In this document: in pieces, positions 1-56,348 of the stretch
Layout of the letters: every line of letters starts with the position of its first letter
Position numbering within the stretch: the first letter of the stretch is position 1
NCBI GenBank assembly: GCA_005893225.1
Contig: VBOT01000071.1
Coordinates: 1 to 56,348 of the forward strand
DNA from: Candidatus Eiseniibacteriota bacterium
Lineage (GTDB): Bacteria; Eisenbacteria; RBG-16-71-46
Direction of reading: 5' to 3'
Length of the DNA: 56,348 nt
Made by a program: the position numbers and the translations under genes
Notes under the pieces: generated by a model
The model's input: only the letters and a program-made list of their open reading frames with translations
Databases searched by the model: none
Told to the model about the DNA's origin: nothing

Positions 1-1872
1 TTCCGTAGCAATCCGTTCGCGCTCCCGATCGCGGCGCTGGCGCTCTCCCTGGCCGCCGCCGCGCGCGCCGAGATCACGCCGGAGGCCAAGAAAGTCGTGG
101 ACCGGTACGTCGAGGCCACGGGCGGGGGCGCCGCGCGCCTCGCGGTCCACTCGCTGAGGGCCAAGGCCAGCGTCTCGGCTCTCGGTCTCACCGGAGTGAC
201 CTGGGCGTGGTCGCGGATGCCCGACCTCCACGCCACCGAGACATCGCTGGGCCCCTTCAAGCTTCGCGAGGGCTTCGACGGCAGCAAGGCGTGGCGCACC
301 GACCCGAGCACCGGCAAGGTCGTGATGCTGGATGGCAAGGACCTGGAAGACGCGAAGAGCGGCGCTTACTTCGAGAACGAGGCCTGGATCGAGCCCGACC
401 AGGCCGGGGGCAAGGTGGCGGGCACGGAGAAGGATTCGACCGGCACCTATACGGTGCTCGAGGTCACGCCGCCCGCGGGCCGGCCGCGACGGCTCGGGTT
501 CGAGCCGAAGACCGGTCTCCTCGGCCGCGTGGTCGCGAAGCGCGACCAGCAGACCATGGTGATCTCGCTCTCGGACTACCGGCGCGTGGGGGGCGCCCTC
601 TTCCCCTACCGGAGCCTCGCCCACGTCACCGACATGCCGGCGAACGATCTGCTCGTCACCGTGGACTCGATGTGGGTGAACGAGGAGATCCCCGACTCGC
701 GCTTCTCCCCGCCGGGCGAAGAGGTGGCCGCCCCGCGCTACCTCCAGACGCCCGGGGTGGCGAAGCTGCCGTTCGAGTACCGCGGGCGCCACGTGTGGCT
801 CAAGGTCTCCGTCAATGGCGGCGAGCCGGCCGACTTCATCTACGACACCGGCGCCAGCATCACCATCCTCGACAGCGCCTACGCGGCGCGGCTCGGACTC
901 GCGACCCAGGGACAGCTCCAGAGCCAGGGGGCGGGCGCCACTGGCACGGCGGCCTTCTCGAAGCTCGAGGTCATGCGGGTGCTGGGGGCCGGAGGGGACG
1001 GCGTGGAGGTGAAGGACCAGAAGGTCGGCGTGCTCTCCCTGAACGGCATCCTCGCTCCATTCTTCTGGCGCGACGTCGCGGGGGTGGTGGGCTACGACTT
1101 CATCTCGCGCTTCGTGAACCAGATCGACTACGACGCTCGCGTGGTCACCCTGTACGATCCCGGGACGTTTCGGTACACCGGCTCCGCGACCGGCATCCCG
1201 TTCACGCTCGCCGGCACCGTCCCGGCGGTGCACATGAAGCTCGACGGCGAGTACGAGGGCGATTTCCGCCTCGACGTGGGAAGCAGCTCGACCGTCGACC
1301 TTCATTCCCCGTTCGTGAAGCGATACGACCTCGCCTCGAAGGTGGGGCGAACCATCGAGGGGATGAGCGCCGGCTTCGGCGGCATGTTCCACAGCCGGGC
1401 CGCGCGCATGAAGAAGATCCAGATCGGGCCGTACTCGTGGGAGCGTCCGATCGTCGTGCTGTCGGGAGCGGAGAGCGGGGCGCTGGCGAGCGAGGACTAC
1501 GCCGGCAACGTGGGCAACCAGATCTTCGAGCGCTTCCGGTGCACGCTGGACTACGAGCGGCGCCTGGTCTACCTCGAGCCCGGCCGCCGCTACGACCAGC
1601 CCGACCGCTTCTCGAAGGCCGGCTTGCTGCTCGGCCGCTACGGCGACACGGTGAGATCGATGGAGGTGTTGCCCGAATCCCCGGCCGCGAAGGCCGGGAT
1701 GCGCACCGGCGACGTGGTCGTGACGGTCAACGACAAGCCGATCCTCGGCTATTCACCGGACGATATCGAGGCCATGTTCGAGAACGGGAAGGCCGGTGAG
1801 ACGATCGCCTTCGAGATCGCTCGCGAAGGCAAGAAGAAGAAGGTGAAGCTCAGGCTGGAGGATCTCTTGTAG
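1..1872 (+). CDS. Secreted aspartyl-protease-like protein with C-terminal PDZ domain (5' partial)
   Basis: The frame is open from the first base, so the start lies upstream of the window; 623 residues are visible. The first 23 or so residues are a hydrophobic Ala/Leu stretch ending ARA, typical of a Sec signal peptide, so the protein is exported. A middle region resembles lipoprotein-sorting-like beta sheets. A retropepsin-like aspartyl protease repeat follows, with the catalytic motif DTGAS (Asp near residue 282 of the visible part). A second repeat near residue 425 reads DVGSS, with the Thr of the DTG triad replaced. Residues about 540-615 form a PDZ domain (SPAAKAGMRTGDVVVTVND). The two lobes could form one bilobed active site, or only the first may be active. 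A periplasmic protease or peptide-binding role is inferred. Confidence 0.8.
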   Translation, partial: FRSNPFALPIAALALSLAAAARAEITPEAKKVVDRYVEATGGGAARLAVHSLRAKASVSALGLTGVTWAWSRMPDLHATETSLGPFKLREGFDGSKAWRTDPSTGKVVMLDGKDLEDAKSGAYFENEAWIEPDQAGGKVAGTEKDSTGTYTVLEVTPPAGRPRRLGFEPKTGLLGRVVAKRDQQTMVISLSDYRRVGGALFPYRSLAHVTDMPANDLLVTVDSMWVNEEIPDSRFSPPGEEVAAPRYLQTPGVAKLPFEYRGRHVWLKVSVNGGEPADFIYDTGASITILDSAYAARLGLATQGQLQSQGAGATGTAAFSKLEVMRVLGAGGDGVEVKDQKVGVLSLNGILAPFFWRDVAGVVGYDFISRFVNQIDYDARVVTLYDPGTFRYTGSATGIPFTLAGTVPAVHMKLDGEYEGDFRLDVGSSSTVDLHSPFVKRYDLASKVGRTIEGMSAGFGGMFHSRAARMKKIQIGPYSWERPIVVLSGAESGALASEDYAGNVGNQIFERFRCTLDYERRLVYLEPGRRYDQPDRFSKAGLLLGRYGDTVRSMEVLPESPAAKAGMRTGDVVVTVNDKPILGYSPDDIEAMFENGKAGETIAFEIAREGKKKKVKLRLEDLL

Positions 1873-1991
1873 GGACTTGCCGGCGCGTGGTCACGCCCCT
1901 CCGTCACGCGCGATTGCCGCCCCCGTATCCATGTCCTAGACTGCCGCCCGATTTTCGTCGGTGGCCGCAGGGATCAACCCGGGAGGATCAC

Positions 1992-2357
1992 ATGAAGACG
2001 CTGTCCGTTTCGTCGCTGCTCTTGGCTGGATGCATTGCGGCTCTGCTCGTGAGCCCGGCCATGGCAGCCCCCGCCAAGAAGGCCGCGATGTCGAGATTCC
2101 TCATCGAGGTGCCTCACACGCAGGAAGAGTGCATGAAGGCCATGGACGAGGTCTCGGCGATGGGACCGAAGGCGCTCGCCCAGTGGGACTTCGGCTGCGA
2201 GGCGGGCGAGCACGTCGCCTGGGCCATCGTCACCGCCCCCGACGAGAAGGCCGCCCTCGAGAAGGTTCCCGAGGCCGAGAGGGCGAATGCCAAGGTCCAC
2301 AAGTTGACCAAGCTCACCGCCGCGCAGGTCAAGGAGATGCACGAGAAGATGAAGTAG
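1992..2357 (+). CDS. Small exported protein, DUF4242-like fold possible
   Basis: This 121-residue protein starts at ATG 1992, preceded by GGGAGG at 1981-1986. A signal peptide covers about residues 1-26 (Lys, hydrophobic core, AMAAPA). The mature part contains FLIEVPHTQEEC and a short Cys/His region (DFGCEAGEH), then a Lys-rich end. The order of an EVPHT strand followed by a Cys and a later beta strand resembles small DUF4242/ferredoxin-like proteins, but this is a weak family match. It follows the aspartyl protease gene by 119 bases and is followed by a strong hairpin, so it may be its own unit. Confidence 0.7.
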   Translation: MKTLSVSSLLLAGCIAALLVSPAMAAPAKKAAMSRFLIEVPHTQEECMKAMDEVSAMGPKALAQWDFGCEAGEHVAWAIVTAPDEKAALEKVPEAERANAKVHKLTKLTAAQVKEMHEKMK

Positions 2358-2378
2358 GTCGAGCCCCCGGCGACGACC

Positions 2379-2417
2379 GAGGGCGGCCCATGCGCTCCGC
2401 GCGCAGGGGCCGCCCTC
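2379..2417 (+). terminator. GC-rich hairpin after the small exported protein gene
   Basis: A perfect 10-bp stem pairs GAGGGCGGCC (2379-2388) with GGCCGCCCTC (2408-2417). The 19-base loop can pair further (TGCGC with GCGCA). It starts 22 bases after the stop codon. There is no T-run, so it is either a Rho-assisted terminator or an mRNA 3'-end stabiliser. Confidence 0.5.
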
Positions 2418-2434
2418 TCGCTTGGGTCGCCGCG

Positions 2435-2516
2435 GCCGGGCCGCCGTAGGCGTGGCCGAGCCCGCATCGCCGCCTGCCGGGCCGCCGTGGGCGTGGCCGG
2501 GCCCGCATCGCCGCCT
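2435..2516. repeat. Two tandem copies of a 41-bp unit
   Basis: Positions 2435-2475 and 2476-2516 are near-identical consecutive 41-base units that both begin GCCGGGCCGCCGT and end GCATCGCCGCCT. They differ at about two positions. The unit length is not a multiple of three, and it lies between genes. Confidence 0.85.
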
Positions 2517-2625
2517 CTCCCATCTGGATTCCACCAAGACGCGGACTCATAATTCGAGCACGCGGACGTGACGTCCCCGGGCTCGCTGGTACGCCGGCCG
2601 GCCGGCGAATGGTGGAGGATGCTCG

Positions 2626-4074
2626 ATGCGCACCTGCCTCATCCTGGTCGGCCTGGCACTCGGGACGCCGCTCAGCGGCGCCCGGGCGGCGGCGCCGGAG
2701 GCTCGGTTCGGCGGTTTCGGAGAGTATCGCGTCGACGCGAGCGTTCCGTGCCTCACGGACGAGCAGCGCGCCGAGATCCAGGCCCGGATCTCGGCCGGCA
2801 TCCGTACGCTGAGGGCCGAGAACCTGCTGCCTCCTCCCGCCGCCCAGGCGGTGAGCTTCGACTGGCCGGTCCGCCTCAAGGCTGGCCTCGGAGATCCCGG
2901 CTTCCATGGCATCTCCAACTTCGTCGACCACGACCCCGGCTACCCCAATGCGGTTCAGGACTACATGTGCGGCACGCGCACGTACGACCTCTCGAACGGC
3001 TACAACCATCAGGGTACCGACGTCTTCAGCTGGCCGTTCGGCTGGTACAAGATGGATCACGATCAGGTCGAGGTCGTCGCGGCCGCGCCGGGAACGATCG
3101 TGTCCAAGTCCGACGGCAACTACGACCGCGACTGCTCGTTCACCGGAAGCGACTGGAACGCGGTCTACGTGGTGCACGCCGACGGCTCGGAGGCCTGGTA
3201 CGGCCACCTGAAGAGCGGCTCGCTGACCCCCAAGGCGGCGGGCCAGACGGTCTCTCGCGGCGAGTACCTCGGCATCGTCGGCAGCTCCGGGAACTCGACC
3301 GGGCCGCATCTCCATTTCGAGGTGTACGACGCGGCGAATCATCTCATCGACCCCTATGCGGGCCCATGCAACTCCAGCACCCCCACCACGTGGTGGACCA
3401 GCGAGCGCCCCTACTACGACTCCGCGATCAACGCGATCATGACCCACGACGCGCCGCCGGTGTTCCCGGCCTGCCCCGGCGAGGAGACCCTCAACCAGCG
3501 GACGGCGTTCACGCCGGGGGAAACGGCGTACTTCGCGGTCTACTACCGCGATCAGCTCTCGGGACAGGTCAGCAACTACGCGGTCTACGACGCGGCCAAC
3601 GCGCTGGTCACGCGCTGGAGCCACAGCAGCCCCTCGCCGTTCTACGCCGCGTCCTACTGGTACTGGTCCCTCACCCTCCCCACCAACCGGTCGAACGGAT
3701 GGTGGCGATTCCAGGTCACCTATCTCGGAACCACGTACCAGCGCCCCTTCTACGTGGGCGACCCGACCGCGGTGGCCGGTCTGCCGGCGGCGGCCGGTAT
3801 CCGCTTCATCGGCGGCACCCCGAACCCGGTGGCCTCGGGGGCGAGCTTCGAGTTCGAGCTCCTTGCTCGGGAGCGCGTGCGTCTCGTCCTGCTCGATGGT
3901 GAGGGCCGGCGCGTGACGACCCTCTCGAACGGCTGGTTCGGGTCCGGCGCCCATCACGTGTCGTGGGACGGACGGGATGCCGGGGGGCGAGCGGTCGCTC
4001 CGGGGCTCTACTTCGCCCGTCTCGAGGCCGATCGAAGGGCCGCCATCACGCGCAAGGTGGTCGTCGCGAGATAG
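2626..4074 (+). CDS. Secreted M23 (LytM-type) metallopeptidase with FlgD-like C-terminal tail
   Basis: This is a 482-residue protein starting at ATG 2626. Residues about 1-22 are a signal peptide. The M23 zinc peptidase domain carries the ligand pair H128 and D132 (HQGTD) and the HLH motif with H228 and H230 (GPHLHFEVYD), so the key zinc and catalytic residues are present. The family cuts peptide cross-links in murein or other peptides. A beta-rich linker follows. The last 90 or so residues form a FlgD-like Ig domain (HHVSWDGRDAGGRAVAPGLY), a type of C-terminal tail seen on many secreted proteins of FCB-like and Eisenbacteria-like phyla. It converges with the helicase gene, 32 bases away. Confidence 0.9.
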   Translation: MRTCLILVGLALGTPLSGARAAAPEARFGGFGEYRVDASVPCLTDEQRAEIQARISAGIRTLRAENLLPPPAAQAVSFDWPVRLKAGLGDPGFHGISNFVDHDPGYPNAVQDYMCGTRTYDLSNGYNHQGTDVFSWPFGWYKMDHDQVEVVAAAPGTIVSKSDGNYDRDCSFTGSDWNAVYVVHADGSEAWYGHLKSGSLTPKAAGQTVSRGEYLGIVGSSGNSTGPHLHFEVYDAANHLIDPYAGPCNSSTPTTWWTSERPYYDSAINAIMTHDAPPVFPACPGEETLNQRTAFTPGETAYFAVYYRDQLSGQVSNYAVYDAANALVTRWSHSSPSPFYAASYWYWSLTLPTNRSNGWWRFQVTYLGTTYQRPFYVGDPTAVAGLPAAAGIRFIGGTPNPVASGASFEFELLARERVRLVLLDGEGRRVTTLSNGWFGSGAHHVSWDGRDAGGRAVAPGLYFARLEADRRAAITRKVVVAR

Positions 4075-4106
4075 CGCGACGGCGGCCTGGTGCCAGCCCC
4101 CCGGAT

Positions 4107-7100
4107 CTACGATTCGGCGAGCAGCACGTCGAGATCGCGGCGCTCGAGCGCGCGGGCGAAGCCGTCCTCGCCGATGATGTCGCGGGCCAGGGTGGCCTTC
4201 TTCTGCTGGAGCTCCCAGATCTTTTCCTCGATCGTGCCCTCGGTGAGCATGCGGTAGGCGATGACGGTGCGATCCTGGCCGATGCGATGAGTGCGGTCGA
4301 TCGCCTGGGCCTCGACGGCCGGATTCCACCACGGGTCGAACAGCACCACGTAATTCGCGCTGGTGAGGTTGAGGCCGGTGCCGCCCGCCTTGAGCGAGAT
4401 CAGGAACACGCACGCCCGGGCGTCGCTCTCGAACCGGCGGACCACCTGGTCGCGCTTCACGGTCTGCCCGGTCAACATGTGGTGCGCGATGCCTCGCGTC
4501 TCGAGAACCTCTGCCAGGAGGTCGAGGCACCGCACGAACTGCGAGAACAGGAGCACCTTGTGGCCCTCCGCGAGCAGGGGCTCCAGCAGCTCCTCGAGGG
4601 CGTCGAACTTGCCGGAGCCGAGGGTCGCCTTCCCGCCGGCGAGAGCGGGATGGCAGCAGATCTGCCTCAGCCTCGTGAGCGCCGCGAGGATCTCGATCTT
4701 GTTCCGGCGCAAGCCGCCTTCCGAGTCGGCCAGACGCTCCACCAGGGCCCGGCTGCGCGCCAGCTCGGCCAGGTAGAGCTTGCGCTGGCCCGCGGTCATG
4801 GAGCAGTCGCGCCGCTCCTCGATCCGCTCCGGAAGGTCGGATGCCACCTCGCGCTTCATGCGCCGCAGCAGCACGGGCCGCAGCCTGGCGCCGAGCAGAG
4901 CGCGCGCGTGCGGAGGAGCATCGAGTCGATCGAACCGAGCGCTGAAGCGAGCGCGGCTGCCGAGGTAGCCGGGGTTGACGAACGCCATGATGCTCCAGAG
5001 GTCGAGCGCGCGGTTCTCGAGCGGCGTGCCCGTGAGCGCCAGCCGGTGGCGCGCGTTGAGCTCGAGCGCGGCGCGCGAGACCGCCGCGTCCGGGTTCTTG
5101 ATGTTCTGCGCCTCGTCGAGGATCGCGGCGCGAAGCTCCACCGATTTCCAGGCCTCGAGATCGCGCCGGAGCAGCGCGTAGTTGGTCACGATCAGGTCGT
5201 GGCTCGGGATTTCGCGCCGCAACGTGTGGCGCGTGGACCCGCGCGCCAGGAGCAGCACGCGCATGCGAGGCGTGAAGCGCACCGCCTCGCGCTCCCAGTT
5301 GTGCATGACCGAGGTCGGGCACACGACCAGGCTCGGGCCGCCCTTCGGGTCGCGCTCGCGCAGATGCTCGAGCCAGGCGAGCGCCTGGACCGTCTTGCCG
5401 AGCCCCATGTCGTCGGCGAGAACGGCACCGAGCCCGAGCCCGGACGTGTAGGCGAGGAAGTCGAGGCCGCGACTCTGGTAGGGCCGGAGGTCCGCCCGGA
5501 GCCCCCGGGGGGGCTTGATCACGGGAAGCCCGGCGAAGCGCTCGATGCGCTGGCGCAGCTTCTCGAGCGCGTCCCGGGCTTCCCCGTCCACACCCATGCG
5601 TTCCAGCGCCTCGAGGCTTTGTGGGCCCGCCTGCGCGAGCTGCCACATCGTCAGGCGCTGCGGTCCTTCTCCCGGCTCGATGCCCAGGTCGGCGAGGACC
5701 GAGGCGGCCGAATCCCGGAGGGTCGCGACGTCGCGGCCCACCCAGCCCGAGGACAGCTTCACGAAGCGAGCCGTGCTCGAGCGAAGCTGGGAGAGCTCCG
5801 CGTCCGTGAGCCTCAGCCCCTCGGCCTCCCACTCGGCCGAGACCTGGAGCCAATCCACCCCGCTCGCCTCGATCCTGATGCGCGGGGCCACGTGATCCGC
5901 GCCGCCGAGCATCCGCCGCACGCGCTCGGTGCCCAACCACTGGACACCGGCCGGCCGCCGGTCCCAGGCCGTTCCGAACGCTTCCGTGCTCTTCGGGCCG
6001 AGACGCAACCACCAGCCCACGTCGCGCTCGGCGGGGGGCGGCGTGCGGGCGCCCCGGCCAGCGATCGTGCCGGGGCGCGCCCCGGTCGTCGGGAGCCACT
6101 CGACCAAAGGATCGACCCGGCGAGGATCCGGAAGCTCGAGCCACCAGTCGGTGTCGCCGGGCTCGCCGGGGCCGCCGCGCGCCGACTCGCCGTCGCCGTT
6201 CGCCTCTTCGCCGGACCGCGCATCGACGCTTCCCGTCGACCCGGCGATGGCAGCCAGATCCTCCGCGGGTTCTACCCCACCTGGGGCTTCCGCAACCCGC
6301 ACCCAGCCTCCGGCCGGCGAGTACTCGCTCAGGGTCGAGCCGGTCGTCGAGGGGGCGCCAGGGCGCCAGCCCGGTCCGCAGTCGTGTGCGAAGAGCCGTA
6401 ACTGAAGCCAGTCGTCGAAGAGGTCCAGCACCACGACGGGCGTGACGTCGAGCAAGCGGGTGTGCGGCGCCAGCGCCTCTCGCACGTTCGGGAAGCTGGA
6501 TGCCAGCAAGGCAAGCATGCGGGTGCGCCTCTCCGGAGCGATCGGGAGGCTCCCCACGTGCAGGAACCGGTCGAGCAGTTCAGGGGGCGGCTGGTCGATC
6601 ACCTCCGAGAAGGCACCCGCCTCCAGCAGCAGGCTCGGATTCCGGCGGTATCCGTCGTCGCGCCCGCGGAAGAAGATTCCGTCGCCGAACGGGCACTGCC
6701 GGCCGTCGGGCCAGTAGAAACTCAGATCGACGTGGACGCTCGAGTCTCGCTCGACGCACGCCGGGAGGAGCCGCGCCGGGTCCCGGCGGAACCGCACCGG
6801 ATCGCCCGGGGCGATTCCGGCCCGCCTCGCGGGATCGGAGGGAAGCTCCTCGTCCCAGCTCGCCAGCGCGGGATCGTCGAGCTCGTGGAGCAATCGCTTG
6901 AGCGCGAACGTCGGCACGGGGATCGATCTCGCCGAGTAGCCGGAGAGGAGACCCCCGAGATCGCCGTGGCTCAGCACCTCCAGGATCCGGGCCTCGCCGG
7001 GCGGGAACATCTCCGGGTTGCGGCGCAGCTCGCCGAGGAGTTGCTGGAGCTGGGCTCCCGTTCGCGGCTCGTCACGGAGCCTGGCCGAGGTCTGGCGCGC

Positions 7101-7976
7101 CTCGAGCGTGATCGCCCACGAGCCGTCCTGCGCGGGCTCGAACCCGAACACGAGGCGCAGCCTCCGCTCGGGGGTCGCGCGCCGTTGCCGTCGCAGGGCC
7201 CACTCCGTGAGGTCGTCGTCCATCGCGCCGAAGTGCCGGGCGCGATAGCGCTCCACGAGATCGGGGCGCTCGCGGTGGTCAGCCAGTGCCGCGGGGACCC
7301 AGCCTCCCGTTCTTCGTCCGATCTCGCGCGCCAGGAACCAGCACATGAGGTCGAAGTCGGCTTCGTCGAGAATCTCCGGAAACGGCGGCGCGAACGTACG
7401 AATCACCGCGCCCGATCCTTCCCGCAGCATCTGCTCGAGGACTCTCTGCCGCTCCCAGAAGTCGCCCGCCCGGCGGAGCTCCTCGAGCGCCTGCTTGCCG
7501 GGGCTCGGCGACGCCGGGCGCGGGGGGGCGTTCCGGGCGGCGTCCGCCCCCCTGGGAGCCGGCCGCTCCGGTCCCGCGCGCGGCCGTCTCACCGCCGCCG
7601 GGAGGAGTCGGACCAGACGCTTGTCGAAGAACGCCAGATCGCGCTTCGCCTGGTCGACCACGCAGCACGCGACCGCATAGGTGTGCTCGCAGTCCGGGGA
7701 AGCACGACAGGTGCAGCCGGGCCACCACAGACCCTGCTCCTCCTCCCACTCCCAGGTGACCTCGCAGTCCGTGGTGGCCCGGACGACCGCTTCGATGAAT
7801 CCTTCCCGGACCTCGAGGGGACCGACGCGGCCGACGGCCGCATAGACCTTGCCGTGCTCTCGAGCTCGAGCCGGGAATGCCGCCATGGCGTCGACCAGCA
7901 CCCTGAGGAGCCGCGGCGGCATCGAGGTGATCGGGGATTGGGGTGTGGAGGGGGACACGCCCGCAATCTGCCTCAT
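4107..7976 (-). CDS. SNF2-family ATPase/helicase with N-terminal SWIM zinc finger
   Basis: This 1289-residue protein has a SWIM zinc finger near residues 85-105 (CTCRASPDCEH, a CxC..CxH pattern). A long central region follows, then the Swi2/Snf2 motor in the C-terminal third. The Walker A box is DDMGLGKT (about residue 860), motif II is DEAQNIKN (about 955), motif III ALTGTPLENRALDLW, and the last helicase motif is THRIGQDRTVIAYRML. Bacterial relatives (HepA/RapA-like and SWIM-SNF2 proteins) are dsDNA translocases, sometimes linked to transcription recycling, repair or defence; which applies here cannot be told. ATG 7976 has no clear ribosome site, and ATG 7922 is an alternative. It is the last gene of the minus-strand run that begins at 12459. 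Confidence 0.93.
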   Translation of the reverse strand: MRQIAGVSPSTPQSPITSMPPRLLRVLVDAMAAFPARAREHGKVYAAVGRVGPLEVREGFIEAVVRATTDCEVTWEWEEEQGLWWPGCTCRASPDCEHTYAVACCVVDQAKRDLAFFDKRLVRLLPAAVRRPRAGPERPAPRGADAARNAPPRPASPSPGKQALEELRRAGDFWERQRVLEQMLREGSGAVIRTFAPPFPEILDEADFDLMCWFLAREIGRRTGGWVPAALADHRERPDLVERYRARHFGAMDDDLTEWALRRQRRATPERRLRLVFGFEPAQDGSWAITLEARQTSARLRDEPRTGAQLQQLLGELRRNPEMFPPGEARILEVLSHGDLGGLLSGYSARSIPVPTFALKRLLHELDDPALASWDEELPSDPARRAGIAPGDPVRFRRDPARLLPACVERDSSVHVDLSFYWPDGRQCPFGDGIFFRGRDDGYRRNPSLLLEAGAFSEVIDQPPPELLDRFLHVGSLPIAPERRTRMLALLASSFPNVREALAPHTRLLDVTPVVVLDLFDDWLQLRLFAHDCGPGWRPGAPSTTGSTLSEYSPAGGWVRVAEAPGGVEPAEDLAAIAGSTGSVDARSGEEANGDGESARGGPGEPGDTDWWLELPDPRRVDPLVEWLPTTGARPGTIAGRGARTPPPAERDVGWWLRLGPKSTEAFGTAWDRRPAGVQWLGTERVRRMLGGADHVAPRIRIEASGVDWLQVSAEWEAEGLRLTDAELSQLRSSTARFVKLSSGWVGRDVATLRDSAASVLADLGIEPGEGPQRLTMWQLAQAGPQSLEALERMGVDGEARDALEKLRQRIERFAGLPVIKPPRGLRADLRPYQSRGLDFLAYTSGLGLGAVLADDMGLGKTVQALAWLEHLRERDPKGGPSLVVCPTSVMHNWEREAVRFTPRMRVLLLARGSTRHTLRREIPSHDLIVTNYALLRRDLEAWKSVELRAAILDEAQNIKNPDAAVSRAALELNARHRLALTGTPLENRALDLWSIMAFVNPGYLGSRARFSARFDRLDAPPHARALLGARLRPVLLRRMKREVASDLPERIEERRDCSMTAGQRKLYLAELARSRALVERLADSEGGLRRNKIEILAALTRLRQICCHPALAGGKATLGSGKFDALEELLEPLLAEGHKVLLFSQFVRCLDLLAEVLETRGIAHHMLTGQTVKRDQVVRRFESDARACVFLISLKAGGTGLNLTSANYVVLFDPWWNPAVEAQAIDRTHRIGQDRTVIAYRMLTEGTIEEKIWELQQKKATLARDIIGEDGFARALERRDLDVLLAES

Positions 7977-8057
7977 CTCGAGAAGGTCGGCAATGGGGGA
8001 GCGCGCCGACGGTCTCGCGTTCCGCCCGCTCGAAGGCGTGGGACACTCGTGTTCCCC

Positions 8058-8936
8058 TCAAGGAACCGCTTCGACCCCGACCACGTTGGGGATGGGCCAA
8101 GCGTGCGTCTCCCCGTCGTCCTCGCGGAAACCGGTCTCGTAGCTGCCGCAGAGGTCGAGATTCCAGCCGCCCGCGTGGATGGAGAGGCTCGCCTCGGGTC
8201 CCCCCTCGACGTGCATCGCACGCGTGACGCGGAGCGGCAGCGAGAGCAGCAGGCGGTTGAACTCGAACATGGTGAAGGGGCTGCGGCAGAACAGGAACAG
8301 GATCTCGCCCTGCGCGTCCATTCCGATCGCCGCCTCGCTCCAGCGTCGCGTCTGCCTCGACCACACGCTCCTGCCGGGGGCCTCGATGAGCCGGAGATTC
8401 TGCACCGCCACCTCGTACTCCTCGGTCTGCCGCCTCGCTCCTGGCTGGTCGAGATCGATTAGGCGCGCGGGGGGAATCCCGGAGCGTCTCGCGCCGAACA
8501 CGAGCGCGGAGCGGTAGGCGTTCCAGCGTGAGTTGTCGAGATGTTTGCCCTGCCGCGCGTAGCCGACATTGGAGAGCGGGGCGCCCTGGAACATGCCCAG
8601 GTTGATCGCCACCGCGAGGTTCGATCCGGCGCACCATTCCGCGGCCGTCCGCCGCCGCCCGTCGACTTCGGACGCCATCGCGGCGCGTAGGCGGGCCTTC
8701 CGGGGATCGATCCGGACCACGTGGAGATGGGGATCGCCCAAGGGGACCGCTCGTGGGATCGGGATCGCGGCGTAGGTCACGCCGGCGATGACCGGGCGCC
8801 ACTCGATCGGCGACGCGCGGGGAGCATCGGAATCCGCTCGATGGGCCCCGCTCGCGGCTGCAACCGGCCCGGCGGCGGCGAAGCCACCGGACCCGGTGCC
8901 CGCAAGGATGGCCGCGGCGACGAGCGGTCCGATCAT
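8058..8936 (-). CDS. Phosphodiester glycosidase family (NAGPA/DUF2233-like) secreted protein
   Basis: This 292-residue protein starts at ATG 8936 with an Ala/Gly-rich signal-like N terminus. The motifs AINLGMF near the middle, ALVFGAR, IGMDAQGEILFLF and HVEGGPEASLSI match the phosphodiester glycosidase/DUF2233 fold, whose human member uncovers mannose-6-phosphate tags; bacterial members are often envelope or exopolysaccharide proteins. The exact substrate cannot be inferred. It lies 29 bases after the amidase gene in the same direction and is probably cotranscribed with it. Confidence 0.8.
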   Translation of the reverse strand: MIGPLVAAAILAGTGSGGFAAAGPVAAASGAHRADSDAPRASPIEWRPVIAGVTYAAIPIPRAVPLGDPHLHVVRIDPRKARLRAAMASEVDGRRRTAAEWCAGSNLAVAINLGMFQGAPLSNVGYARQGKHLDNSRWNAYRSALVFGARRSGIPPARLIDLDQPGARRQTEEYEVAVQNLRLIEAPGRSVWSRQTRRWSEAAIGMDAQGEILFLFCRSPFTMFEFNRLLLSLPLRVTRAMHVEGGPEASLSIHAGGWNLDLCGSYETGFREDDGETHAWPIPNVVGVEAVP

Positions 8937-8965
8937 GACGGGCCGCGCGCGCCGACTCGTGAACA

Positions 8966-10378
8966 CTACGCCTCGAGCACCGGCCGCTCGCGGTGGAACG
9001 CGGTGCGCTTCTGGTAGAGCTCGCCGAGATCCAGCAGCGTCGCCTCCTCGAACGGGGCGCCCATGAGCTGGAATCCCACCGGCATGTGCTCCTTGCCGAA
9101 CCCGCAGGGCAGCGCGATCGACGGCAGGCCGCAGGCGTTGCCCACCGCGCCGACCGGGTCCGCGTAGGGGAGCGCCTGGTTGAGGTCCTCCTCGATCCGC
9201 GGCGCCACCGACATGAAGTTGGGGGTCAGGATCACGTCGTAGGCGGAGAAGAACTCGGCCATCTTCTCCTGCAGCACGCGGCGCATGCGCCAGGCCTTCA
9301 CCAGATCGGGGCCGGTCATGGCCTGGCTGATCTCCACCTGGTAGCGCGCGTAGGGATCCTTGAGCTCCCGCACCCCGCCGTCGCGGTAGAACTTCTCGAA
9401 CGTCGAGAGCGCCTCGGCGGTGATGACGAGCCCCGCGACCTCGGTCGCCGGAAACTCGGGAAGCTTGGTCTCCTCGATCGTGAGCCCGGCCGCGTTCAAC
9501 TCCTCGGCCGCGCGCTCGAACGCCGCCTTCACCTCCGGCTCGCCGGCCTTCGAGAAGTCGAGCGGGATGAGGCCGGCCTTGAGACGGGACAGCGGCTTGC
9601 CGGCGCCGGGCGCGAGACGCACCGGCTCGTCGGAGGCGGTCGGGTCGCCGGCATCGGGGCCCGCGACCGCCTGGAGGACCAGCCGGCAGTCCGCCGCCGA
9701 GCGCGCGAGAGGGCCCACCTTGTCGAAGGTCCATGAGCACACCATGGCGCCGGCGCGGCTCACGCGACCGTAGGTGGGGCGGAGCCCGGTGATGCCGCAG
9801 AACGCCGAGGGGCAGAGGATCGAGCCCCAGGTCTCGGTGCCGAGCGCGAAGGGGACGAGCGCGGCCGCCACGGCGGCCCCCGAGCCCGACGACGAGCCGC
9901 CGGTCCAGCGATCCGGGTTCCAGGGGTTCCGCCCGGGACCGCTGATCGAGGCGTTGGCGAAGCGGTAGCCGAGGCCGCCGGCGAACTCCACCATCGCGAG
10001 CTTGCCGAGGAGGATCGCGCCGGCCTCGCGCAGCCGGCGGACCACGGTGGCATCGGCATCGAACTTCTGGCCCCGGCACGGCACCGCGCCCCACGACGTC
10101 TCGATTCCCGCGGTCGCGAGCAGGTCCTTGGCGCCGTAAGGGATCCCGTGCAGCGGGCCGCGGTAGCGCCCGCGAGCGATCTCGGCCTCGGCGGCGCGCG
10201 CCTGGTCGCGCGCCAGCTCCGGCGTCACGGTCTGGAACGCATTGAGCCTCGGCCCGAGCGTCCGGATGCGCTCCAGGTAGGCCTCAGTGAGCTCGACCGG
10301 CGAGAGCTTGCGCGAGCGGATCCGCGCCGAGAGCTCGCTCACCGAGAGGTAGAGGATGTCCTCGCCGAGGGCGCTCAT
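8966..10378 (-). CDS. Amidase-signature family hydrolase (GatA-like)
   Basis: This 470-residue protein belongs to the amidase-signature family, whose Ser-cis-Ser-Lys triad hydrolyses amides. Visible motifs are the Lys in HGIPYGAKDL (about residue 80), the Gly/Ser-rich loop GGSSSGSG (about residue 160) and the nucleophile region GTETWGSI, where most relatives have GTDTGGSIR; the Trp-for-Gly change is unusual. No gatB or gatC is adjacent, so a catabolic or peptide amidase is likelier than the tRNA amidotransferase. The start ATG 10378 overlaps the stop of the Tat-signal mini-protein by four bases, which implies coupled translation. Confidence 0.92.
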   Translation of the reverse strand: MSALGEDILYLSVSELSARIRSRKLSPVELTEAYLERIRTLGPRLNAFQTVTPELARDQARAAEAEIARGRYRGPLHGIPYGAKDLLATAGIETSWGAVPCRGQKFDADATVVRRLREAGAILLGKLAMVEFAGGLGYRFANASISGPGRNPWNPDRWTGGSSSGSGAAVAAALVPFALGTETWGSILCPSAFCGITGLRPTYGRVSRAGAMVCSWTFDKVGPLARSAADCRLVLQAVAGPDAGDPTASDEPVRLAPGAGKPLSRLKAGLIPLDFSKAGEPEVKAAFERAAEELNAAGLTIEETKLPEFPATEVAGLVITAEALSTFEKFYRDGGVRELKDPYARYQVEISQAMTGPDLVKAWRMRRVLQEKMAEFFSAYDVILTPNFMSVAPRIEEDLNQALPYADPVGAVGNACGLPSIALPCGFGKEHMPVGFQLMGAPFEEATLLDLGELYQKRTAFHRERPVLEA

Positions 10379-10737
10379 CCGGCCCTCCCGCTGCGCGGAG
10401 CGCCCTGCTTCGCGCCGCGCGCGGCCTTGATCGGCCTGAACGCGAACGCCATCTCGCTCCCGGGTGGGAGCGGGTAGTCGCGGATCGTCTTGAGCGTCCT
10501 GGCGAGGGACTTCTTCTGGCTCTCGATCTCGGCCTCGACCGCCTTCGAGCGGGAAGGCTCCGGAGCGAGCTTCGCGTTACCGGCCTTCGCCCTCGCGGTG
10601 TTCGCGCGGCGCGCGGGCGCCGGCGCGGCCGAGGCAGTCCCGGCCAGGAGGCCGGCCGAGCCGGCCGCGATCAGCTTGAGAAAGCGGCGACGCGAGCCCC
10701 CGCCCCTGGCGGAGCGTTCCCTACCTGCGCGCTTCAT
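10375..10737 (-). CDS. Tat-signal mini-protein coupled to the amidase
   Basis: This is a 120-residue protein. Its N terminus carries a twin-arginine signal (SRRRFLKLIAAGSAGLL) followed by a cleavage-like ASA. The mature part is short, basic and Ala-rich, with a helix-like Lys/Glu segment and a terminal segment PLPPGSEMAFAFRPIKAAR. I do not recognise the family. Its stop overlaps the amidase start (ATGA), and its own start lies 17 bases inside the thioesterase gene, so the three are translated as one unit. It may be an exported partner of the amidase, but that rests on context only. Confidence 0.7.
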   Translation of the reverse strand: MKRAGRERSARGGGSRRRFLKLIAAGSAGLLAGTASAAPAPARRANTARAKAGNAKLAPEPSRSKAVEAEIESQKKSLARTLKTIRDYPLPPGSEMAFAFRPIKAARGAKQGAPRSGRAG

Positions 10738-11176
10738 GAGATCTCCCCTCGGCGGTCCTCGCCAGGCTCCTGCCCTCGAAGGACTCCAGGGCCCGCCTCA
10801 GCTCCTCGGGCATCCGGATGCTGCGCTTCGCCTCGTAGTCGTAGCACACCTGGATCGATGTCGCCTCGGCCACCAGCCGCTGCGTGCCGCGCTCGCGGAT
10901 CTCGTACGAGAACGCGAATGACTTGTCGCCGATCCACTCGCAGCGGATGCCGACCTCGAGCACCTCGCTCACCTGCGCCTCGGAGCGGAAGTCGCAGCTC
11001 ACGCTGGCGAGGATGAAGGGCACGCGCCGGTAATCGGCGCCGTCGAACCGCCGCCAGTACTCCTGGCGCGCCACCTCCAGGTACGTGACGTAGACCGCGT
11101 TGTTGATGTGCCCCATCGCGTCGGTGTCGCGGAAGCGCGGGTGGATCTCGCATCGCACCGTGAAGGGAGGGGGCAC
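10721..11176 (-). CDS. Acyl-CoA thioesterase, 4HBT hot-dog family
   Basis: About 151 residues with the 4-hydroxybenzoyl-CoA thioesterase signature DTDAMGHINNAVY near the N terminus; the Asp is the usual catalytic acid. The downstream strands (FILASVSCDF and SFAFSYEIRERG) fit the hot-dog fold. Relatives (YbgC/FcbC-like) cleave acyl-CoA thioesters in the cytoplasm. I place the start at GTG 11176, six bases after the stop of the acetyltransferase gene, because the conserved part begins there. A GTG at 11230 would add 18 residues inside the upstream gene. Confidence 0.88.
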   Translation of the reverse strand: MPPPFTVRCEIHPRFRDTDAMGHINNAVYVTYLEVARQEYWRRFDGADYRRVPFILASVSCDFRSEAQVSEVLEVGIRCEWIGDKSFAFSYEIRERGTQRLVAEATSIQVCYDYEAKRSIRMPEELRRALESFEGRSLARTAEGRSHEARR

Positions 11177-11181
11177 GTCGG

Positions 11182-12459
11182 TCAGAAGGCGTTGAGCTGG
11201 TAGAGGAACGCCGGGCGGCAGCGGAACCACGGCTCGATCGCCTCCGCCGCCCCGCCGCTCGAGTCGATCAGCCCGACCTCCGCGGCGCGCACCGGCGAGA
11301 GCGTGCCGGCGATCAGCGGCCCGAGCATGTCGGCCTCGACCCGCAGCCGCGGGAGCCGGGGCCGCGCTCCGGTGCGCACGGCATCGGCGCCGACCTTGAG
11401 CTTCCCGTCACGCGCGCCCAGCCGGTAGCCGCGGGAGTTCTGGGGCAGGATCGCGTCGTCGACCTCGATCACCACATCGCCGCGCGCGGCCTGGGCCACC
11501 GGGAATCCCTCGAGTGCGAGCTTGACGTCGGTGACGCGCAGCATCGCGCCGTGCGCGACGTTCCCGGTATCGGTCATGATCCCGATCTCGGGGCCGGGCC
11601 GCAGGTTCTGGGGGGTCTCGTACAGCATCGTCCAGGCGCTGTCCCCCGGGGCGGCGAAGTGGATCTCCTGCACCTGGTCCGAGAGCGAGGCCAGGTAGCC
11701 CACCAGCCCGCGGTGCGCCTCGGGAGTGGCGGCCACGAACTCGATCAAGGTGAGGGCGAGCCGGAAGGCGCCGTGGGCGGAGTCCGCCTCGTAATGGAGA
11801 TAGCCCTCGATCTGCCCGCGGCGCCGGCCCTCGTACACTACCCAGTCGCCCGGGTAGCCCCACAGTCGCTGGTTCCACCACTCCGGACGCCGCGCCAGCG
11901 CGAAGTGACCCTGAGAGGCGACCCGGTCGTAGAGCGCCTGCACGGCCGGACGGTCGGGCAGCATGAGCCGGCGCGTGAGCCGCGTCTCGTCGGATTCCGG
12001 AAGGTTGGCCGGGGCGAAGGCGAGCGGCTGGGTGATCTCGATCGCGCCGTAGCCGAGCTTGCGGTAGTACGAGCCGCGGAAGGCGTAGAGGACCGAGAGC
12101 GCCTGCCCGTTCTGCCGCATCTCGCGCAGGGCGGCGCGTATCAGCGCCTCGCCGATGCCGCGGCGGCGGTGCTCGGGCGAGACCGCGACCGAGCCCACCC
12201 CGATGAGCGGGAGGCGCTGGCCGCGCACGAACGCGGTGAACGGGTAGAGCACGAGCGAGGCCACGATCTGGCCGTCGAGCTCGCCGACCCGAACGTCGCG
12301 GAGGCCGAAGCGCGGATGGTCGGTGTAGAACTCGCGGCGCTTCTCGAGGCTCGAGACGCGGTAGGCCCGCATTCCGAGCTCGGCCAGGGTCTCGACGTCG
12401 GTGCGGCGCGCCGGCCGGTAGCGCAACGCCGGCAGCCGCGCGGCGCGGGCGGGGCTCAT
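11182..12459 (-). CDS. Eis-like GNAT N-acetyltransferase
   Basis: This 425-residue protein starts at ATG 12459. The first GNAT domain has the acetyl-CoA loop VAVSPEHRRRGIGEALI (about residues 90-106). A second, degenerate GNAT domain follows, then a C-terminal sterol-carrier-like domain. This is the layout of the Eis family, which acetylates lysines or aminoglycosides. The chain ends in Phe (LYQLNAF). In mycobacterial Eis the carboxylate of the terminal Phe takes part in catalysis, so this end may matter. It heads the minus-strand run and diverges from the barrel gene at 12697. The natural substrate is unknown. Confidence 0.88.
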   Translation of the reverse strand: MSPARAARLPALRYRPARRTDVETLAELGMRAYRVSSLEKRREFYTDHPRFGLRDVRVGELDGQIVASLVLYPFTAFVRGQRLPLIGVGSVAVSPEHRRRGIGEALIRAALREMRQNGQALSVLYAFRGSYYRKLGYGAIEITQPLAFAPANLPESDETRLTRRLMLPDRPAVQALYDRVASQGHFALARRPEWWNQRLWGYPGDWVVYEGRRRGQIEGYLHYEADSAHGAFRLALTLIEFVAATPEAHRGLVGYLASLSDQVQEIHFAAPGDSAWTMLYETPQNLRPGPEIGIMTDTGNVAHGAMLRVTDVKLALEGFPVAQAARGDVVIEVDDAILPQNSRGYRLGARDGKLKVGADAVRTGARPRLPRLRVEADMLGPLIAGTLSPVRAAEVGLIDSSGGAAEAIEPWFRCRPAFLYQLNAF

Positions 12460-12683
12460 GAGCCGGCGCGGCCGGAAGGCGTCGGGGCGCTCGCGCCCGG
12501 GCCTCCGGGCCGGGGCGCGGCACTCGCCCGCGGGTCGAGGAGACCATGGGCACACACCATGGCCGCACAAAGTAGCGAAGCGCGAACGCCAGGGGAAGAA
12601 CGTTTCGCAGGTTCGGGTGGTGAGACTCGGCAGCTTGTGGTCGCCGCCGGGGCTTTGCTAGCTTCCCCCGCCTTGGCTTTCAT

Positions 12684-12689
12684 AGGAGG
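12684..12689 (+). promoter_or_regulatory. Shine-Dalgarno site that fixes a TTG start
   Basis: AGGAGG lies seven bases before TTG 12697 and is the best ribosome site in the 5' part of this reading frame. It decides the start of the barrel protein gene. Confidence 0.75.
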
Positions 12690-12696
12690 GTCGGCC

Positions 12697-13410
12697 TTGC
12701 CTGGATTCGCTCGATCGAAGGGGTGGGTAATCTCTGCCGCTCTCGCCGTCGCCGGCGCGGTGGCCGCCGCGACCGCGGCCGCGGAGTCCGTCCCGCCCCC
12801 GACTGCGGCGACCACCGCGCCGTCCGAGGATCCGTGGGCGAGCGGCCAGAACTGGCTCTCGGTGCGGGCCGGCTACGCGAAGTCGACCGCTGTCGGAGCC
12901 GGCGATGGCGGCGGCGGGTACGGCTTCGGCTACAGCCGGATGCTGGCGCCCCTCAAGGTGCACAAGGCGAGCTTCTTCAAGCAGGGCTACTCCCTCGGGG
13001 CCTACGTCCATCACGAGCTGCTCGGAAAGCTCGGCGCCGCCACCGAGGTCGAGGTGCCGGTGACGGTCGAGATGATGCGCCACTACCAGTGGAAGACCGC
13101 CTTGCGGCCCTACCTGGGTCTCGGCGCCGGCGGCTTCTATCGGAAGACCTACCGTACGGGAAGCGATATCAGGAGCATCAACCCGGGGGTCTACGTCGCC
13201 TTGGGCGCCAACGCTCCGATCCAGAAGGGGCAGCTCCTCGGCTTCGACGTGCGGATCATCCGCCTGAACACCGAGAACGATCCCGTCAATCCGGTCTTCG
13301 GGGCAGGAGGCAGCAAATCGCGGCACCAGGCTCCGCTCCCCTCGGGCCGCCCCCGCAATCCCGGCGCTTTCCACTGGAGCGCCAAGATCAACTTCACGAT
13401 GACGTATTGA
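12697..13410 (+). CDS. Outer-membrane beta-barrel-like protein (TTG start)
   Basis: This is a 237-residue exported protein. The chosen start is TTG 12697, behind AGGAGG. Residues about 1-30 form a signal peptide (Lys/Arg, then ISAALAVAGAVAAATAAA). The mature part alternates short amphipathic strands and turns (YGFGYSRML, LRPYLGLGAGGFYRKTY, NPGVYVALGANAPI) and ends in an aromatic residue (INFTMTY), as outer-membrane barrels usually do. It resembles OmpA/OmpW-size barrels; no specific family was recognised. It is divergent from the Eis-like gene. Confidence 0.7.
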   Translation: MPGFARSKGWVISAALAVAGAVAAATAAAESVPPPTAATTAPSEDPWASGQNWLSVRAGYAKSTAVGAGDGGGGYGFGYSRMLAPLKVHKASFFKQGYSLGAYVHHELLGKLGAATEVEVPVTVEMMRHYQWKTALRPYLGLGAGGFYRKTYRTGSDIRSINPGVYVALGANAPIQKGQLLGFDVRIIRLNTENDPVNPVFGAGGSKSRHQAPLPSGRPRNPGAFHWSAKINFTMTY

Positions 13411-14147
13411 CGGGGGAGCACGGCGCCGTCCACGGTGACGCGGGCGGCGCTGCATTCTCGGATGCGCCGCGCCGTCGGCGATCGGTCGCCCTCGACCCGG
13501 ACCGGGCGCCTGCCCTTCGAACCCTCGAGCGGAACGCCCGCGTTTCCCGCGGGCATGCCGCGTGCAAGAGATTCACGGTGCATCGAGAGCGTTCGCCCCT
13601 TCGACCGACGTCCGGGACCGGGCTGGGTGGTGTGGCGGTGGAGCCCCCGGGGTCCCATTATGCTGAAGATTGTCTAAAGGCATGCCGTGCCACCCCTACC
13701 GTCCAGCCCCACGCTCCCGGTCCCTCCACGGCGCCACACGCGAGTCCGGCCCCCCTCCCACCTCGCCTGAACCGTGGTGAAGGGAGACCGTCGAACCGCG
13801 CCTGCCCATCCCCTCCTTCAACCCTCACGCGGAGCAGTCGTGTGCCGCCGGTCCTGCCCGCCCGCGAGAGAAGCCAAGTCGGCACCGTTCGGAGGAGCGC
13901 GGCTCCGCTGAGCGCCTAGGCGGCACTATCGCCCCATCAACGGGCTGCCCTTCGTCGGAGTTCAAATCACAGTCTACTGCGAACCGCCCGGCTCTGGCGT
14001 TGCCGCGGTCGAGGACCCGATTTAGCCGGCCGGAGACGTCGAAGACCGAAACCTCGTAGGCGGTGAGGAGCTTGGCCGACAGCGGTAGCCCTGCATGGCC
14101 GCCCCGTTCGCCGGAAAACCCGGCACGTGCCCGAGACACAGCCCAGC
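13411..14147. other. Gene-poor stretch of 737 bases
   Basis: No convincing intact gene was seen between the barrel gene and the WecA-like gene. The stretch holds a 7-bp hairpin (GCCCGCG 13536-13542 with CGCGGGC 13548-13554) about 125 bases after the barrel stop, and the decayed FlgD-like tail listed separately. Confidence 0.6.
13924..14088 (-). pseudogene. Decayed FlgD-like C-terminal tail
   Basis: Read on the minus strand, this segment translates with features of a FlgD-like Ig tail: VSVFDVSGRLNRVL, then AGRFAVDCDLNSDEGQPV, matching the usual pattern V.VYD..GR.VR.L followed by G.H.V.WDGRD..G..V. The Trp of WDGRD is lost, the closing YF.RL strand is missing, and no start or upstream domain is attached. 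It looks like the remnant of a lost secreted-protein gene. Confidence 0.45.
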
Positions 14148-15299
14148 CTATTCGCGCCCAACCCCGGGTGCCGCACGGCGCTCGGCGCTCGCATCCGCCA
14201 CGTCCACGCGCCTCTCCGCGTCTGGGTCCGCCGAGGCGGCAGAATCCCCTCGCTCCGCGAGCTTCCGGTCGATGAACTCGAGCACCTCGAAGGCAAACAG
14301 CAGCCCGGCGGCGAGCACGATGGCGAGCACCGTGGCGTAGGTCCCCGGCAGGGCCGCCAGCACCACCGCCATCACTCCGAAGTATGCGCACAGGAACCAC
14401 AGGATCAGCACCGCGCTCCGCTGCGAGAGCCCCAGCCTCAGCAGGCGGTGATGGATGTGCGCCGAGTCGGCCCTGAAGATCGGGCGGCCGCGCACCAGAC
14501 GGCGCAGGAACGCGAGCAGGCTGTCGGCGATCGGGAGCGCCAGGGCAACCAGCGGAAAGAGCAGCGTCACGGTGGTGGTGCCCTTGCGGTTCTCGAGCAG
14601 CGAGATCGCGGCCAGGACGAGGCCGAGGAACTGGCTTCCGGTATCGCCCATGAAGATGCGCGCCGGCGGGAAGTTGTAGCGCAGGAACCCCAGGCTCGCG
14701 CCGATCATGCACGAAGAGATGAACATGACGTAGAAGTTGGAGTGGGTGCGTCCCACCCACCAGAGCGTCGCCGAGCCGATGAGCACCACGCCCGCGGCCA
14801 GACCGTCCAGGCCGTCGATCAGGTTGATCCCGTTGATGACCACCACCACCCAGGCGACGGTGAGCGGGAGGTTGAGGGCGCCCGACTCGATCGGCGGCCC
14901 GAAGGGATTGGTGATCGCGTGGATCCCGTAGCCGAAGGCGCAGAGGACCAGGGCCGAGAGCGCCTGGACGGCGAGCTTGGCCCACGGAGAGCTGCCGCGC
15001 AGGTCGTCGAGGACGCCCAGGACGAGGAGCGGCACCGCGGCCAGGGTCAGCCCGACGAGCGGCCTTATCTCGAGCGCCTGCGCCGGCCCGGGGAGGAGCC
15101 GGGCCGCCCAGGCCACGCTGAGCACGACCCCGACCAGCGCGAGCCCGCCCAGCGTGGGAATCGGCTCGCGGTGGATCCGGCGGGGGCCCGGATGGTCGAA
15201 CGCCCCGGCGCGCGCGGCCAAGCGACGCACCAGGGGCGTGGCGATCAGCGCTCCCGCGAGCGCGGCGACGGCGAGGATCAGCGAGTAAGGGATCCGCAT
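14148..15299 (-). CDS. WecA/MraY-type undecaprenyl-phosphate sugar-1-phosphate transferase
   Basis: This 383-residue polytopic membrane protein (about 10-11 hydrophobic segments) transfers a HexNAc-1-phosphate from a UDP-sugar to undecaprenyl phosphate, starting a lipid-linked glycan. Family motifs are all present: VLGVLDDLRG (DDxxD region), the catalytic INGINLIDGLDGLA, FMGDTGSQFLG, and the cytoplasmic HIHHRLL typical of WecA/TagO rather than MraY. A charged, low-complexity C-terminal tail of about 40 residues extends beyond the last helix. The glycosyltransferase gene ends one base from its ATG 15299, so the two form an operon, probably for O-antigen-like or exopolysaccharide synthesis. Confidence 0.93.
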   Translation of the reverse strand: MRIPYSLILAVAALAGALIATPLVRRLAARAGAFDHPGPRRIHREPIPTLGGLALVGVVLSVAWAARLLPGPAQALEIRPLVGLTLAAVPLLVLGVLDDLRGSSPWAKLAVQALSALVLCAFGYGIHAITNPFGPPIESGALNLPLTVAWVVVVINGINLIDGLDGLAAGVVLIGSATLWWVGRTHSNFYVMFISSCMIGASLGFLRYNFPPARIFMGDTGSQFLGLVLAAISLLENRKGTTTVTLLFPLVALALPIADSLLAFLRRLVRGRPIFRADSAHIHHRLLRLGLSQRSAVLILWFLCAYFGVMAVVLAALPGTYATVLAIVLAAGLLFAFEVLEFIDRKLAERGDSAASADPDAERRVDVADASAERRAAPGVGRE

Positions 15300-15300
15300 C

Positions 15301-16158
15301 TCAGCGCAGCCGGAGCGCGTTCGCCGCGACCATGAGCGCGGCGCGGAACATGATGAGCGCGTCCGCCAGCATCGACACGGGTGGGGGTGCCGGGTGATGC
15401 TTGTGGAAGTAGTGGATCATGCCGCGGTGGCGCTCGAAGATGACACGGGGGTCCACCTTGGCCTTGCTCGCCCCGATGTGATGCACCACGACGGCCTCGG
15501 GGACATAGGTCACGGCCCATCCCGCCAGGCGCATCCTCCGGCACCAGTCCACGTCCTCGTTGAACAGAAAGAACGCCTCGTCCATCGGGCCCACTCGATC
15601 GATCGCCTCGCGCCGCACCATGAGACAGGCTCCCGAAAGCCAGTCGACCTCGCGCACCGAGGCGTGGTCCCAGTCGGTGAGGAGGTAGCGGCGCGAGAAA
15701 GGGTTGTTCGGGAACAGGCGGGTGAGGAGCGAGTAGCGGTTGAACAGGAAGGTCAGGTGGTCCGGAAAGGCGCGCGCGGAGTACTCGAGGGAGCCGTCCG
15801 GATTCAGGATCTTGGGGCCGGCGATGGCCGTGCCCGGATGCTCGCGGAGATACGCCGCCAGCGCCGCGATCGCATTCGGCATCACCTCGCAATCGGGGTT
15901 CATCACCAGGACCAGCGGGGCGGTGGTGGCTCGGATTCCCTGGTTCACGGCGCGCGCGTAGCCCAGGTTCTCGGAATTCACGATCACCTGCGCCGCGGGG
16001 AACCTTCCGGCCAGGAGCTCCGGAGCCCCGTCGAGCGAGTGGTTGTCGATCACCACGGTCTCGCTCGCGAGCGGCCGCAGCTCCGGCTCGAGGGCGCCGA
16101 GGCAGCTCAGCAGCCGGTCGGGCCTCTTGTAGTGGACGATGACGATGGAGAGGTCCAT
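15301..16158 (-). CDS. Family 2 glycosyltransferase (rhamnosyltransferase-like)
   Basis: This 285-residue protein starts at ATG 16158, where the canonical first strand begins (MDLSIVIVHYKRPDRL). The GT-A features are VVIDNHSLDG, NLGYARAVNQGI, the DxD-type NPDCEV and the acceptor-side motif FLFNEDVDWCRR. It has the WbbL-like architecture of transferases that add rhamnose or another sugar to lipid-linked glycans in the cytoplasm. A short hydrophobic C terminus may associate with the membrane. It lies directly upstream of the WecA-like gene, and the pair would act one after the other. Confidence 0.92.
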   Translation of the reverse strand: MDLSIVIVHYKRPDRLLSCLGALEPELRPLASETVVIDNHSLDGAPELLAGRFPAAQVIVNSENLGYARAVNQGIRATTAPLVLVMNPDCEVMPNAIAALAAYLREHPGTAIAGPKILNPDGSLEYSARAFPDHLTFLFNRYSLLTRLFPNNPFSRRYLLTDWDHASVREVDWLSGACLMVRREAIDRVGPMDEAFFLFNEDVDWCRRMRLAGWAVTYVPEAVVVHHIGASKAKVDPRVIFERHRGMIHYFHKHHPAPPPVSMLADALIMFRAALMVAANALRLR

Positions 16159-16295
16159 GCAGGGTGGGGGCAAGGGCCGGGCGGACGTGAGGCGCTCGCC
16201 GGGGCCGCATACTAGAGGGCGGCGCCCCAATCGGCAATGCCGCGCGGGTGCGCATCGACCCGCCAGGCCGGCAACGGCACGGCAGGCTCGGCGGA

Positions 16296-16332
16296 CAGAT
16301 CACTTGTCAAAACCGAGCGGTCAGATCACTTG
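16296..16332. repeat. Pair of 11-bp direct repeats, 26 bases apart
   Basis: CAGATCACTTG occurs at 16296-16306 and again at 16322-16332 in an otherwise gene-free gap. It could be a protein-binding site or a mobile-element end relic; the sequence alone does not decide. Confidence 0.6.
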
Positions 16333-16425
16333 CTAACCCCATGCCGCCCGGGTGCGCACCCACCCCGCGCGGTGTGATACCGTGCGGCGGTTCGGGCCGG
16401 AGGAAGTCGAGGAGAGAGGCATCGC

Positions 16426-16932
16426 GTGACGAACGAGGGGGCGGGTTCGAGCCGGGAATCGCGCGGCATGCCGGCCCGGCGGCCGGCGCCCCGGCGGGTC
16501 CCTGCGAGGCTCCCGCGAGGCCCCTTCGCGGTGGCCCTGCTCCTGCTGGTGCTCGGAACCGGTTGCGCGCGTCTCACGGCCACGGGTCGCGAGCCCGTCG
16601 GGGTCCCGGTCGAGTCGCGTCCGACGCCGCCGCAGCCCCCCGAGAACGCCCCCGCGCCGGACAGCCTGGTCCCCCCCACGCCGCCGCCGGACACCACGAC
16701 CCACGCGCGGCCCGTCGTCCAGTCGAGGCTCGCCGCCGACACCACGGCGGCGGTCACGGCCGCCCGCCGCTGCGAGGGGCGGAGGCTCTTCCCCGAGCAG
16801 GAGAGCACCTACGACAGCGTGCTCGAGCTCCTGAACCAGACCCGGGCGGCGCTCGCCCGCGGTGACATGGCGCGGGCCGAGTCGTTCGCGCGCCAGGCGC
16901 GACAGCTGGCAACCTCGCTCAACTGCCGGTAG
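16426..16932 (+). CDS. Probable lipoprotein, Pro-rich with a helical C-terminal half
   Basis: This 168-residue protein starts at GTG 16426, behind GGAGAG (16411-16416). After a basic N terminus and a hydrophobic run, a lipobox-like LGTGC marks a likely lipidated Cys at about residue 47. A Pro/Thr-rich linker follows (PTPPQPPENAPAP), then a helical region with regular Ala/Leu/Arg spacing (LELLNQTRAALARGDMARAE), which may be a TPR-like hairpin. No family was recognised. The long region before the lipobox suggests the true start could be further in, for example the ATG 42 bases downstream. Confidence 0.65.
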   Translation: MTNEGAGSSRESRGMPARRPAPRRVPARLPRGPFAVALLLLVLGTGCARLTATGREPVGVPVESRPTPPQPPENAPAPDSLVPPTPPPDTTTHARPVVQSRLAADTTAAVTAARRCEGRRLFPEQESTYDSVLELLNQTRAALARGDMARAESFARQARQLATSLNCR

Positions 16933-16947
16933 CGCGGGCGACCGGCG

Positions 16948-17415
16948 CTAACCGGCCGGCGGGCCCAGCACTTGCTCGAACCACATCCGCACCCGGTCGA
17001 CGTGGCTCCCTTCCCAGTACCACTTGCCGCAGCCCGTGCAGTGCCTCAGCTCCTCGTGCGCCGCGATCACCTCGCCGGGCACGGAGCCGGCGGCGGCGCT
17101 CGCCGGCAGGGTCTCGAGCACGCGGTTGCAGAGCGCACACCGGCTGAACGGCGGGCCCGCGGTCTCGTGAGTCGCAGCCACGGCCCGCACCGCGGCCGCG
17201 ACGTCCTCACGCTCGACCACCACCGCCGGAACGCGGGCGAATCGCCGCGGGTGCCGCACACTCGGCGTGATCACGGTACGCCCATCGCGGCGAGCCGCCT
17301 CGAAGAGCTGCCGGAGGGGTGCTCCCGGCAGCGTCTCGACGTCGAAGCCCAGGAAACGGAGCCGCCGGGCGACGTAGTCGAGGGAAGAATCGGCAAGGAA
17401 GCGGGTGCAAGACAC
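16948..17415 (-). CDS. Mut7-C RNase-domain protein
   Basis: About 155 residues. The N-terminal part FLADSSLDYVARRLRFLGFD is the PIN-like core of Mut7-C proteins. The C-terminal part has the two zinc-ribbon pairs CALCNRVLE and CTGCGKWYWEGSHVDRV, which are diagnostic for the family. It is thought to be a small RNA-processing nuclease or a toxin-like PIN relative; activity is not proven. I place the start at GTG 17415 because the domain begins there; a GTG at 17490 would add 25 unlike residues. It is convergent with the lipoprotein gene. Confidence 0.85.
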   Translation of the reverse strand: MSCTRFLADSSLDYVARRLRFLGFDVETLPGAPLRQLFEAARRDGRTVITPSVRHPRRFARVPAVVVEREDVAAAVRAVAATHETAGPPFSRCALCNRVLETLPASAAAGSVPGEVIAAHEELRHCTGCGKWYWEGSHVDRVRMWFEQVLGPPAG

Positions 17416-17555
17416 CTGGCGAGGGTAACCCAGATGGGCACCGCCCTTCGCCCGGGCCGGATTCCCAGGTAACTCCGCCCGGTCGAGCACCTTCGGACCG
17501 CACGGTTGACCTCCAGTTGACGTTTGACCCGCTCTTCACGCAGGCTCCCCCGCCC

Positions 17556-18731
17556 ATGGACAAGCTGCGGGGCCGCCAGCCGCGGCCGGAGCGCGCGATT
17601 CAACGCCGCCGGTTCCTGATCCTCGCGGGCGGTGCCGCCGCCTACCTGGCGCTGCGGTCCCACCGGGCGTGGGCGCGCCGAGCGGCGCGCCCGCAGCCCG
17701 TGCTCCAGCCCTGGACGCTCCCCGACGAGCCGCCCGCCGGCGCGCTCGAGACCGCTCGCTCGCTGGTGGCCGCCGCGGTCCTCGCTCCCAGCCTCTGGAA
17801 CAGCCAGCCGTGGCGATTCGAGGTCGAAGGCTCGACGATCCGTCTGGTCGCCGACGGCCAGCGCTCGCTTCCCATCACCGACCCGGCGCAGCGGGGCCTG
17901 ATGATCTCGCTCGGCGCCGCGCTCGAGAACCTGCTGGTGGCGGCGCGAGCCTACGGTCTGCGGCCGAATGTCACCTACGCGCCGCACGACGGCCCGGGGG
18001 GCCTGGTGGCGGAGGTCACGTGGTCCAACGGTGACCTCAGGCGCGACCGCCCGATGTTCGGCGCGATCGTCGAGCGCCGCACCAATCGCCGCATGTACGA
18101 CGAGCGCGGCATCCTGGCCCCCAACCGGGCGCAGCTCATCGCCCAGGTGCCGGAGGGCTTTCTGCTCCACTGGATCGACGACCGCGACCGGATCGAGTCG
18201 GTGGCCGACCTCGCCCACCAGGCGATCCACGAGCGGGTGCTGGACCGCCGAGCGGAGGCCGAGCAGTACTCGTGGATGCGCTTCGACGACGACGCCCGGC
18301 GCCGTGGCGACGGCGTCAGCGTCGACGAGCTGGAGCTGGGAGGGCCGGCGCGCTGGATGGCGGGCCGCTACTTCAATCCCGAGAGCTGGTTCCTGCGCTT
18401 CGGGGCGCAGAGCGCCGCCAAGCAGGCGCGCTCGGCGGTCCGCTCGGCGGGAGCGCTGGCGCTGCTCGTCGCGGTGCGTGGCGGGGAGGCTCAGTGGCTG
18501 ACCGGCGGGCAGGCCTACGAGCGCTTCGCCCTGAAGGCGACGACGCTCGGCATCGCCCACCAGCCCATCAACGCGCTGATCGAGAGCGACCGCTACCGGG
18601 CCGAGGTCCTGCGGCAGTTCGCCGCGGGGGGCGAGGAGCCCCTCATGCTGCTGCGCCTCGGCCACTCCAAGAGCCCTCCGCCCGCGGTGCGGCGCAACGT
18701 GGCGCTGGTGGCGTCGTTCCGGAACTCGTAG
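17556..18731 (+). CDS. Tat-exported nitroreductase-family protein
   Basis: This 391-residue protein starts at ATG 17556. A twin-arginine-like signal is present (QRRRFLILAGGAAAYLAL), so it may fold in the cytoplasm with FMN and be exported. The nitroreductase fold is marked by APSLWNSQPWRF (about residues 79-90) and a late Gly-rich flavin region (TLGIAHQPINALIES). It resembles the Acg-like long nitroreductases rather than small NfsB enzymes. Three TTGAC motifs (17506, 17517, 17524) lie just upstream, but no -10 partner is obvious. It converges with the TldE gene. Confidence 0.85.
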   Translation: MDKLRGRQPRPERAIQRRRFLILAGGAAAYLALRSHRAWARRAARPQPVLQPWTLPDEPPAGALETARSLVAAAVLAPSLWNSQPWRFEVEGSTIRLVADGQRSLPITDPAQRGLMISLGAALENLLVAARAYGLRPNVTYAPHDGPGGLVAEVTWSNGDLRRDRPMFGAIVERRTNRRMYDERGILAPNRAQLIAQVPEGFLLHWIDDRDRIESVADLAHQAIHERVLDRRAEAEQYSWMRFDDDARRRGDGVSVDELELGGPARWMAGRYFNPESWFLRFGAQSAAKQARSAVRSAGALALLVAVRGGEAQWLTGGQAYERFALKATTLGIAHQPINALIESDRYRAEVLRQFAAGGEEPLMLLRLGHSKSPPPAVRRNVALVASFRNS

Positions 18732-18759
18732 TCGAGCCGGCGGCCCGCCCTCGGGCCTG

Positions 18760-18778
18760 GTGTTCCGGACCGGAACAC
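18760..18778. terminator. Perfect palindrome between convergent genes
   Basis: GTGTTCCGG (18760-18768) and CCGGAACAC (18770-18778) flank one central base. It sits 28 bases after the nitroreductase stop and two bases from the TldE stop, so it could end transcription from both sides, although it lacks T-runs. It could instead be a dimeric protein-binding site. Confidence 0.45.
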
Positions 18779-18780
18779 TT

Positions 18781-20172
18781 CTAGCCTTCTACGCCCCCGC
18801 TCACCGTCATCTCGGCGATCAGGAGCGTCGGGCAGGCCACCGCGTGCTCGAACCTGAGGTCGTTCCCCACCGCGACCACCTGGCGCAGCATCTCCAGCGA
18901 GTTCGAGGCCACGGTGACGCCCTCGACCGGGAACGCCTTCTCGCCCCGCTCGATCCAGTGTCCCTGCGCCTGGTAGGAATAGTCGCCGGTCACCGAGTTG
19001 AAGCCGAACGAGCCCTGGTCGTCCATGTAGAAGCCCCGGTCGACCCGGGCAAGGATCGCTTCGGGCGTCTCCGTGCCGGGCTCGAGGTAGAGATTGTTGT
19101 GGCCCACGCCCGGGACCGAGGCGTAGGACCTCTGGGCGCTGCCGGTCGAGCCCGTCCCCATGCGCCTTCCGTAGTAGGCGTCGAACTCGAACATCGCGCA
19201 TCGCCCGCGGTCGATCAGCACGTTGCGCCGGGTCGGGATGCCCTCTCCGTCGTAGGGCTCGGTCGCGATCCCGCCGGGCATCCGCCCGTCGTCCACGAGG
19301 GTGACGCTGGGCGCGGCGATCGTCTGCCCGAGCTTGTCGGTGAGCCACGAAGCCTGCTTGACCACCCCCGCCCCGCTGAAGGCGCCGTGGAGGTCGGAGA
19401 GCCAGGCGGCGCCGATGTCGGGGTGCATCACCACCGGGACGCGCGCCGCCGGCACGGGACGCGCGCCGATCCTCTGGACCGCCCGCCTCGCCGCCTCCCG
19501 GGCCAGCTCCTCGAGCGGCGGCAGCTCGCCGAGCCAGCGCCTGGAGACCCCGTAGTATCCGGTCTGCTGCTTGCCCTCGCGATCGTCGGCGAGCGCCACG
19601 ACGTGGGCGCTCACCGCGGTGCCGCTCCAGGTGCGCGCCAGACCATGCGAGTTGACCAGCGCCACCGCGCCGTCGTGGCTCGAGACCGCGGCGCCCTCGG
19701 TGCGGCGGATGCGCGGATCGTAGCCCAGGGCCACGCGCTCGAGCGTGAGCGCCATGTCGATCTTCCGGTCCGGCGGGAGCTCGAGCACCGCCGGGTCGAA
19801 GAGCCTGAGGTCGCCCGGCGGATCCTCGCGCTCGGGAGCCGGAAGTCCGTTCGCCGGGTCCGGGGTCGCGAAGCGAGCCAGGATGACCACGCGCCGCGTC
19901 AGGTCCTCGAGGGCGGCGCTCCGGAAATCGTTGGTGGAGACGAAGCCCACCGCCCCGTTCACGATCACCCGGAGACCGAGGCCGTGGGTGACGCTCTGCT
20001 TCAGGGTCTCGACCTGGCGGTTGAGAGCGCGCGCGGTGAAGGAGCGCGTGCTCTCGACGATCGCCTCGGCCTCCTCGGCCCCGGCCGCCCGCGCCCGCTC
20101 CACCGCCTCGGCCGCGACCGCCTCGAGGGCGGCTTCCGCCACCGGCTGGACACCCGCCGAGAAGGGGCTCAC
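18781..20172 (-). CDS. pmbA: TldE/PmbA-type metalloprotease partner subunit
   Basis: This 463-residue protein is the PmbA (TldE) partner of the TldD/E heterodimer. In known systems the dimer degrades unfolded peptides and matures modified peptides such as microcin B17. Family features include GLRVIVNGAVGFVSTN near the N terminus and the C-terminal LEPGTETPEAILARVDRG followed by TGDYSYQAQGHWIERGE. It lacks the zinc HExxxH site, as TldE does. Its start GTG 20172 overlaps the TldD stop (GTGA), so synthesis of the two subunits is coupled. Confidence 0.93.
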   Translation of the reverse strand: MSPFSAGVQPVAEAALEAVAAEAVERARAAGAEEAEAIVESTRSFTARALNRQVETLKQSVTHGLGLRVIVNGAVGFVSTNDFRSAALEDLTRRVVILARFATPDPANGLPAPEREDPPGDLRLFDPAVLELPPDRKIDMALTLERVALGYDPRIRRTEGAAVSSHDGAVALVNSHGLARTWSGTAVSAHVVALADDREGKQQTGYYGVSRRWLGELPPLEELAREAARRAVQRIGARPVPAARVPVVMHPDIGAAWLSDLHGAFSGAGVVKQASWLTDKLGQTIAAPSVTLVDDGRMPGGIATEPYDGEGIPTRRNVLIDRGRCAMFEFDAYYGRRMGTGSTGSAQRSYASVPGVGHNNLYLEPGTETPEAILARVDRGFYMDDQGSFGFNSVTGDYSYQAQGHWIERGEKAFPVEGVTVASNSLEMLRQVVAVGNDLRFEHAVACPTLLIAEMTVSGGVEG

Positions 20173-21623
20173 GTTCGCGTCCCTCCCACGGTGATGGCGG
20201 TGAACCGCACCGTCGGCTGCCCGACCCCGACCGGCTTCCACTGCCCGTCCTTGCCGCACGATCCGGTGGTGCCGTCGATCTCGAGGTCGCTGGCGACCGC
20301 GTCGATCTTCAGCATCGCGTCGTTGCCGTTGCCGGTGAGAGTGGCGTTGCGCACCGGGTAGGTGAGCTTGCCGTTCTCGATCTGGTGCGCCTCGGTCACC
20401 TGGAACGAGAAGTTGCCGTCGGCGGGGTTGACCGAGCCGCCGCCCAGGTTCTTGCAGTAGAGACCGCGCTTCACCGAGGCGATCAGATCCTCGGGGGCTT
20501 GAGGGCCGGCCTCGATGTAGGTGTTGGTCATGCGGCACAGCGGGTAGTCCCGGTACGAGCTCCTCCGGCCGTTCCCGGTCGGCCGCTCGCCGGTGAGCCG
20601 GGCGTTGAGCAGGTCCCAGAGATAGCCGACCAGCAGCCCGTCCTCGACCAGGACCGTGCGCTGCGCCGGCGTCCCCTCGTCGTCGACCCGGAACGAGCCG
20701 CGGCTGAACGGCACGACGCCGCTGTCGACGATGGTCACCCCCCTGGCCGCCACCTGCTGGCCGCGCTGGGTGGCGCGGATCGAGGTGCGCTTGCGGATCG
20801 TGTCGCCTTCCATGCTGTGGCCGAAGCACTCGTGCACCATCACGCCGCCCCAGCCGGAGGCGACCACCACCGGATAGGCTCCGGCTTCCGGCTCGCGCGC
20901 CGCGAGCAGGAGCACCGCGGTCTCGGCCGCCTCGCGGGCGATGGTCTCGGGCGATCGATCGCGCTCGAAGTAGGAGGCCTCCACCGCCCCTCCGCCGGCC
21001 GCGAAGCCCTGCTGCCGCTCCCCGTCGGCCAGCGCCAGCGCGACCACGGTGAGACGCGCGAGGTACTGGCGGTCCGCAGCCCACAGGCCGTCGCTGTTCG
21101 CCACCACGAACTGCTTGGTGGAGTCGGAGAGCGCCGCGCTGACCTCGTGCACGCGCGGGTCGTGCGAGCGTGCGGCGTCGTTGGCGCGCTGGAGGAGCGC
21201 GATCTTGCGCGACTCGTCGAGCGCCGCCGGGGCCGGCTCGCTCAGCTGGAACGGCGCCGGGGCATCGACCACCTTGAACGACTTCGGGCGGCCGTCGGCC
21301 GCGCCGGCGCGCGCGATCCGGGCGGCCACGCGCGCGGCCTCGCGCAGGTCCTCCGGCTCGAAACCGTCGGCGTAGGCGTAGCCCGTCTGCTCGCCGCTCA
21401 CGGCGCGCACGCCCACTCCCCGGAGGATCGAGCGCTCGCAGCGCTTGAGCCGGTTCTCCTCGAGCGAGAAGCCGGTGTGAACCGTGTGCTCTCCGTAGAC
21501 CTCGGCGAACTCGGCGCCGTGAGCCCGTGCGAGCGCGATGAGCTCCTCGAGGAGCTCGAACGGCAGCAGCGCGGCGAGCTCCGAGGCAGGGTCGGACACG
21601 GTGGACTGCGGAGGGTTGGCCAT
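20169..21623 (-). CDS. tldD: TldD metalloprotease, catalytic subunit
   Basis: This 484-residue protein carries the zinc motif HECFGH (about residues 262-267), followed by the family segment SMEGDTIRKRTS, and ends with the TldD C-terminal strands (SDLEIDGTTGSCGKDGQ). TldD supplies the metal site of the TldD/TldE peptidase, which accepts extended peptides inside a closed chamber. The start is ATG 21623. No obvious modified-peptide precursor gene is nearby, so a housekeeping role is as likely as RiPP maturation. Confidence 0.95.
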   Translation of the reverse strand: MANPPQSTVSDPASELAALLPFELLEELIALARAHGAEFAEVYGEHTVHTGFSLEENRLKRCERSILRGVGVRAVSGEQTGYAYADGFEPEDLREAARVAARIARAGAADGRPKSFKVVDAPAPFQLSEPAPAALDESRKIALLQRANDAARSHDPRVHEVSAALSDSTKQFVVANSDGLWAADRQYLARLTVVALALADGERQQGFAAGGGAVEASYFERDRSPETIAREAAETAVLLLAAREPEAGAYPVVVASGWGGVMVHECFGHSMEGDTIRKRTSIRATQRGQQVAARGVTIVDSGVVPFSRGSFRVDDEGTPAQRTVLVEDGLLVGYLWDLLNARLTGERPTGNGRRSSYRDYPLCRMTNTYIEAGPQAPEDLIASVKRGLYCKNLGGGSVNPADGNFSFQVTEAHQIENGKLTYPVRNATLTGNGNDAMLKIDAVASDLEIDGTTGSCGKDGQWKPVGVGQPTVRFTAITVGGTRT

Positions 21624-21946
21624 GGAAGGTCCTGGGTTAGGGATCGTGCGGGAACGGGGCAGTCTAGGGACAGACCGCGCCGCGGCGCAAACCCTTCATC
21701 CCGACTTCATCCCGAGCGCCACCCGAGGTCCCTCGTGGCCCGCGCCCACCGCAACGCTCATGCGCGACCCGGCATGGCGGGCCGCTGCGTCTTGCAATCG
21801 GCGCGCGGTCGGCGGGCGCGGTCGAGCGCCAATCTTCATGGCGTCGCAAAGGATTGGGAATTGCACTTGACCCTCCGGCGGACCGCTCGTGATACTCGTT
21901 GTTTCTTGCTCCGCCCCTTCCCCATTCCGGAGAGGCCCACACACTC
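21624..21946. other. Divergent intergenic region of 323 bases
   Basis: This gap separates tldD (leftward) from the secreted two-repeat protein (rightward). Only the rightward promoter listed separately is convincing; no small gene is supported. Confidence 0.6.
21867..21896 (+). promoter_or_regulatory. Promoter of the secreted two-repeat protein gene
   Basis: TTGACC (21867-21872) and GATACT (21891-21896) are separated by 18 bases, giving a sigma70-type promoter about 50 bases before ATG 21947. Confidence 0.5.
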
Positions 21947-23185
21947 ATGGTGCGAACACGCTGGATGGTATCGGTGATGCTCGGAGCGCTGATCCTCGTC
22001 GCGCTCGAGGCAGGCGCCGCCAAGACGCCGGACAAGCGACCCCCGGCGGAATCCGCGTCCACCGCCCGGGCCCAGTCCAGGAACCTGCTCGTGAATCCGG
22101 GCTTCGAGGACGGCTCGAAGGGAAGCTCGTGGATGCCGGCGGGGTGGGACACCTCGCGGGCCAACCTCCCGACCGTGCTGTTCACGCGCGACCAGTTCAA
22201 CGTGCACGGTGGCAAGTACGCCGTCAGCGTGGCGAGCGCCAGCGGTCTCTATTACATGGCCCACAACTGGAGCCAGACGGTGCTGGTCGGCCCGGAGGCG
22301 TGGAACAAGGACGCGGTGTTCTCGGTCTGGACCCGCAGCAGCGGAGTGGAGGGACGCGCTTACGTCGTGCTCCAGGCCTACCGCGACACGATCAGCAAGA
22401 TGGCGAAGGTATGGGGGATGGACCGGCTCGACGCCGGTCAGAAGCTGGGCATCAACGCGATCGACGACCCGCTGGTCGATCTGGGATGGAAGCGGGCGTT
22501 CTTCCCCGAGCCGGAGACCGACTGGGTGCGGCGCGAAGTGCGAGTGTTCGTGCCCCCGAGCGTCAGCGTCCTGTTCGTCCGGTGCGGCGTCATCGGCACC
22601 GGGCAGCTCGTGATCGACGATGCGTCCCTGACCCTCGAGCCCGCGCAGCCGGCGCCCGAGATCGCCCCTCATGCCAACCTGCTCGTGGACCCGGGCTTCG
22701 AGGGGGACGACGGCGCCTGGGAGTACTCCCTGCCTCCCTATCCGACCATGAAGGCGGAGCGCGACACCACGATCGCCCACTCGGGGAAGGCGTCCCTGAA
22801 CCTCACCTGCGGAGGGGACGTGGGGATCATCCAGGCACAGAGCGGCGTCTGCCAGGTGGTCTGCAACCGCAATCTCGGGGGCAAGCACATCAAGCTCTCG
22901 GGATTCATGAAGACCGACACGCTGCAGGGGAGCGCCTACGTCAAGGTCTACTGCCACTCGCTGAAAGGAGTGGGCCAGATGGGCTCGGTCGCACCGCTCT
23001 CGGGCACGACGCCCTGGAGTCCGATGACCGCCGAGATGGACCTGCCGGCGGACACCTACGAGGTGTGGGTGTGGTTCGCGTTCAACGGGCCGGCCGTCGG
23101 GCGCGTGCAGGTCGACGATGCGAGCCTGGAGGTGGTCGGGCCCGCCCAGGGAGCTACGCCGGGGACGGGAAAGAGCGGGCCCTAG
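21947..23185 (+). CDS. Secreted protein with two carbohydrate-binding-like beta-sandwich repeats
   Basis: This 412-residue protein starts at ATG 21947, with GGAGAGG at 21929-21935. A signal peptide covers about residues 1-25. Two repeats start alike (NLLVNPGFEDGS and NLLVDPGFEGDDG) and both close with a strand ending VIDDASL or VQVDDASL. This is the layout of CBM4/9-like jelly-roll modules that bind sugars. No catalytic domain is attached, so it is probably a binding or surface protein. It is possibly transcribed alone from the promoter at 21867. Confidence 0.75.
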   Translation: MVRTRWMVSVMLGALILVALEAGAAKTPDKRPPAESASTARAQSRNLLVNPGFEDGSKGSSWMPAGWDTSRANLPTVLFTRDQFNVHGGKYAVSVASASGLYYMAHNWSQTVLVGPEAWNKDAVFSVWTRSSGVEGRAYVVLQAYRDTISKMAKVWGMDRLDAGQKLGINAIDDPLVDLGWKRAFFPEPETDWVRREVRVFVPPSVSVLFVRCGVIGTGQLVIDDASLTLEPAQPAPEIAPHANLLVDPGFEGDDGAWEYSLPPYPTMKAERDTTIAHSGKASLNLTCGGDVGIIQAQSGVCQVVCNRNLGGKHIKLSGFMKTDTLQGSAYVKVYCHSLKGVGQMGSVAPLSGTTPWSPMTAEMDLPADTYEVWVWFAFNGPAVGRVQVDDASLEVVGPAQGATPGTGKSGP

Positions 23186-23553
23186 CCCGTCAGCCCCGGC
23201 CTCCCCGACCTGGCGAGGTCTGTAGTTCCAACCTGGCGAGGTCTTGACATTCGGACCATGCGGGTTAACACTACCTTTGCAGCTGGGCAGAAAGTACTCC
23301 CTGGCACGGAGCTTTCGATTCCAAGCCCGGGTCGCGTTCGCTGCACGCGGCCTGCCGAAGCGAGACATCGAGCGGCAATCCCGAGCGAGGTGAGCCGTGA
23401 GGGTCGCGCGAGGCCAAGCGGGTGAGGAGCTGCGGAGACGCCCGAACCACTTGCCCAGGTGGTGCCCTCTCGGGCGTCTGTGGGAAGGATCCCCTCCCTC
23501 TTCTCGGTCGTTGCCCCCCCTTTTTCCACCCCTCCCCCGCTTCTTCCTGCCTC
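23186..23553. other. Structured convergent intergenic region
   Basis: The 368 bases between the secreted protein gene and corA hold no supported gene. They contain a perfect -35 hexamer (TTGACA 23244-23249) with a weak -10 (TAACAC 23266-23271) pointing right, then a two-part hairpin at 23436-23479, and a T5 run after C7 near 23514-23525. A small untranslated RNA is possible. Confidence 0.4.
23436..23479 (+). terminator. Long bulged hairpin
   Basis: AGACGCCCGA (23436-23445) pairs with TCGGGCGTCT (23470-23479), and ACCAC (23446-23450) with GTGGT (23459-23463), leaving a six-base bulge on one side. It may terminate the rightward gene, or form part of an RNA started at the TTGACA site. Confidence 0.45.
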
Positions 23554-24489
23554 TCAGAGCCAGCGCTTGCGCTTGAGGTACCACCACGTCACGCCTGCCG
23601 AACCGGCCAGCAGCGCCAGGACGTAGGCCCACCCGGTGCGCCAGTGGTACTCGGCCAGGTTGAAGTTCATCCCGTAGTAGCTGGTGATCAGCGTTAGGGG
23701 CAGCCCGACCGTGGCGATCACGGTGAGTCGCTTGATCACCTCGTTCAGGCGATGGGAGGCGGCCGACACGTGGAGGTCGAGGAGGGTGGCGCTCTCGTCG
23801 CGGAACGAGTCGAGGAGATCGCTGACCCGGGCGAGCCGGTCGTAAACGTCCCGAAGGTAGGGCCGCATCTCCGGCGGGATGGTCCGGAACTCGTCGCGGG
23901 TGAGCGCCAGCAGGGTGTCGCGCTGCGGGCCCACGATGCGGCGCAGCGCCGACATCCCGCGCTTGAGACGGATGATCTTCTCGTGCACCTCGCCGCCGTG
24001 ATCCTGGAAGATCCGCTCCTCGAGCTCGTCGATCTCCTCCGCGATCCTGTCGACGATCGGCAGGTAGTGGTCGACCAGCACGTCCAACAGGAAGTGGAGC
24101 AGGTGCGAGGGGCCGGCGGTGAGGGCGATGACGCCGTGGGCGGCGGCGATCGATCGGGTGCTTCCGTCGTGGTAGGTGACGAGGAAGCGCTCGCCCAGCA
24201 CCATGTCGACCTCGCGCAGGGTGGGCCGATCCTCGTCCCACCGAGCCGAGTGCATGACCACGTAGAGGTAGTCGCCGTAGTTGTCGACCTTGGGCCGGTT
24301 GACCTCCATCACCATGTCCTCGAGGACGAGGGGATGGATCCGCAGGGGCTCGAGCGTCTTGCGCGCCACGGCTTCGTCCTCGCAGTCGAAGTCGATCCAC
24401 GCCACGCCGCCCGCGGAGGCGCCGCGCAGGGCCTCCTCGGGCGTGGTCTCCCGCGCCCCGCCGCCGTCCGCCAGCCAGGCGCGGATCAC
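23554..24489 (-). CDS. corA: CorA-family magnesium/cobalt channel
   Basis: This 311-residue inner-membrane protein has an alpha/beta cytoplasmic domain, long helices (about residues 120-240) and two C-terminal transmembrane segments. The selectivity motif YGMNF is present at about residue 271. CorA forms a pentameric Mg2+ channel gated by intracellular Mg2+. The basic C-terminal end (WWYLKRKRWL) is typical. The start is GTG 24489, which overlaps the deacetylase stop as GTGA, so it is translated from the same message as the upstream deacetylase. Confidence 0.94.
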   Translation of the reverse strand: MIRAWLADGGGARETTPEEALRGASAGGVAWIDFDCEDEAVARKTLEPLRIHPLVLEDMVMEVNRPKVDNYGDYLYVVMHSARWDEDRPTLREVDMVLGERFLVTYHDGSTRSIAAAHGVIALTAGPSHLLHFLLDVLVDHYLPIVDRIAEEIDELEERIFQDHGGEVHEKIIRLKRGMSALRRIVGPQRDTLLALTRDEFRTIPPEMRPYLRDVYDRLARVSDLLDSFRDESATLLDLHVSAASHRLNEVIKRLTVIATVGLPLTLITSYYGMNFNLAEYHWRTGWAYVLALLAGSAGVTWWYLKRKRWL

Positions 24490-25409
24490 ACCCGACGCTC
24501 CGCCATCTCGCGCGCGAGGCGGAGCGCCAGGCGGCAGGTCTGGAGGTGGGCCTCGATCGTGTCCTCGACGCGCCGGGCGTAGCCGCCGCCCAGGGTGACG
24601 ACGGCCGGGATCGAGCGCTCGGCGCATCCCTCGAGCACCAGCCGGTCGCGCTGCCCCAGGCCGGCGAGCGAGAGCGCGAGCCCGCCCAGCAGATCGTCGT
24701 GGAACGGATCAGCGCCCGCCTGGTAGAGCACGATCTCCGGCTGGAACTCCCACACCCGGGCCAGCGCCTCCTCGAGCCGGCGGAGGTACTCGGCGTCGCC
24801 GGTGCCGTTCTCGAGCCCGATGTCGAGCGTGCTCCGCTGCTTCGGCACCGGGTAGTTCGCTTCCTGGTGGATCGAGAGCGTGAACACGCGGTCGTCCCCC
24901 CGGAAGATCCCGGCGGTCCCGTTCCCCTGGTGGACGTCCAGGTCGACCACCGCGGCGCGGCTCACGTGCCCGTCGCGTTGCAGGACCCGGATCGCGCAGG
25001 CGAGGTCGTTGATGTAGCAGAAGCCCTCGGCCCGGTCGGAGAAGGCGTGATGGAACCCGCCGCCGATGTGGACCCCCAACCCGCGCTTCCGGGCCTCGCG
25101 CGAGGCGAACACCGTGCCCCCGGCGGCCACCTTGTAGGCTCGCACGACGTCGGCGTGGAGCGGCAGCTCCGACCACATGGTCCGGGGGGTCCAGCGGAGC
25201 TGGTCGAGGTCGTCCAGGTACTCCTCGGTGTGCACCAGGAGCAGGTCGTCGCGCGTCAGGTGGGGCGGCTCGAGGACCTCGGAGTCGTGGATGTCGCCCG
25301 CCCCCGCCAGGGCCTCCCGCACCCGGGCGTACTTCGTGACCGGGAAGACATGCAGGCCGATGTCGCAGGCGTAGAGAGGTGAATGCACGACGGCCGCATG
25401 GCAAGTCAT
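24486..25409 (-). CDS. Histone-deacetylase-family (class II-like/AcuC) enzyme
   Basis: About 307 residues with the arginase/deacetylase fold. Zinc and catalytic motifs are visible: the His pair in GGGFHHAF, the ligands in DLDVHQGNGT, the second Asp ligand in QAGADPFHDD, and the Tyr loop LGGGYAR. Bacterial members remove acetyl groups from proteins, polyamines or small amides. ATG 25409 was chosen because it starts at the family's first strand (HAAVVHSPLYA); an ATG 18 bases upstream is possible. The acetoin genes acuA and acuB are absent, so the substrate is open. Confidence 0.93.
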   Translation of the reverse strand: MTCHAAVVHSPLYACDIGLHVFPVTKYARVREALAGAGDIHDSEVLEPPHLTRDDLLLVHTEEYLDDLDQLRWTPRTMWSELPLHADVVRAYKVAAGGTVFASREARKRGLGVHIGGGFHHAFSDRAEGFCYINDLACAIRVLQRDGHVSRAAVVDLDVHQGNGTAGIFRGDDRVFTLSIHQEANYPVPKQRSTLDIGLENGTGDAEYLRRLEEALARVWEFQPEIVLYQAGADPFHDDLLGGLALSLAGLGQRDRLVLEGCAERSIPAVVTLGGGYARRVEDTIEAHLQTCRLALRLAREMAERRV

Positions 25410-25517
25410 GACCGGGGATGGTGCCATCGGGCCCGCCGCCCGCGCAAAGGCGAGGCGTCGCGCCGGCCGGGCGCGTTCCGAGCCCGGTGTTCCGTCCAGT
25501 AGACTGTCGGCCCGATC

Positions 25518-26768
25518 ATGGAGCCTCTCCAGTCTCAGACAGCCGTCCTGCGGGATCTCCACCGCGCGCTGGTGCGGCGGCGCTTTGCCCAGATCGAGCC
25601 CAAGCTGCGGCTCGAGCTCGCGGCACTCGGGCTGCTGATCGGAGCGTTCTTGTTCTGGCACACGCGGGTTTCCTTCGACGGGCTCGCCCGCTCGCACGGG
25701 CCGCTGGCCGTTCTCGAGGCGGCGGCGGGGCTGTGCGCCCTGCTGGCCGCGCTCGGAGGCGCGCTGGCCGGAGCCCGCCACGCGGCGCGACTGCACGACC
25801 CCCCGGGCCCACCCTGGCTGGCGCTGCCGCTGCCGCCGGCGTGGCTGGCGCGGCACCTGGCGTGGGAGTCGCGCGCCTTCGCGCTGGGCGCCATCGCCGC
25901 GGCTCCCGGGATCCTGTTCGCGGCCGTCGGGCTCGTGCCGCTCTGGTGGCTGGGCCTGCTCGCCGCGGCATTCGTGTGGATGGTGCTCGCGGGGGGCCGG
26001 ATCGGCTGCGCCGTGGCCGCGTTCGTGATGGCGCGGCGCGCGCCGCCCGGGCCGGGCCTCCATCCGCTGGTGCGCACCCTCGCCACGGCCTCTCACCCGG
26101 TTCGCGGAGCGCCCCGTCGCGGGGTGCGGTGGCGCACCCGGCCGGCATGGCTTGCGCTGTGCGAGAAGGACCTGCTGCTGAGCCTCCGGCCCACCTCGGC
26201 GCGGCGCCGCCTCGTGACGCCGCTGCTGCTCGGGCTGCTCTCGCTCTGGTGCTGGGCGCTCCCCGCGCCCCCGGCCCTGGCTCTCACCGAGGCGGAGGTG
26301 CGTGCGCTGGAGCACGTCTCCGCCTTCGCGCTCGCGCTCGTCGCCGCCGCGACGCTGGGAGAATGGCTGATCGCGCTCTCCGGCGAGGATCCGTTCATGG
26401 TCCTCCGCGGCTTGCCGCTGGGGGTCGGGGTCATCTGGGGCAGCCGCGCATTGTGGGCGATGGCCTTCGCGGCCGCGCTGGTGCTCGCCCACGCCGCCTC
26501 GGCCCGGCCGCTCGCACCCGAGGCCCGCCTGGTGTTTCTGGTCTGGACCGGAGGGGCCGCGCTGGCGATCGCGCTGCTCGGGGCGAACTACGGCGTCACC
26601 CTGTTCCCGCGCGCCGAGATCGCCCAGCGTCTCTACGCGCTGTCGCTCGGCCTCGCGGTGGCCGGAAGCCTGATGATCCCGCTGATGGGCTGGATCGTGC
26701 TCCTCGCCGGGCTCATCCACTCGGCGCTCCGCCTGCCGGGCTGGACCCGCCTCGAGGAGCCGGCATGA
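25518..26768 (+). CDS. ABC-2-like membrane permease subunit
   Basis: This 416-residue integral membrane protein has about ten hydrophobic stretches, rich in Ala, Leu and Trp. An amphipathic N terminus (about 30 residues) precedes the first segment, and a cytoplasmic stretch around residues 175-225 contains an ABC-2-like CEKDLLLSLR before the second membrane half. It overlaps the next gene by four bases (ATGA), and that gene is a single-domain ABC ATPase, so it is probably the permease of a two-gene exporter. The cargo is unknown. Confidence 0.75.
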   Translation: MEPLQSQTAVLRDLHRALVRRRFAQIEPKLRLELAALGLLIGAFLFWHTRVSFDGLARSHGPLAVLEAAAGLCALLAALGGALAGARHAARLHDPPGPPWLALPLPPAWLARHLAWESRAFALGAIAAAPGILFAAVGLVPLWWLGLLAAAFVWMVLAGGRIGCAVAAFVMARRAPPGPGLHPLVRTLATASHPVRGAPRRGVRWRTRPAWLALCEKDLLLSLRPTSARRRLVTPLLLGLLSLWCWALPAPPALALTEAEVRALEHVSAFALALVAAATLGEWLIALSGEDPFMVLRGLPLGVGVIWGSRALWAMAFAAALVLAHAASARPLAPEARLVFLVWTGGAALAIALLGANYGVTLFPRAEIAQRLYALSLGLAVAGSLMIPLMGWIVLLAGLIHSALRLPGWTRLEEPA

Positions 26769-27493
26769 TGAGCGTCGCGGGACTCACCCGGCGCTACGGC
26801 AGGTTGCTGGCGCTCGACGAGGTGTCGCTCGAGGTGGGATCGGGCGAGGTGGTGGGGCTCCTCGGGGCCAATGGAGCGGGCAAGAGCACGCTGCTTCGCA
26901 CCGCCGCCGGGCTCCAACCGCCCGATTCGGGCACCGTCCTCCTCGACGGCATCGACCTGTGGCGGGACGCGGTCGAGGCGAAGCGGCGGCTCGGGTACAT
27001 CCCCGAGGAGCCGACGTTCTACGACGAGCTCTCGGCGGAGGAATACCTGGCGTTCCTGGCCGCCGTGCGGGGGCTGGAGCCGGGGTCGGCGCGCCGGCGG
27101 GCCGCCGAGTTGTTCGCTCGCCTGGGCCTCGTCGGGCGCACCGACGAGCCGGTGGGGCGTTTCTCCCACGGGATGCGAAAGAAGCTGTCGTTCATCGCTG
27201 CGGTCCTGCACCGCCCTCCGGTGCTGCTGTGCGACGAGGCCCTCGAGGGCTTCGACGTCGCCGCCTCGCTGTCCGCCAAGGACGAGCTGCGGGCGCTCGC
27301 GGGAGGCGGCTGCGCGGTGCTGTTCTCGAGCCACGTGACCGAGACCATCGAGCGACTCTGCGATCGCGCCGTCATCCTCCATCGCGGGCGCGTGGCCCGA
27401 GCACTCCGGCGCTCGGACTGGGGAGCGCCGCAGCCGGAGCCCTCGCCGCTCGAGCGAGCCTTCCTCTCGATCGCCGGGGCGGAGGCTCCGTGA
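26765..27493 (+). CDS. ABC transporter ATP-binding protein
   Basis: This 242-residue single ATPase has Walker A GANGAGKST, the signature-like FSHGMRKKLS, a Walker B in which the usual LDEP reads LLCDEALEGFD, and the switch His in SSHVTE. The subfamily is that of exporter ATPases (YhaQ/NatA-like) that drive ABC-2 permeases such as the upstream neighbour. The start ATG 26765 overlaps the permease stop (ATGA). The missing Pro after the Walker B Glu is a deviation; the catalytic Glu is kept. Confidence 0.92.
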   Translation: MMSVAGLTRRYGRLLALDEVSLEVGSGEVVGLLGANGAGKSTLLRTAAGLQPPDSGTVLLDGIDLWRDAVEAKRRLGYIPEEPTFYDELSAEEYLAFLAAVRGLEPGSARRRAAELFARLGLVGRTDEPVGRFSHGMRKKLSFIAAVLHRPPVLLCDEALEGFDVAASLSAKDELRALAGGGCAVLFSSHVTETIERLCDRAVILHRGRVARALRRSDWGAPQPEPSPLERAFLSIAGAEAP

Positions 27494-28941
27494 CGAGCGC
27501 CGGAGCCGCTGCCGCCCTCGTCCTCTGCGCCTGGTCCACCGCGTCGGCCGCCCAGCCTCCCACGCCGGCGGTCGGTCAGATCCTGATCCAGAGCGGCTCG
27601 CCCGCGGAGCTGCGCGCGCGGCTGGCCGAGACCTCGCGGAGCGGGGGGGCCGCCGACCGCGCCTCCGCCGGCGAGGCCCAGTACTTTCTCGGGACGAGCT
27701 ACGAACGGGCGGGAGCGGAGGACACCGCGATCACCTGCTACCGGCGGGCGGTCGACCTCGGCGGCGGATATCGGGAGCGGCTCGCGCTGGCCGACGCCCT
27801 GCTGCGCCGGCGAGCCGACGGGGACGTCGCCGCGGCGCTCACCCTGCTCGAGCCCGCGCCGCTCGACGACGAGGGCGCGCACGAGTCGTACCAGAGTCGC
27901 TCCGCGTGGGCGCACCTGCTGGCGGGACGACCCGACACGGCGCTGGCGCTGTTCCGGCCGCTCGAGGACCGCCTGAGCCAGGAGCCCGAGTGGCGATTCC
28001 GCATCGCGCGCGCCTACCTCCAGGCCGGCGACCTGCGCCGGGCGATCTCGCTGCTCGTGCCCCTGGCCGCGGCGTCGCGTCGCCAGGATCGCGAGGTGAT
28101 GGAAGCGATCGACCGGATCGGGGCGCTGAGCGGCCGCGGGAAAGCGATCGAGTCCCAGATCGACCGCGCCATCACCGAGCTCGACGAGGCCGACGGGCAG
28201 GTGGTGCGAGTCCTCGGGGGCCAGCGGGGAGCCTTCCCGGCCGGCGACGGTTTCGAGCTGGGCGGCGTGGTCGTGGCTCCGGCCGGCAAGTCGCGAGCCC
28301 GGGCGGCCGTGGTCCTGCGGGGCGCGGACCGGGGGCTCGCCGAATACGACAGCCTGGCGTTCGCGCTGAGAAGGGCCGGCGTCGCGGTGATGCTGATGGA
28401 TGTGCGGGGCTTCGGGCGCTCGGTCGGGACCTCTTGCCCGCTTCCCGACACCTGGCGGGGACGCGAGGAGCAGCTCGGGCGGCGGACCGCGCGCGACGCC
28501 CGCGACGCCCTGCGCGCGCTCGCCCAGGCGGCCGCGGTGGACACCGCCCGCTACCTGCTGATCGGCGTGGGCCCGACCGCGTCCATGGCGGTGGAGGCCG
28601 CCGAGCTGGATCGCCACGTTGGGGCGCTGCTCCTCATCAGCCCCGATCCCGCGCCGGTCGAGCGCGGGCAGATGCGCGCGAGGCTCGCCATGCTCCAGCT
28701 CCCGGCGTACTTCCAGCTCGGCCCGGAGGACTACGCCGGCGCCGACCTCTCGACCGAGCTCTACCGGGCCGGCAATCGCGGCGCCTCCCGGATCGCCGAG
28801 GCTCACCTGGCCGGCACGGGCCCCGCGCAGTTCCGCTACGACCCGGCCGTGGGGGCGCGCTTCATCAGCTGGCTCGAGGGAGCGATGCCGCCGGAGCGCG
28901 GGCCGCGCGGGCCTCGACGGCGGTCACCGCGAGGAGGATGA
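27490..28941 (+). CDS. TPR-like protein fused to an alpha/beta-hydrolase-like domain
   Basis: This 483-residue protein starts at GTG 27490, overlapping the ATPase stop (GTGA). A signal peptide (residues about 1-20) suggests export. Residues about 40-240 carry TPR-like helices (EAQYFLGTSYERAGAEDTAI). The rest is an alpha/beta-hydrolase fold with the strand VMLMDVRGFGRS. The nucleophile elbow, normally GxSxG, reads GVGPT, so the catalytic Ser appears lost and the domain may only bind ligands. Its last 77 bases overlap the convergent EamA gene. Confidence 0.7.
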   Translation: MTSAGAAAALVLCAWSTASAAQPPTPAVGQILIQSGSPAELRARLAETSRSGGAADRASAGEAQYFLGTSYERAGAEDTAITCYRRAVDLGGGYRERLALADALLRRRADGDVAAALTLLEPAPLDDEGAHESYQSRSAWAHLLAGRPDTALALFRPLEDRLSQEPEWRFRIARAYLQAGDLRRAISLLVPLAAASRRQDREVMEAIDRIGALSGRGKAIESQIDRAITELDEADGQVVRVLGGQRGAFPAGDGFELGGVVVAPAGKSRARAAVVLRGADRGLAEYDSLAFALRRAGVAVMLMDVRGFGRSVGTSCPLPDTWRGREEQLGRRTARDARDALRALAQAAAVDTARYLLIGVGPTASMAVEAAELDRHVGALLLISPDPAPVERGQMRARLAMLQLPAYFQLGPEDYAGADLSTELYRAGNRGASRIAEAHLAGTGPAQFRYDPAVGARFISWLEGAMPPERGPRGPRRRSPRGG

Positions 28942-29746
28942 GGGCGCTCCCGGCCCACCAGCGCGCCGTGAAGCGCTCGCCGCCCAGGGTGAGGGCGAAG
29001 AGCAGCGCGAACACCGACTCGAGCTGGAACAGCAGCCCGATCCGCCCGGGCGGGAGCGACCGCTGGGCGACCACCTGCAGCAGGGGCGCGAGGACGCTTC
29101 CAGCGAGGACCAGGTAGCCCAGTCGCCACCAGGCCTCGCCGGGCAGCCGGCCGAGTTGCTCCAGGGCCCGGCGCCCCGAGGGTGCCAGCGTCACGGCAAC
29201 GGTCAGCGCCTGGACCCCGGTGAGGACCGCCGGATCGACGCGGGGCGCGAAGCGCGCGACGGCGATGATCTCGAGCCCGAAGGCCAGGGCCCCCAGCAAG
29301 GTCCAGCCCTCGCCAGGCCCCGGACGCCAGTCGCCCCGCGGGGCGAGGAGCACCACGCCCGCGGTGGCGAGGGCGATGCCCAGCAGCAGCGTCCGGGTCG
29401 GGCGGTGGCCGAGGAGGGGCCAGGCGTAGAGCCCGGCGAAGAGCGTCCCGATCGAGGTGAGGAAGGCGGAGCTGCCGGCGCTCGTGCGCGTGAGCCCGAT
29501 CGACTGGAACGCGTAGCCGCCCGCGCACAGGAGCCCGCTCAGCACGCCGCCGGCCCATACGGTCGCGCCGCGCGCCCCAAGGCTCCGGGCGGTCCAGGGC
29601 GCGAACAGGCAAGCCGCCAGGACGAAGCGCGTGAATACCAGGGGCAGGGGATCGAGATGGGCGAGGGTGTCGCGGATGACCACGAACGTGGCGCCCCAGA
29701 GGAGGGTCGCCGCGACCATGCAGAGGCGGGCCGCGCGCGGCGTCAT
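28865..29746 (-). CDS. EamA/DMT-family transporter
   Basis: This 293-residue protein has ten hydrophobic segments in two repeats of five, the layout of the drug/metabolite transporter superfamily. Typical motifs are ATLLWGATFVVIRDT in the first helix and LLQVVAQRSLPPGRIGLL in the second half. Substrates range from amino acids to nucleotide sugars and cannot be told here. It lies 32 bases from gyrA on the same strand but is probably a separate unit. Confidence 0.9.
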   Translation of the reverse strand: MTPRAARLCMVAATLLWGATFVVIRDTLAHLDPLPLVFTRFVLAACLFAPWTARSLGARGATVWAGGVLSGLLCAGGYAFQSIGLTRTSAGSSAFLTSIGTLFAGLYAWPLLGHRPTRTLLLGIALATAGVVLLAPRGDWRPGPGEGWTLLGALAFGLEIIAVARFAPRVDPAVLTGVQALTVAVTLAPSGRRALEQLGRLPGEAWWRLGYLVLAGSVLAPLLQVVAQRSLPPGRIGLLFQLESVFALLFALTLGGERFTARWWAGSALILLAVTAVEARAARAPAASLPRAS

Positions 29747-29778
29747 GTCACGCAGCGCTGGCTAGCAGCGAGCCTCGC

Positions 29779-32298
<2,520 letters not shown>

Positions 32299-32324
32299 GG
32301 CGATCTACCCCTGACGAACCGGCC

Positions 32325-34568
<2,244 letters not shown>

Positions 34569-35717
34569 TCAGCCGACCGCGTCGGGCAGGCGCAGCGGCA
34601 TGATCAAGCACAACAGCTCTTCGTCGGGCTGCGGCAGCGCTCCCACCGGCTCAACCACCCCCGCCGACAACGCGGTGTTGAGGTGGAACGCGACCTCCTC
34701 GGTGGGGATGCTGCGCAGAATGTCCAGCATGTAGCCGGCGTTGTACCCGATCTCCATGTCGTCCGCGTCGTAGCTCGCCTCGATCTGGTGCTCGCCGGCG
34801 CCGAGCTCCGTCGCCGAGGCCACCCCGAGCCGTCCCCGGCGGAGCGAGAAACGCACCTGCCGGGTCACGTTGTCGGCGTGCGATGCCACGATGTCGACCG
34901 CCTCCATGAGATCCGCGCGGCGGCACTTGAGTTGCTTGGGATTGCTGCGCGGAATGACCTGCTCGTAGTTGGGATACGGCCCCTCGAGGAGCCGGGTGAG
35001 GATCTGGATGCGATAGGCGCCGGCCTGCGCCGCGAAGCCCGCCTGGTTCTTCCCCGCCGCGATCTCGATCTCGACCGGGCCGGTGGCGTCCTCGGCGCCG
35101 CGGCTCACTGCCTGCAGCGCGCGGCTCGGGATGATCACGCCATCCTTGCTCAGCCCGGCGAACGTGCCCTGGTGCGTCGCGCGGGCCAGTCGGTGCCCGT
35201 CCGTGGAAACGAAGGCGATTTTTCCGTCACCTCCCTGGAGCAACACCCCGTTGAGCTGCGGCCGCGTTTCCTCGGTCGAGGCCGCGTAGGCGGAGCGCGC
35301 CACGAGGCGGCCCAGCGCGTCCCCGTCGAGCTTGAGGCTGGCCTCGGCCTTGAGCTCTGGGGTGCGTGGAAAGTCGGCCGGATCTTGGGTCGGGAACCTC
35401 GACCAGCCCTTGCCCCGGCCGTAGCGAACCTCGCACTGCTGGTCCTTGAGGGCGACCGACAGCGGCCCCCTCGGGATCTTTCGCGCCACGTCGTGGAAAT
35501 GCCGGGCCGACACCGCGGCTCTCCCCGGGCTCTTGACCTCGCAGGGAGCCAGCACCGAGGTCGTGACGTCGAGGTCGGTTCCGGTCACCCGGAGTCCGTC
35601 CTTCTCGGCCTCGAGCAGGATGCAGCTCAGGAGCGGCAGCGGGCTCCGGGTCGAGACCGATCCCAGGGCACGCCCGACGGCAAAGGCAAGGTCGCTCTGC
35701 TCGATGTTCAGTTCCAT
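34569..35717 (-). CDS. dnaN: DNA polymerase III sliding clamp (beta subunit)
   Basis: This 382-residue protein has three clamp domains. Visible motifs are LSCILLEAEKDGLRVTGTDLDV in the first domain, GKIAFVSTDGHRLARA in the second, and the C-terminal LCLIMPLRLPDAVG, which keeps the canonical IMPLR-type edge strand. The start ATG 35717 follows a GGGGA sequence. The clamp ring holds the replicative polymerase. It is the first gene after dnaA in the usual order. Confidence 0.97.
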   Translation of the reverse strand: MELNIEQSDLAFAVGRALGSVSTRSPLPLLSCILLEAEKDGLRVTGTDLDVTTSVLAPCEVKSPGRAAVSARHFHDVARKIPRGPLSVALKDQQCEVRYGRGKGWSRFPTQDPADFPRTPELKAEASLKLDGDALGRLVARSAYAASTEETRPQLNGVLLQGGDGKIAFVSTDGHRLARATHQGTFAGLSKDGVIIPSRALQAVSRGAEDATGPVEIEIAAGKNQAGFAAQAGAYRIQILTRLLEGPYPNYEQVIPRSNPKQLKCRRADLMEAVDIVASHADNVTRQVRFSLRRGRLGVASATELGAGEHQIEASYDADDMEIGYNAGYMLDILRSIPTEEVAFHLNTALSAGVVEPVGALPQPDEELLCLIMPLRLPDAVG

Positions 35718-36069
35718 GCGTCCATCCCCGGATGGGGGTGAAGTCAGTGTGCGCCCTGAGGTTCCGGGAGCGGTCGATGCGCTGGTCGGGGGATTCATGC
35801 GGTACGGCCTGCATGATAGGTACCAGGAAGCGTGCCTGCAAGCACTTTCGCATCTTCTAAGTTATTGTGTTTCAACAAGAAATAAGATAGTCGTAGTAGG
35901 CTGTGTGGGGTCCGTGGACGGGCCCGGAGTTTCTGATCCAACTGGTTGACTGCAAACGTGATGGACGGATTGAATAGAGTGGGGACAGTGGCCGGGTTTT
36001 CCACCACCGTTCCCGAGTGCCGAGGTCGTCCATGAAGCTGTCCCCACTCATCCACCAGTTATCCACATC
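35718..36069. other. dnaA-dnaN spacer, candidate origin segment
   Basis: This 352-base gap contains the only perfect DnaA box found (TTATCCACA 36059-36067, beside the dnaA stop) and two looser ones, TCATCCACC (36048-36056) and TTTTCCACC (35997-36005). An AT-rich run lies at 35859-35892. TAG.TCG.TAG.TAG at 35888-35899 recalls DnaA-trio repeats, but it is far from the boxes. No gene is supported. Confidence 0.55.
36059..36067 (+). promoter_or_regulatory. DnaA box
   Basis: TTATCCACA matches the DnaA box consensus at all nine positions and ends three bases from the dnaA stop codon. Confidence 0.75.
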
Positions 36070-37440
36070 TCATCCCGAGGCGATCGTGGAAATGAGGCTG
36101 TTGAGCTTCTCCGCGAAGTGGCAATCCCCGCTCGCCATGCCCCCGATCTTCTGGCAGGCGTACAGCACCGTGGTGTGATCCCGGCCGCTGAACAAGCGGC
36201 CGATCTCGACCAGCGAAAGGTCGGTGAGTTGCCTCAGGAGATACATCGCGATCTGGCGTGGAAGCACCACGCTATGGGTTCGGCGCTTGCCGCACAGCGC
36301 CTCCTGCTGGATGCCGAAGCGTTCCGATACGACGGAGATGATGCGATCCGGGGCGGTCTCGTCCGGCTCCGGGTTGACGTAGTTCTGCAGGACCTCCTCG
36401 GCCAACTCGAGCGTCATCTCCCGGCGCTCCACCGAGGCCACCGCGACCAACCGTACCAGGCAGCCCTCCAGGTCCCGGATGTTGTTGCGGATGCGGTCCG
36501 CGATCAACAACAGCACATCGTCGGGGAGACCGAAGCGCTCGCCGTGGATGGCGCTGCTGTAGTTGCGCAGGATCGCGATCCGGGTCTCGAGGTCGGGCTG
36601 CTTGATGTCGGTGACCAGGCCCTGGTTGAAGCGCGAGGTCAGTCGCTCCTCGAGCATCGGGAGGTCTTTGGGGGGCTTGTCGGCCGTCACCACGATCTGC
36701 TTGTGGGCGTCCCGCAAGGCGTTGAAGGTGTAGAAGAACTCCTCCTGCGTGCTCTCCTTCCCCGCCAGGAACTGGATGTCGTCGATCAGCAGCACGTCGA
36801 CGTTCCGGTACTTGTTGCGGAAGGCCAGGGTCTGAGCATGCCGGATCGAGTAGATCATCTCGTTCGTGAAGCGCTCCGCCGGCAGGTAGCACACCCGGGC
36901 GTCGGGACGCCCTTTGCGGACCTCGTGCTCGATGGCGTGGAGCAGATGGGTCTTGCCGAGCCCGGAGTCGCCGAAGATGAACACCGGGTTGTACACGTAG
37001 CCCGGCTTCTGGGCCACGGCGACGCAGGCGGCATGGGTGAAGCGGTTCCCGCTTCCGACCACGAAGGTCTCGAAGGTTCGACCCACGGTGATCCGGGGAG
37101 CGGGTGAGTTGCTGGCCGGCTCGGGCCCCTCGGGATCCGACTCCACGTCCACGCTGGGCAGGACAGCGCCCTCGCGCACCAGGAAACGGACCTCGGGGCT
37201 CGCGCCGAGAACTTCGTTGAGGCTGTGGCGGAGCGTGGGCAGATGGTGCTCGTGCATCCAATCTGCAAAAAGGGTGTTGGGAACTTCGAGTTCGACGCTT
37301 TGGGGGCTGATCTCGAGAGGCACGATCGGCTTGAACCACGTCTCGTAGGCCAGGGTGCTCTCGAGCCTGGTCTTCACCGACGACAGGACTTGCTCCCAGA
37401 GTTGCGTGATCTCCTCCAGTTGCACGTTCTGGACGGCCAT
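36070..37440 (-). CDS. dnaA: Chromosomal replication initiator DnaA
   Basis: This 456-residue AAA+ initiator has four domains: the N-terminal helicase-interaction domain (about 1-85), a linker, and the AAA+ core with Walker A FGDSGLGKTH and Walker B VLLIDDIQFLAGK, and sensor-2-like arginine region RDLEGCLVRL. The C-terminal box-binding domain carries the signature GRDHTTVLYACQKI. The start ATG 37440 has AAGGAC upstream. DnaA-ATP opens oriC. Box-like sites on both sides fit autoregulation and origin function. Confidence 0.99.
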   Translation of the reverse strand: MAVQNVQLEEITQLWEQVLSSVKTRLESTLAYETWFKPIVPLEISPQSVELEVPNTLFADWMHEHHLPTLRHSLNEVLGASPEVRFLVREGAVLPSVDVESDPEGPEPASNSPAPRITVGRTFETFVVGSGNRFTHAACVAVAQKPGYVYNPVFIFGDSGLGKTHLLHAIEHEVRKGRPDARVCYLPAERFTNEMIYSIRHAQTLAFRNKYRNVDVLLIDDIQFLAGKESTQEEFFYTFNALRDAHKQIVVTADKPPKDLPMLEERLTSRFNQGLVTDIKQPDLETRIAILRNYSSAIHGERFGLPDDVLLLIADRIRNNIRDLEGCLVRLVAVASVERREMTLELAEEVLQNYVNPEPDETAPDRIISVVSERFGIQQEALCGKRRTHSVVLPRQIAMYLLRQLTDLSLVEIGRLFSGRDHTTVLYACQKIGGMASGDCHFAEKLNSLISTIASG

Positions 37441-38027
37441 TTCAACTGTCCTTGTTGAGAGGGGGCCATTGCTTTTCCACAGGCCTCGAGGCTGCGAGAA
37501 TCAGGTTCAATCGCTGCCCCAAGCCCCGTGAAGATGTCGAGTGTGGAATCCTGCCAGGCCACTTATCAACACTTGACGTTGTCGCCGTAATCTATTCGGC
37601 GACAGGTCGTTGAATCGTATGACCCCTCCTTTCTTCCACACGTTATTCACAAACCGCGTGGTGTCCGTTTCGGGGGCCCGCAAACACCCTCCCCATGGCC
37701 GCTTGGCGGGCGGCCCAACGTTGCAAAACGCATGGTCTTGGATCGTGTCAGCCCGTCTTGGGAAGTAACGAACTTGTGTCTTCCTTTCGAGGGACACGTA
37801 GGCTAGCACCGGGGAATGGGGCCTACAAGGCCGCGGTTCCCAGCCTTCGATTGATACAACAACCTATTAGAGTGTATACAATTACCAGACCCGTTCCGGC
37901 CCCAGGCAGGAGTCTTCCATCGGTCTCTCGGACACGTCGTTCGGACACGACGGGCTATTCGCGACCGGCGCCAGCCGTTGCGGCAGCGGGCTCATGAAAA
38001 ACGCAATGGCTCTGGGGCCAAAAGGGG
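37441..38027. other. Candidate replication origin (oriC) upstream of dnaA
   Basis: The 587-base gap holds DnaA-box-like sites TTTTCCACA (37473-37481), TTATCAACA (37563-37571) and TTATTCACA (37643-37651; fits TTATNCACA). It also has a perfect 7-bp inverted repeat around an AT loop (37581-37603) and a strongly AT-rich stretch at 37848-37885 that could unwind. Gene direction changes near here: leftward genes lie on the left, and a long rightward block begins at 39948. Together these suggest an origin. No gene is convincing. Confidence 0.6.
37581..37603. repeat. Inverted repeat in the candidate origin
   Basis: GTCGCCG (37581-37587) and CGGCGAC (37597-37603) flank TAATCTATT. It lies between two DnaA-box-like sites and may be a protein-binding site. 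Confidence 0.6.
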
Positions 38028-38666
38028 TCAGAAGGGAAGGTTGACCCCGGCGGAGAAGCCAAAATCGTCCCGGAACGAGTCGGAGAGCTGAAGCTGGAGC
38101 TCGGCCATGAAGCGGATCTCGGGTGAGACCCAGAACTCCGCCCCTCCTCGGACCGGCACCGACAGATCGGTCTCGTTGGTCGGCGGCACGTCGATGTTGC
38201 TGAAATCGAACCCCACGCTCGCGTAGGGCGTGATACCCCCGCCGTTTCCCATCGAGAAGGAGCGGCTGAATACCGCCGTCGGACCGAGGGAAAGGATGTT
38301 GTAATCGTCGCCGGTCTCGACGCTCAGGGCGCCGCCCACCGCGATCGAGTAAGGGTAGCTCTCGGTGGGCTTGACGACCGCGATCTTGAGGTCCGTGCCC
38401 AGCCGCAACGCGGTGCGGTCTCCGCCCTTGAAGTCGAGGCGCGCCAGCCCGCCTCTGAAGCCAAAGTCCACCCCCGGATAGAAGCTCAGGCGCAGCTGGG
38501 ACATCAGCCCGAGCACGTTGTTGCTGGACTCCAGGTAGGCGCCGAAGAGCCGGCCGTTCACCGCCAGGGGCTCGGCCCCGGTGAACTGGCCGAAGGCCTG
38601 CGCCCTGGCGGGATCGGGGCAGACGAGCGCGAACCCGAGCAGCGCGACGAGACGAACGCGATTCAA
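38028..38666 (-). CDS. Outer-membrane beta-barrel protein (TTG start)
   Basis: About 212 residues. The best start is TTG 38666, because GGAGG stands six bases before it and a signal peptide begins immediately (NRVRLVALLGFALV). The mature part shows barrel-like alternation (YPYSIAVGGALSV, NGGGITPYASVGFDFS, GAEFWVSPEIRFMAELQLQL) and the chain ends LPF with terminal Phe, the signal recognised by the barrel assembly machinery. The family is not otherwise recognised. Confidence 0.75.
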   Translation of the reverse strand: MNRVRLVALLGFALVCPDPARAQAFGQFTGAEPLAVNGRLFGAYLESSNNVLGLMSQLRLSFYPGVDFGFRGGLARLDFKGGDRTALRLGTDLKIAVVKPTESYPYSIAVGGALSVETGDDYNILSLGPTAVFSRSFSMGNGGGITPYASVGFDFSNIDVPPTNETDLSVPVRGGAEFWVSPEIRFMAELQLQLSDSFRDDFGFSAGVNLPF

Positions 38667-38672
38667 GAGCAA

Positions 38673-38677
38673 CCTCC
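38673..38677 (-). promoter_or_regulatory. Shine-Dalgarno site deciding a TTG start
   Basis: GGAGG on the minus strand lies six bases before TTG 38666 of the barrel gene. Confidence 0.7.
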
Positions 38678-38788
38678 GTGAGAGGGGGCGGTGCGGATGC
38701 CGGCCAAGGGGCTTGGCGCACCGTCGCAAATCACCGAAGGCGCGGTCAAGCACAACTTGCTCCAGCGCGCGGCTCCGGAGGCTCTGGC

Positions 38789-39694
38789 TCAGCGGCCCCG
38801 CCGGCCGCCGGGAGACCTCGGGCCGGTGTCGTAGAACGCCGAGCCCCAGTCGGCGAGCGTCATGAAGCCGAGACGCCGGTACAGGGCCACCGCCGGCGCG
38901 TTGAACTCGTTGACGAACAGGCAGACGGACCGGCTCCGCTCCAGCAGGCGCAGGCACAGCTCGGAGAGCCCGCGGCGGGCCAGTCCCCGGCTCCGCCGCT
39001 CGGGCGGCGTGAAGACTCCCGAGACCTGAGCCGCGTCGGGTGTCAGGGCGCTGACGCTCGCCCGGAAGCACAGCCCGAGGTCGTCCTGCCACAGGTGGGT
39101 GCAGCCGTCGCGACACTCCTCATCCACCCGTTTCGCGTAGGCGAAGGGATCGTTGAGGCGCGGATCCTCCTCGAGCTCCTCGGCCCGCAGCAACGCGCCG
39201 CTCTCGTAGGCCAGGTCGAAGTCGTCGGGGCAGGCGCGGCGCAGCTCGGGGAGGCGCTCGAAGGGGGTCAGCCGCCCGCGCTCGAGCCCCATGTAGAGCT
39301 GATCCCGCAGCAGTCGCGGGTGGGTATCGGCCCGCCCGAGGCGCTCCACCACGGCCTGGACCGCCGCGCGCGGCCCGATCACCTGGAAGCGGGTCGGGAG
39401 GAAGGAGAGCCGCGCCCGGACGTGCTCCGCCAGCATCCCCAGGCGGTCCGCGCCCTCGCCGAGCGGCAGGACCGCGCCGGACTGCCCGCCCAGATGGAGC
39501 AGCCCCACGATCTCGCCTTCGCGTCTCAGCGCCCAGAACTCGTCGCGCGGCTGTCCCAGCGCGTCCCGGAGCGTGAGGGCGAGCAGATAGACGTTCAGCA
39601 CCGGGTCGCGGTCGAGGTACCCGAAAGTCTCGACCAGGTCGGCGGGCCCGAGCCGATCCAAGGAGGCGACGCCGGTGTCGCGATGGAGCGTCAT
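38789..39694 (-). CDS. Two-part GNAT acetyltransferase
   Basis: This 301-residue protein has an N-terminal DUF4081-like half (GYLDRDPVLNVYLLAL) and a C-terminal GNAT half with the acetyl-CoA loop PPERRSRGLARRGLSELCLRLL and the later GFMTLADWGSAFYDTG. The start ATG 39694 is preceded by GGAGG at six bases. The substrate is unknown. It is the last gene on the minus strand before the rightward phosphate block. Confidence 0.88.
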   Translation of the reverse strand: MTLHRDTGVASLDRLGPADLVETFGYLDRDPVLNVYLLALTLRDALGQPRDEFWALRREGEIVGLLHLGGQSGAVLPLGEGADRLGMLAEHVRARLSFLPTRFQVIGPRAAVQAVVERLGRADTHPRLLRDQLYMGLERGRLTPFERLPELRRACPDDFDLAYESGALLRAEELEEDPRLNDPFAYAKRVDEECRDGCTHLWQDDLGLCFRASVSALTPDAAQVSGVFTPPERRSRGLARRGLSELCLRLLERSRSVCLFVNEFNAPAVALYRRLGFMTLADWGSAFYDTGPRSPGGRRGR

Positions 39695-39910
39695 CCGAAA
39701 CCTCCAGGGGGCTTGCCCCGGCAGAAACGGCCGGTTGGCCGATCACGGGGAGGGTGATGGTAGCGCGTCCGGCCCCGGAGATCTCTCTCAAAGCTCCGGC
39801 TCTTCCCTCCCCTTACCCGGCCGCTGCCGCCTGGCTCCGTCTGGGGCCCGCTCGCGGGGCGCGCACCGGGCTCCCGTTCACCACCGGACCACGTTCTTCC
39901 CGCACGTCGA

Positions 39911-39940
39911 TTGACCGCTCGTTCGGGCGCCGCGTAGCAT
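39911..39940 (+). promoter_or_regulatory. Promoter of phoB, predicting a leaderless mRNA
   Basis: TTGACC (39911-39916) and TAGCAT (39935-39940) are 18 bases apart. Transcription should start about 7 bases later, at or beside ATG 39948, which has no ribosome site. Confidence 0.5.
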
Positions 39941-39947
39941 CGGTAGC

Positions 39948-40646
39948 ATGCCCGAGTTGGTGCTGGTGATCGAGGACGAGAAGGAGATCCGGGACCTGGT
40001 CAAATACAATCTGGAGCGCGCCGGGTTCCGGGTGGCGACCGCCGCCGACGGCGAGCAGGGGCTCGAAGCGGCGTATTCGTCGCGGCCCGATGCCCTGGTT
40101 CTCGATCTCATGCTGCCGGGGCGCAACGGCCTCGAGGTGCTCCGCGAGCTGCGATCGGAGCCGGCCACGCACGACCTCCCGGTGGTGGTGCTCACGGCTC
40201 GCGGCGCCGAGATGGACAAGCTCCTGGGATTCGAGCAAGGAGCGGACGACTACCTCACCAAGCCCTTCAGCCCCCGCGAGCTGGTGGCCCGCATCAAGGC
40301 CCTGCTGCGCCGCGCGCGGCCCGACCGCGCCGAGGCGGTGATCGAGGTCGGACCCTTGCGGATCGACACCCTCGCGCGGGCGGCGAGCTTCGGGGGAGAG
40401 GCGTTGAAGCTCACCCTGCGCGAGTTCGATCTGCTGGCGTTCCTCGCCCACCAGCCGGGCCGCGTGTTCTCCCGGGAAGAGCTGCTGCGCAAGGTGTGGG
40501 GCTACGACTACCTCGGGGAGACGCGCACGGTGGACGTGCACGTCCGCAGGCTGCGCGTCAAGCTCGGCGAGACCCACCGCGTCATCGAAACCGTGACAGG
40601 AGCCGGCTACAAGCTCGCTTCGCAGCCCGCCAGCTCCGGCGGCTGA
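39948..40646 (+). CDS. phoB: PhoB-type response regulator
   Basis: This 232-residue protein has a receiver domain with phosphoacceptor Asp53 (LVLDLMLPG), the acidic pair EDE near residue 8 and Lys in LTKPF. The C-terminal OmpR/PhoB winged helix (about residues 135-228) has the recognition segment RTVDVHVRRLRVKLGE. The neighbours (histidine kinase, porin, pstSCAB, phoU) identify it as the phosphate-starvation regulator. The ATG lacks a ribosome site and may be leaderless. Confidence 0.93.
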   Translation: MPELVLVIEDEKEIRDLVKYNLERAGFRVATAADGEQGLEAAYSSRPDALVLDLMLPGRNGLEVLRELRSEPATHDLPVVVLTARGAEMDKLLGFEQGADDYLTKPFSPRELVARIKALLRRARPDRAEAVIEVGPLRIDTLARAASFGGEALKLTLREFDLLAFLAHQPGRVFSREELLRKVWGYDYLGETRTVDVHVRRLRVKLGETHRVIETVTGAGYKLASQPASSGG

Positions 40647-40657
40647 GTCGGGCGGCC

Positions 40658-42406
40658 GTGAGGCTTCCGGTCAGGGCGCAGTTTGCCATCGCGCAAGCCC
40701 TGGTCCTGGTCACGGCGTTCGCGCTGTTCACGATGATGGCGGCCCACGAGCAGCGTCGCTGGGTGGTGCGCCGCGACGTCGAGATGCTCGAGCGCATGGC
40801 GCGTCTCGCGGAGCTCGAGGTCGCAGCCGAAGCGCGACGCGGGCCCCTCGATGCGCCGGCGGCTGCGCTCGCGGCCGGCCGCGCCCTGCGCGCCCGCGTG
40901 ACGCTGATCGATTCGGCGGGTTGGGTGGTGGGCGACACCGACGTGCCGCGCCCGAGACTCGCCGCGGTGGAGAACCACCGCGAGCGGCCGGAAGTGCGGG
41001 CCGCCCTGGCGGGCCGTCCCCAGTGGGCGGTGCGCCGCAGCCGCACGGTGGGAATCGACCTGTTGTACGTCGCCGTCCCGGCCCGGATTCCGGGCGTCGC
41101 GGTGGTCCGGGTCGCCGAGCGGCTCACCGCCATCGCGCGCCTCGACGCCTCGCTCCTGGCACTCTCGCTCGCCGCCGCGGCGATCTCGCTGCTGGTGGGT
41201 TTCACGCTGATCTACTGGGTTACGGGGCGGCAGGTCGCGAGGATTCGCGCGCTCGGGACGGTGGCGAGCCGGATCGGCAAGGGAGAGGCGGTGCGCGCCC
41301 GCGAGCTACCGGCCGACGAGCTGGGGCGGCTCGGCCGCGAGCTCAACCAGATGGCGGCGGAGCTGCGGGAGCGGCTCGGGGCGATCGAGCGCGAGCGGGA
41401 CGAGCGCGAGCAGATCCTCGCCCACATGCGGGACGGCGTCGCGCTGATCGACGAGGCCGGCCGCATCCTGCGGGCGAATCGCAGCCTGGCGGAGATGTTC
41501 GAGGTTCCCCTCCCGCCCGAGTCGGGCACGCCGTTCCAGGAGTTCGCGCGGGCGCCGGAGCTGGAGGAGTTGGTGCACGCGGCCCGGTCGCGGGGCCGAT
41601 CCGTGGAAGCGGACCTGAGGCTGTGGTCTCCGCGGCCCCGGCCGGTGCGGGCGACCGCCACGCCGCTCGCGGCCGGCGAGGGGGCGGTGCTCCTGGTGCT
41701 GCACGACCTGTCGGAAGCCGAGGAGCTGATCCGCATGCGCCAGGATTTCGTGGCCAACGTCTCGCACGAGCTGCGCACGCCCCTGACCTCGATCCGGGGC
41801 TACGCGGAGACCTTGCTCGGGGGGGCGCTGGACGACACCGAGCGGCGCGCCGACTTCGTGCGCACCATCCACCAGCAGGCGGACCGGCTCCACGCGCTGG
41901 TCGAGGACCTGCTCTCGCTGGCCCAGCTGGAGCGCCCCGGCGCGCGGCCGCGCGTCGAGAGCATCGACCTGCGCGAGTTGGTCCAGCGGCAGGCGGCGGC
42001 CTTCCGCCACCGCGCGGAGCGAGCCGGCCTGGTGCTCGAGATCGCCCCGGGAGGGCCGGTCACGCTGGAGGCTGATCGCGCGCTGCTCGAGCAGGCGGTG
42101 GCGAACCTGATCGACAACGCGGTGAAGTACACGGAGAGGGGGAGGGTGCGGGTCTCGCTGGGGAGCGATGAAGCCCGGGTTTGGTGCGAGGTCGAGGACA
42201 CCGGCCCGGGGATCCCGCCGGAGGATCTCCCGCGCGTCTTCGAACGCTTCTACCGCGTCGACAAGGCGCGCTCTCGCGAGAAGGGCGGGACCGGACTCGG
42301 CCTCTCGATCGTGAAGCACGCCGTCGCGCTCCACGGCGGCCAGGTGCTGGTGAGGAGCCGCCCCGGCCAGGGCAGCACGTTCCGTTTCGAGATTCCCCGG
42401 GGCTGA
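40658..42406 (+). CDS. phoR: PhoR-type sensor histidine kinase
   Basis: This 582-residue protein starts at GTG 40658, 12 bases after phoB. Two membrane segments (about residues 5-25 and 165-190) flank a periplasmic domain, followed by a HAMP-like linker, a PAS-like region (about 255-350) and the kinase core. The phosphorylated His is H370 in NVSHELRTPLTS; the ATPase boxes are NLIDNAVKYT, DTGPGIP and GGTGLGLSIV. It should phosphorylate PhoB when phosphate is low, under control of Pst and PhoU. Confidence 0.92.
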   Translation: MRLPVRAQFAIAQALVLVTAFALFTMMAAHEQRRWVVRRDVEMLERMARLAELEVAAEARRGPLDAPAAALAAGRALRARVTLIDSAGWVVGDTDVPRPRLAAVENHRERPEVRAALAGRPQWAVRRSRTVGIDLLYVAVPARIPGVAVVRVAERLTAIARLDASLLALSLAAAAISLLVGFTLIYWVTGRQVARIRALGTVASRIGKGEAVRARELPADELGRLGRELNQMAAELRERLGAIERERDEREQILAHMRDGVALIDEAGRILRANRSLAEMFEVPLPPESGTPFQEFARAPELEELVHAARSRGRSVEADLRLWSPRPRPVRATATPLAAGEGAVLLVLHDLSEAEELIRMRQDFVANVSHELRTPLTSIRGYAETLLGGALDDTERRADFVRTIHQQADRLHALVEDLLSLAQLERPGARPRVESIDLRELVQRQAAAFRHRAERAGLVLEIAPGGPVTLEADRALLEQAVANLIDNAVKYTERGRVRVSLGSDEARVWCEVEDTGPGIPPEDLPRVFERFYRVDKARSREKGGTGLGLSIVKHAVALHGGQVLVRSRPGQGSTFRFEIPRG

Positions 42407-42526
42407 TCGAGATCGCGGTTTTTGCCGCCGGTTCATCGCCAGCCGTTCGTGAGCCCGCCGCCTGGGAACCACCGGCGGCTCGAGAGACCGGGGCCACGGG
42501 GCCCGGCCCCCCATTTCGGCAAGCTT

Positions 42527-42550
42527 GTTAACCCGGTCGTTACGCCGCCC
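42527..42550 (+). promoter_or_regulatory. Candidate Pho box upstream of the porin-pst genes
   Basis: Two 12-base repeats in tandem begin GTTAACCCGG (42527) and GTTACGCCGC (42539). The same pattern recurs near 48501. The GTTCACC-like core resembles PhoP/PhoB boxes known from other high-GC bacteria. A possible -10 (TGAATA) follows at 42573. Confidence 0.4.
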
Positions 42551-42638
42551 TCAAGCCCTCGCAACCCGGTAGTGAATATCGTCAACCCATCGAGGCAGCA
42601 TCCCGGCTCGCGGGAAGGTCCCGCGGCCGGTTTCCGGG

Positions 42639-42645
42639 AAGGAGG
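42639..42645 (+). promoter_or_regulatory. Shine-Dalgarno site fixing the porin TTG start
   Basis: AAGGAGG ends five bases before TTG 42651, the first codon of the porin gene. Confidence 0.75.
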
Positions 42646-42650
42646 AGACG

Positions 42651-43871
42651 TTGAGGCTCAATCGTTTCGAATGGGCGATGGCGCTCGCCGCGTTGCTCGC
42701 GGCCGCCCCCGCGGCGGCCCTGGCGCAGACCGGCGCCCCCGCCGACACCGCAGGCACGCCACCCGCCGAGGCACCCGTCATCCAGCCGCCTCCGGCGCCG
42801 CCCACCCCGCCGGACTTTCCGCGCGGGAGGATCAGCGGCCTCATGTTCGGCGACGCGTATTACAACGTCGTCGGCGACCCCAACCATGTCTACAGCGCCG
42901 CCGGCGCGGACGCGGGGCAGGTCAACGTGGATGGCACGAAGCCCATCACCAAGGACCTGAACGGCACCCAGCTCCGGCGGATCTACTTCCAGCTCGACAA
43001 CGATCTCTCCATCAAGTACGCGACCCGCTTCCGCCTCGAGGCCGACAGCAAGGCGCTCACCAGCGACGGCAAGGTGGGAGTGTTCGTAAAGGGCGCCTAC
43101 CTGCAGGCGAAGAGCGTCGTGCCGCGCGGGGACGTCTACTTCGGAATCATCGGCACGCCGACGATCGAGGTCCCCGAGGACTTCTGGCAGTACCGCTCGG
43201 TCGAGAAGACCCTCCCCGACTTCCGCGGCCTCGCTTCCTCTTCGGACATTGGGATCGGCCTCAAGGGCTTCGCCGACGGCAACCACCGCCTCGGCTACTC
43301 CGCCATGATCGGCGACGGGACCGGGCAGAAGCCGGAGACCGACCGGTACAAGCGCTACTACCTGAGCGTCCCGATGCGCTTCGGCGACCTGCGCATCGAG
43401 CCCTACGCCGACTACCAGAGCGTGCGGGCGAACCTGGGGCCCAAGGTGCCCGCGCACGCCGAAAGCCTGGCGGTCAACAACGACCAGGTGCTGTGGAAGA
43501 TCTTCGCCGGGTACGAATTCCGCCGCGTGGCGGTGGGGCTCGAGGCCCTGGCGCGCGTCAACCACAAGGGGCCGGCACCCACTCAGGAGCCGCGCGGACT
43601 GTCGGTCTTCGCCCGCGGCACCGTCACCCCCACGCTCGCCGCGTTCGCGCGCTTCGACCAGTGGGAACCTGACCACCGCACCGACGACCGCGTTGATTCC
43701 CAGCTCTGGATCGGCGGGCTCGACTGGCAGCCCTACAAGGATGTCCATGTGATGCCGAACGTGGAGGCCACCCAGTACCTGAGCAAGGGCAATCCCAAGA
43801 GTTTTCCCTCGCACCACGATCTCCAGGCCCGCCTCACCTTCTACTACAGGTTCAGCAAACCCCAGTCCTGA
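42651..43871 (+). CDS. Porin-like outer-membrane protein, likely for phosphate uptake (TTG start)
   Basis: This 406-residue protein starts at TTG 42651 behind AAGGAGG. A signal peptide is followed by a Pro-rich linker (PPPAPPTPP) and a barrel whose strands carry basic and aromatic residues (QLRRIYFQLDND, KYATRFRLEAD, FYYRFSKP). The pattern resembles porins of the OprO/OprP type, which are phosphate-selective, but I cannot confirm selectivity. It stands directly before pstS, with a candidate Pho box upstream, so it probably brings phosphate into the periplasm for PstS. Confidence 0.78.
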   Translation: MRLNRFEWAMALAALLAAAPAAALAQTGAPADTAGTPPAEAPVIQPPPAPPTPPDFPRGRISGLMFGDAYYNVVGDPNHVYSAAGADAGQVNVDGTKPITKDLNGTQLRRIYFQLDNDLSIKYATRFRLEADSKALTSDGKVGVFVKGAYLQAKSVVPRGDVYFGIIGTPTIEVPEDFWQYRSVEKTLPDFRGLASSSDIGIGLKGFADGNHRLGYSAMIGDGTGQKPETDRYKRYYLSVPMRFGDLRIEPYADYQSVRANLGPKVPAHAESLAVNNDQVLWKIFAGYEFRRVAVGLEALARVNHKGPAPTQEPRGLSVFARGTVTPTLAAFARFDQWEPDHRTDDRVDSQLWIGGLDWQPYKDVHVMPNVEATQYLSKGNPKSFPSHHDLQARLTFYYRFSKPQS

Positions 43872-43891
43872 TCCGGGAGGAATTGATATCC

Positions 43892-44935
43892 ATGAATGAC
43901 AAACTCCGAAGTCTCTCTGTCATCGCGGCTCTGCTGCTGAGCGCCGCCGCGGGCACATCCAGCGCGCAGACTCTGACCGGCGCCGGGGCCACCTTCCCCT
44001 ACCCGATCTACTCCAAGTGGTTCGACCTCTATCACCAGAAGACCGGCATCGAGATCAATTATCAGTCCATCGGGAGCGGCGCCGGCATCCAGCAGGTCAA
44101 GGCTGGCACGGTGGACTTCGGCGCCAGCGACGCGGCGCTCAGCAACGACCGTCTCAAGGAGATGCCGCGCAAGGTAGTGCACATCCCGACCGTCGGGGGC
44201 GCCTTGGCCATCGTCTACAACCTGCCCGACCTCAAGGCGAAGCTGAGGCTGACCCCGGAGATCGTCGCCGGGATCTACATGGGTCAGATCACGACCTGGA
44301 ACGACAAGGCAATCGCCGCGGCGAACCCGGGCGTGGCCCTGCCTCCCGCGCCCATCCTGCCCGTGCATCGTTCGGACGGCAGCGGGACGACGAACATCTT
44401 CACCACCTATCTCTCGGCCGTGAGCGTGCCCTGGAGAGAGCTGGTCGGCGCCAACACCTCGGTGTCGTGGCCGGCCGGCGTGGGCGGCAAGGGGAACGAG
44501 GGCGTGGCGGGCCTGGTACGCCAGACCCCCGGGTCGATGGGCTACGTGGAGCTGGCCTACGCGAAGCAGAACCGGCTGGCGGTCGCCGCGGTGCGCAACC
44601 GCTCCGGAAAGTTCGTGGAACCCTCGCTGGCCTCGACCACGGCGGCGGTGGCCGCATCGGCGGCGGCGCTGGCCAAGGACGTGCGGACGCCGATCGTGAA
44701 CTCGGCCGCGCCCGACGCCTACCCGATCTGCGGCCTCACCTACCTCCTGGTCTACCAGGACATGAAGGACCCGGCGCGCGCCAAGATGCTGGCCGACTTC
44801 ATCGGCTGGGCCATCCACGACGGCCAGGAGGTGGCCGAGCGACTCGACTACGCGCGGCTGCCCGAGGCGGTGGTCAAGGTGGACGAGGCGACGCTGCGCA
44901 CCCTGTCGGCGAGCGGCAAGAAGGTGTGGCAGTAA
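43892..44935 (+). CDS. pstS: Periplasmic phosphate-binding protein PstS
   Basis: This 347-residue protein starts at ATG 43892 behind GGGAGG. A signal peptide leads to the family start LTGAGATFPYPIYSKW. The ligand-site motifs are SIGSGAGIQQV, VDFGASDAAL and HRSDGSGTT, where the anion-binding Ser, Asp, Arg and Gly sit. It captures phosphate for the PstCAB importer. It is the first of pstS-C-A-B and phoU. Confidence 0.97.
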   Translation: MNDKLRSLSVIAALLLSAAAGTSSAQTLTGAGATFPYPIYSKWFDLYHQKTGIEINYQSIGSGAGIQQVKAGTVDFGASDAALSNDRLKEMPRKVVHIPTVGGALAIVYNLPDLKAKLRLTPEIVAGIYMGQITTWNDKAIAAANPGVALPPAPILPVHRSDGSGTTNIFTTYLSAVSVPWRELVGANTSVSWPAGVGGKGNEGVAGLVRQTPGSMGYVELAYAKQNRLAVAAVRNRSGKFVEPSLASTTAAVAASAAALAKDVRTPIVNSAAPDAYPICGLTYLLVYQDMKDPARAKMLADFIGWAIHDGQEVAERLDYARLPEAVVKVDEATLRTLSASGKKVWQ

Positions 44936-44937
44936 GA

Positions 44938-45921
44938 GTGGACGCCGCCCATCCGGTCCGGGCGCCGCGCGCCGTCGCTCCGGCTCGAGGGCGCCTCTGG
45001 GGGCGAGCGGCCGACCGGGCGCACCGATGGCTGTTGCAACTCGTGGCGCTCGCCGTGTTCGTGGTGGTGGCGCTGATCGCGTGGGAGATGGCGCGCGGGG
45101 CGATGCCGTCGATCCAGGCCTTCGGCTGGCGCTTCCTGGTCTCAACCGACTGGGACCCGGTGGCGGAGAAGTTCGGAGCCCTGCCGTACCTGTTCGGGAC
45201 GGCGGTTTCCTCCACGCTGGCGCTGCTGCTGGCGGTGCCGCTGGGTCTCGGCACCGCGGTCTACCTGGTCGAGCTGGCGCCGGCGAGCGTCGGGGCGGCG
45301 GTCGGGTTCGTGGTCGAGCTCCTGGCGGCGATTCCGAGCATCGTCTACGGCCTCTGGGGCCTGTTCGTGCTGGCGCCTTTCCTGCGCGCGGCCGTAGAGC
45401 CGTGGCTCATCGCCCACCTGGGCTTCCTGCCCCTGTTCCGCGGGTACCCGTTCGGGATCGGCATGTTGAACGCCGGGATCGTGCTGGCCGTGATGGTGGT
45501 GCCCACCATCGTGTCCATCTCGCGCGAGGTCCTCGCCTCGATGCCGCGCTCCCTGCGCGAGGCCGCGCTCGCTCTCGGCGCGACCCGCGCCGAGGCCATC
45601 GCGGTCACGCTCGACGCGGCGCGCCCCGGGATCCTGGGCGCCGTGATCCTGGCGCTCGGGCGCGCGCTGGGCGAGACCATGGCGGTGACCATGGTGATCG
45701 GGAACACCAACCGCATCTCGGCCTCGCTCCTCGCTCCCGGCGCCACCATGGCGAGCATTATCGCCAACGAGTTCACCGAGGCCACCGGGAAGCTCTACCT
45801 GTCGGCCCTGATCGAGATCGCGTTCGTGCTGCTCGCGGCTACGCTGATCGTGAACGCCGGAGCACGGCTCCTCGTGACCCGCACCACTGGAGGTCGCCGT
45901 GACGTCGCCGGCGCCGCCTAG
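44938..45921 (+). CDS. pstC: Phosphate ABC permease PstC
   Basis: This 327-residue membrane protein starts at GTG 44938, two bases after pstS. About six transmembrane segments and the coupling-loop motif REALALGATRAEAIAVT, with VPTIVSISREVL and GRALGETMAVTMVIGN, identify PstC. The first 30 residues are a basic Ala/Arg-rich tail before the first segment. It pairs with PstA to form the channel. It overlaps pstA by 23 bases. Confidence 0.95.
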   Translation: MDAAHPVRAPRAVAPARGRLWGRAADRAHRWLLQLVALAVFVVVALIAWEMARGAMPSIQAFGWRFLVSTDWDPVAEKFGALPYLFGTAVSSTLALLLAVPLGLGTAVYLVELAPASVGAAVGFVVELLAAIPSIVYGLWGLFVLAPFLRAAVEPWLIAHLGFLPLFRGYPFGIGMLNAGIVLAVMVVPTIVSISREVLASMPRSLREAALALGATRAEAIAVTLDAARPGILGAVILALGRALGETMAVTMVIGNTNRISASLLAPGATMASIIANEFTEATGKLYLSALIEIAFVLLAATLIVNAGARLLVTRTTGGRRDVAGAA

Positions 45922-46783
45922 GGCCCTGGCGCCTCGGCTCGCCCACGGCCCCTCCGCCCGGCGCCGCGCGGCCGACCTGGGAGCCACCCTGTCCTGCCAC
46001 CTGGCGGCCGCGGTCGTGATCGTGCCGCTGGCGCTCATCGCGTGGCATTTGCTGCGAATGGGGCTCGGCGGGCTCTCCCTGGAGTTCTTCGTGCGCCTGC
46101 CCAAGCCGGTGGGCGAGCTGGGCGGGGGCATGGCGAACGCCATCGTCGGCACCGGGTTGCTGGTGGGGATCGCCACGCTGGTGGCCGTACCCGTGGGAGT
46201 AGGCGCCGGCCTCTTCCTGGCCGAGTACGGCGACGGCCGCCTCGGGACCCTGGTGCGGGCTACCGCCGACATCATGAGCGGAGTGCCCTCGATCGTGGTG
46301 GGCGTGGCCGTCTACGGCCTGGTGGTGGTGCCGATGGGCCGCTTCTCGGCGCTGGCCGGCGGGCTCGCGCTGGCGATCATCATGCTGCCCACCATCGTGC
46401 GCTCGACCGAGGAAGTGGTGAGGCTGGTGCCGCGCTCGTACCGCGAGGCCGCACTGGCGCTCGGCGCCCCGCGCTGGCGGGTGATCCACGACGTGGTGCT
46501 CCCCGCCGCCTCGGGTGGCGTGATCACCGCCGTCCTCCTCGCGCTGGCGCGAGCGGCGGGCGAGACCGCGCCGCTCCTCTTCACCGCGCTCGGCAGCCGC
46601 TTCTGGTCGGTGGCGATCGACCGGCCGATCGCGTCGCTGCCGGTCTACATCTTCGATTACGCCCGAGCGCCCTACGACGACTGGAACCGCCAGGCGTGGA
46701 CCGGGGCGCTGGTCCTGTTGATGCTCGTGACGGTCGTCTCCGCGATGGTGCGGCTCACGACCCGGGGGGTCGCGCGGCGGTAG
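45899..46783 (+). CDS. pstA: Phosphate ABC permease PstA
   Basis: This 294-residue membrane protein starts at GTG 45899, with GGAGG five bases before. The six-helix core carries DIMSGVPSIVVGV, LPTIVRSTEEVV and the coupling loop REAALALGAPRWRVIHDVVLP, then ARAAGETAPLLFTALG. The start lies within the end of pstC, implying coupled translation. A 99-base gap then leads to pstB. Confidence 0.95.
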   Translation: MTSPAPPRALAPRLAHGPSARRRAADLGATLSCHLAAAVVIVPLALIAWHLLRMGLGGLSLEFFVRLPKPVGELGGGMANAIVGTGLLVGIATLVAVPVGVGAGLFLAEYGDGRLGTLVRATADIMSGVPSIVVGVAVYGLVVVPMGRFSALAGGLALAIIMLPTIVRSTEEVVRLVPRSYREAALALGAPRWRVIHDVVLPAASGGVITAVLLALARAAGETAPLLFTALGSRFWSVAIDRPIASLPVYIFDYARAPYDDWNRQAWTGALVLLMLVTVVSAMVRLTTRGVARR

Positions 46784-46870
46784 CTGCCGTTCGACGACAT
46801 TCGTGCGCTCGCTCACCACATCCCTGATTCCCTCGAACCGCGATCCCGGCCCGGCCGGGGCTGCTCGCCC

Positions 46871-46875
46871 GGAGG
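46871..46875 (+). promoter_or_regulatory. Shine-Dalgarno site for the pstB TTG start
   Basis: GGAGG lies seven bases before TTG 46883; the nearest alternative, GTG 46889, would be 13 bases away. Confidence 0.65.
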
Positions 46876-46882
46876 TCGGAGC

Positions 46883-47773
46883 TTGACCGTGGAAACCTCG
46901 AGAATCGAACCCATCCTGGCTCCTCGACTCCTCCCCCCGAACGAGCGCCCCTCCGCCGAGGGCGCTCGAGGGGAGGCTCCGGGAGCCGCGGGCGAGGCCG
47001 GCGCGGGTGCTCCCGCGGCCTCTCCCCGGCTCGAGGCGCGGGCCTTCAGCCTCTACTACGGGAAGCACCAAGCGCTCCGGTCCGTGAGCCTCGCCATCCT
47101 TCCAAACAGCGTGACCGCGATCATCGGCCCCTCGGGGTGCGGGAAGAGCACGCTGCTCCGCTCGTTCAACCGCATGAACGATCTGATCCCGGGCGTGCGC
47201 ACCGAGGGCGAGATCCGGCTGCTGGGCGCCGACGTGTCGGCGCCGGCCACCGACGTGGTGGAGCTGCGCCGCCGGATCGGGATGGTGTTCCAGCGCCCCA
47301 ACCCGTTCCCGAAGTCGATCTTCGACAACGCCGCCTTCGGCCTGCGCATGCTGGGGCTCAGGGACCGGACCGAGCTCGAGGCGCGGGTGGAGCAGAGCCT
47401 GAGAAGGGCGGCGCTGTGGGAGGAGGTCAAGGACCGGCTCAACCGCTCGGCGCTCCAGCTCTCGGGAGGACAGCAGCAACGCCTGTGCATCGCGCGCTGC
47501 CTCGCGGTCGAGCCCGAGGTCATCCTGATGGACGAGCCCGCCTCGGCGCTCGACCCGACCGCGACCGCCCGGATCGAGGAACTGGTGCTCGACCTCAAGA
47601 CGCGTTACACCATTGTCGTGGTGACCCACAACATGCAGCAGGCGGCCCGCATCTCGGACCGCACCGCGTTCATGCTCGGCGGCGAGCTGGTCGAGCACGA
47701 CGAGACGCGTCTGCTGTTCACGCGCCCTCGGCAGAAGCTCACCGAGGACTACATCACCGGACGCTTCGGATGA
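46883..47773 (+). CDS. pstB: Phosphate ABC ATPase PstB (TTG start)
   Basis: This 296-residue ATPase has Walker [10 protein letters not shown], the PstB-typical [10 protein letters not shown], the signature [15 protein letters not shown], Walker [14 protein letters not shown] and the switch His in VTHNMQQA. It is about 40 residues longer than most PstB because of an N-terminal extension rich in Ala, Pro and Glu. TTG 46883 after GGAGG is the best start. It powers PstCA and also takes part in PhoR signalling through PhoU. Confidence 0.96.
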
Positions 47774-47808
47774 GGACTGGCGCGCAGGCGCAGTAAAACG
47801 AGGTTCGC

Positions 47809-48462
47809 GTGGAACGTCACTTCGAGCTCGAGCTCGAAGCCCTGCAGGAGCAGGTTCTGCTCATGGGGGGTCGGGTCGAGAGCATCATCCAGAAGTCGAT
47901 CAGCGCCCTGGAGCGCCGGGACCCCGCGCTGGCGCGGCAGGTGATCGTGGACGACGTCGTCATCGACCGCATGGAGAACGAGATCGACGAGCGGTGTCTT
48001 CGGTTGCTGGCGCTCCAGCAGCCGCTCGCCGGCGACCTCCGGTTCATCACCGGCGCGCTCAAGATCTCGAACGATCTCGAGCGGGTCGGCGACCACGCCG
48101 TCAACATCGCCGGGGGCGCGGATCGTCTCGCCGGCCTGCCCCCGCTCAAGCCGCTTGTCGACATCCCGCGCCTGGCAACGGCCGAGACGGCGCGGCAGAT
48201 CTGCCGGCGCGACGATGCCGTGGACGCGCTCAACCGCCAGCTCTTCCGCGAGCTCATCTCGTTCATGATCGAGGACCCGTCGACCATCACCCGGGCGATG
48301 GAGCTGATCCTGGTGGCGCGCAACCTCGAGCGCGTCGCCGACCTCGCCACCAACGTGGCCGAGGAAGTGGTGTTCATCGCCGAGGCCCGCGTCATCAAGC
48401 ACGGCGCCGAGGTGCCCACGGTGAAGCGGCTGACTCGCGACGACGACTTCGGCCGCGCGTAG
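47809..48462 (+). CDS. phoU: Phosphate signalling protein PhoU
   Basis: This 217-residue all-helical protein starts at GTG 47809 behind GAGG. It has the two PhoU repeats with metal-binding-type segments (DLRFITGALKISNDLERVGDHAVNIAG and the later EVVFIAEARVIKH preceded by RNLERVADLATNVAEE). PhoU damps PhoR kinase activity when phosphate is plentiful and restrains Pst import. It is the last gene of the pst operon. Confidence 0.95.
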   Translation: MERHFELELEALQEQVLLMGGRVESIIQKSISALERRDPALARQVIVDDVVIDRMENEIDERCLRLLALQQPLAGDLRFITGALKISNDLERVGDHAVNIAGGADRLAGLPPLKPLVDIPRLATAETARQICRRDDAVDALNRQLFRELISFMIEDPSTITRAMELILVARNLERVADLATNVAEEVVFIAEARVIKHGAEVPTVKRLTRDDDFGRA

Positions 48463-48500
48463 GGGCGGCCGCACCGGGATTTTCCCGCTTGTCACGAGGG

Positions 48501-48524
48501 GTTCATCCGGACGTTACATCGCTC
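48501..48524 (+). promoter_or_regulatory. Candidate Pho box upstream of the Ser/Thr kinase gene
   Basis: Tandem 12-base units GTTCATCCGGAC (48501) and GTTACATCGCTC (48513) match the units at 42527-42550 in 18 of 24 positions. The gap between phoU and the kinase is 250 bases, long enough for its own promoter. Confidence 0.4.
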
Positions 48525-48712
48525 TGGGACGATGACCGCGTCGTACGAGCGACGAACAACGTGTGAACGCCGGGTTTCGACCGGTAGATTTCGGCCGGTG
48601 GCGCGAGCCGCGACCGGAGCGTTATCCTCTCCGGATCCAGGGCCGCTCAAGCATCCTCGAATCGCGGCGCGTGCCGCTCGCCGGCCCCGCTTCCCCTCTC
48701 CGGTCACCCACC

Positions 48713-50968
48713 ATGCTCGAGAGAATCGGTCGATATCGCGTCACCCGGAAGCTCGGCGAGGGCGGAATGGGCGTCGTCTATGCGGCTCACGACGAGCGCC
48801 TGGAGCGCCCGGTGGCGCTCAAGATGATTCGCGAGGCCTCCACGGACGACAAGGCCCGCGAGCGCCTGTGGCGCGAGGCCAGGGCCGCCGCGAGTGTGAG
48901 CCACCCCAACATCTGCCAGCTCTTCGAGATCGCCGAGGAAGACGGGGAGCTGTTCATCGCCATGGAGCTGCTCGAGGGGGAGTCCCTGGCGGAGCGGCTC
49001 GGGCGCGGGCCTCTCAAGGTGGCGGAGGCCGCGCAGACGGCGCTCGCGATGCTCGCGGCGCTCGAGGCGCTGCACCGCCGCGAGCTGGTGCATCGAGACC
49101 TCAAACCCTCGAACGTGTTCCTGACCCCGCACGGGATCAAGCTCCTCGACTTCGGACTGGCGCGACCGTTTCAGCAGGAGGCTGGCGACGCCTCGCTCAC
49201 CCAGACCGGGATCCTGATCGGAACCCCCCGCTACCTGGCTCCCGAGCAGATCCTTGGCCGCCCGGTGGACGAGCGCGGCGACCTGTTCGCGGCGGGCGCG
49301 ATCCTCTTCGAGATGCTGAGCGGCAGGCCTGCGTTCGACGGGACCGCGGTCATGGAGGTGCTGAGCGCCGTGCTCCACGAGCAGCCGGCGGTGCTGGGCG
49401 GCTCGGCGGCGATCGCGGCGCTCGACCGCGTGATCCACCGGGCGCTGGCGAAGCAGCCCGAGCGTCGCTACGCGAGCGCCGCCGCCATGGCCGACGACCT
49501 GCGTCGGACCATGGCGCTGGGTGACACGGCGGAGACGCCCCGGGCGCATCCCATCACGCGCCTGATGGTGCTGCCGCTTCGCATCCTGCGCTCCGACCCG
49601 GAGACCGACTTCCTCGCCTATAGCCTGCCGGACGCCGTCACGAGCTCACTCTCGGGGCTGGACTCGCTGATCGTCCGGTCGAGCATGACCGCGGCGGCCT
49701 TCGCGAGCGACACCCAGGACCTCGAGTCGCTGGCCGGCAAGGCCGACGTGGACGCGGTCCTCACCGGCACGCTGCTCCGCGCCGGGGATCAGCTCCGCGT
49801 CAACACCCAGCTCGCCGAGGTCCCGGGCGGCGCCGTGCTGTGGTCGCAGACCTCGCAGGTGCCGCTCGGCGACGTGTTCAAGCTCCAGGACGAGCTCACG
49901 CGGCGCATCGTGGAGTCGCTGGCGCTGCCGCTCAGCGCCCGCGATCGCGGCGTGCTCGGGCGCGACGTGCCCGCCACCGCCAAGGCCTATGAGTGCTACC
50001 TGCGCGCGAACCAGCTCGGCACCGAGGCGCGCCACTGGACAGTGGCGCGCGATCTCTACCTCCAGTGCCTGGCCGAGGATCCCGGCTACGCCCCCGCCTG
50101 GGCGCGGCTCGGCCGGATCCATCGCGTGATCGGAACCTACCTCGACGCGGACGGCCGGGAGAGCAAGGCCAAGGCCGAAGAGGCCTTCAAGCGCGCGCTC
50201 GAGCTGAATCCCGAGCTCTCGGTGGCCCACAACCTGTACACCTACCTCGAGGTGGAAATGGGCCGGGCACAGCCCGCCGTGCTCCGCCTGCTGGAGCGCG
50301 CCAAGCGGCGGACCGCCGACGCGGAGCTATTCGCCGGCCTGGTCCAGGCGTGCCGCTACGCCGGACTTCTCGAGGCCTCGGTGGCCGCCTACGAGACCGC
50401 GGTGCGGGTGGAACCGGGCATCCGGACCAGCGTGGCTCACTCGTACTTCATGCTCGGCCAGTATCAGCGCGCGATCGAGACCGAGGTGGCCGATCCGCCC
50501 GAGGTGGCCGGCCTGGCGCTCGTCATGCTGGGGCGCGAGGCGGAGGCCCTCGAGCGGCTGCGCTCCACCGAGCAGTCGCTCCTGCCCCGGTCCGGGGCGC
50601 TCCACGACGCGCTCATCGCGCGCCGGACCCTGCTCGAGGGGAAACGGTCGGAGTGTCTGATCGCCACCCACCGGCTGCTCGAGAAGAGCACGCTCCGGGA
50701 TCCCTGCGGGCTCTTCTACATGGGCCGGCACCTGGTGTACCTCGGCGACCTGGATCGCGGACTCGAGCTGCTCCTCGCCTCGATCGAAGGAGGATTCTGC
50801 TGCCACTCGTTCGCGACCCGCGATCCGTGGCTCGACCCGATCCGCGCGCGGCCGGAGTTCCGCGATTACCTCTCCAGGTCCGCGGCCCGCTACGGCGAGG
50901 CGGTGAAGGCGTTCCTCGAAGCCGGAGGGGATCGGGTGCTGGGGGTGAGCCCGGCGGTCACGGCTTAG
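48713..50968 (+). CDS. Ser/Thr protein kinase with FlgO/TolB-like and TPR regions
   Basis: This 751-residue protein starts at ATG 48713, where the kinase domain begins (RYRVTRKLGEGGMGVVY). Catalytic residues are present: Lys in VALKM, HRDLKPSN, DFGLA and GTPRYLAPEQ. A middle region (about residues 290-430) resembles the FlgO/TolB-N-like module often fused to such kinases (DAVTSSLSGLDSLIVRSS, then DAVLTGTLLRAGDQLRV). The last 300 or so residues carry TPR-like helices. No membrane segment is clear. It follows phoU and a candidate Pho box, so it might be phosphate-linked; otherwise its targets are unknown. GTG 48563 upstream has no ribosome site. Confidence 0.9.
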   Translation: MLERIGRYRVTRKLGEGGMGVVYAAHDERLERPVALKMIREASTDDKARERLWREARAAASVSHPNICQLFEIAEEDGELFIAMELLEGESLAERLGRGPLKVAEAAQTALAMLAALEALHRRELVHRDLKPSNVFLTPHGIKLLDFGLARPFQQEAGDASLTQTGILIGTPRYLAPEQILGRPVDERGDLFAAGAILFEMLSGRPAFDGTAVMEVLSAVLHEQPAVLGGSAAIAALDRVIHRALAKQPERRYASAAAMADDLRRTMALGDTAETPRAHPITRLMVLPLRILRSDPETDFLAYSLPDAVTSSLSGLDSLIVRSSMTAAAFASDTQDLESLAGKADVDAVLTGTLLRAGDQLRVNTQLAEVPGGAVLWSQTSQVPLGDVFKLQDELTRRIVESLALPLSARDRGVLGRDVPATAKAYECYLRANQLGTEARHWTVARDLYLQCLAEDPGYAPAWARLGRIHRVIGTYLDADGRESKAKAEEAFKRALELNPELSVAHNLYTYLEVEMGRAQPAVLRLLERAKRRTADAELFAGLVQACRYAGLLEASVAAYETAVRVEPGIRTSVAHSYFMLGQYQRAIETEVADPPEVAGLALVMLGREAEALERLRSTEQSLLPRSGALHDALIARRTLLEGKRSECLIATHRLLEKSTLRDPCGLFYMGRHLVYLGDLDRGLELLLASIEGGFCCHSFATRDPWLDPIRARPEFRDYLSRSAARYGEAVKAFLEAGGDRVLGVSPAVTA

Positions 50969-51105
50969 TGGCGCCTCGGATTGCGGCGGTTGCCCTGCTC
51001 TCCGACGTCGTGCGGGTTGTCGCTGGCGAAGCAGTCCTCCCGGACGTCAAGTACAGCGCGCTCGGTGTGGGCCTTGTCGCGGGTGTGGCCGCTTCACGGC
51101 GTAGC

Positions 51106-51180
51106 TCACTTGAGGATAATCAACTTCTTCTTTCGAGCTGACCGACCATCCTGGACTCGGCAGAAATAAAGCTCTTGCGG
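51106..51180 (-). pseudogene. Fragment of a FlgD-like C-terminal tail
   Basis: On the minus strand the 75 bases read QELYFCRVQDGRSARKKKLI and end ILK-stop. This is the last strand pair of a FlgD-like tail, usually SG.YF.RL..G....KK..L.. The start, the WDGRD part and the rest of the protein are missing. It lies in a 229-base gap after the kinase gene and is out of frame with the neighbouring VOC fragment, so it is likely the remains of a deleted secreted-protein gene. Confidence 0.5.
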
Positions 51181-51197
51181 GAATCGCGTGGGTGCAC

Positions 51198-51639
51198 TCA
51201 GGGTCTGATCGGGGCGCCGGCCGGCTTGGCTCGCGAGAACGGTTTCGACCGGCCCGACCCCTTCCCGGTGCGCTTAGACGCTTTCCGGATTTCCTCCGCC
51301 AGCCCGACGATGATGCCCTCCGGGCCGCGTATGTAGGCTAGCCGATACGTGTCCTCGTACTGCATTTCGCCGATGAGCTCAGCCCCGCGGGCGCGCATGC
51401 GCGCAACGACATCGTCGATGTCGTCGACGGCGAACATGACGCGACGGAGGCCCAGCGCGTTCACCGGCGCGTCCACGGGCCCAAACCTGATCGCGTTGGG
51501 CGTGTGGAACTTGTCCAGCTCGATGCCACCATGACCATCGGGCGGCCGCATCATCGCGAGGGTGGCCCGGACATCTTTGAGCCCGATCAGGCTGCCGACC
51601 AAAGGCCCTTCGACTGTCGTCTCGCCTTCGAGCTTGAGG
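51198..51639 (-). pseudogene. VOC/glyoxalase-family gene truncated by an insertion sequence
   Basis: The frame reads VOC-like segments: LEGETTVEG before the first possible start, then LVGSLIGLKDVRATLAMM, FAVDDIDDVVARMRARGAELIGEM and YIRGPEGIIVGLAEE. The usual first strand and metal ligand (about 20-25 residues) are missing, because the frame runs into the insertion sequence end at 51640. A TTG at 51602 could start a 134-residue remnant, but nothing supports a working enzyme. A basic tail of about 25 residues follows the domain. Confidence 0.65.
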
Positions 51640-51664
51640 CCTAGCCTTGAATGAGCAAAAAGTC
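51640..51664 (+). repeat. Left terminal inverted repeat of the insertion sequence
   Basis: It starts CCTAGCCT, then TGAGCA at position 13 and an A-run, and reaches into the transposase stop codon (51663-51665). Confidence 0.7.
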
Positions 51665-53045
51665 AGGCTGCACGAACCCCTCCCAGACGGTCCGCGATCC
51701 GAAGGAACAGCCGCTTGGTCGGTTCGTTGCGAGCCATGCGCAGGACGGTAGCGCCGGCCGGCCGGACCAGCCGTCCGGCGCGATGAAAGAGCTCGAAGCG
51801 CAGGGTGTGAATGCTCTTCAACACATGGAGCGCGGTGCGTTTCGCCGAGCGACGGCGCGGCGGGGCTCCGGTTTCGATCTGGAAGTTGGTGATCAGGTTG
51901 TGCGCCAGAGCGACGAACTGCTGCCAGGCGCTATTGGCTCCATAGTGACGGGTGGGGATGGTGCCGAAGGCCAGGCCGCCCTTGAGCTCGCCGATCACCT
52001 TCTCGTGAGCGCCGCGGCCACACATGAAGTGCCAGAGCTTGGGACCGCTCAGGCCCAGATTGGTGGCGACCGCGGAGTATTCGTAATAGCCGTCGTCAGG
52101 ATCGAACAGATCGAGCTGGAAGTTCCTGGCGGAGCGATGATGGACCACCTTGCGATAGATCACGATGCGCATCTCGAGCTTCCAGGGCGTCAGCGGCAAG
52201 TGCACCTCGAAGCAGCCGACCTCGCCGTTGACCCGCTGCCATTTCCGGCACCTGCGGATGTGCTGCTGGAGGTCGAGCCACTGCCAGAACGGCACCTTGA
52301 TGGCGAACCCTGCTCCACGGGCGATCAGCAGCCGCAGCACGCTCTGCTTGAAGAAATCGCCATCCATGCGGAACCGCAGCCGGACGGCGCGACCCAGGGT
52401 GTCCGCGACCTGAGCGAACAGTTCGCGCAGGAAGGGGATCGAGGCCTTGCCATCGTTGATGTTCCCGGAGCGGTTCTTGACTCGCAGCAGGTGTCCGGTC
52501 TCGGCCACATAGGCCGTGATGGGGTAGTAACTCGGGACCTTGCGATGGTGCGGATTGAACCCCCGGAACGCCCGCTCCACGGTCATCCCGGTGGACACCA
52601 CCGTCCCGTCGACATCCACGGTCAGAGTGCGCAGCCCGGTCTGCAGGTGGACGGCGCGTGCCACCACCGCGGCGTTGAGCGCGCACAGGCGCTCGATCCA
52701 CTGCCCGGTGAACTGCTGCAGCCAGCGGCTCAGGGTGAAGCGGCCGGGCAGCTGAGCCAATCCGCAGAACCGATGGATGAGCGGATCGCCCACCACATGC
52801 GTGACGTGCTGCAGCCGTCGCCCGCCGGCGATCAACAACCCCAGCATCACGCGCACCATCGCGGTCGTGGCGAAATCGCCGGCCAGTCCCGAGAGATGCT
52901 GACGGATGAGCCCATTGAGATCGATCCTCTGAAAGTACCGGATCACCAACTCGAGTCCGGCATAGGACGTCAGTCCCGACTCGGAGAACTCGACCCGCAA
53001 ATCGCGGTTGACCCGACGGCCCAAATCGGCTTTCCTTCGCCTCAT
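51663..53045 (-). CDS. IS1380-family DDE transposase
   Basis: This 460-residue protein starts at ATG 53045. The DDE motifs are the first Asp in LTVDVDGTVVSTG, the second Asp in RFRMDGDFF, and the Glu in GAHEKVIGELKGGLAFG, where the Y/E region is typical of IS1380-type transposases. The frame is uninterrupted, so it may still be active. Nothing in the element other than this gene is coding. Confidence 0.9.
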   Translation of the reverse strand: MRRRKADLGRRVNRDLRVEFSESGLTSYAGLELVIRYFQRIDLNGLIRQHLSGLAGDFATTAMVRVMLGLLIAGGRRLQHVTHVVGDPLIHRFCGLAQLPGRFTLSRWLQQFTGQWIERLCALNAAVVARAVHLQTGLRTLTVDVDGTVVSTGMTVERAFRGFNPHHRKVPSYYPITAYVAETGHLLRVKNRSGNINDGKASIPFLRELFAQVADTLGRAVRLRFRMDGDFFKQSVLRLLIARGAGFAIKVPFWQWLDLQQHIRRCRKWQRVNGEVGCFEVHLPLTPWKLEMRIVIYRKVVHHRSARNFQLDLFDPDDGYYEYSAVATNLGLSGPKLWHFMCGRGAHEKVIGELKGGLAFGTIPTRHYGANSAWQQFVALAHNLITNFQIETGAPPRRRSAKRTALHVLKSIHTLRFELFHRAGRLVRPAGATVLRMARNEPTKRLFLRIADRLGGVRAA

Positions 53046-53123
53046 CGTTCATGGCCTTTCGTTGGGGTGAGAGGAACTGCTCGCAACAGCCCTTTCAAAC
53101 CACAACGAGAGGCCTTTTTTCAA

Positions 53124-53390
53124 TCACGAAGTTCGATGCGCTTCGATTTTCTGCTCAACTGAGGCTAGGAATCGGTCCAACTCAAGAGCTTCCAGACTCG
53201 GCAATTCCTCCCGCTGCTCGCCCGGCGTGTCGTGACGCAGCTCAGCCTCTCGGACCAATTCGCGGCCCTCGTCTGTCAAGGTGACGATCTCGCCCGTGTC
53301 TGGGTCGAGATACGATTGCCAGTTTTGATTCGGAAGGTCTATCGCCTCGATCACGTCACGGAGCCGGACCCTCGCCGTCATAGGATTCAT
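53124..53390 (-). pseudogene. UPF0158-like small protein gene truncated by the insertion sequence
   Basis: The frame starts at ATG 53390, with GGAG nine bases before. It reads VRLRDVIEAIDLPNQNW, then SYLDPDTGEIVTLTDE, the N-terminal part of UPF0158-like proteins. Family members are usually about twice as long. Here the last 14 or so residues (after ELDRF) are encoded by the end of the insertion sequence, so the natural C terminus is lost. The protein would be 88 residues. The function of the family is not known. Confidence 0.5.
53145..53169 (-). repeat. Right terminal inverted repeat of the insertion sequence
   Basis: Read leftward it starts CCTAGCCT and keeps TGAGCA at position 13 and AAA at positions 20-22, matching 19 of 25 positions of the left end. 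Confidence 0.7.
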
Positions 53391-53443
53391 CGCCCCTTGC
53401 TCCTCCGTCGCGGCTGACCCATCGCCGCGATCCGCGTATCGCA

Positions 53444-53677
53444 TCAGCTCGCAGCCCGAAATGCCCTGCTGGCCTCCCGCGGGACATCGATCGCGACGAA
53501 TAGGCGGTCGGGATACAGGTAGGCCTCCCCCGATTCGTCGATGACTCGGATTAGCCCCCGAGCTACGGCCTTCGGATCTGCCAGTGTCCGGTAGACTCGC
53601 CGGACAATGAGCGAGGCACGGAAGCCTCGGTTGGAAACGCAGAGAACGTATGGTGCGCGGTGATTGCGTCGCGGCAT
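53444..53677 (-). CDS. Small conserved protein of unknown function
   Basis: This 77-residue protein starts at ATG 53677. Its sequence (YVLCVSNRGFRASLIVRRVY, then GLIRVIDESGEAYLYP) matches a recurring pattern of short beta-rich proteins I have seen described only as hypothetical. It follows the 78-residue gene by two bases (TGA-CC-ATG) and is surely cotranscribed with it. Such pairs often sit near mobile elements, and a regulatory or toxin-antitoxin-like role is possible but unproven. Confidence 0.65.
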   Translation of the reverse strand: MPRRNHRAPYVLCVSNRGFRASLIVRRVYRTLADPKAVARGLIRVIDESGEAYLYPDRLFVAIDVPREASRAFRAAS

Positions 53678-53679
53678 GG

Positions 53680-53916
53680 TCAGTCGTCCAGGATGCGCTT
53701 GATCTTGAACTCCTTGCGGCCCACTCCGGAAGCCTCGTACCAGTGTACCTCCGCGGTGAAGGCTTTGCCCGGGCCCACACGAACTTGGGCTATCCCCTTG
53801 CGCTTGCGCCAGCGGCCCGGGCCATAAACCCGTTCAAGTCTGGCCAGCTCCCGAATCCTCCTGCCTACCGCGATCGTCTCGACCTGGGTGATCTCACTCA
53901 GGATCGTGACCGGCAC
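53680..53916 (-). CDS. Small conserved protein, basic, partner of the 77-residue gene
   Basis: This 78-residue protein starts at GTG 53916, with GGAGG nine bases before. It has a helical N terminus (RRIRELARLERVYG), a basic middle (GRWRKRKGIAQVRVG) and an end rich in Lys and aromatic residues (VHWYEASGVGRKEFKIKRIL). Size and charge suit a nucleic-acid-binding protein, but no motif proves it. It is the first gene of a three-gene leftward unit that ends in the truncated UPF0158-like frame. Confidence 0.65.
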   Translation of the reverse strand: MPVTILSEITQVETIAVGRRIRELARLERVYGPGRWRKRKGIAQVRVGPGKAFTAEVHWYEASGVGRKEFKIKRILDD

Positions 53917-54363
53917 CGGCTCTTACCTCCGGGGGGGGATCCCCAGCGAACTCAAACGTACACCAACCCGTCCGTCCCGGGCCCTGCGGGACATCCTACA
54001 CGACTCGATCCGAGGGACTCCTCCCCGCAGAACGCGTCGGGATGCGGCCTTGCCCCACCCCCGATGCGACCCCGATTTGGAGTCCTCGCCGCCGGCCGAG
54101 CTCCCCAATCAGCGCCCCGAGGCGCCAGATTCACCAAACCCCTGCGAAGGATCCCCCAAACGCCCATTGCAGGGTCGAATTGCGGCGGTTGCGGAAGAAC
54201 CGAAACCTGTCAAGCGCGCGAACCCCTCCGGCGGCAAGTCATTCTCACCACGTCTTGAGGGATCTGCCCCATTCCGCCCGGGCCAGCCGGCACGTCAGAT
54301 GCCCTAGCGAATGGGTGAGGTCAGGAAGGTTCAAGGCGCAGGAAGAACGATAGGAGAAAGACG
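53917..54363. other. Divergent intergenic region of 447 bases
   Basis: No gene is supported. A G8 run lies at 53931-53938. AGGAGA before ATG 54364 is the ribosome site of the next gene. I found no convincing promoter for either direction. Confidence 0.5.
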
Positions 54364-54924
54364 ATGCGGATGATCCAGAGCAGTGCGCGGCGCTCAGGCG
54401 CCTCGGTTCTCGTCCTTGGGGTTCTGGCGGCCTTCACCAGCGGATGCGGGATCGCTCCTCCCACGAGCCCGGTTTCGCTCGAGTCGGGTGGACGGGTGGT
54501 CAAGCCGGCGGCGTCGGCCGACACGATGACGGGCACCTGGACCACGCTCGCCAGCGTGTGGGTCAACAAGGGCGAGGTCAAGACCGTGAGCGGCGGGCGG
54601 TATACGATCCAGTTCGTGCGCGGAGCGCTCAGCCAGGGTGCTCAGGTTACGATCGCGGAGCAGGACCCGTCGGCCTGCGGCGTCATGATCGGGCCGAGTG
54701 GGACGAAGCTGAGCAAGGCCTCCACGCTGACCATCAGCTACGCCGGGTCGACGCAGGATCTGGCGGGCCCGGCCCTTCAGCTCTACCACCTCAACGACGC
54801 GACCAACATGTGGGAGCCAGTTGCTGCTACTAACGACATCCTGGGCCACAAGGTCACTGCCAACGTGACGATTCTGGGTGGCTACACGCTCAGCGCGCTA
54901 CCTCCGGGCAAGGCCGGCTGGTGA
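54364..54924 (+). CDS. Probable lipoprotein with a ZU5-like beta-sandwich domain
   Basis: This 186-residue protein starts at ATG 54364 behind AGGAGA. A signal peptide ends in a lipobox-like FTSGC with the lipidated Cys near residue 28. The mature part reads YTIQFVRGALSQGAQVTIAE, then IGPSGTKLSKASTLTISY and LQLYHLNDATNMWEPV, which is the ZU5-like pattern of a beta sandwich in surface proteins. Function is unknown. It converges with a metzincin-like lipoprotein gene. Confidence 0.7.
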   Translation: MRMIQSSARRSGASVLVLGVLAAFTSGCGIAPPTSPVSLESGGRVVKPAASADTMTGTWTTLASVWVNKGEVKTVSGGRYTIQFVRGALSQGAQVTIAEQDPSACGVMIGPSGTKLSKASTLTISYAGSTQDLAGPALQLYHLNDATNMWEPVAATNDILGHKVTANVTILGGYTLSALPPGKAGW

Positions 54925-54970
54925 GGAAAATGGGTCCGAAGCGAGTCGGGCCAAGCCGAGGAGGGTGCAG

Positions 54971-55014
54971 ACGAACGGCGGTGGGCGAAAGCCCACCGCC
55001 GTCGTCGTGTTCGT
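54971..55014. terminator. Strong GAAA-loop hairpin between two convergent lipoprotein genes
   Basis: CGGCGGTGGGC (54976-54986), loop GAAA (54987-54990) and GCCCACCGCCG (54991-55001) form a perfect 11-bp stem; ACGAA (54971-54975) and TTCGT (55010-55014) can extend it. It lies about 50 bases from each stop codon. There is no T-run. Confidence 0.6.
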
Positions 55015-55050
55015 ACCGGAGACGCGGGAGGGTGCTCCGGGGTACCCGGA

Positions 55051-56061
55051 CTACTTGTTCGGCCAGTTTCCCCAGATGCCGCAGTGGCCGCCGATGTCGG
55101 TGCCCTGCAGCAGGTGGTTCTGCACAAAGATGGTCGCGTTCATCACGGCGAACGGAGCGAACTGAATGTCCCCATCCCCGTCGGGCATGGTGTTCGGATC
55201 GCCGGGCTCGTTCTTCTGGAAGATCAGGCCGAAATGATCCTGGCTCAGCCCGTGACCCGACTCGTGAAGGGCGACGGTCTCGACATCGGCCACCGGCGGA
55301 TCGGCGTCGATTCCCCAGGCGAAATGATTGTTGTAGTAGATCTCGCGCCAGGCGACGTCGAACTTGCCGTCGCGATTGATGTCGTTTCCCGAGGCAGCGT
55401 CGAACAGGATGAACGTGAACGTGCCGCCGAGGATGTAATTGCCTGCCCCCGGGAGGAACGCGTCGAAGAACGCCGGCGATATCCACCCGGCCTGAACGAT
55501 GTCGGCTGAGAAGGGCGTTCCCACCGTGCCGAATCCCAGCAGCCCGTCGATGAGATCCGGGTCAGCGCCCGAGTCCGCCCGCTTCACGATGGGAATCTTG
55601 GCGCACTCAACCGAGTTCCATGTGGCCATGGCCCGGTCGATCGCCGCCTCGGCCTGGGCGCTCGTGAGCCCCCCGTTGGGCGTGGCATCGCTCTGGTCCA
55701 CGAGATAGGTGATGTTGTTACCGTCCGCGTTGCGACGGGTATCTCCCGGGACGAAATGGGAATTCAACTGCTTGTGGCGGTCGTTGTCGATGATGGTGAT
55801 GCCCTTGTGCTCGATGTTGAAGCTGCCCAGGAGCTCGACCTTGACCAGTTGAACGCCGAGACCCCGTGCGGCGAGCTGGTCGTTCAGCTGCTGCAGGACC
55901 GGGCTGACGATTTCATCGTCGTGGCCCGGCGACGCCGCACGCTGGGCGGGTGTGACCGAAGGGTCCGTGACGGCGACGGCGTGTCTCCGGTCGCTGGAGC
56001 ACCCGGCGAGAACGAGCAGAATGAGCGAGAGACTGGGGACAATACGGCGGCAAAGTTGCAT
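55051..56061 (-). CDS. Metzincin-like zinc metalloprotease lipoprotein
   Basis: This 336-residue protein starts at ATG 56061, with GAGG five bases before. A signal peptide ends in the lipobox LAGC. The zinc motif ALHESGHGLSQDH fits HExxHxxxxxH, and FAVMNA about 45 residues later may be the Met-turn; both mark a metzincin fold similar to matrixins. An N-terminal pro-like region of about 100 residues precedes the catalytic part. It could be an extracellular protease. No inhibitor or partner gene is visible beside it. Confidence 0.85.
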   Translation of the reverse strand: MQLCRRIVPSLSLILLVLAGCSSDRRHAVAVTDPSVTPAQRAASPGHDDEIVSPVLQQLNDQLAARGLGVQLVKVELLGSFNIEHKGITIIDNDRHKQLNSHFVPGDTRRNADGNNITYLVDQSDATPNGGLTSAQAEAAIDRAMATWNSVECAKIPIVKRADSGADPDLIDGLLGFGTVGTPFSADIVQAGWISPAFFDAFLPGAGNYILGGTFTFILFDAASGNDINRDGKFDVAWREIYYNNHFAWGIDADPPVADVETVALHESGHGLSQDHFGLIFQKNEPGDPNTMPDGDGDIQFAPFAVMNATIFVQNHLLQGTDIGGHCGIWGNWPNK

Positions 56062-56204
56062 GGCAGCCTCATCCGGTGGGGGAAAAATCACGGAAGCATG
56101 AACGAGCCGCAGTTTAGAGGCCCGGCGGGGGCTCAGCAACGGTATTTTGGCCGAATTTCGCGGCCATAACTGCCGCTGTTCGGGCACGGAAGGCCAACGG
56201 AATC

Positions 56205-56348
56205 CTAGAGGTCGCTCGCCTCGACGAGCCCGTGCTTCACCGCGAACAGCGCCGCCTGGGTGCGGTCCTCCACGCCGAGCTTCCCCAGCACGACGCTGAC
56301 GTACCCCTTCACGGTCCCTTCCGAGAGCTTGAGCTCGGCCGCGATCGC
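56205..56348 (-). CDS. LuxR-type DNA-binding domain of a response regulator (partial at the window end)
   Basis: The frame runs leftward from the window edge to TAG 56205; only the last 47 residues are seen. They read IAAELKLSEGTVKGYVSVVL, then GKLGVEDRTQAALF, the helix-turn-helix of the NarL/FixJ family. Gly and Tyr in the recognition helix (VKGYVSVVLGKLG) are typical. The N-terminal part, probably a receiver domain, lies beyond the window. Confidence 0.9.
   Translation of the reverse strand, partial: AIAAELKLSEGTVKGYVSVVLGKLGVEDRTQAALFAVKHGLVEASDL

Follow-up and report, generated by a model that had tools for sequence, protein, structure and literature searches.

An IS1380-family insertion sequence flanked by CTAG next to a shortened VOC gene in a draft genome of Candidatus Eiseniibacteriota

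Introduction

The eukaryotic transposon piggyBac has the tetranucleotide TTAA as its target. The bacterial IS1380 family is distantly related to it, and both are described as sharing 4-bp target duplications and 5'-CC..GG-3' tips (PMC10045372). For IS1247, itself a member of the IS1380 family, a duplication of 5 bp is given (PMC3281130, Table 2), which speaks against a uniform duplication length in the family.

In this study, we describe an IS1380-family element which stands between a VOC gene lacking its beginning and a small open frame, we determine its ends base by base, and we compare its target sites with those of related elements. A preliminary description of the same DNA had explained the arrangement by a deletion next to the element. 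We come back to this explanation with different evidence.

Sequence material

The window, by which we mean the whole stretch of 56,348 nucleotides that was analysed, corresponds to contig C183. The draft genome to which it belongs comprises 219 contigs and is 87.85% complete, so that pieces missing from it may simply be unassembled. The comparison set consisted of 47 genomes of the phylum including the genome under study, none of the others belonging to the same genus. Element ends were gathered from 17 loci, namely the window, contig C213 of the same genome, which was found by DNA search, and 15 loci from protein searches. In the counts of ends, duplicate records were entered once (L105 = L042, L112 = L043, L113 = L038). 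One end each was obtained from C213, C97, L032, L035 and L039, and the loci L033, L034, L045, L046 and L047, which yielded no end, were left out.

Results

The preliminary description placed an IS1380-type element at 51640-53169. The element is indeed present, even though each of its ends had been set 5 bp too far out (Table 1). Its transposase matches NF033539 (E 2.7e-66; score 223.9 bits, cut-off 180) as well as PF13701 (DDE_Tnp_1_4, E 3e-36), and the element has the 5'-CC..GG-3' tips and the inverted repeats of the family. The terminal inverted repeats are imperfect; read inward, the left one is CCTTGAATGAGCA and the right one CCTCAGTTGAGCA, and they agree at 9 of 13 positions. The nearest transposase relatives found are 56-59% identical, and none were detected in IMG/VR or in plasmids. 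We regard it as a new representative of the known IS1380 family.

Table 1. Coordinates of the element, its target copies and the adjoining genes in the window
Feature	Position	Strand	Basis
VOC (glyoxalase-fold) gene, 3' part	51198..51644	-	PF00903; alignment with the proteins of G002 and G004
CTAG, left 4-bp target copy	51641..51644	.	re-reading of the end; C213 has CTAA in the same place
IS1380-family insertion sequence	51645..53164	-	1520 bp, 5'-CC...GG-3' tips; ends re-read base by base
IS1380 transposase, 460 aa	51663..53045	-	open frame with zero internal stops; NF033539, PF13701
CTAG, right 4-bp target copy	53165..53168	.	re-reading of the end
Small gene, 5' part, 73 codons up to the element, into which the frame stays open	53165..53390	-	ORF; no family match at E<=10

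Concerning the exact ends, a DNA search of the genome returned three matches to the element, none of them at a contig end. One lies on contig C213 (21044-21176, corresponding to L003 1501-1633) and is a 133-bp remnant of the right end with 99% identity. From CCTCAG inward it is identical to the right end in the window until the fragment breaks off; its outer tetranucleotide is CTAA as compared to CTAG in the window, and the sequence beyond is unrelated. In the relative G057, four ends with identical inner 24 bases carry the outer tetranucleotides TTAG, CTAG, CTAG and TTAG; at the other end type, TTAG, TTAG and CTAA were read from three ends. Because the outer tetranucleotides of C213 and G057 vary on constant inner ends, we regard them as sequence of the insertion site and the element as extending from 51645 to 53164. 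CTAG as a part of the inverted repeat was rejected on the same grounds, since ends with the same inner bases vary in G057 and C213 departs from the window from the outer tetranucleotide outward.

The C213 remnant is cut just past the transposase start; next to it comes the gene of another transposase (21418-22525), 24-30% identical to the transposase of the window. Contig C11 starts with a fragment that belongs to another element, with 47% identity over 55 residues. The left end of the element occurs once in the genome. The search for other copies, proposed earlier as a check on duplications, has led to one partial copy, with a single end and the tetranucleotide CTAA.

The preliminary description reported that the element lacks a target duplication, as the flanks TGAGG and AATCG differ. 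These pentanucleotides were read one base beyond CTAG on either side, and CTAG flanks both ends. The pentanucleotides at the two ends are unequal, CCTAG on the left and CTAGG on the right. A matching duplication, which had been named as an observation that would speak against a deletion, is therefore formally present, though it is weak evidence in this element group. We no longer use the missing duplication as evidence for a deletion, its premise having come from misplaced element ends.

A 4-bp duplication is shown once in the group, by the relative G026, where the element likewise lies between two CTAGs. Without the element and with one CTAG kept, the sequence reads ...HLSSYGGTTPRVHSSGGK... 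and contains a continuous IS110 transposase frame, in which Transposase_20 (IS110 group) extends across the junction (residues 196-261 to profile positions 2-67 of 87, E 1.1e-15); with both CTAGs or none kept, the frame shifts. Direct matches that are not palindromic were seen in G398 (TTAG/TTAG) and on contig C34 of G090 (CTAA/CTAA; L121 1318-1508). The G090 element measures about 190 bp, too little to accommodate a transposase, and retains both inverted repeats; it is a miniature non-autonomous copy.

At the 17 loci, which were gathered without a pattern search, 28 of 29 ends adjoin the tetranucleotide YTAR (C/T-T-A-A/G), the single exception being the left end in G021 with TCAA. In a larger set of 54 ends, CTAA was counted 13 times, TTAG 13, CTAG 12 and TTAA 10, which gives YTAR at 48 of 54 ends, a figure biased at three of the four bases because the pattern that supplied part of the set contained TAR (one mismatch allowed). 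The first base, free in the pattern, is a pyrimidine (C or T) at 51 of the 54 ends. A pattern scan of IMG/VR yielded one end, with ATAA. Related IS1380-type ends from several phyla (L103-L137 and related loci) adjoin YTAR too and are often unequal within one copy; a related element with long flanks (L052, G021:C45) has the tetranucleotides TCAA and CTAG.

Fourteen copies are complete, the one in the window included. Their two tetranucleotides are equal in five and unequal in nine, with 3.5 equal copies expected for independent ends (P 0.26), and equal tetranucleotides were therefore rejected as proof of simple insertion. Two unrelated YTAR ends match by chance in about a quarter of cases, and in about a third at the frequencies of the window itself, where CTAG accounts for 16 of 32 YTARs. 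Since YTAR is nearly fixed and nine of the 14 complete copies are unequal, the CTAG pair, compatible with a simple insertion without proving it, is weak evidence for one. Within 650 bp of a contig end lie eight of the nine unequal copies but also three of the five equal ones, so that this distance is not a clean cause of unequal ends. Misassembly may explain part of the unequal tetranucleotides without separating equal from unequal copies.

The frame to the left of the element belongs to the VOC superfamily (25.1 bits to PF00903, cut-off 20.6). It starts exactly at CTAG and the element, at the place of residue 26 of the G002 and G004 relatives, and the first 25 residues are absent. They were not found on the other side of the element. 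Nor was the VOC front found elsewhere in the incomplete genome, where the G004 protein as query returned the copy in the window (E 9e-36) along with three matches of weak significance (E 0.03-0.43).

The VOC fragment lies on the 3' side of the transposase, and ISPme1 of the IS1380 family has been reported to mobilise DNA adjacent to its 3' end (PMC9330008). Movement of the element together with the VOC fragment as one transposable module would, however, require the rest of the small right-hand gene beyond the VOC fragment. Among the frames listed there, a long one on the plus strand ends at 50968, and none to the left was recognised as continuing the small frame. We consider such a module very improbable.

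On the right, the small frame begins at 53390, reaches the element after 73 codons and is presumably cut by it. The earlier statement that both ends truncate host genes accordingly holds for the left, where VOC loses 25 residues, and as a presumption for the right. The 73-aa fragment had no match in Pfam, PHROGs and NCBIfam at E<=10, no relatives in the 46 other genomes of the phylum at E<=0.001, none in IMG/VR or phages and none in plasmids at E<=0.01; at E<=10 nine plasmid records appeared, all with E 2 or worse. A PDB search gave six matches up to E 10, with no stretch passing alone. The best of them (E 4.6e-6) covers residues 24-63 of chain RPB_PLP3_R6, which from its name we take to be a designed repeat protein. 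The label UPF0158-like could not be confirmed, as PF03682 gave no match at E<=10 to this fragment, which is short for the model of 157 positions. PF03682 was likewise silent in 20 genomes of the family, which shows no absence because it gave no signal in the 14 control genomes either.

A relative with the same two gene ends and no element had been suggested as a further check. Among the 47 genomes, VOC relatives were found in two others, and a relative of the right-hand frame in none other than the genome under study. The two small genes to the right of the 73-codon frame are conserved in G016 (78% DNA identity over 53444-53942), where they are followed by a putative ABC-transporter ATPase frame, read by eye. 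In eight other relatives of the element, no named gene continuing across it was recognised by eye.

The nearby FlgD-like tail, formerly brought forward as a sign of a larger loss, exists as a short minus-strand frame at 51106-51180. Its translation ends ...PQELYFCRVQDGRSARKKKLIILK* and presumably resembles a FlgD-type C-terminal tail; no domain precedes this frame with the ending ...CRVQDGRSARKKKLIILK*. A Pfam scan of the plus-strand frame 50981-51169, which overlaps the region, gave no match. Because the tail lies downstream of the VOC stop codon, it says nothing about the junctions of the element.

Base composition changes to the left of the element. G+C is 0.71-0.72 at 49000-51000 and 0.62-0.66 from 51000 to the contig end (0.645 at the drop), and the low-G+C stretch, with its onset at 51000, continues to the right of the element. 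The tetranucleotide composition of the right arm is unusual, just two of 97 left-arm segments being equally far from the rest. Within this arm, 88 bases at 54512-54599, inside a predicted secreted or lipoprotein-like frame, are 89% identical to C196:23238-23325 of the same genome.

Discussion

The two gene parts meeting at the element seem foreign to each other. The VOC gene has lost its first 25 codons and they are absent across the element, which favours a deletion, or else a recombination, directly at the edge of the element. With modest confidence we propose that a deletion after insertion, beside the element or between copies of it, joined the VOC part to the small gene. We read the element as belonging to an IS1380 group whose insertions target YTAR and duplicate 4 bp. 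It would have inserted at a CTAG within the VOC gene, and the DNA from its right end to a second YTAR in the small right-hand gene would then have been lost, either by recombination between two element copies or because one end, in an aberrant transposition, made use of a new YTAR in cis. Such an event would leave one intact element separating the front of one gene from the back of another, and the second CTAG would stem from the other site and resemble the first through base composition. These steps are inferred from what the window shows: the element with its ends, a CTAG at either side and the 5' loss of VOC at the element. The deletion put forward in the preliminary description therefore remains the best reading on account of the lost VOC front, even though its argument from a missing duplication has fallen.

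Several observations count for this deletion. VOC similarity stops exactly at CTAG, neither the VOC front nor a second left end was found in the genome, and the 133-bp remnant on C213 documents a second site of the element. Moreover, no other contig carries element DNA at its end, and G+C is low on both sides of the element, as expected of one locus. Against it count the unusual tetranucleotide make-up of the right arm, the draft state of the genome, and the fact that the undeleted state was not seen in a comparison set without a genome of the same genus.

Against a deletion counts also the CTAG on both sides, as this is what a simple insertion would leave. The element would in that case have entered, with a 4-bp duplication, a frame in which both gene parts were already fused. 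If one CTAG is kept, the frames join in phase to an open frame of 355 codons; joining in phase is nevertheless given by chance in one of three cases, and the upstream part aligns weakly with the VOC front, with a gap in one of the two relatives. Because the VOC part starts exactly at the element, insertion into a pre-fused frame needs a coincidence, and we think it improbable.

The composition of the right arm would also fit an assembly misjoin, in which a short-read assembler passed through the repeated element and connected the left flank of one copy with the right flank of another, be it a copy within this genome or in that of a sister strain. The assembly is a metagenome-like draft, a second, partial copy is present on C213, and the nearness of unequal complete copies in relatives to contig ends, shared by most of the equal ones, might point the same way. 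Yet no other contig ends in the element at the DNA level, its left end occurs once, the displaced VOC front was not found and the low-G+C stretch spans both sides. A misjoin is a possible but rather unlikely source of the junction. The locus is ordinary biology.

In eight of the nine unequal copies, the differences are confined to C/T and A/G exchanges flanking an invariant TA. As a speculative and quite doubtful idea, this IS1380 group might insert at degenerate YTAR, a counterpart of the TTAA of piggyBac, and unequal tetranucleotides might be mosaics of donor and target. On excision, the element would keep the 4-base overhangs of its former site; after it has entered a new one, mismatches repaired either way would give duplications that mix donor and target. 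A YTAR target rule for this group was not found in the open literature searched, and may be known. The target tetranucleotide resembles a part of the inverted repeat in this group, so that missing duplications called by eye can result from a slip of a few bases.

The group differs from piggyBac in that the TTAA of the latter is found here next to three further tetranucleotides, with CTAA, TTAG, CTAG and TTAA at 13, 13, 12 and 10 of the 54 ends in the set that was partly found by pattern. The TA-centred 4-bp target is alike. CC..GG tips and 4-bp duplications are shared by piggyBac and the IS1380 family (PMC10045372). The 5'-CC..GG-3' tips of the element agree with this statement, and its CTAG pair would do so if read as a 4-bp duplication. 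In contrast, IS1247 has a listed duplication of 5 bp (PMC3281130), and the pentanucleotides CCTAG and CTAGG of the window do not match each other. Should finished genomes bear out both the YTAR rule and the unequal ends, bacterial IS1380 elements and piggyBac targeting would be linked in a testable way.
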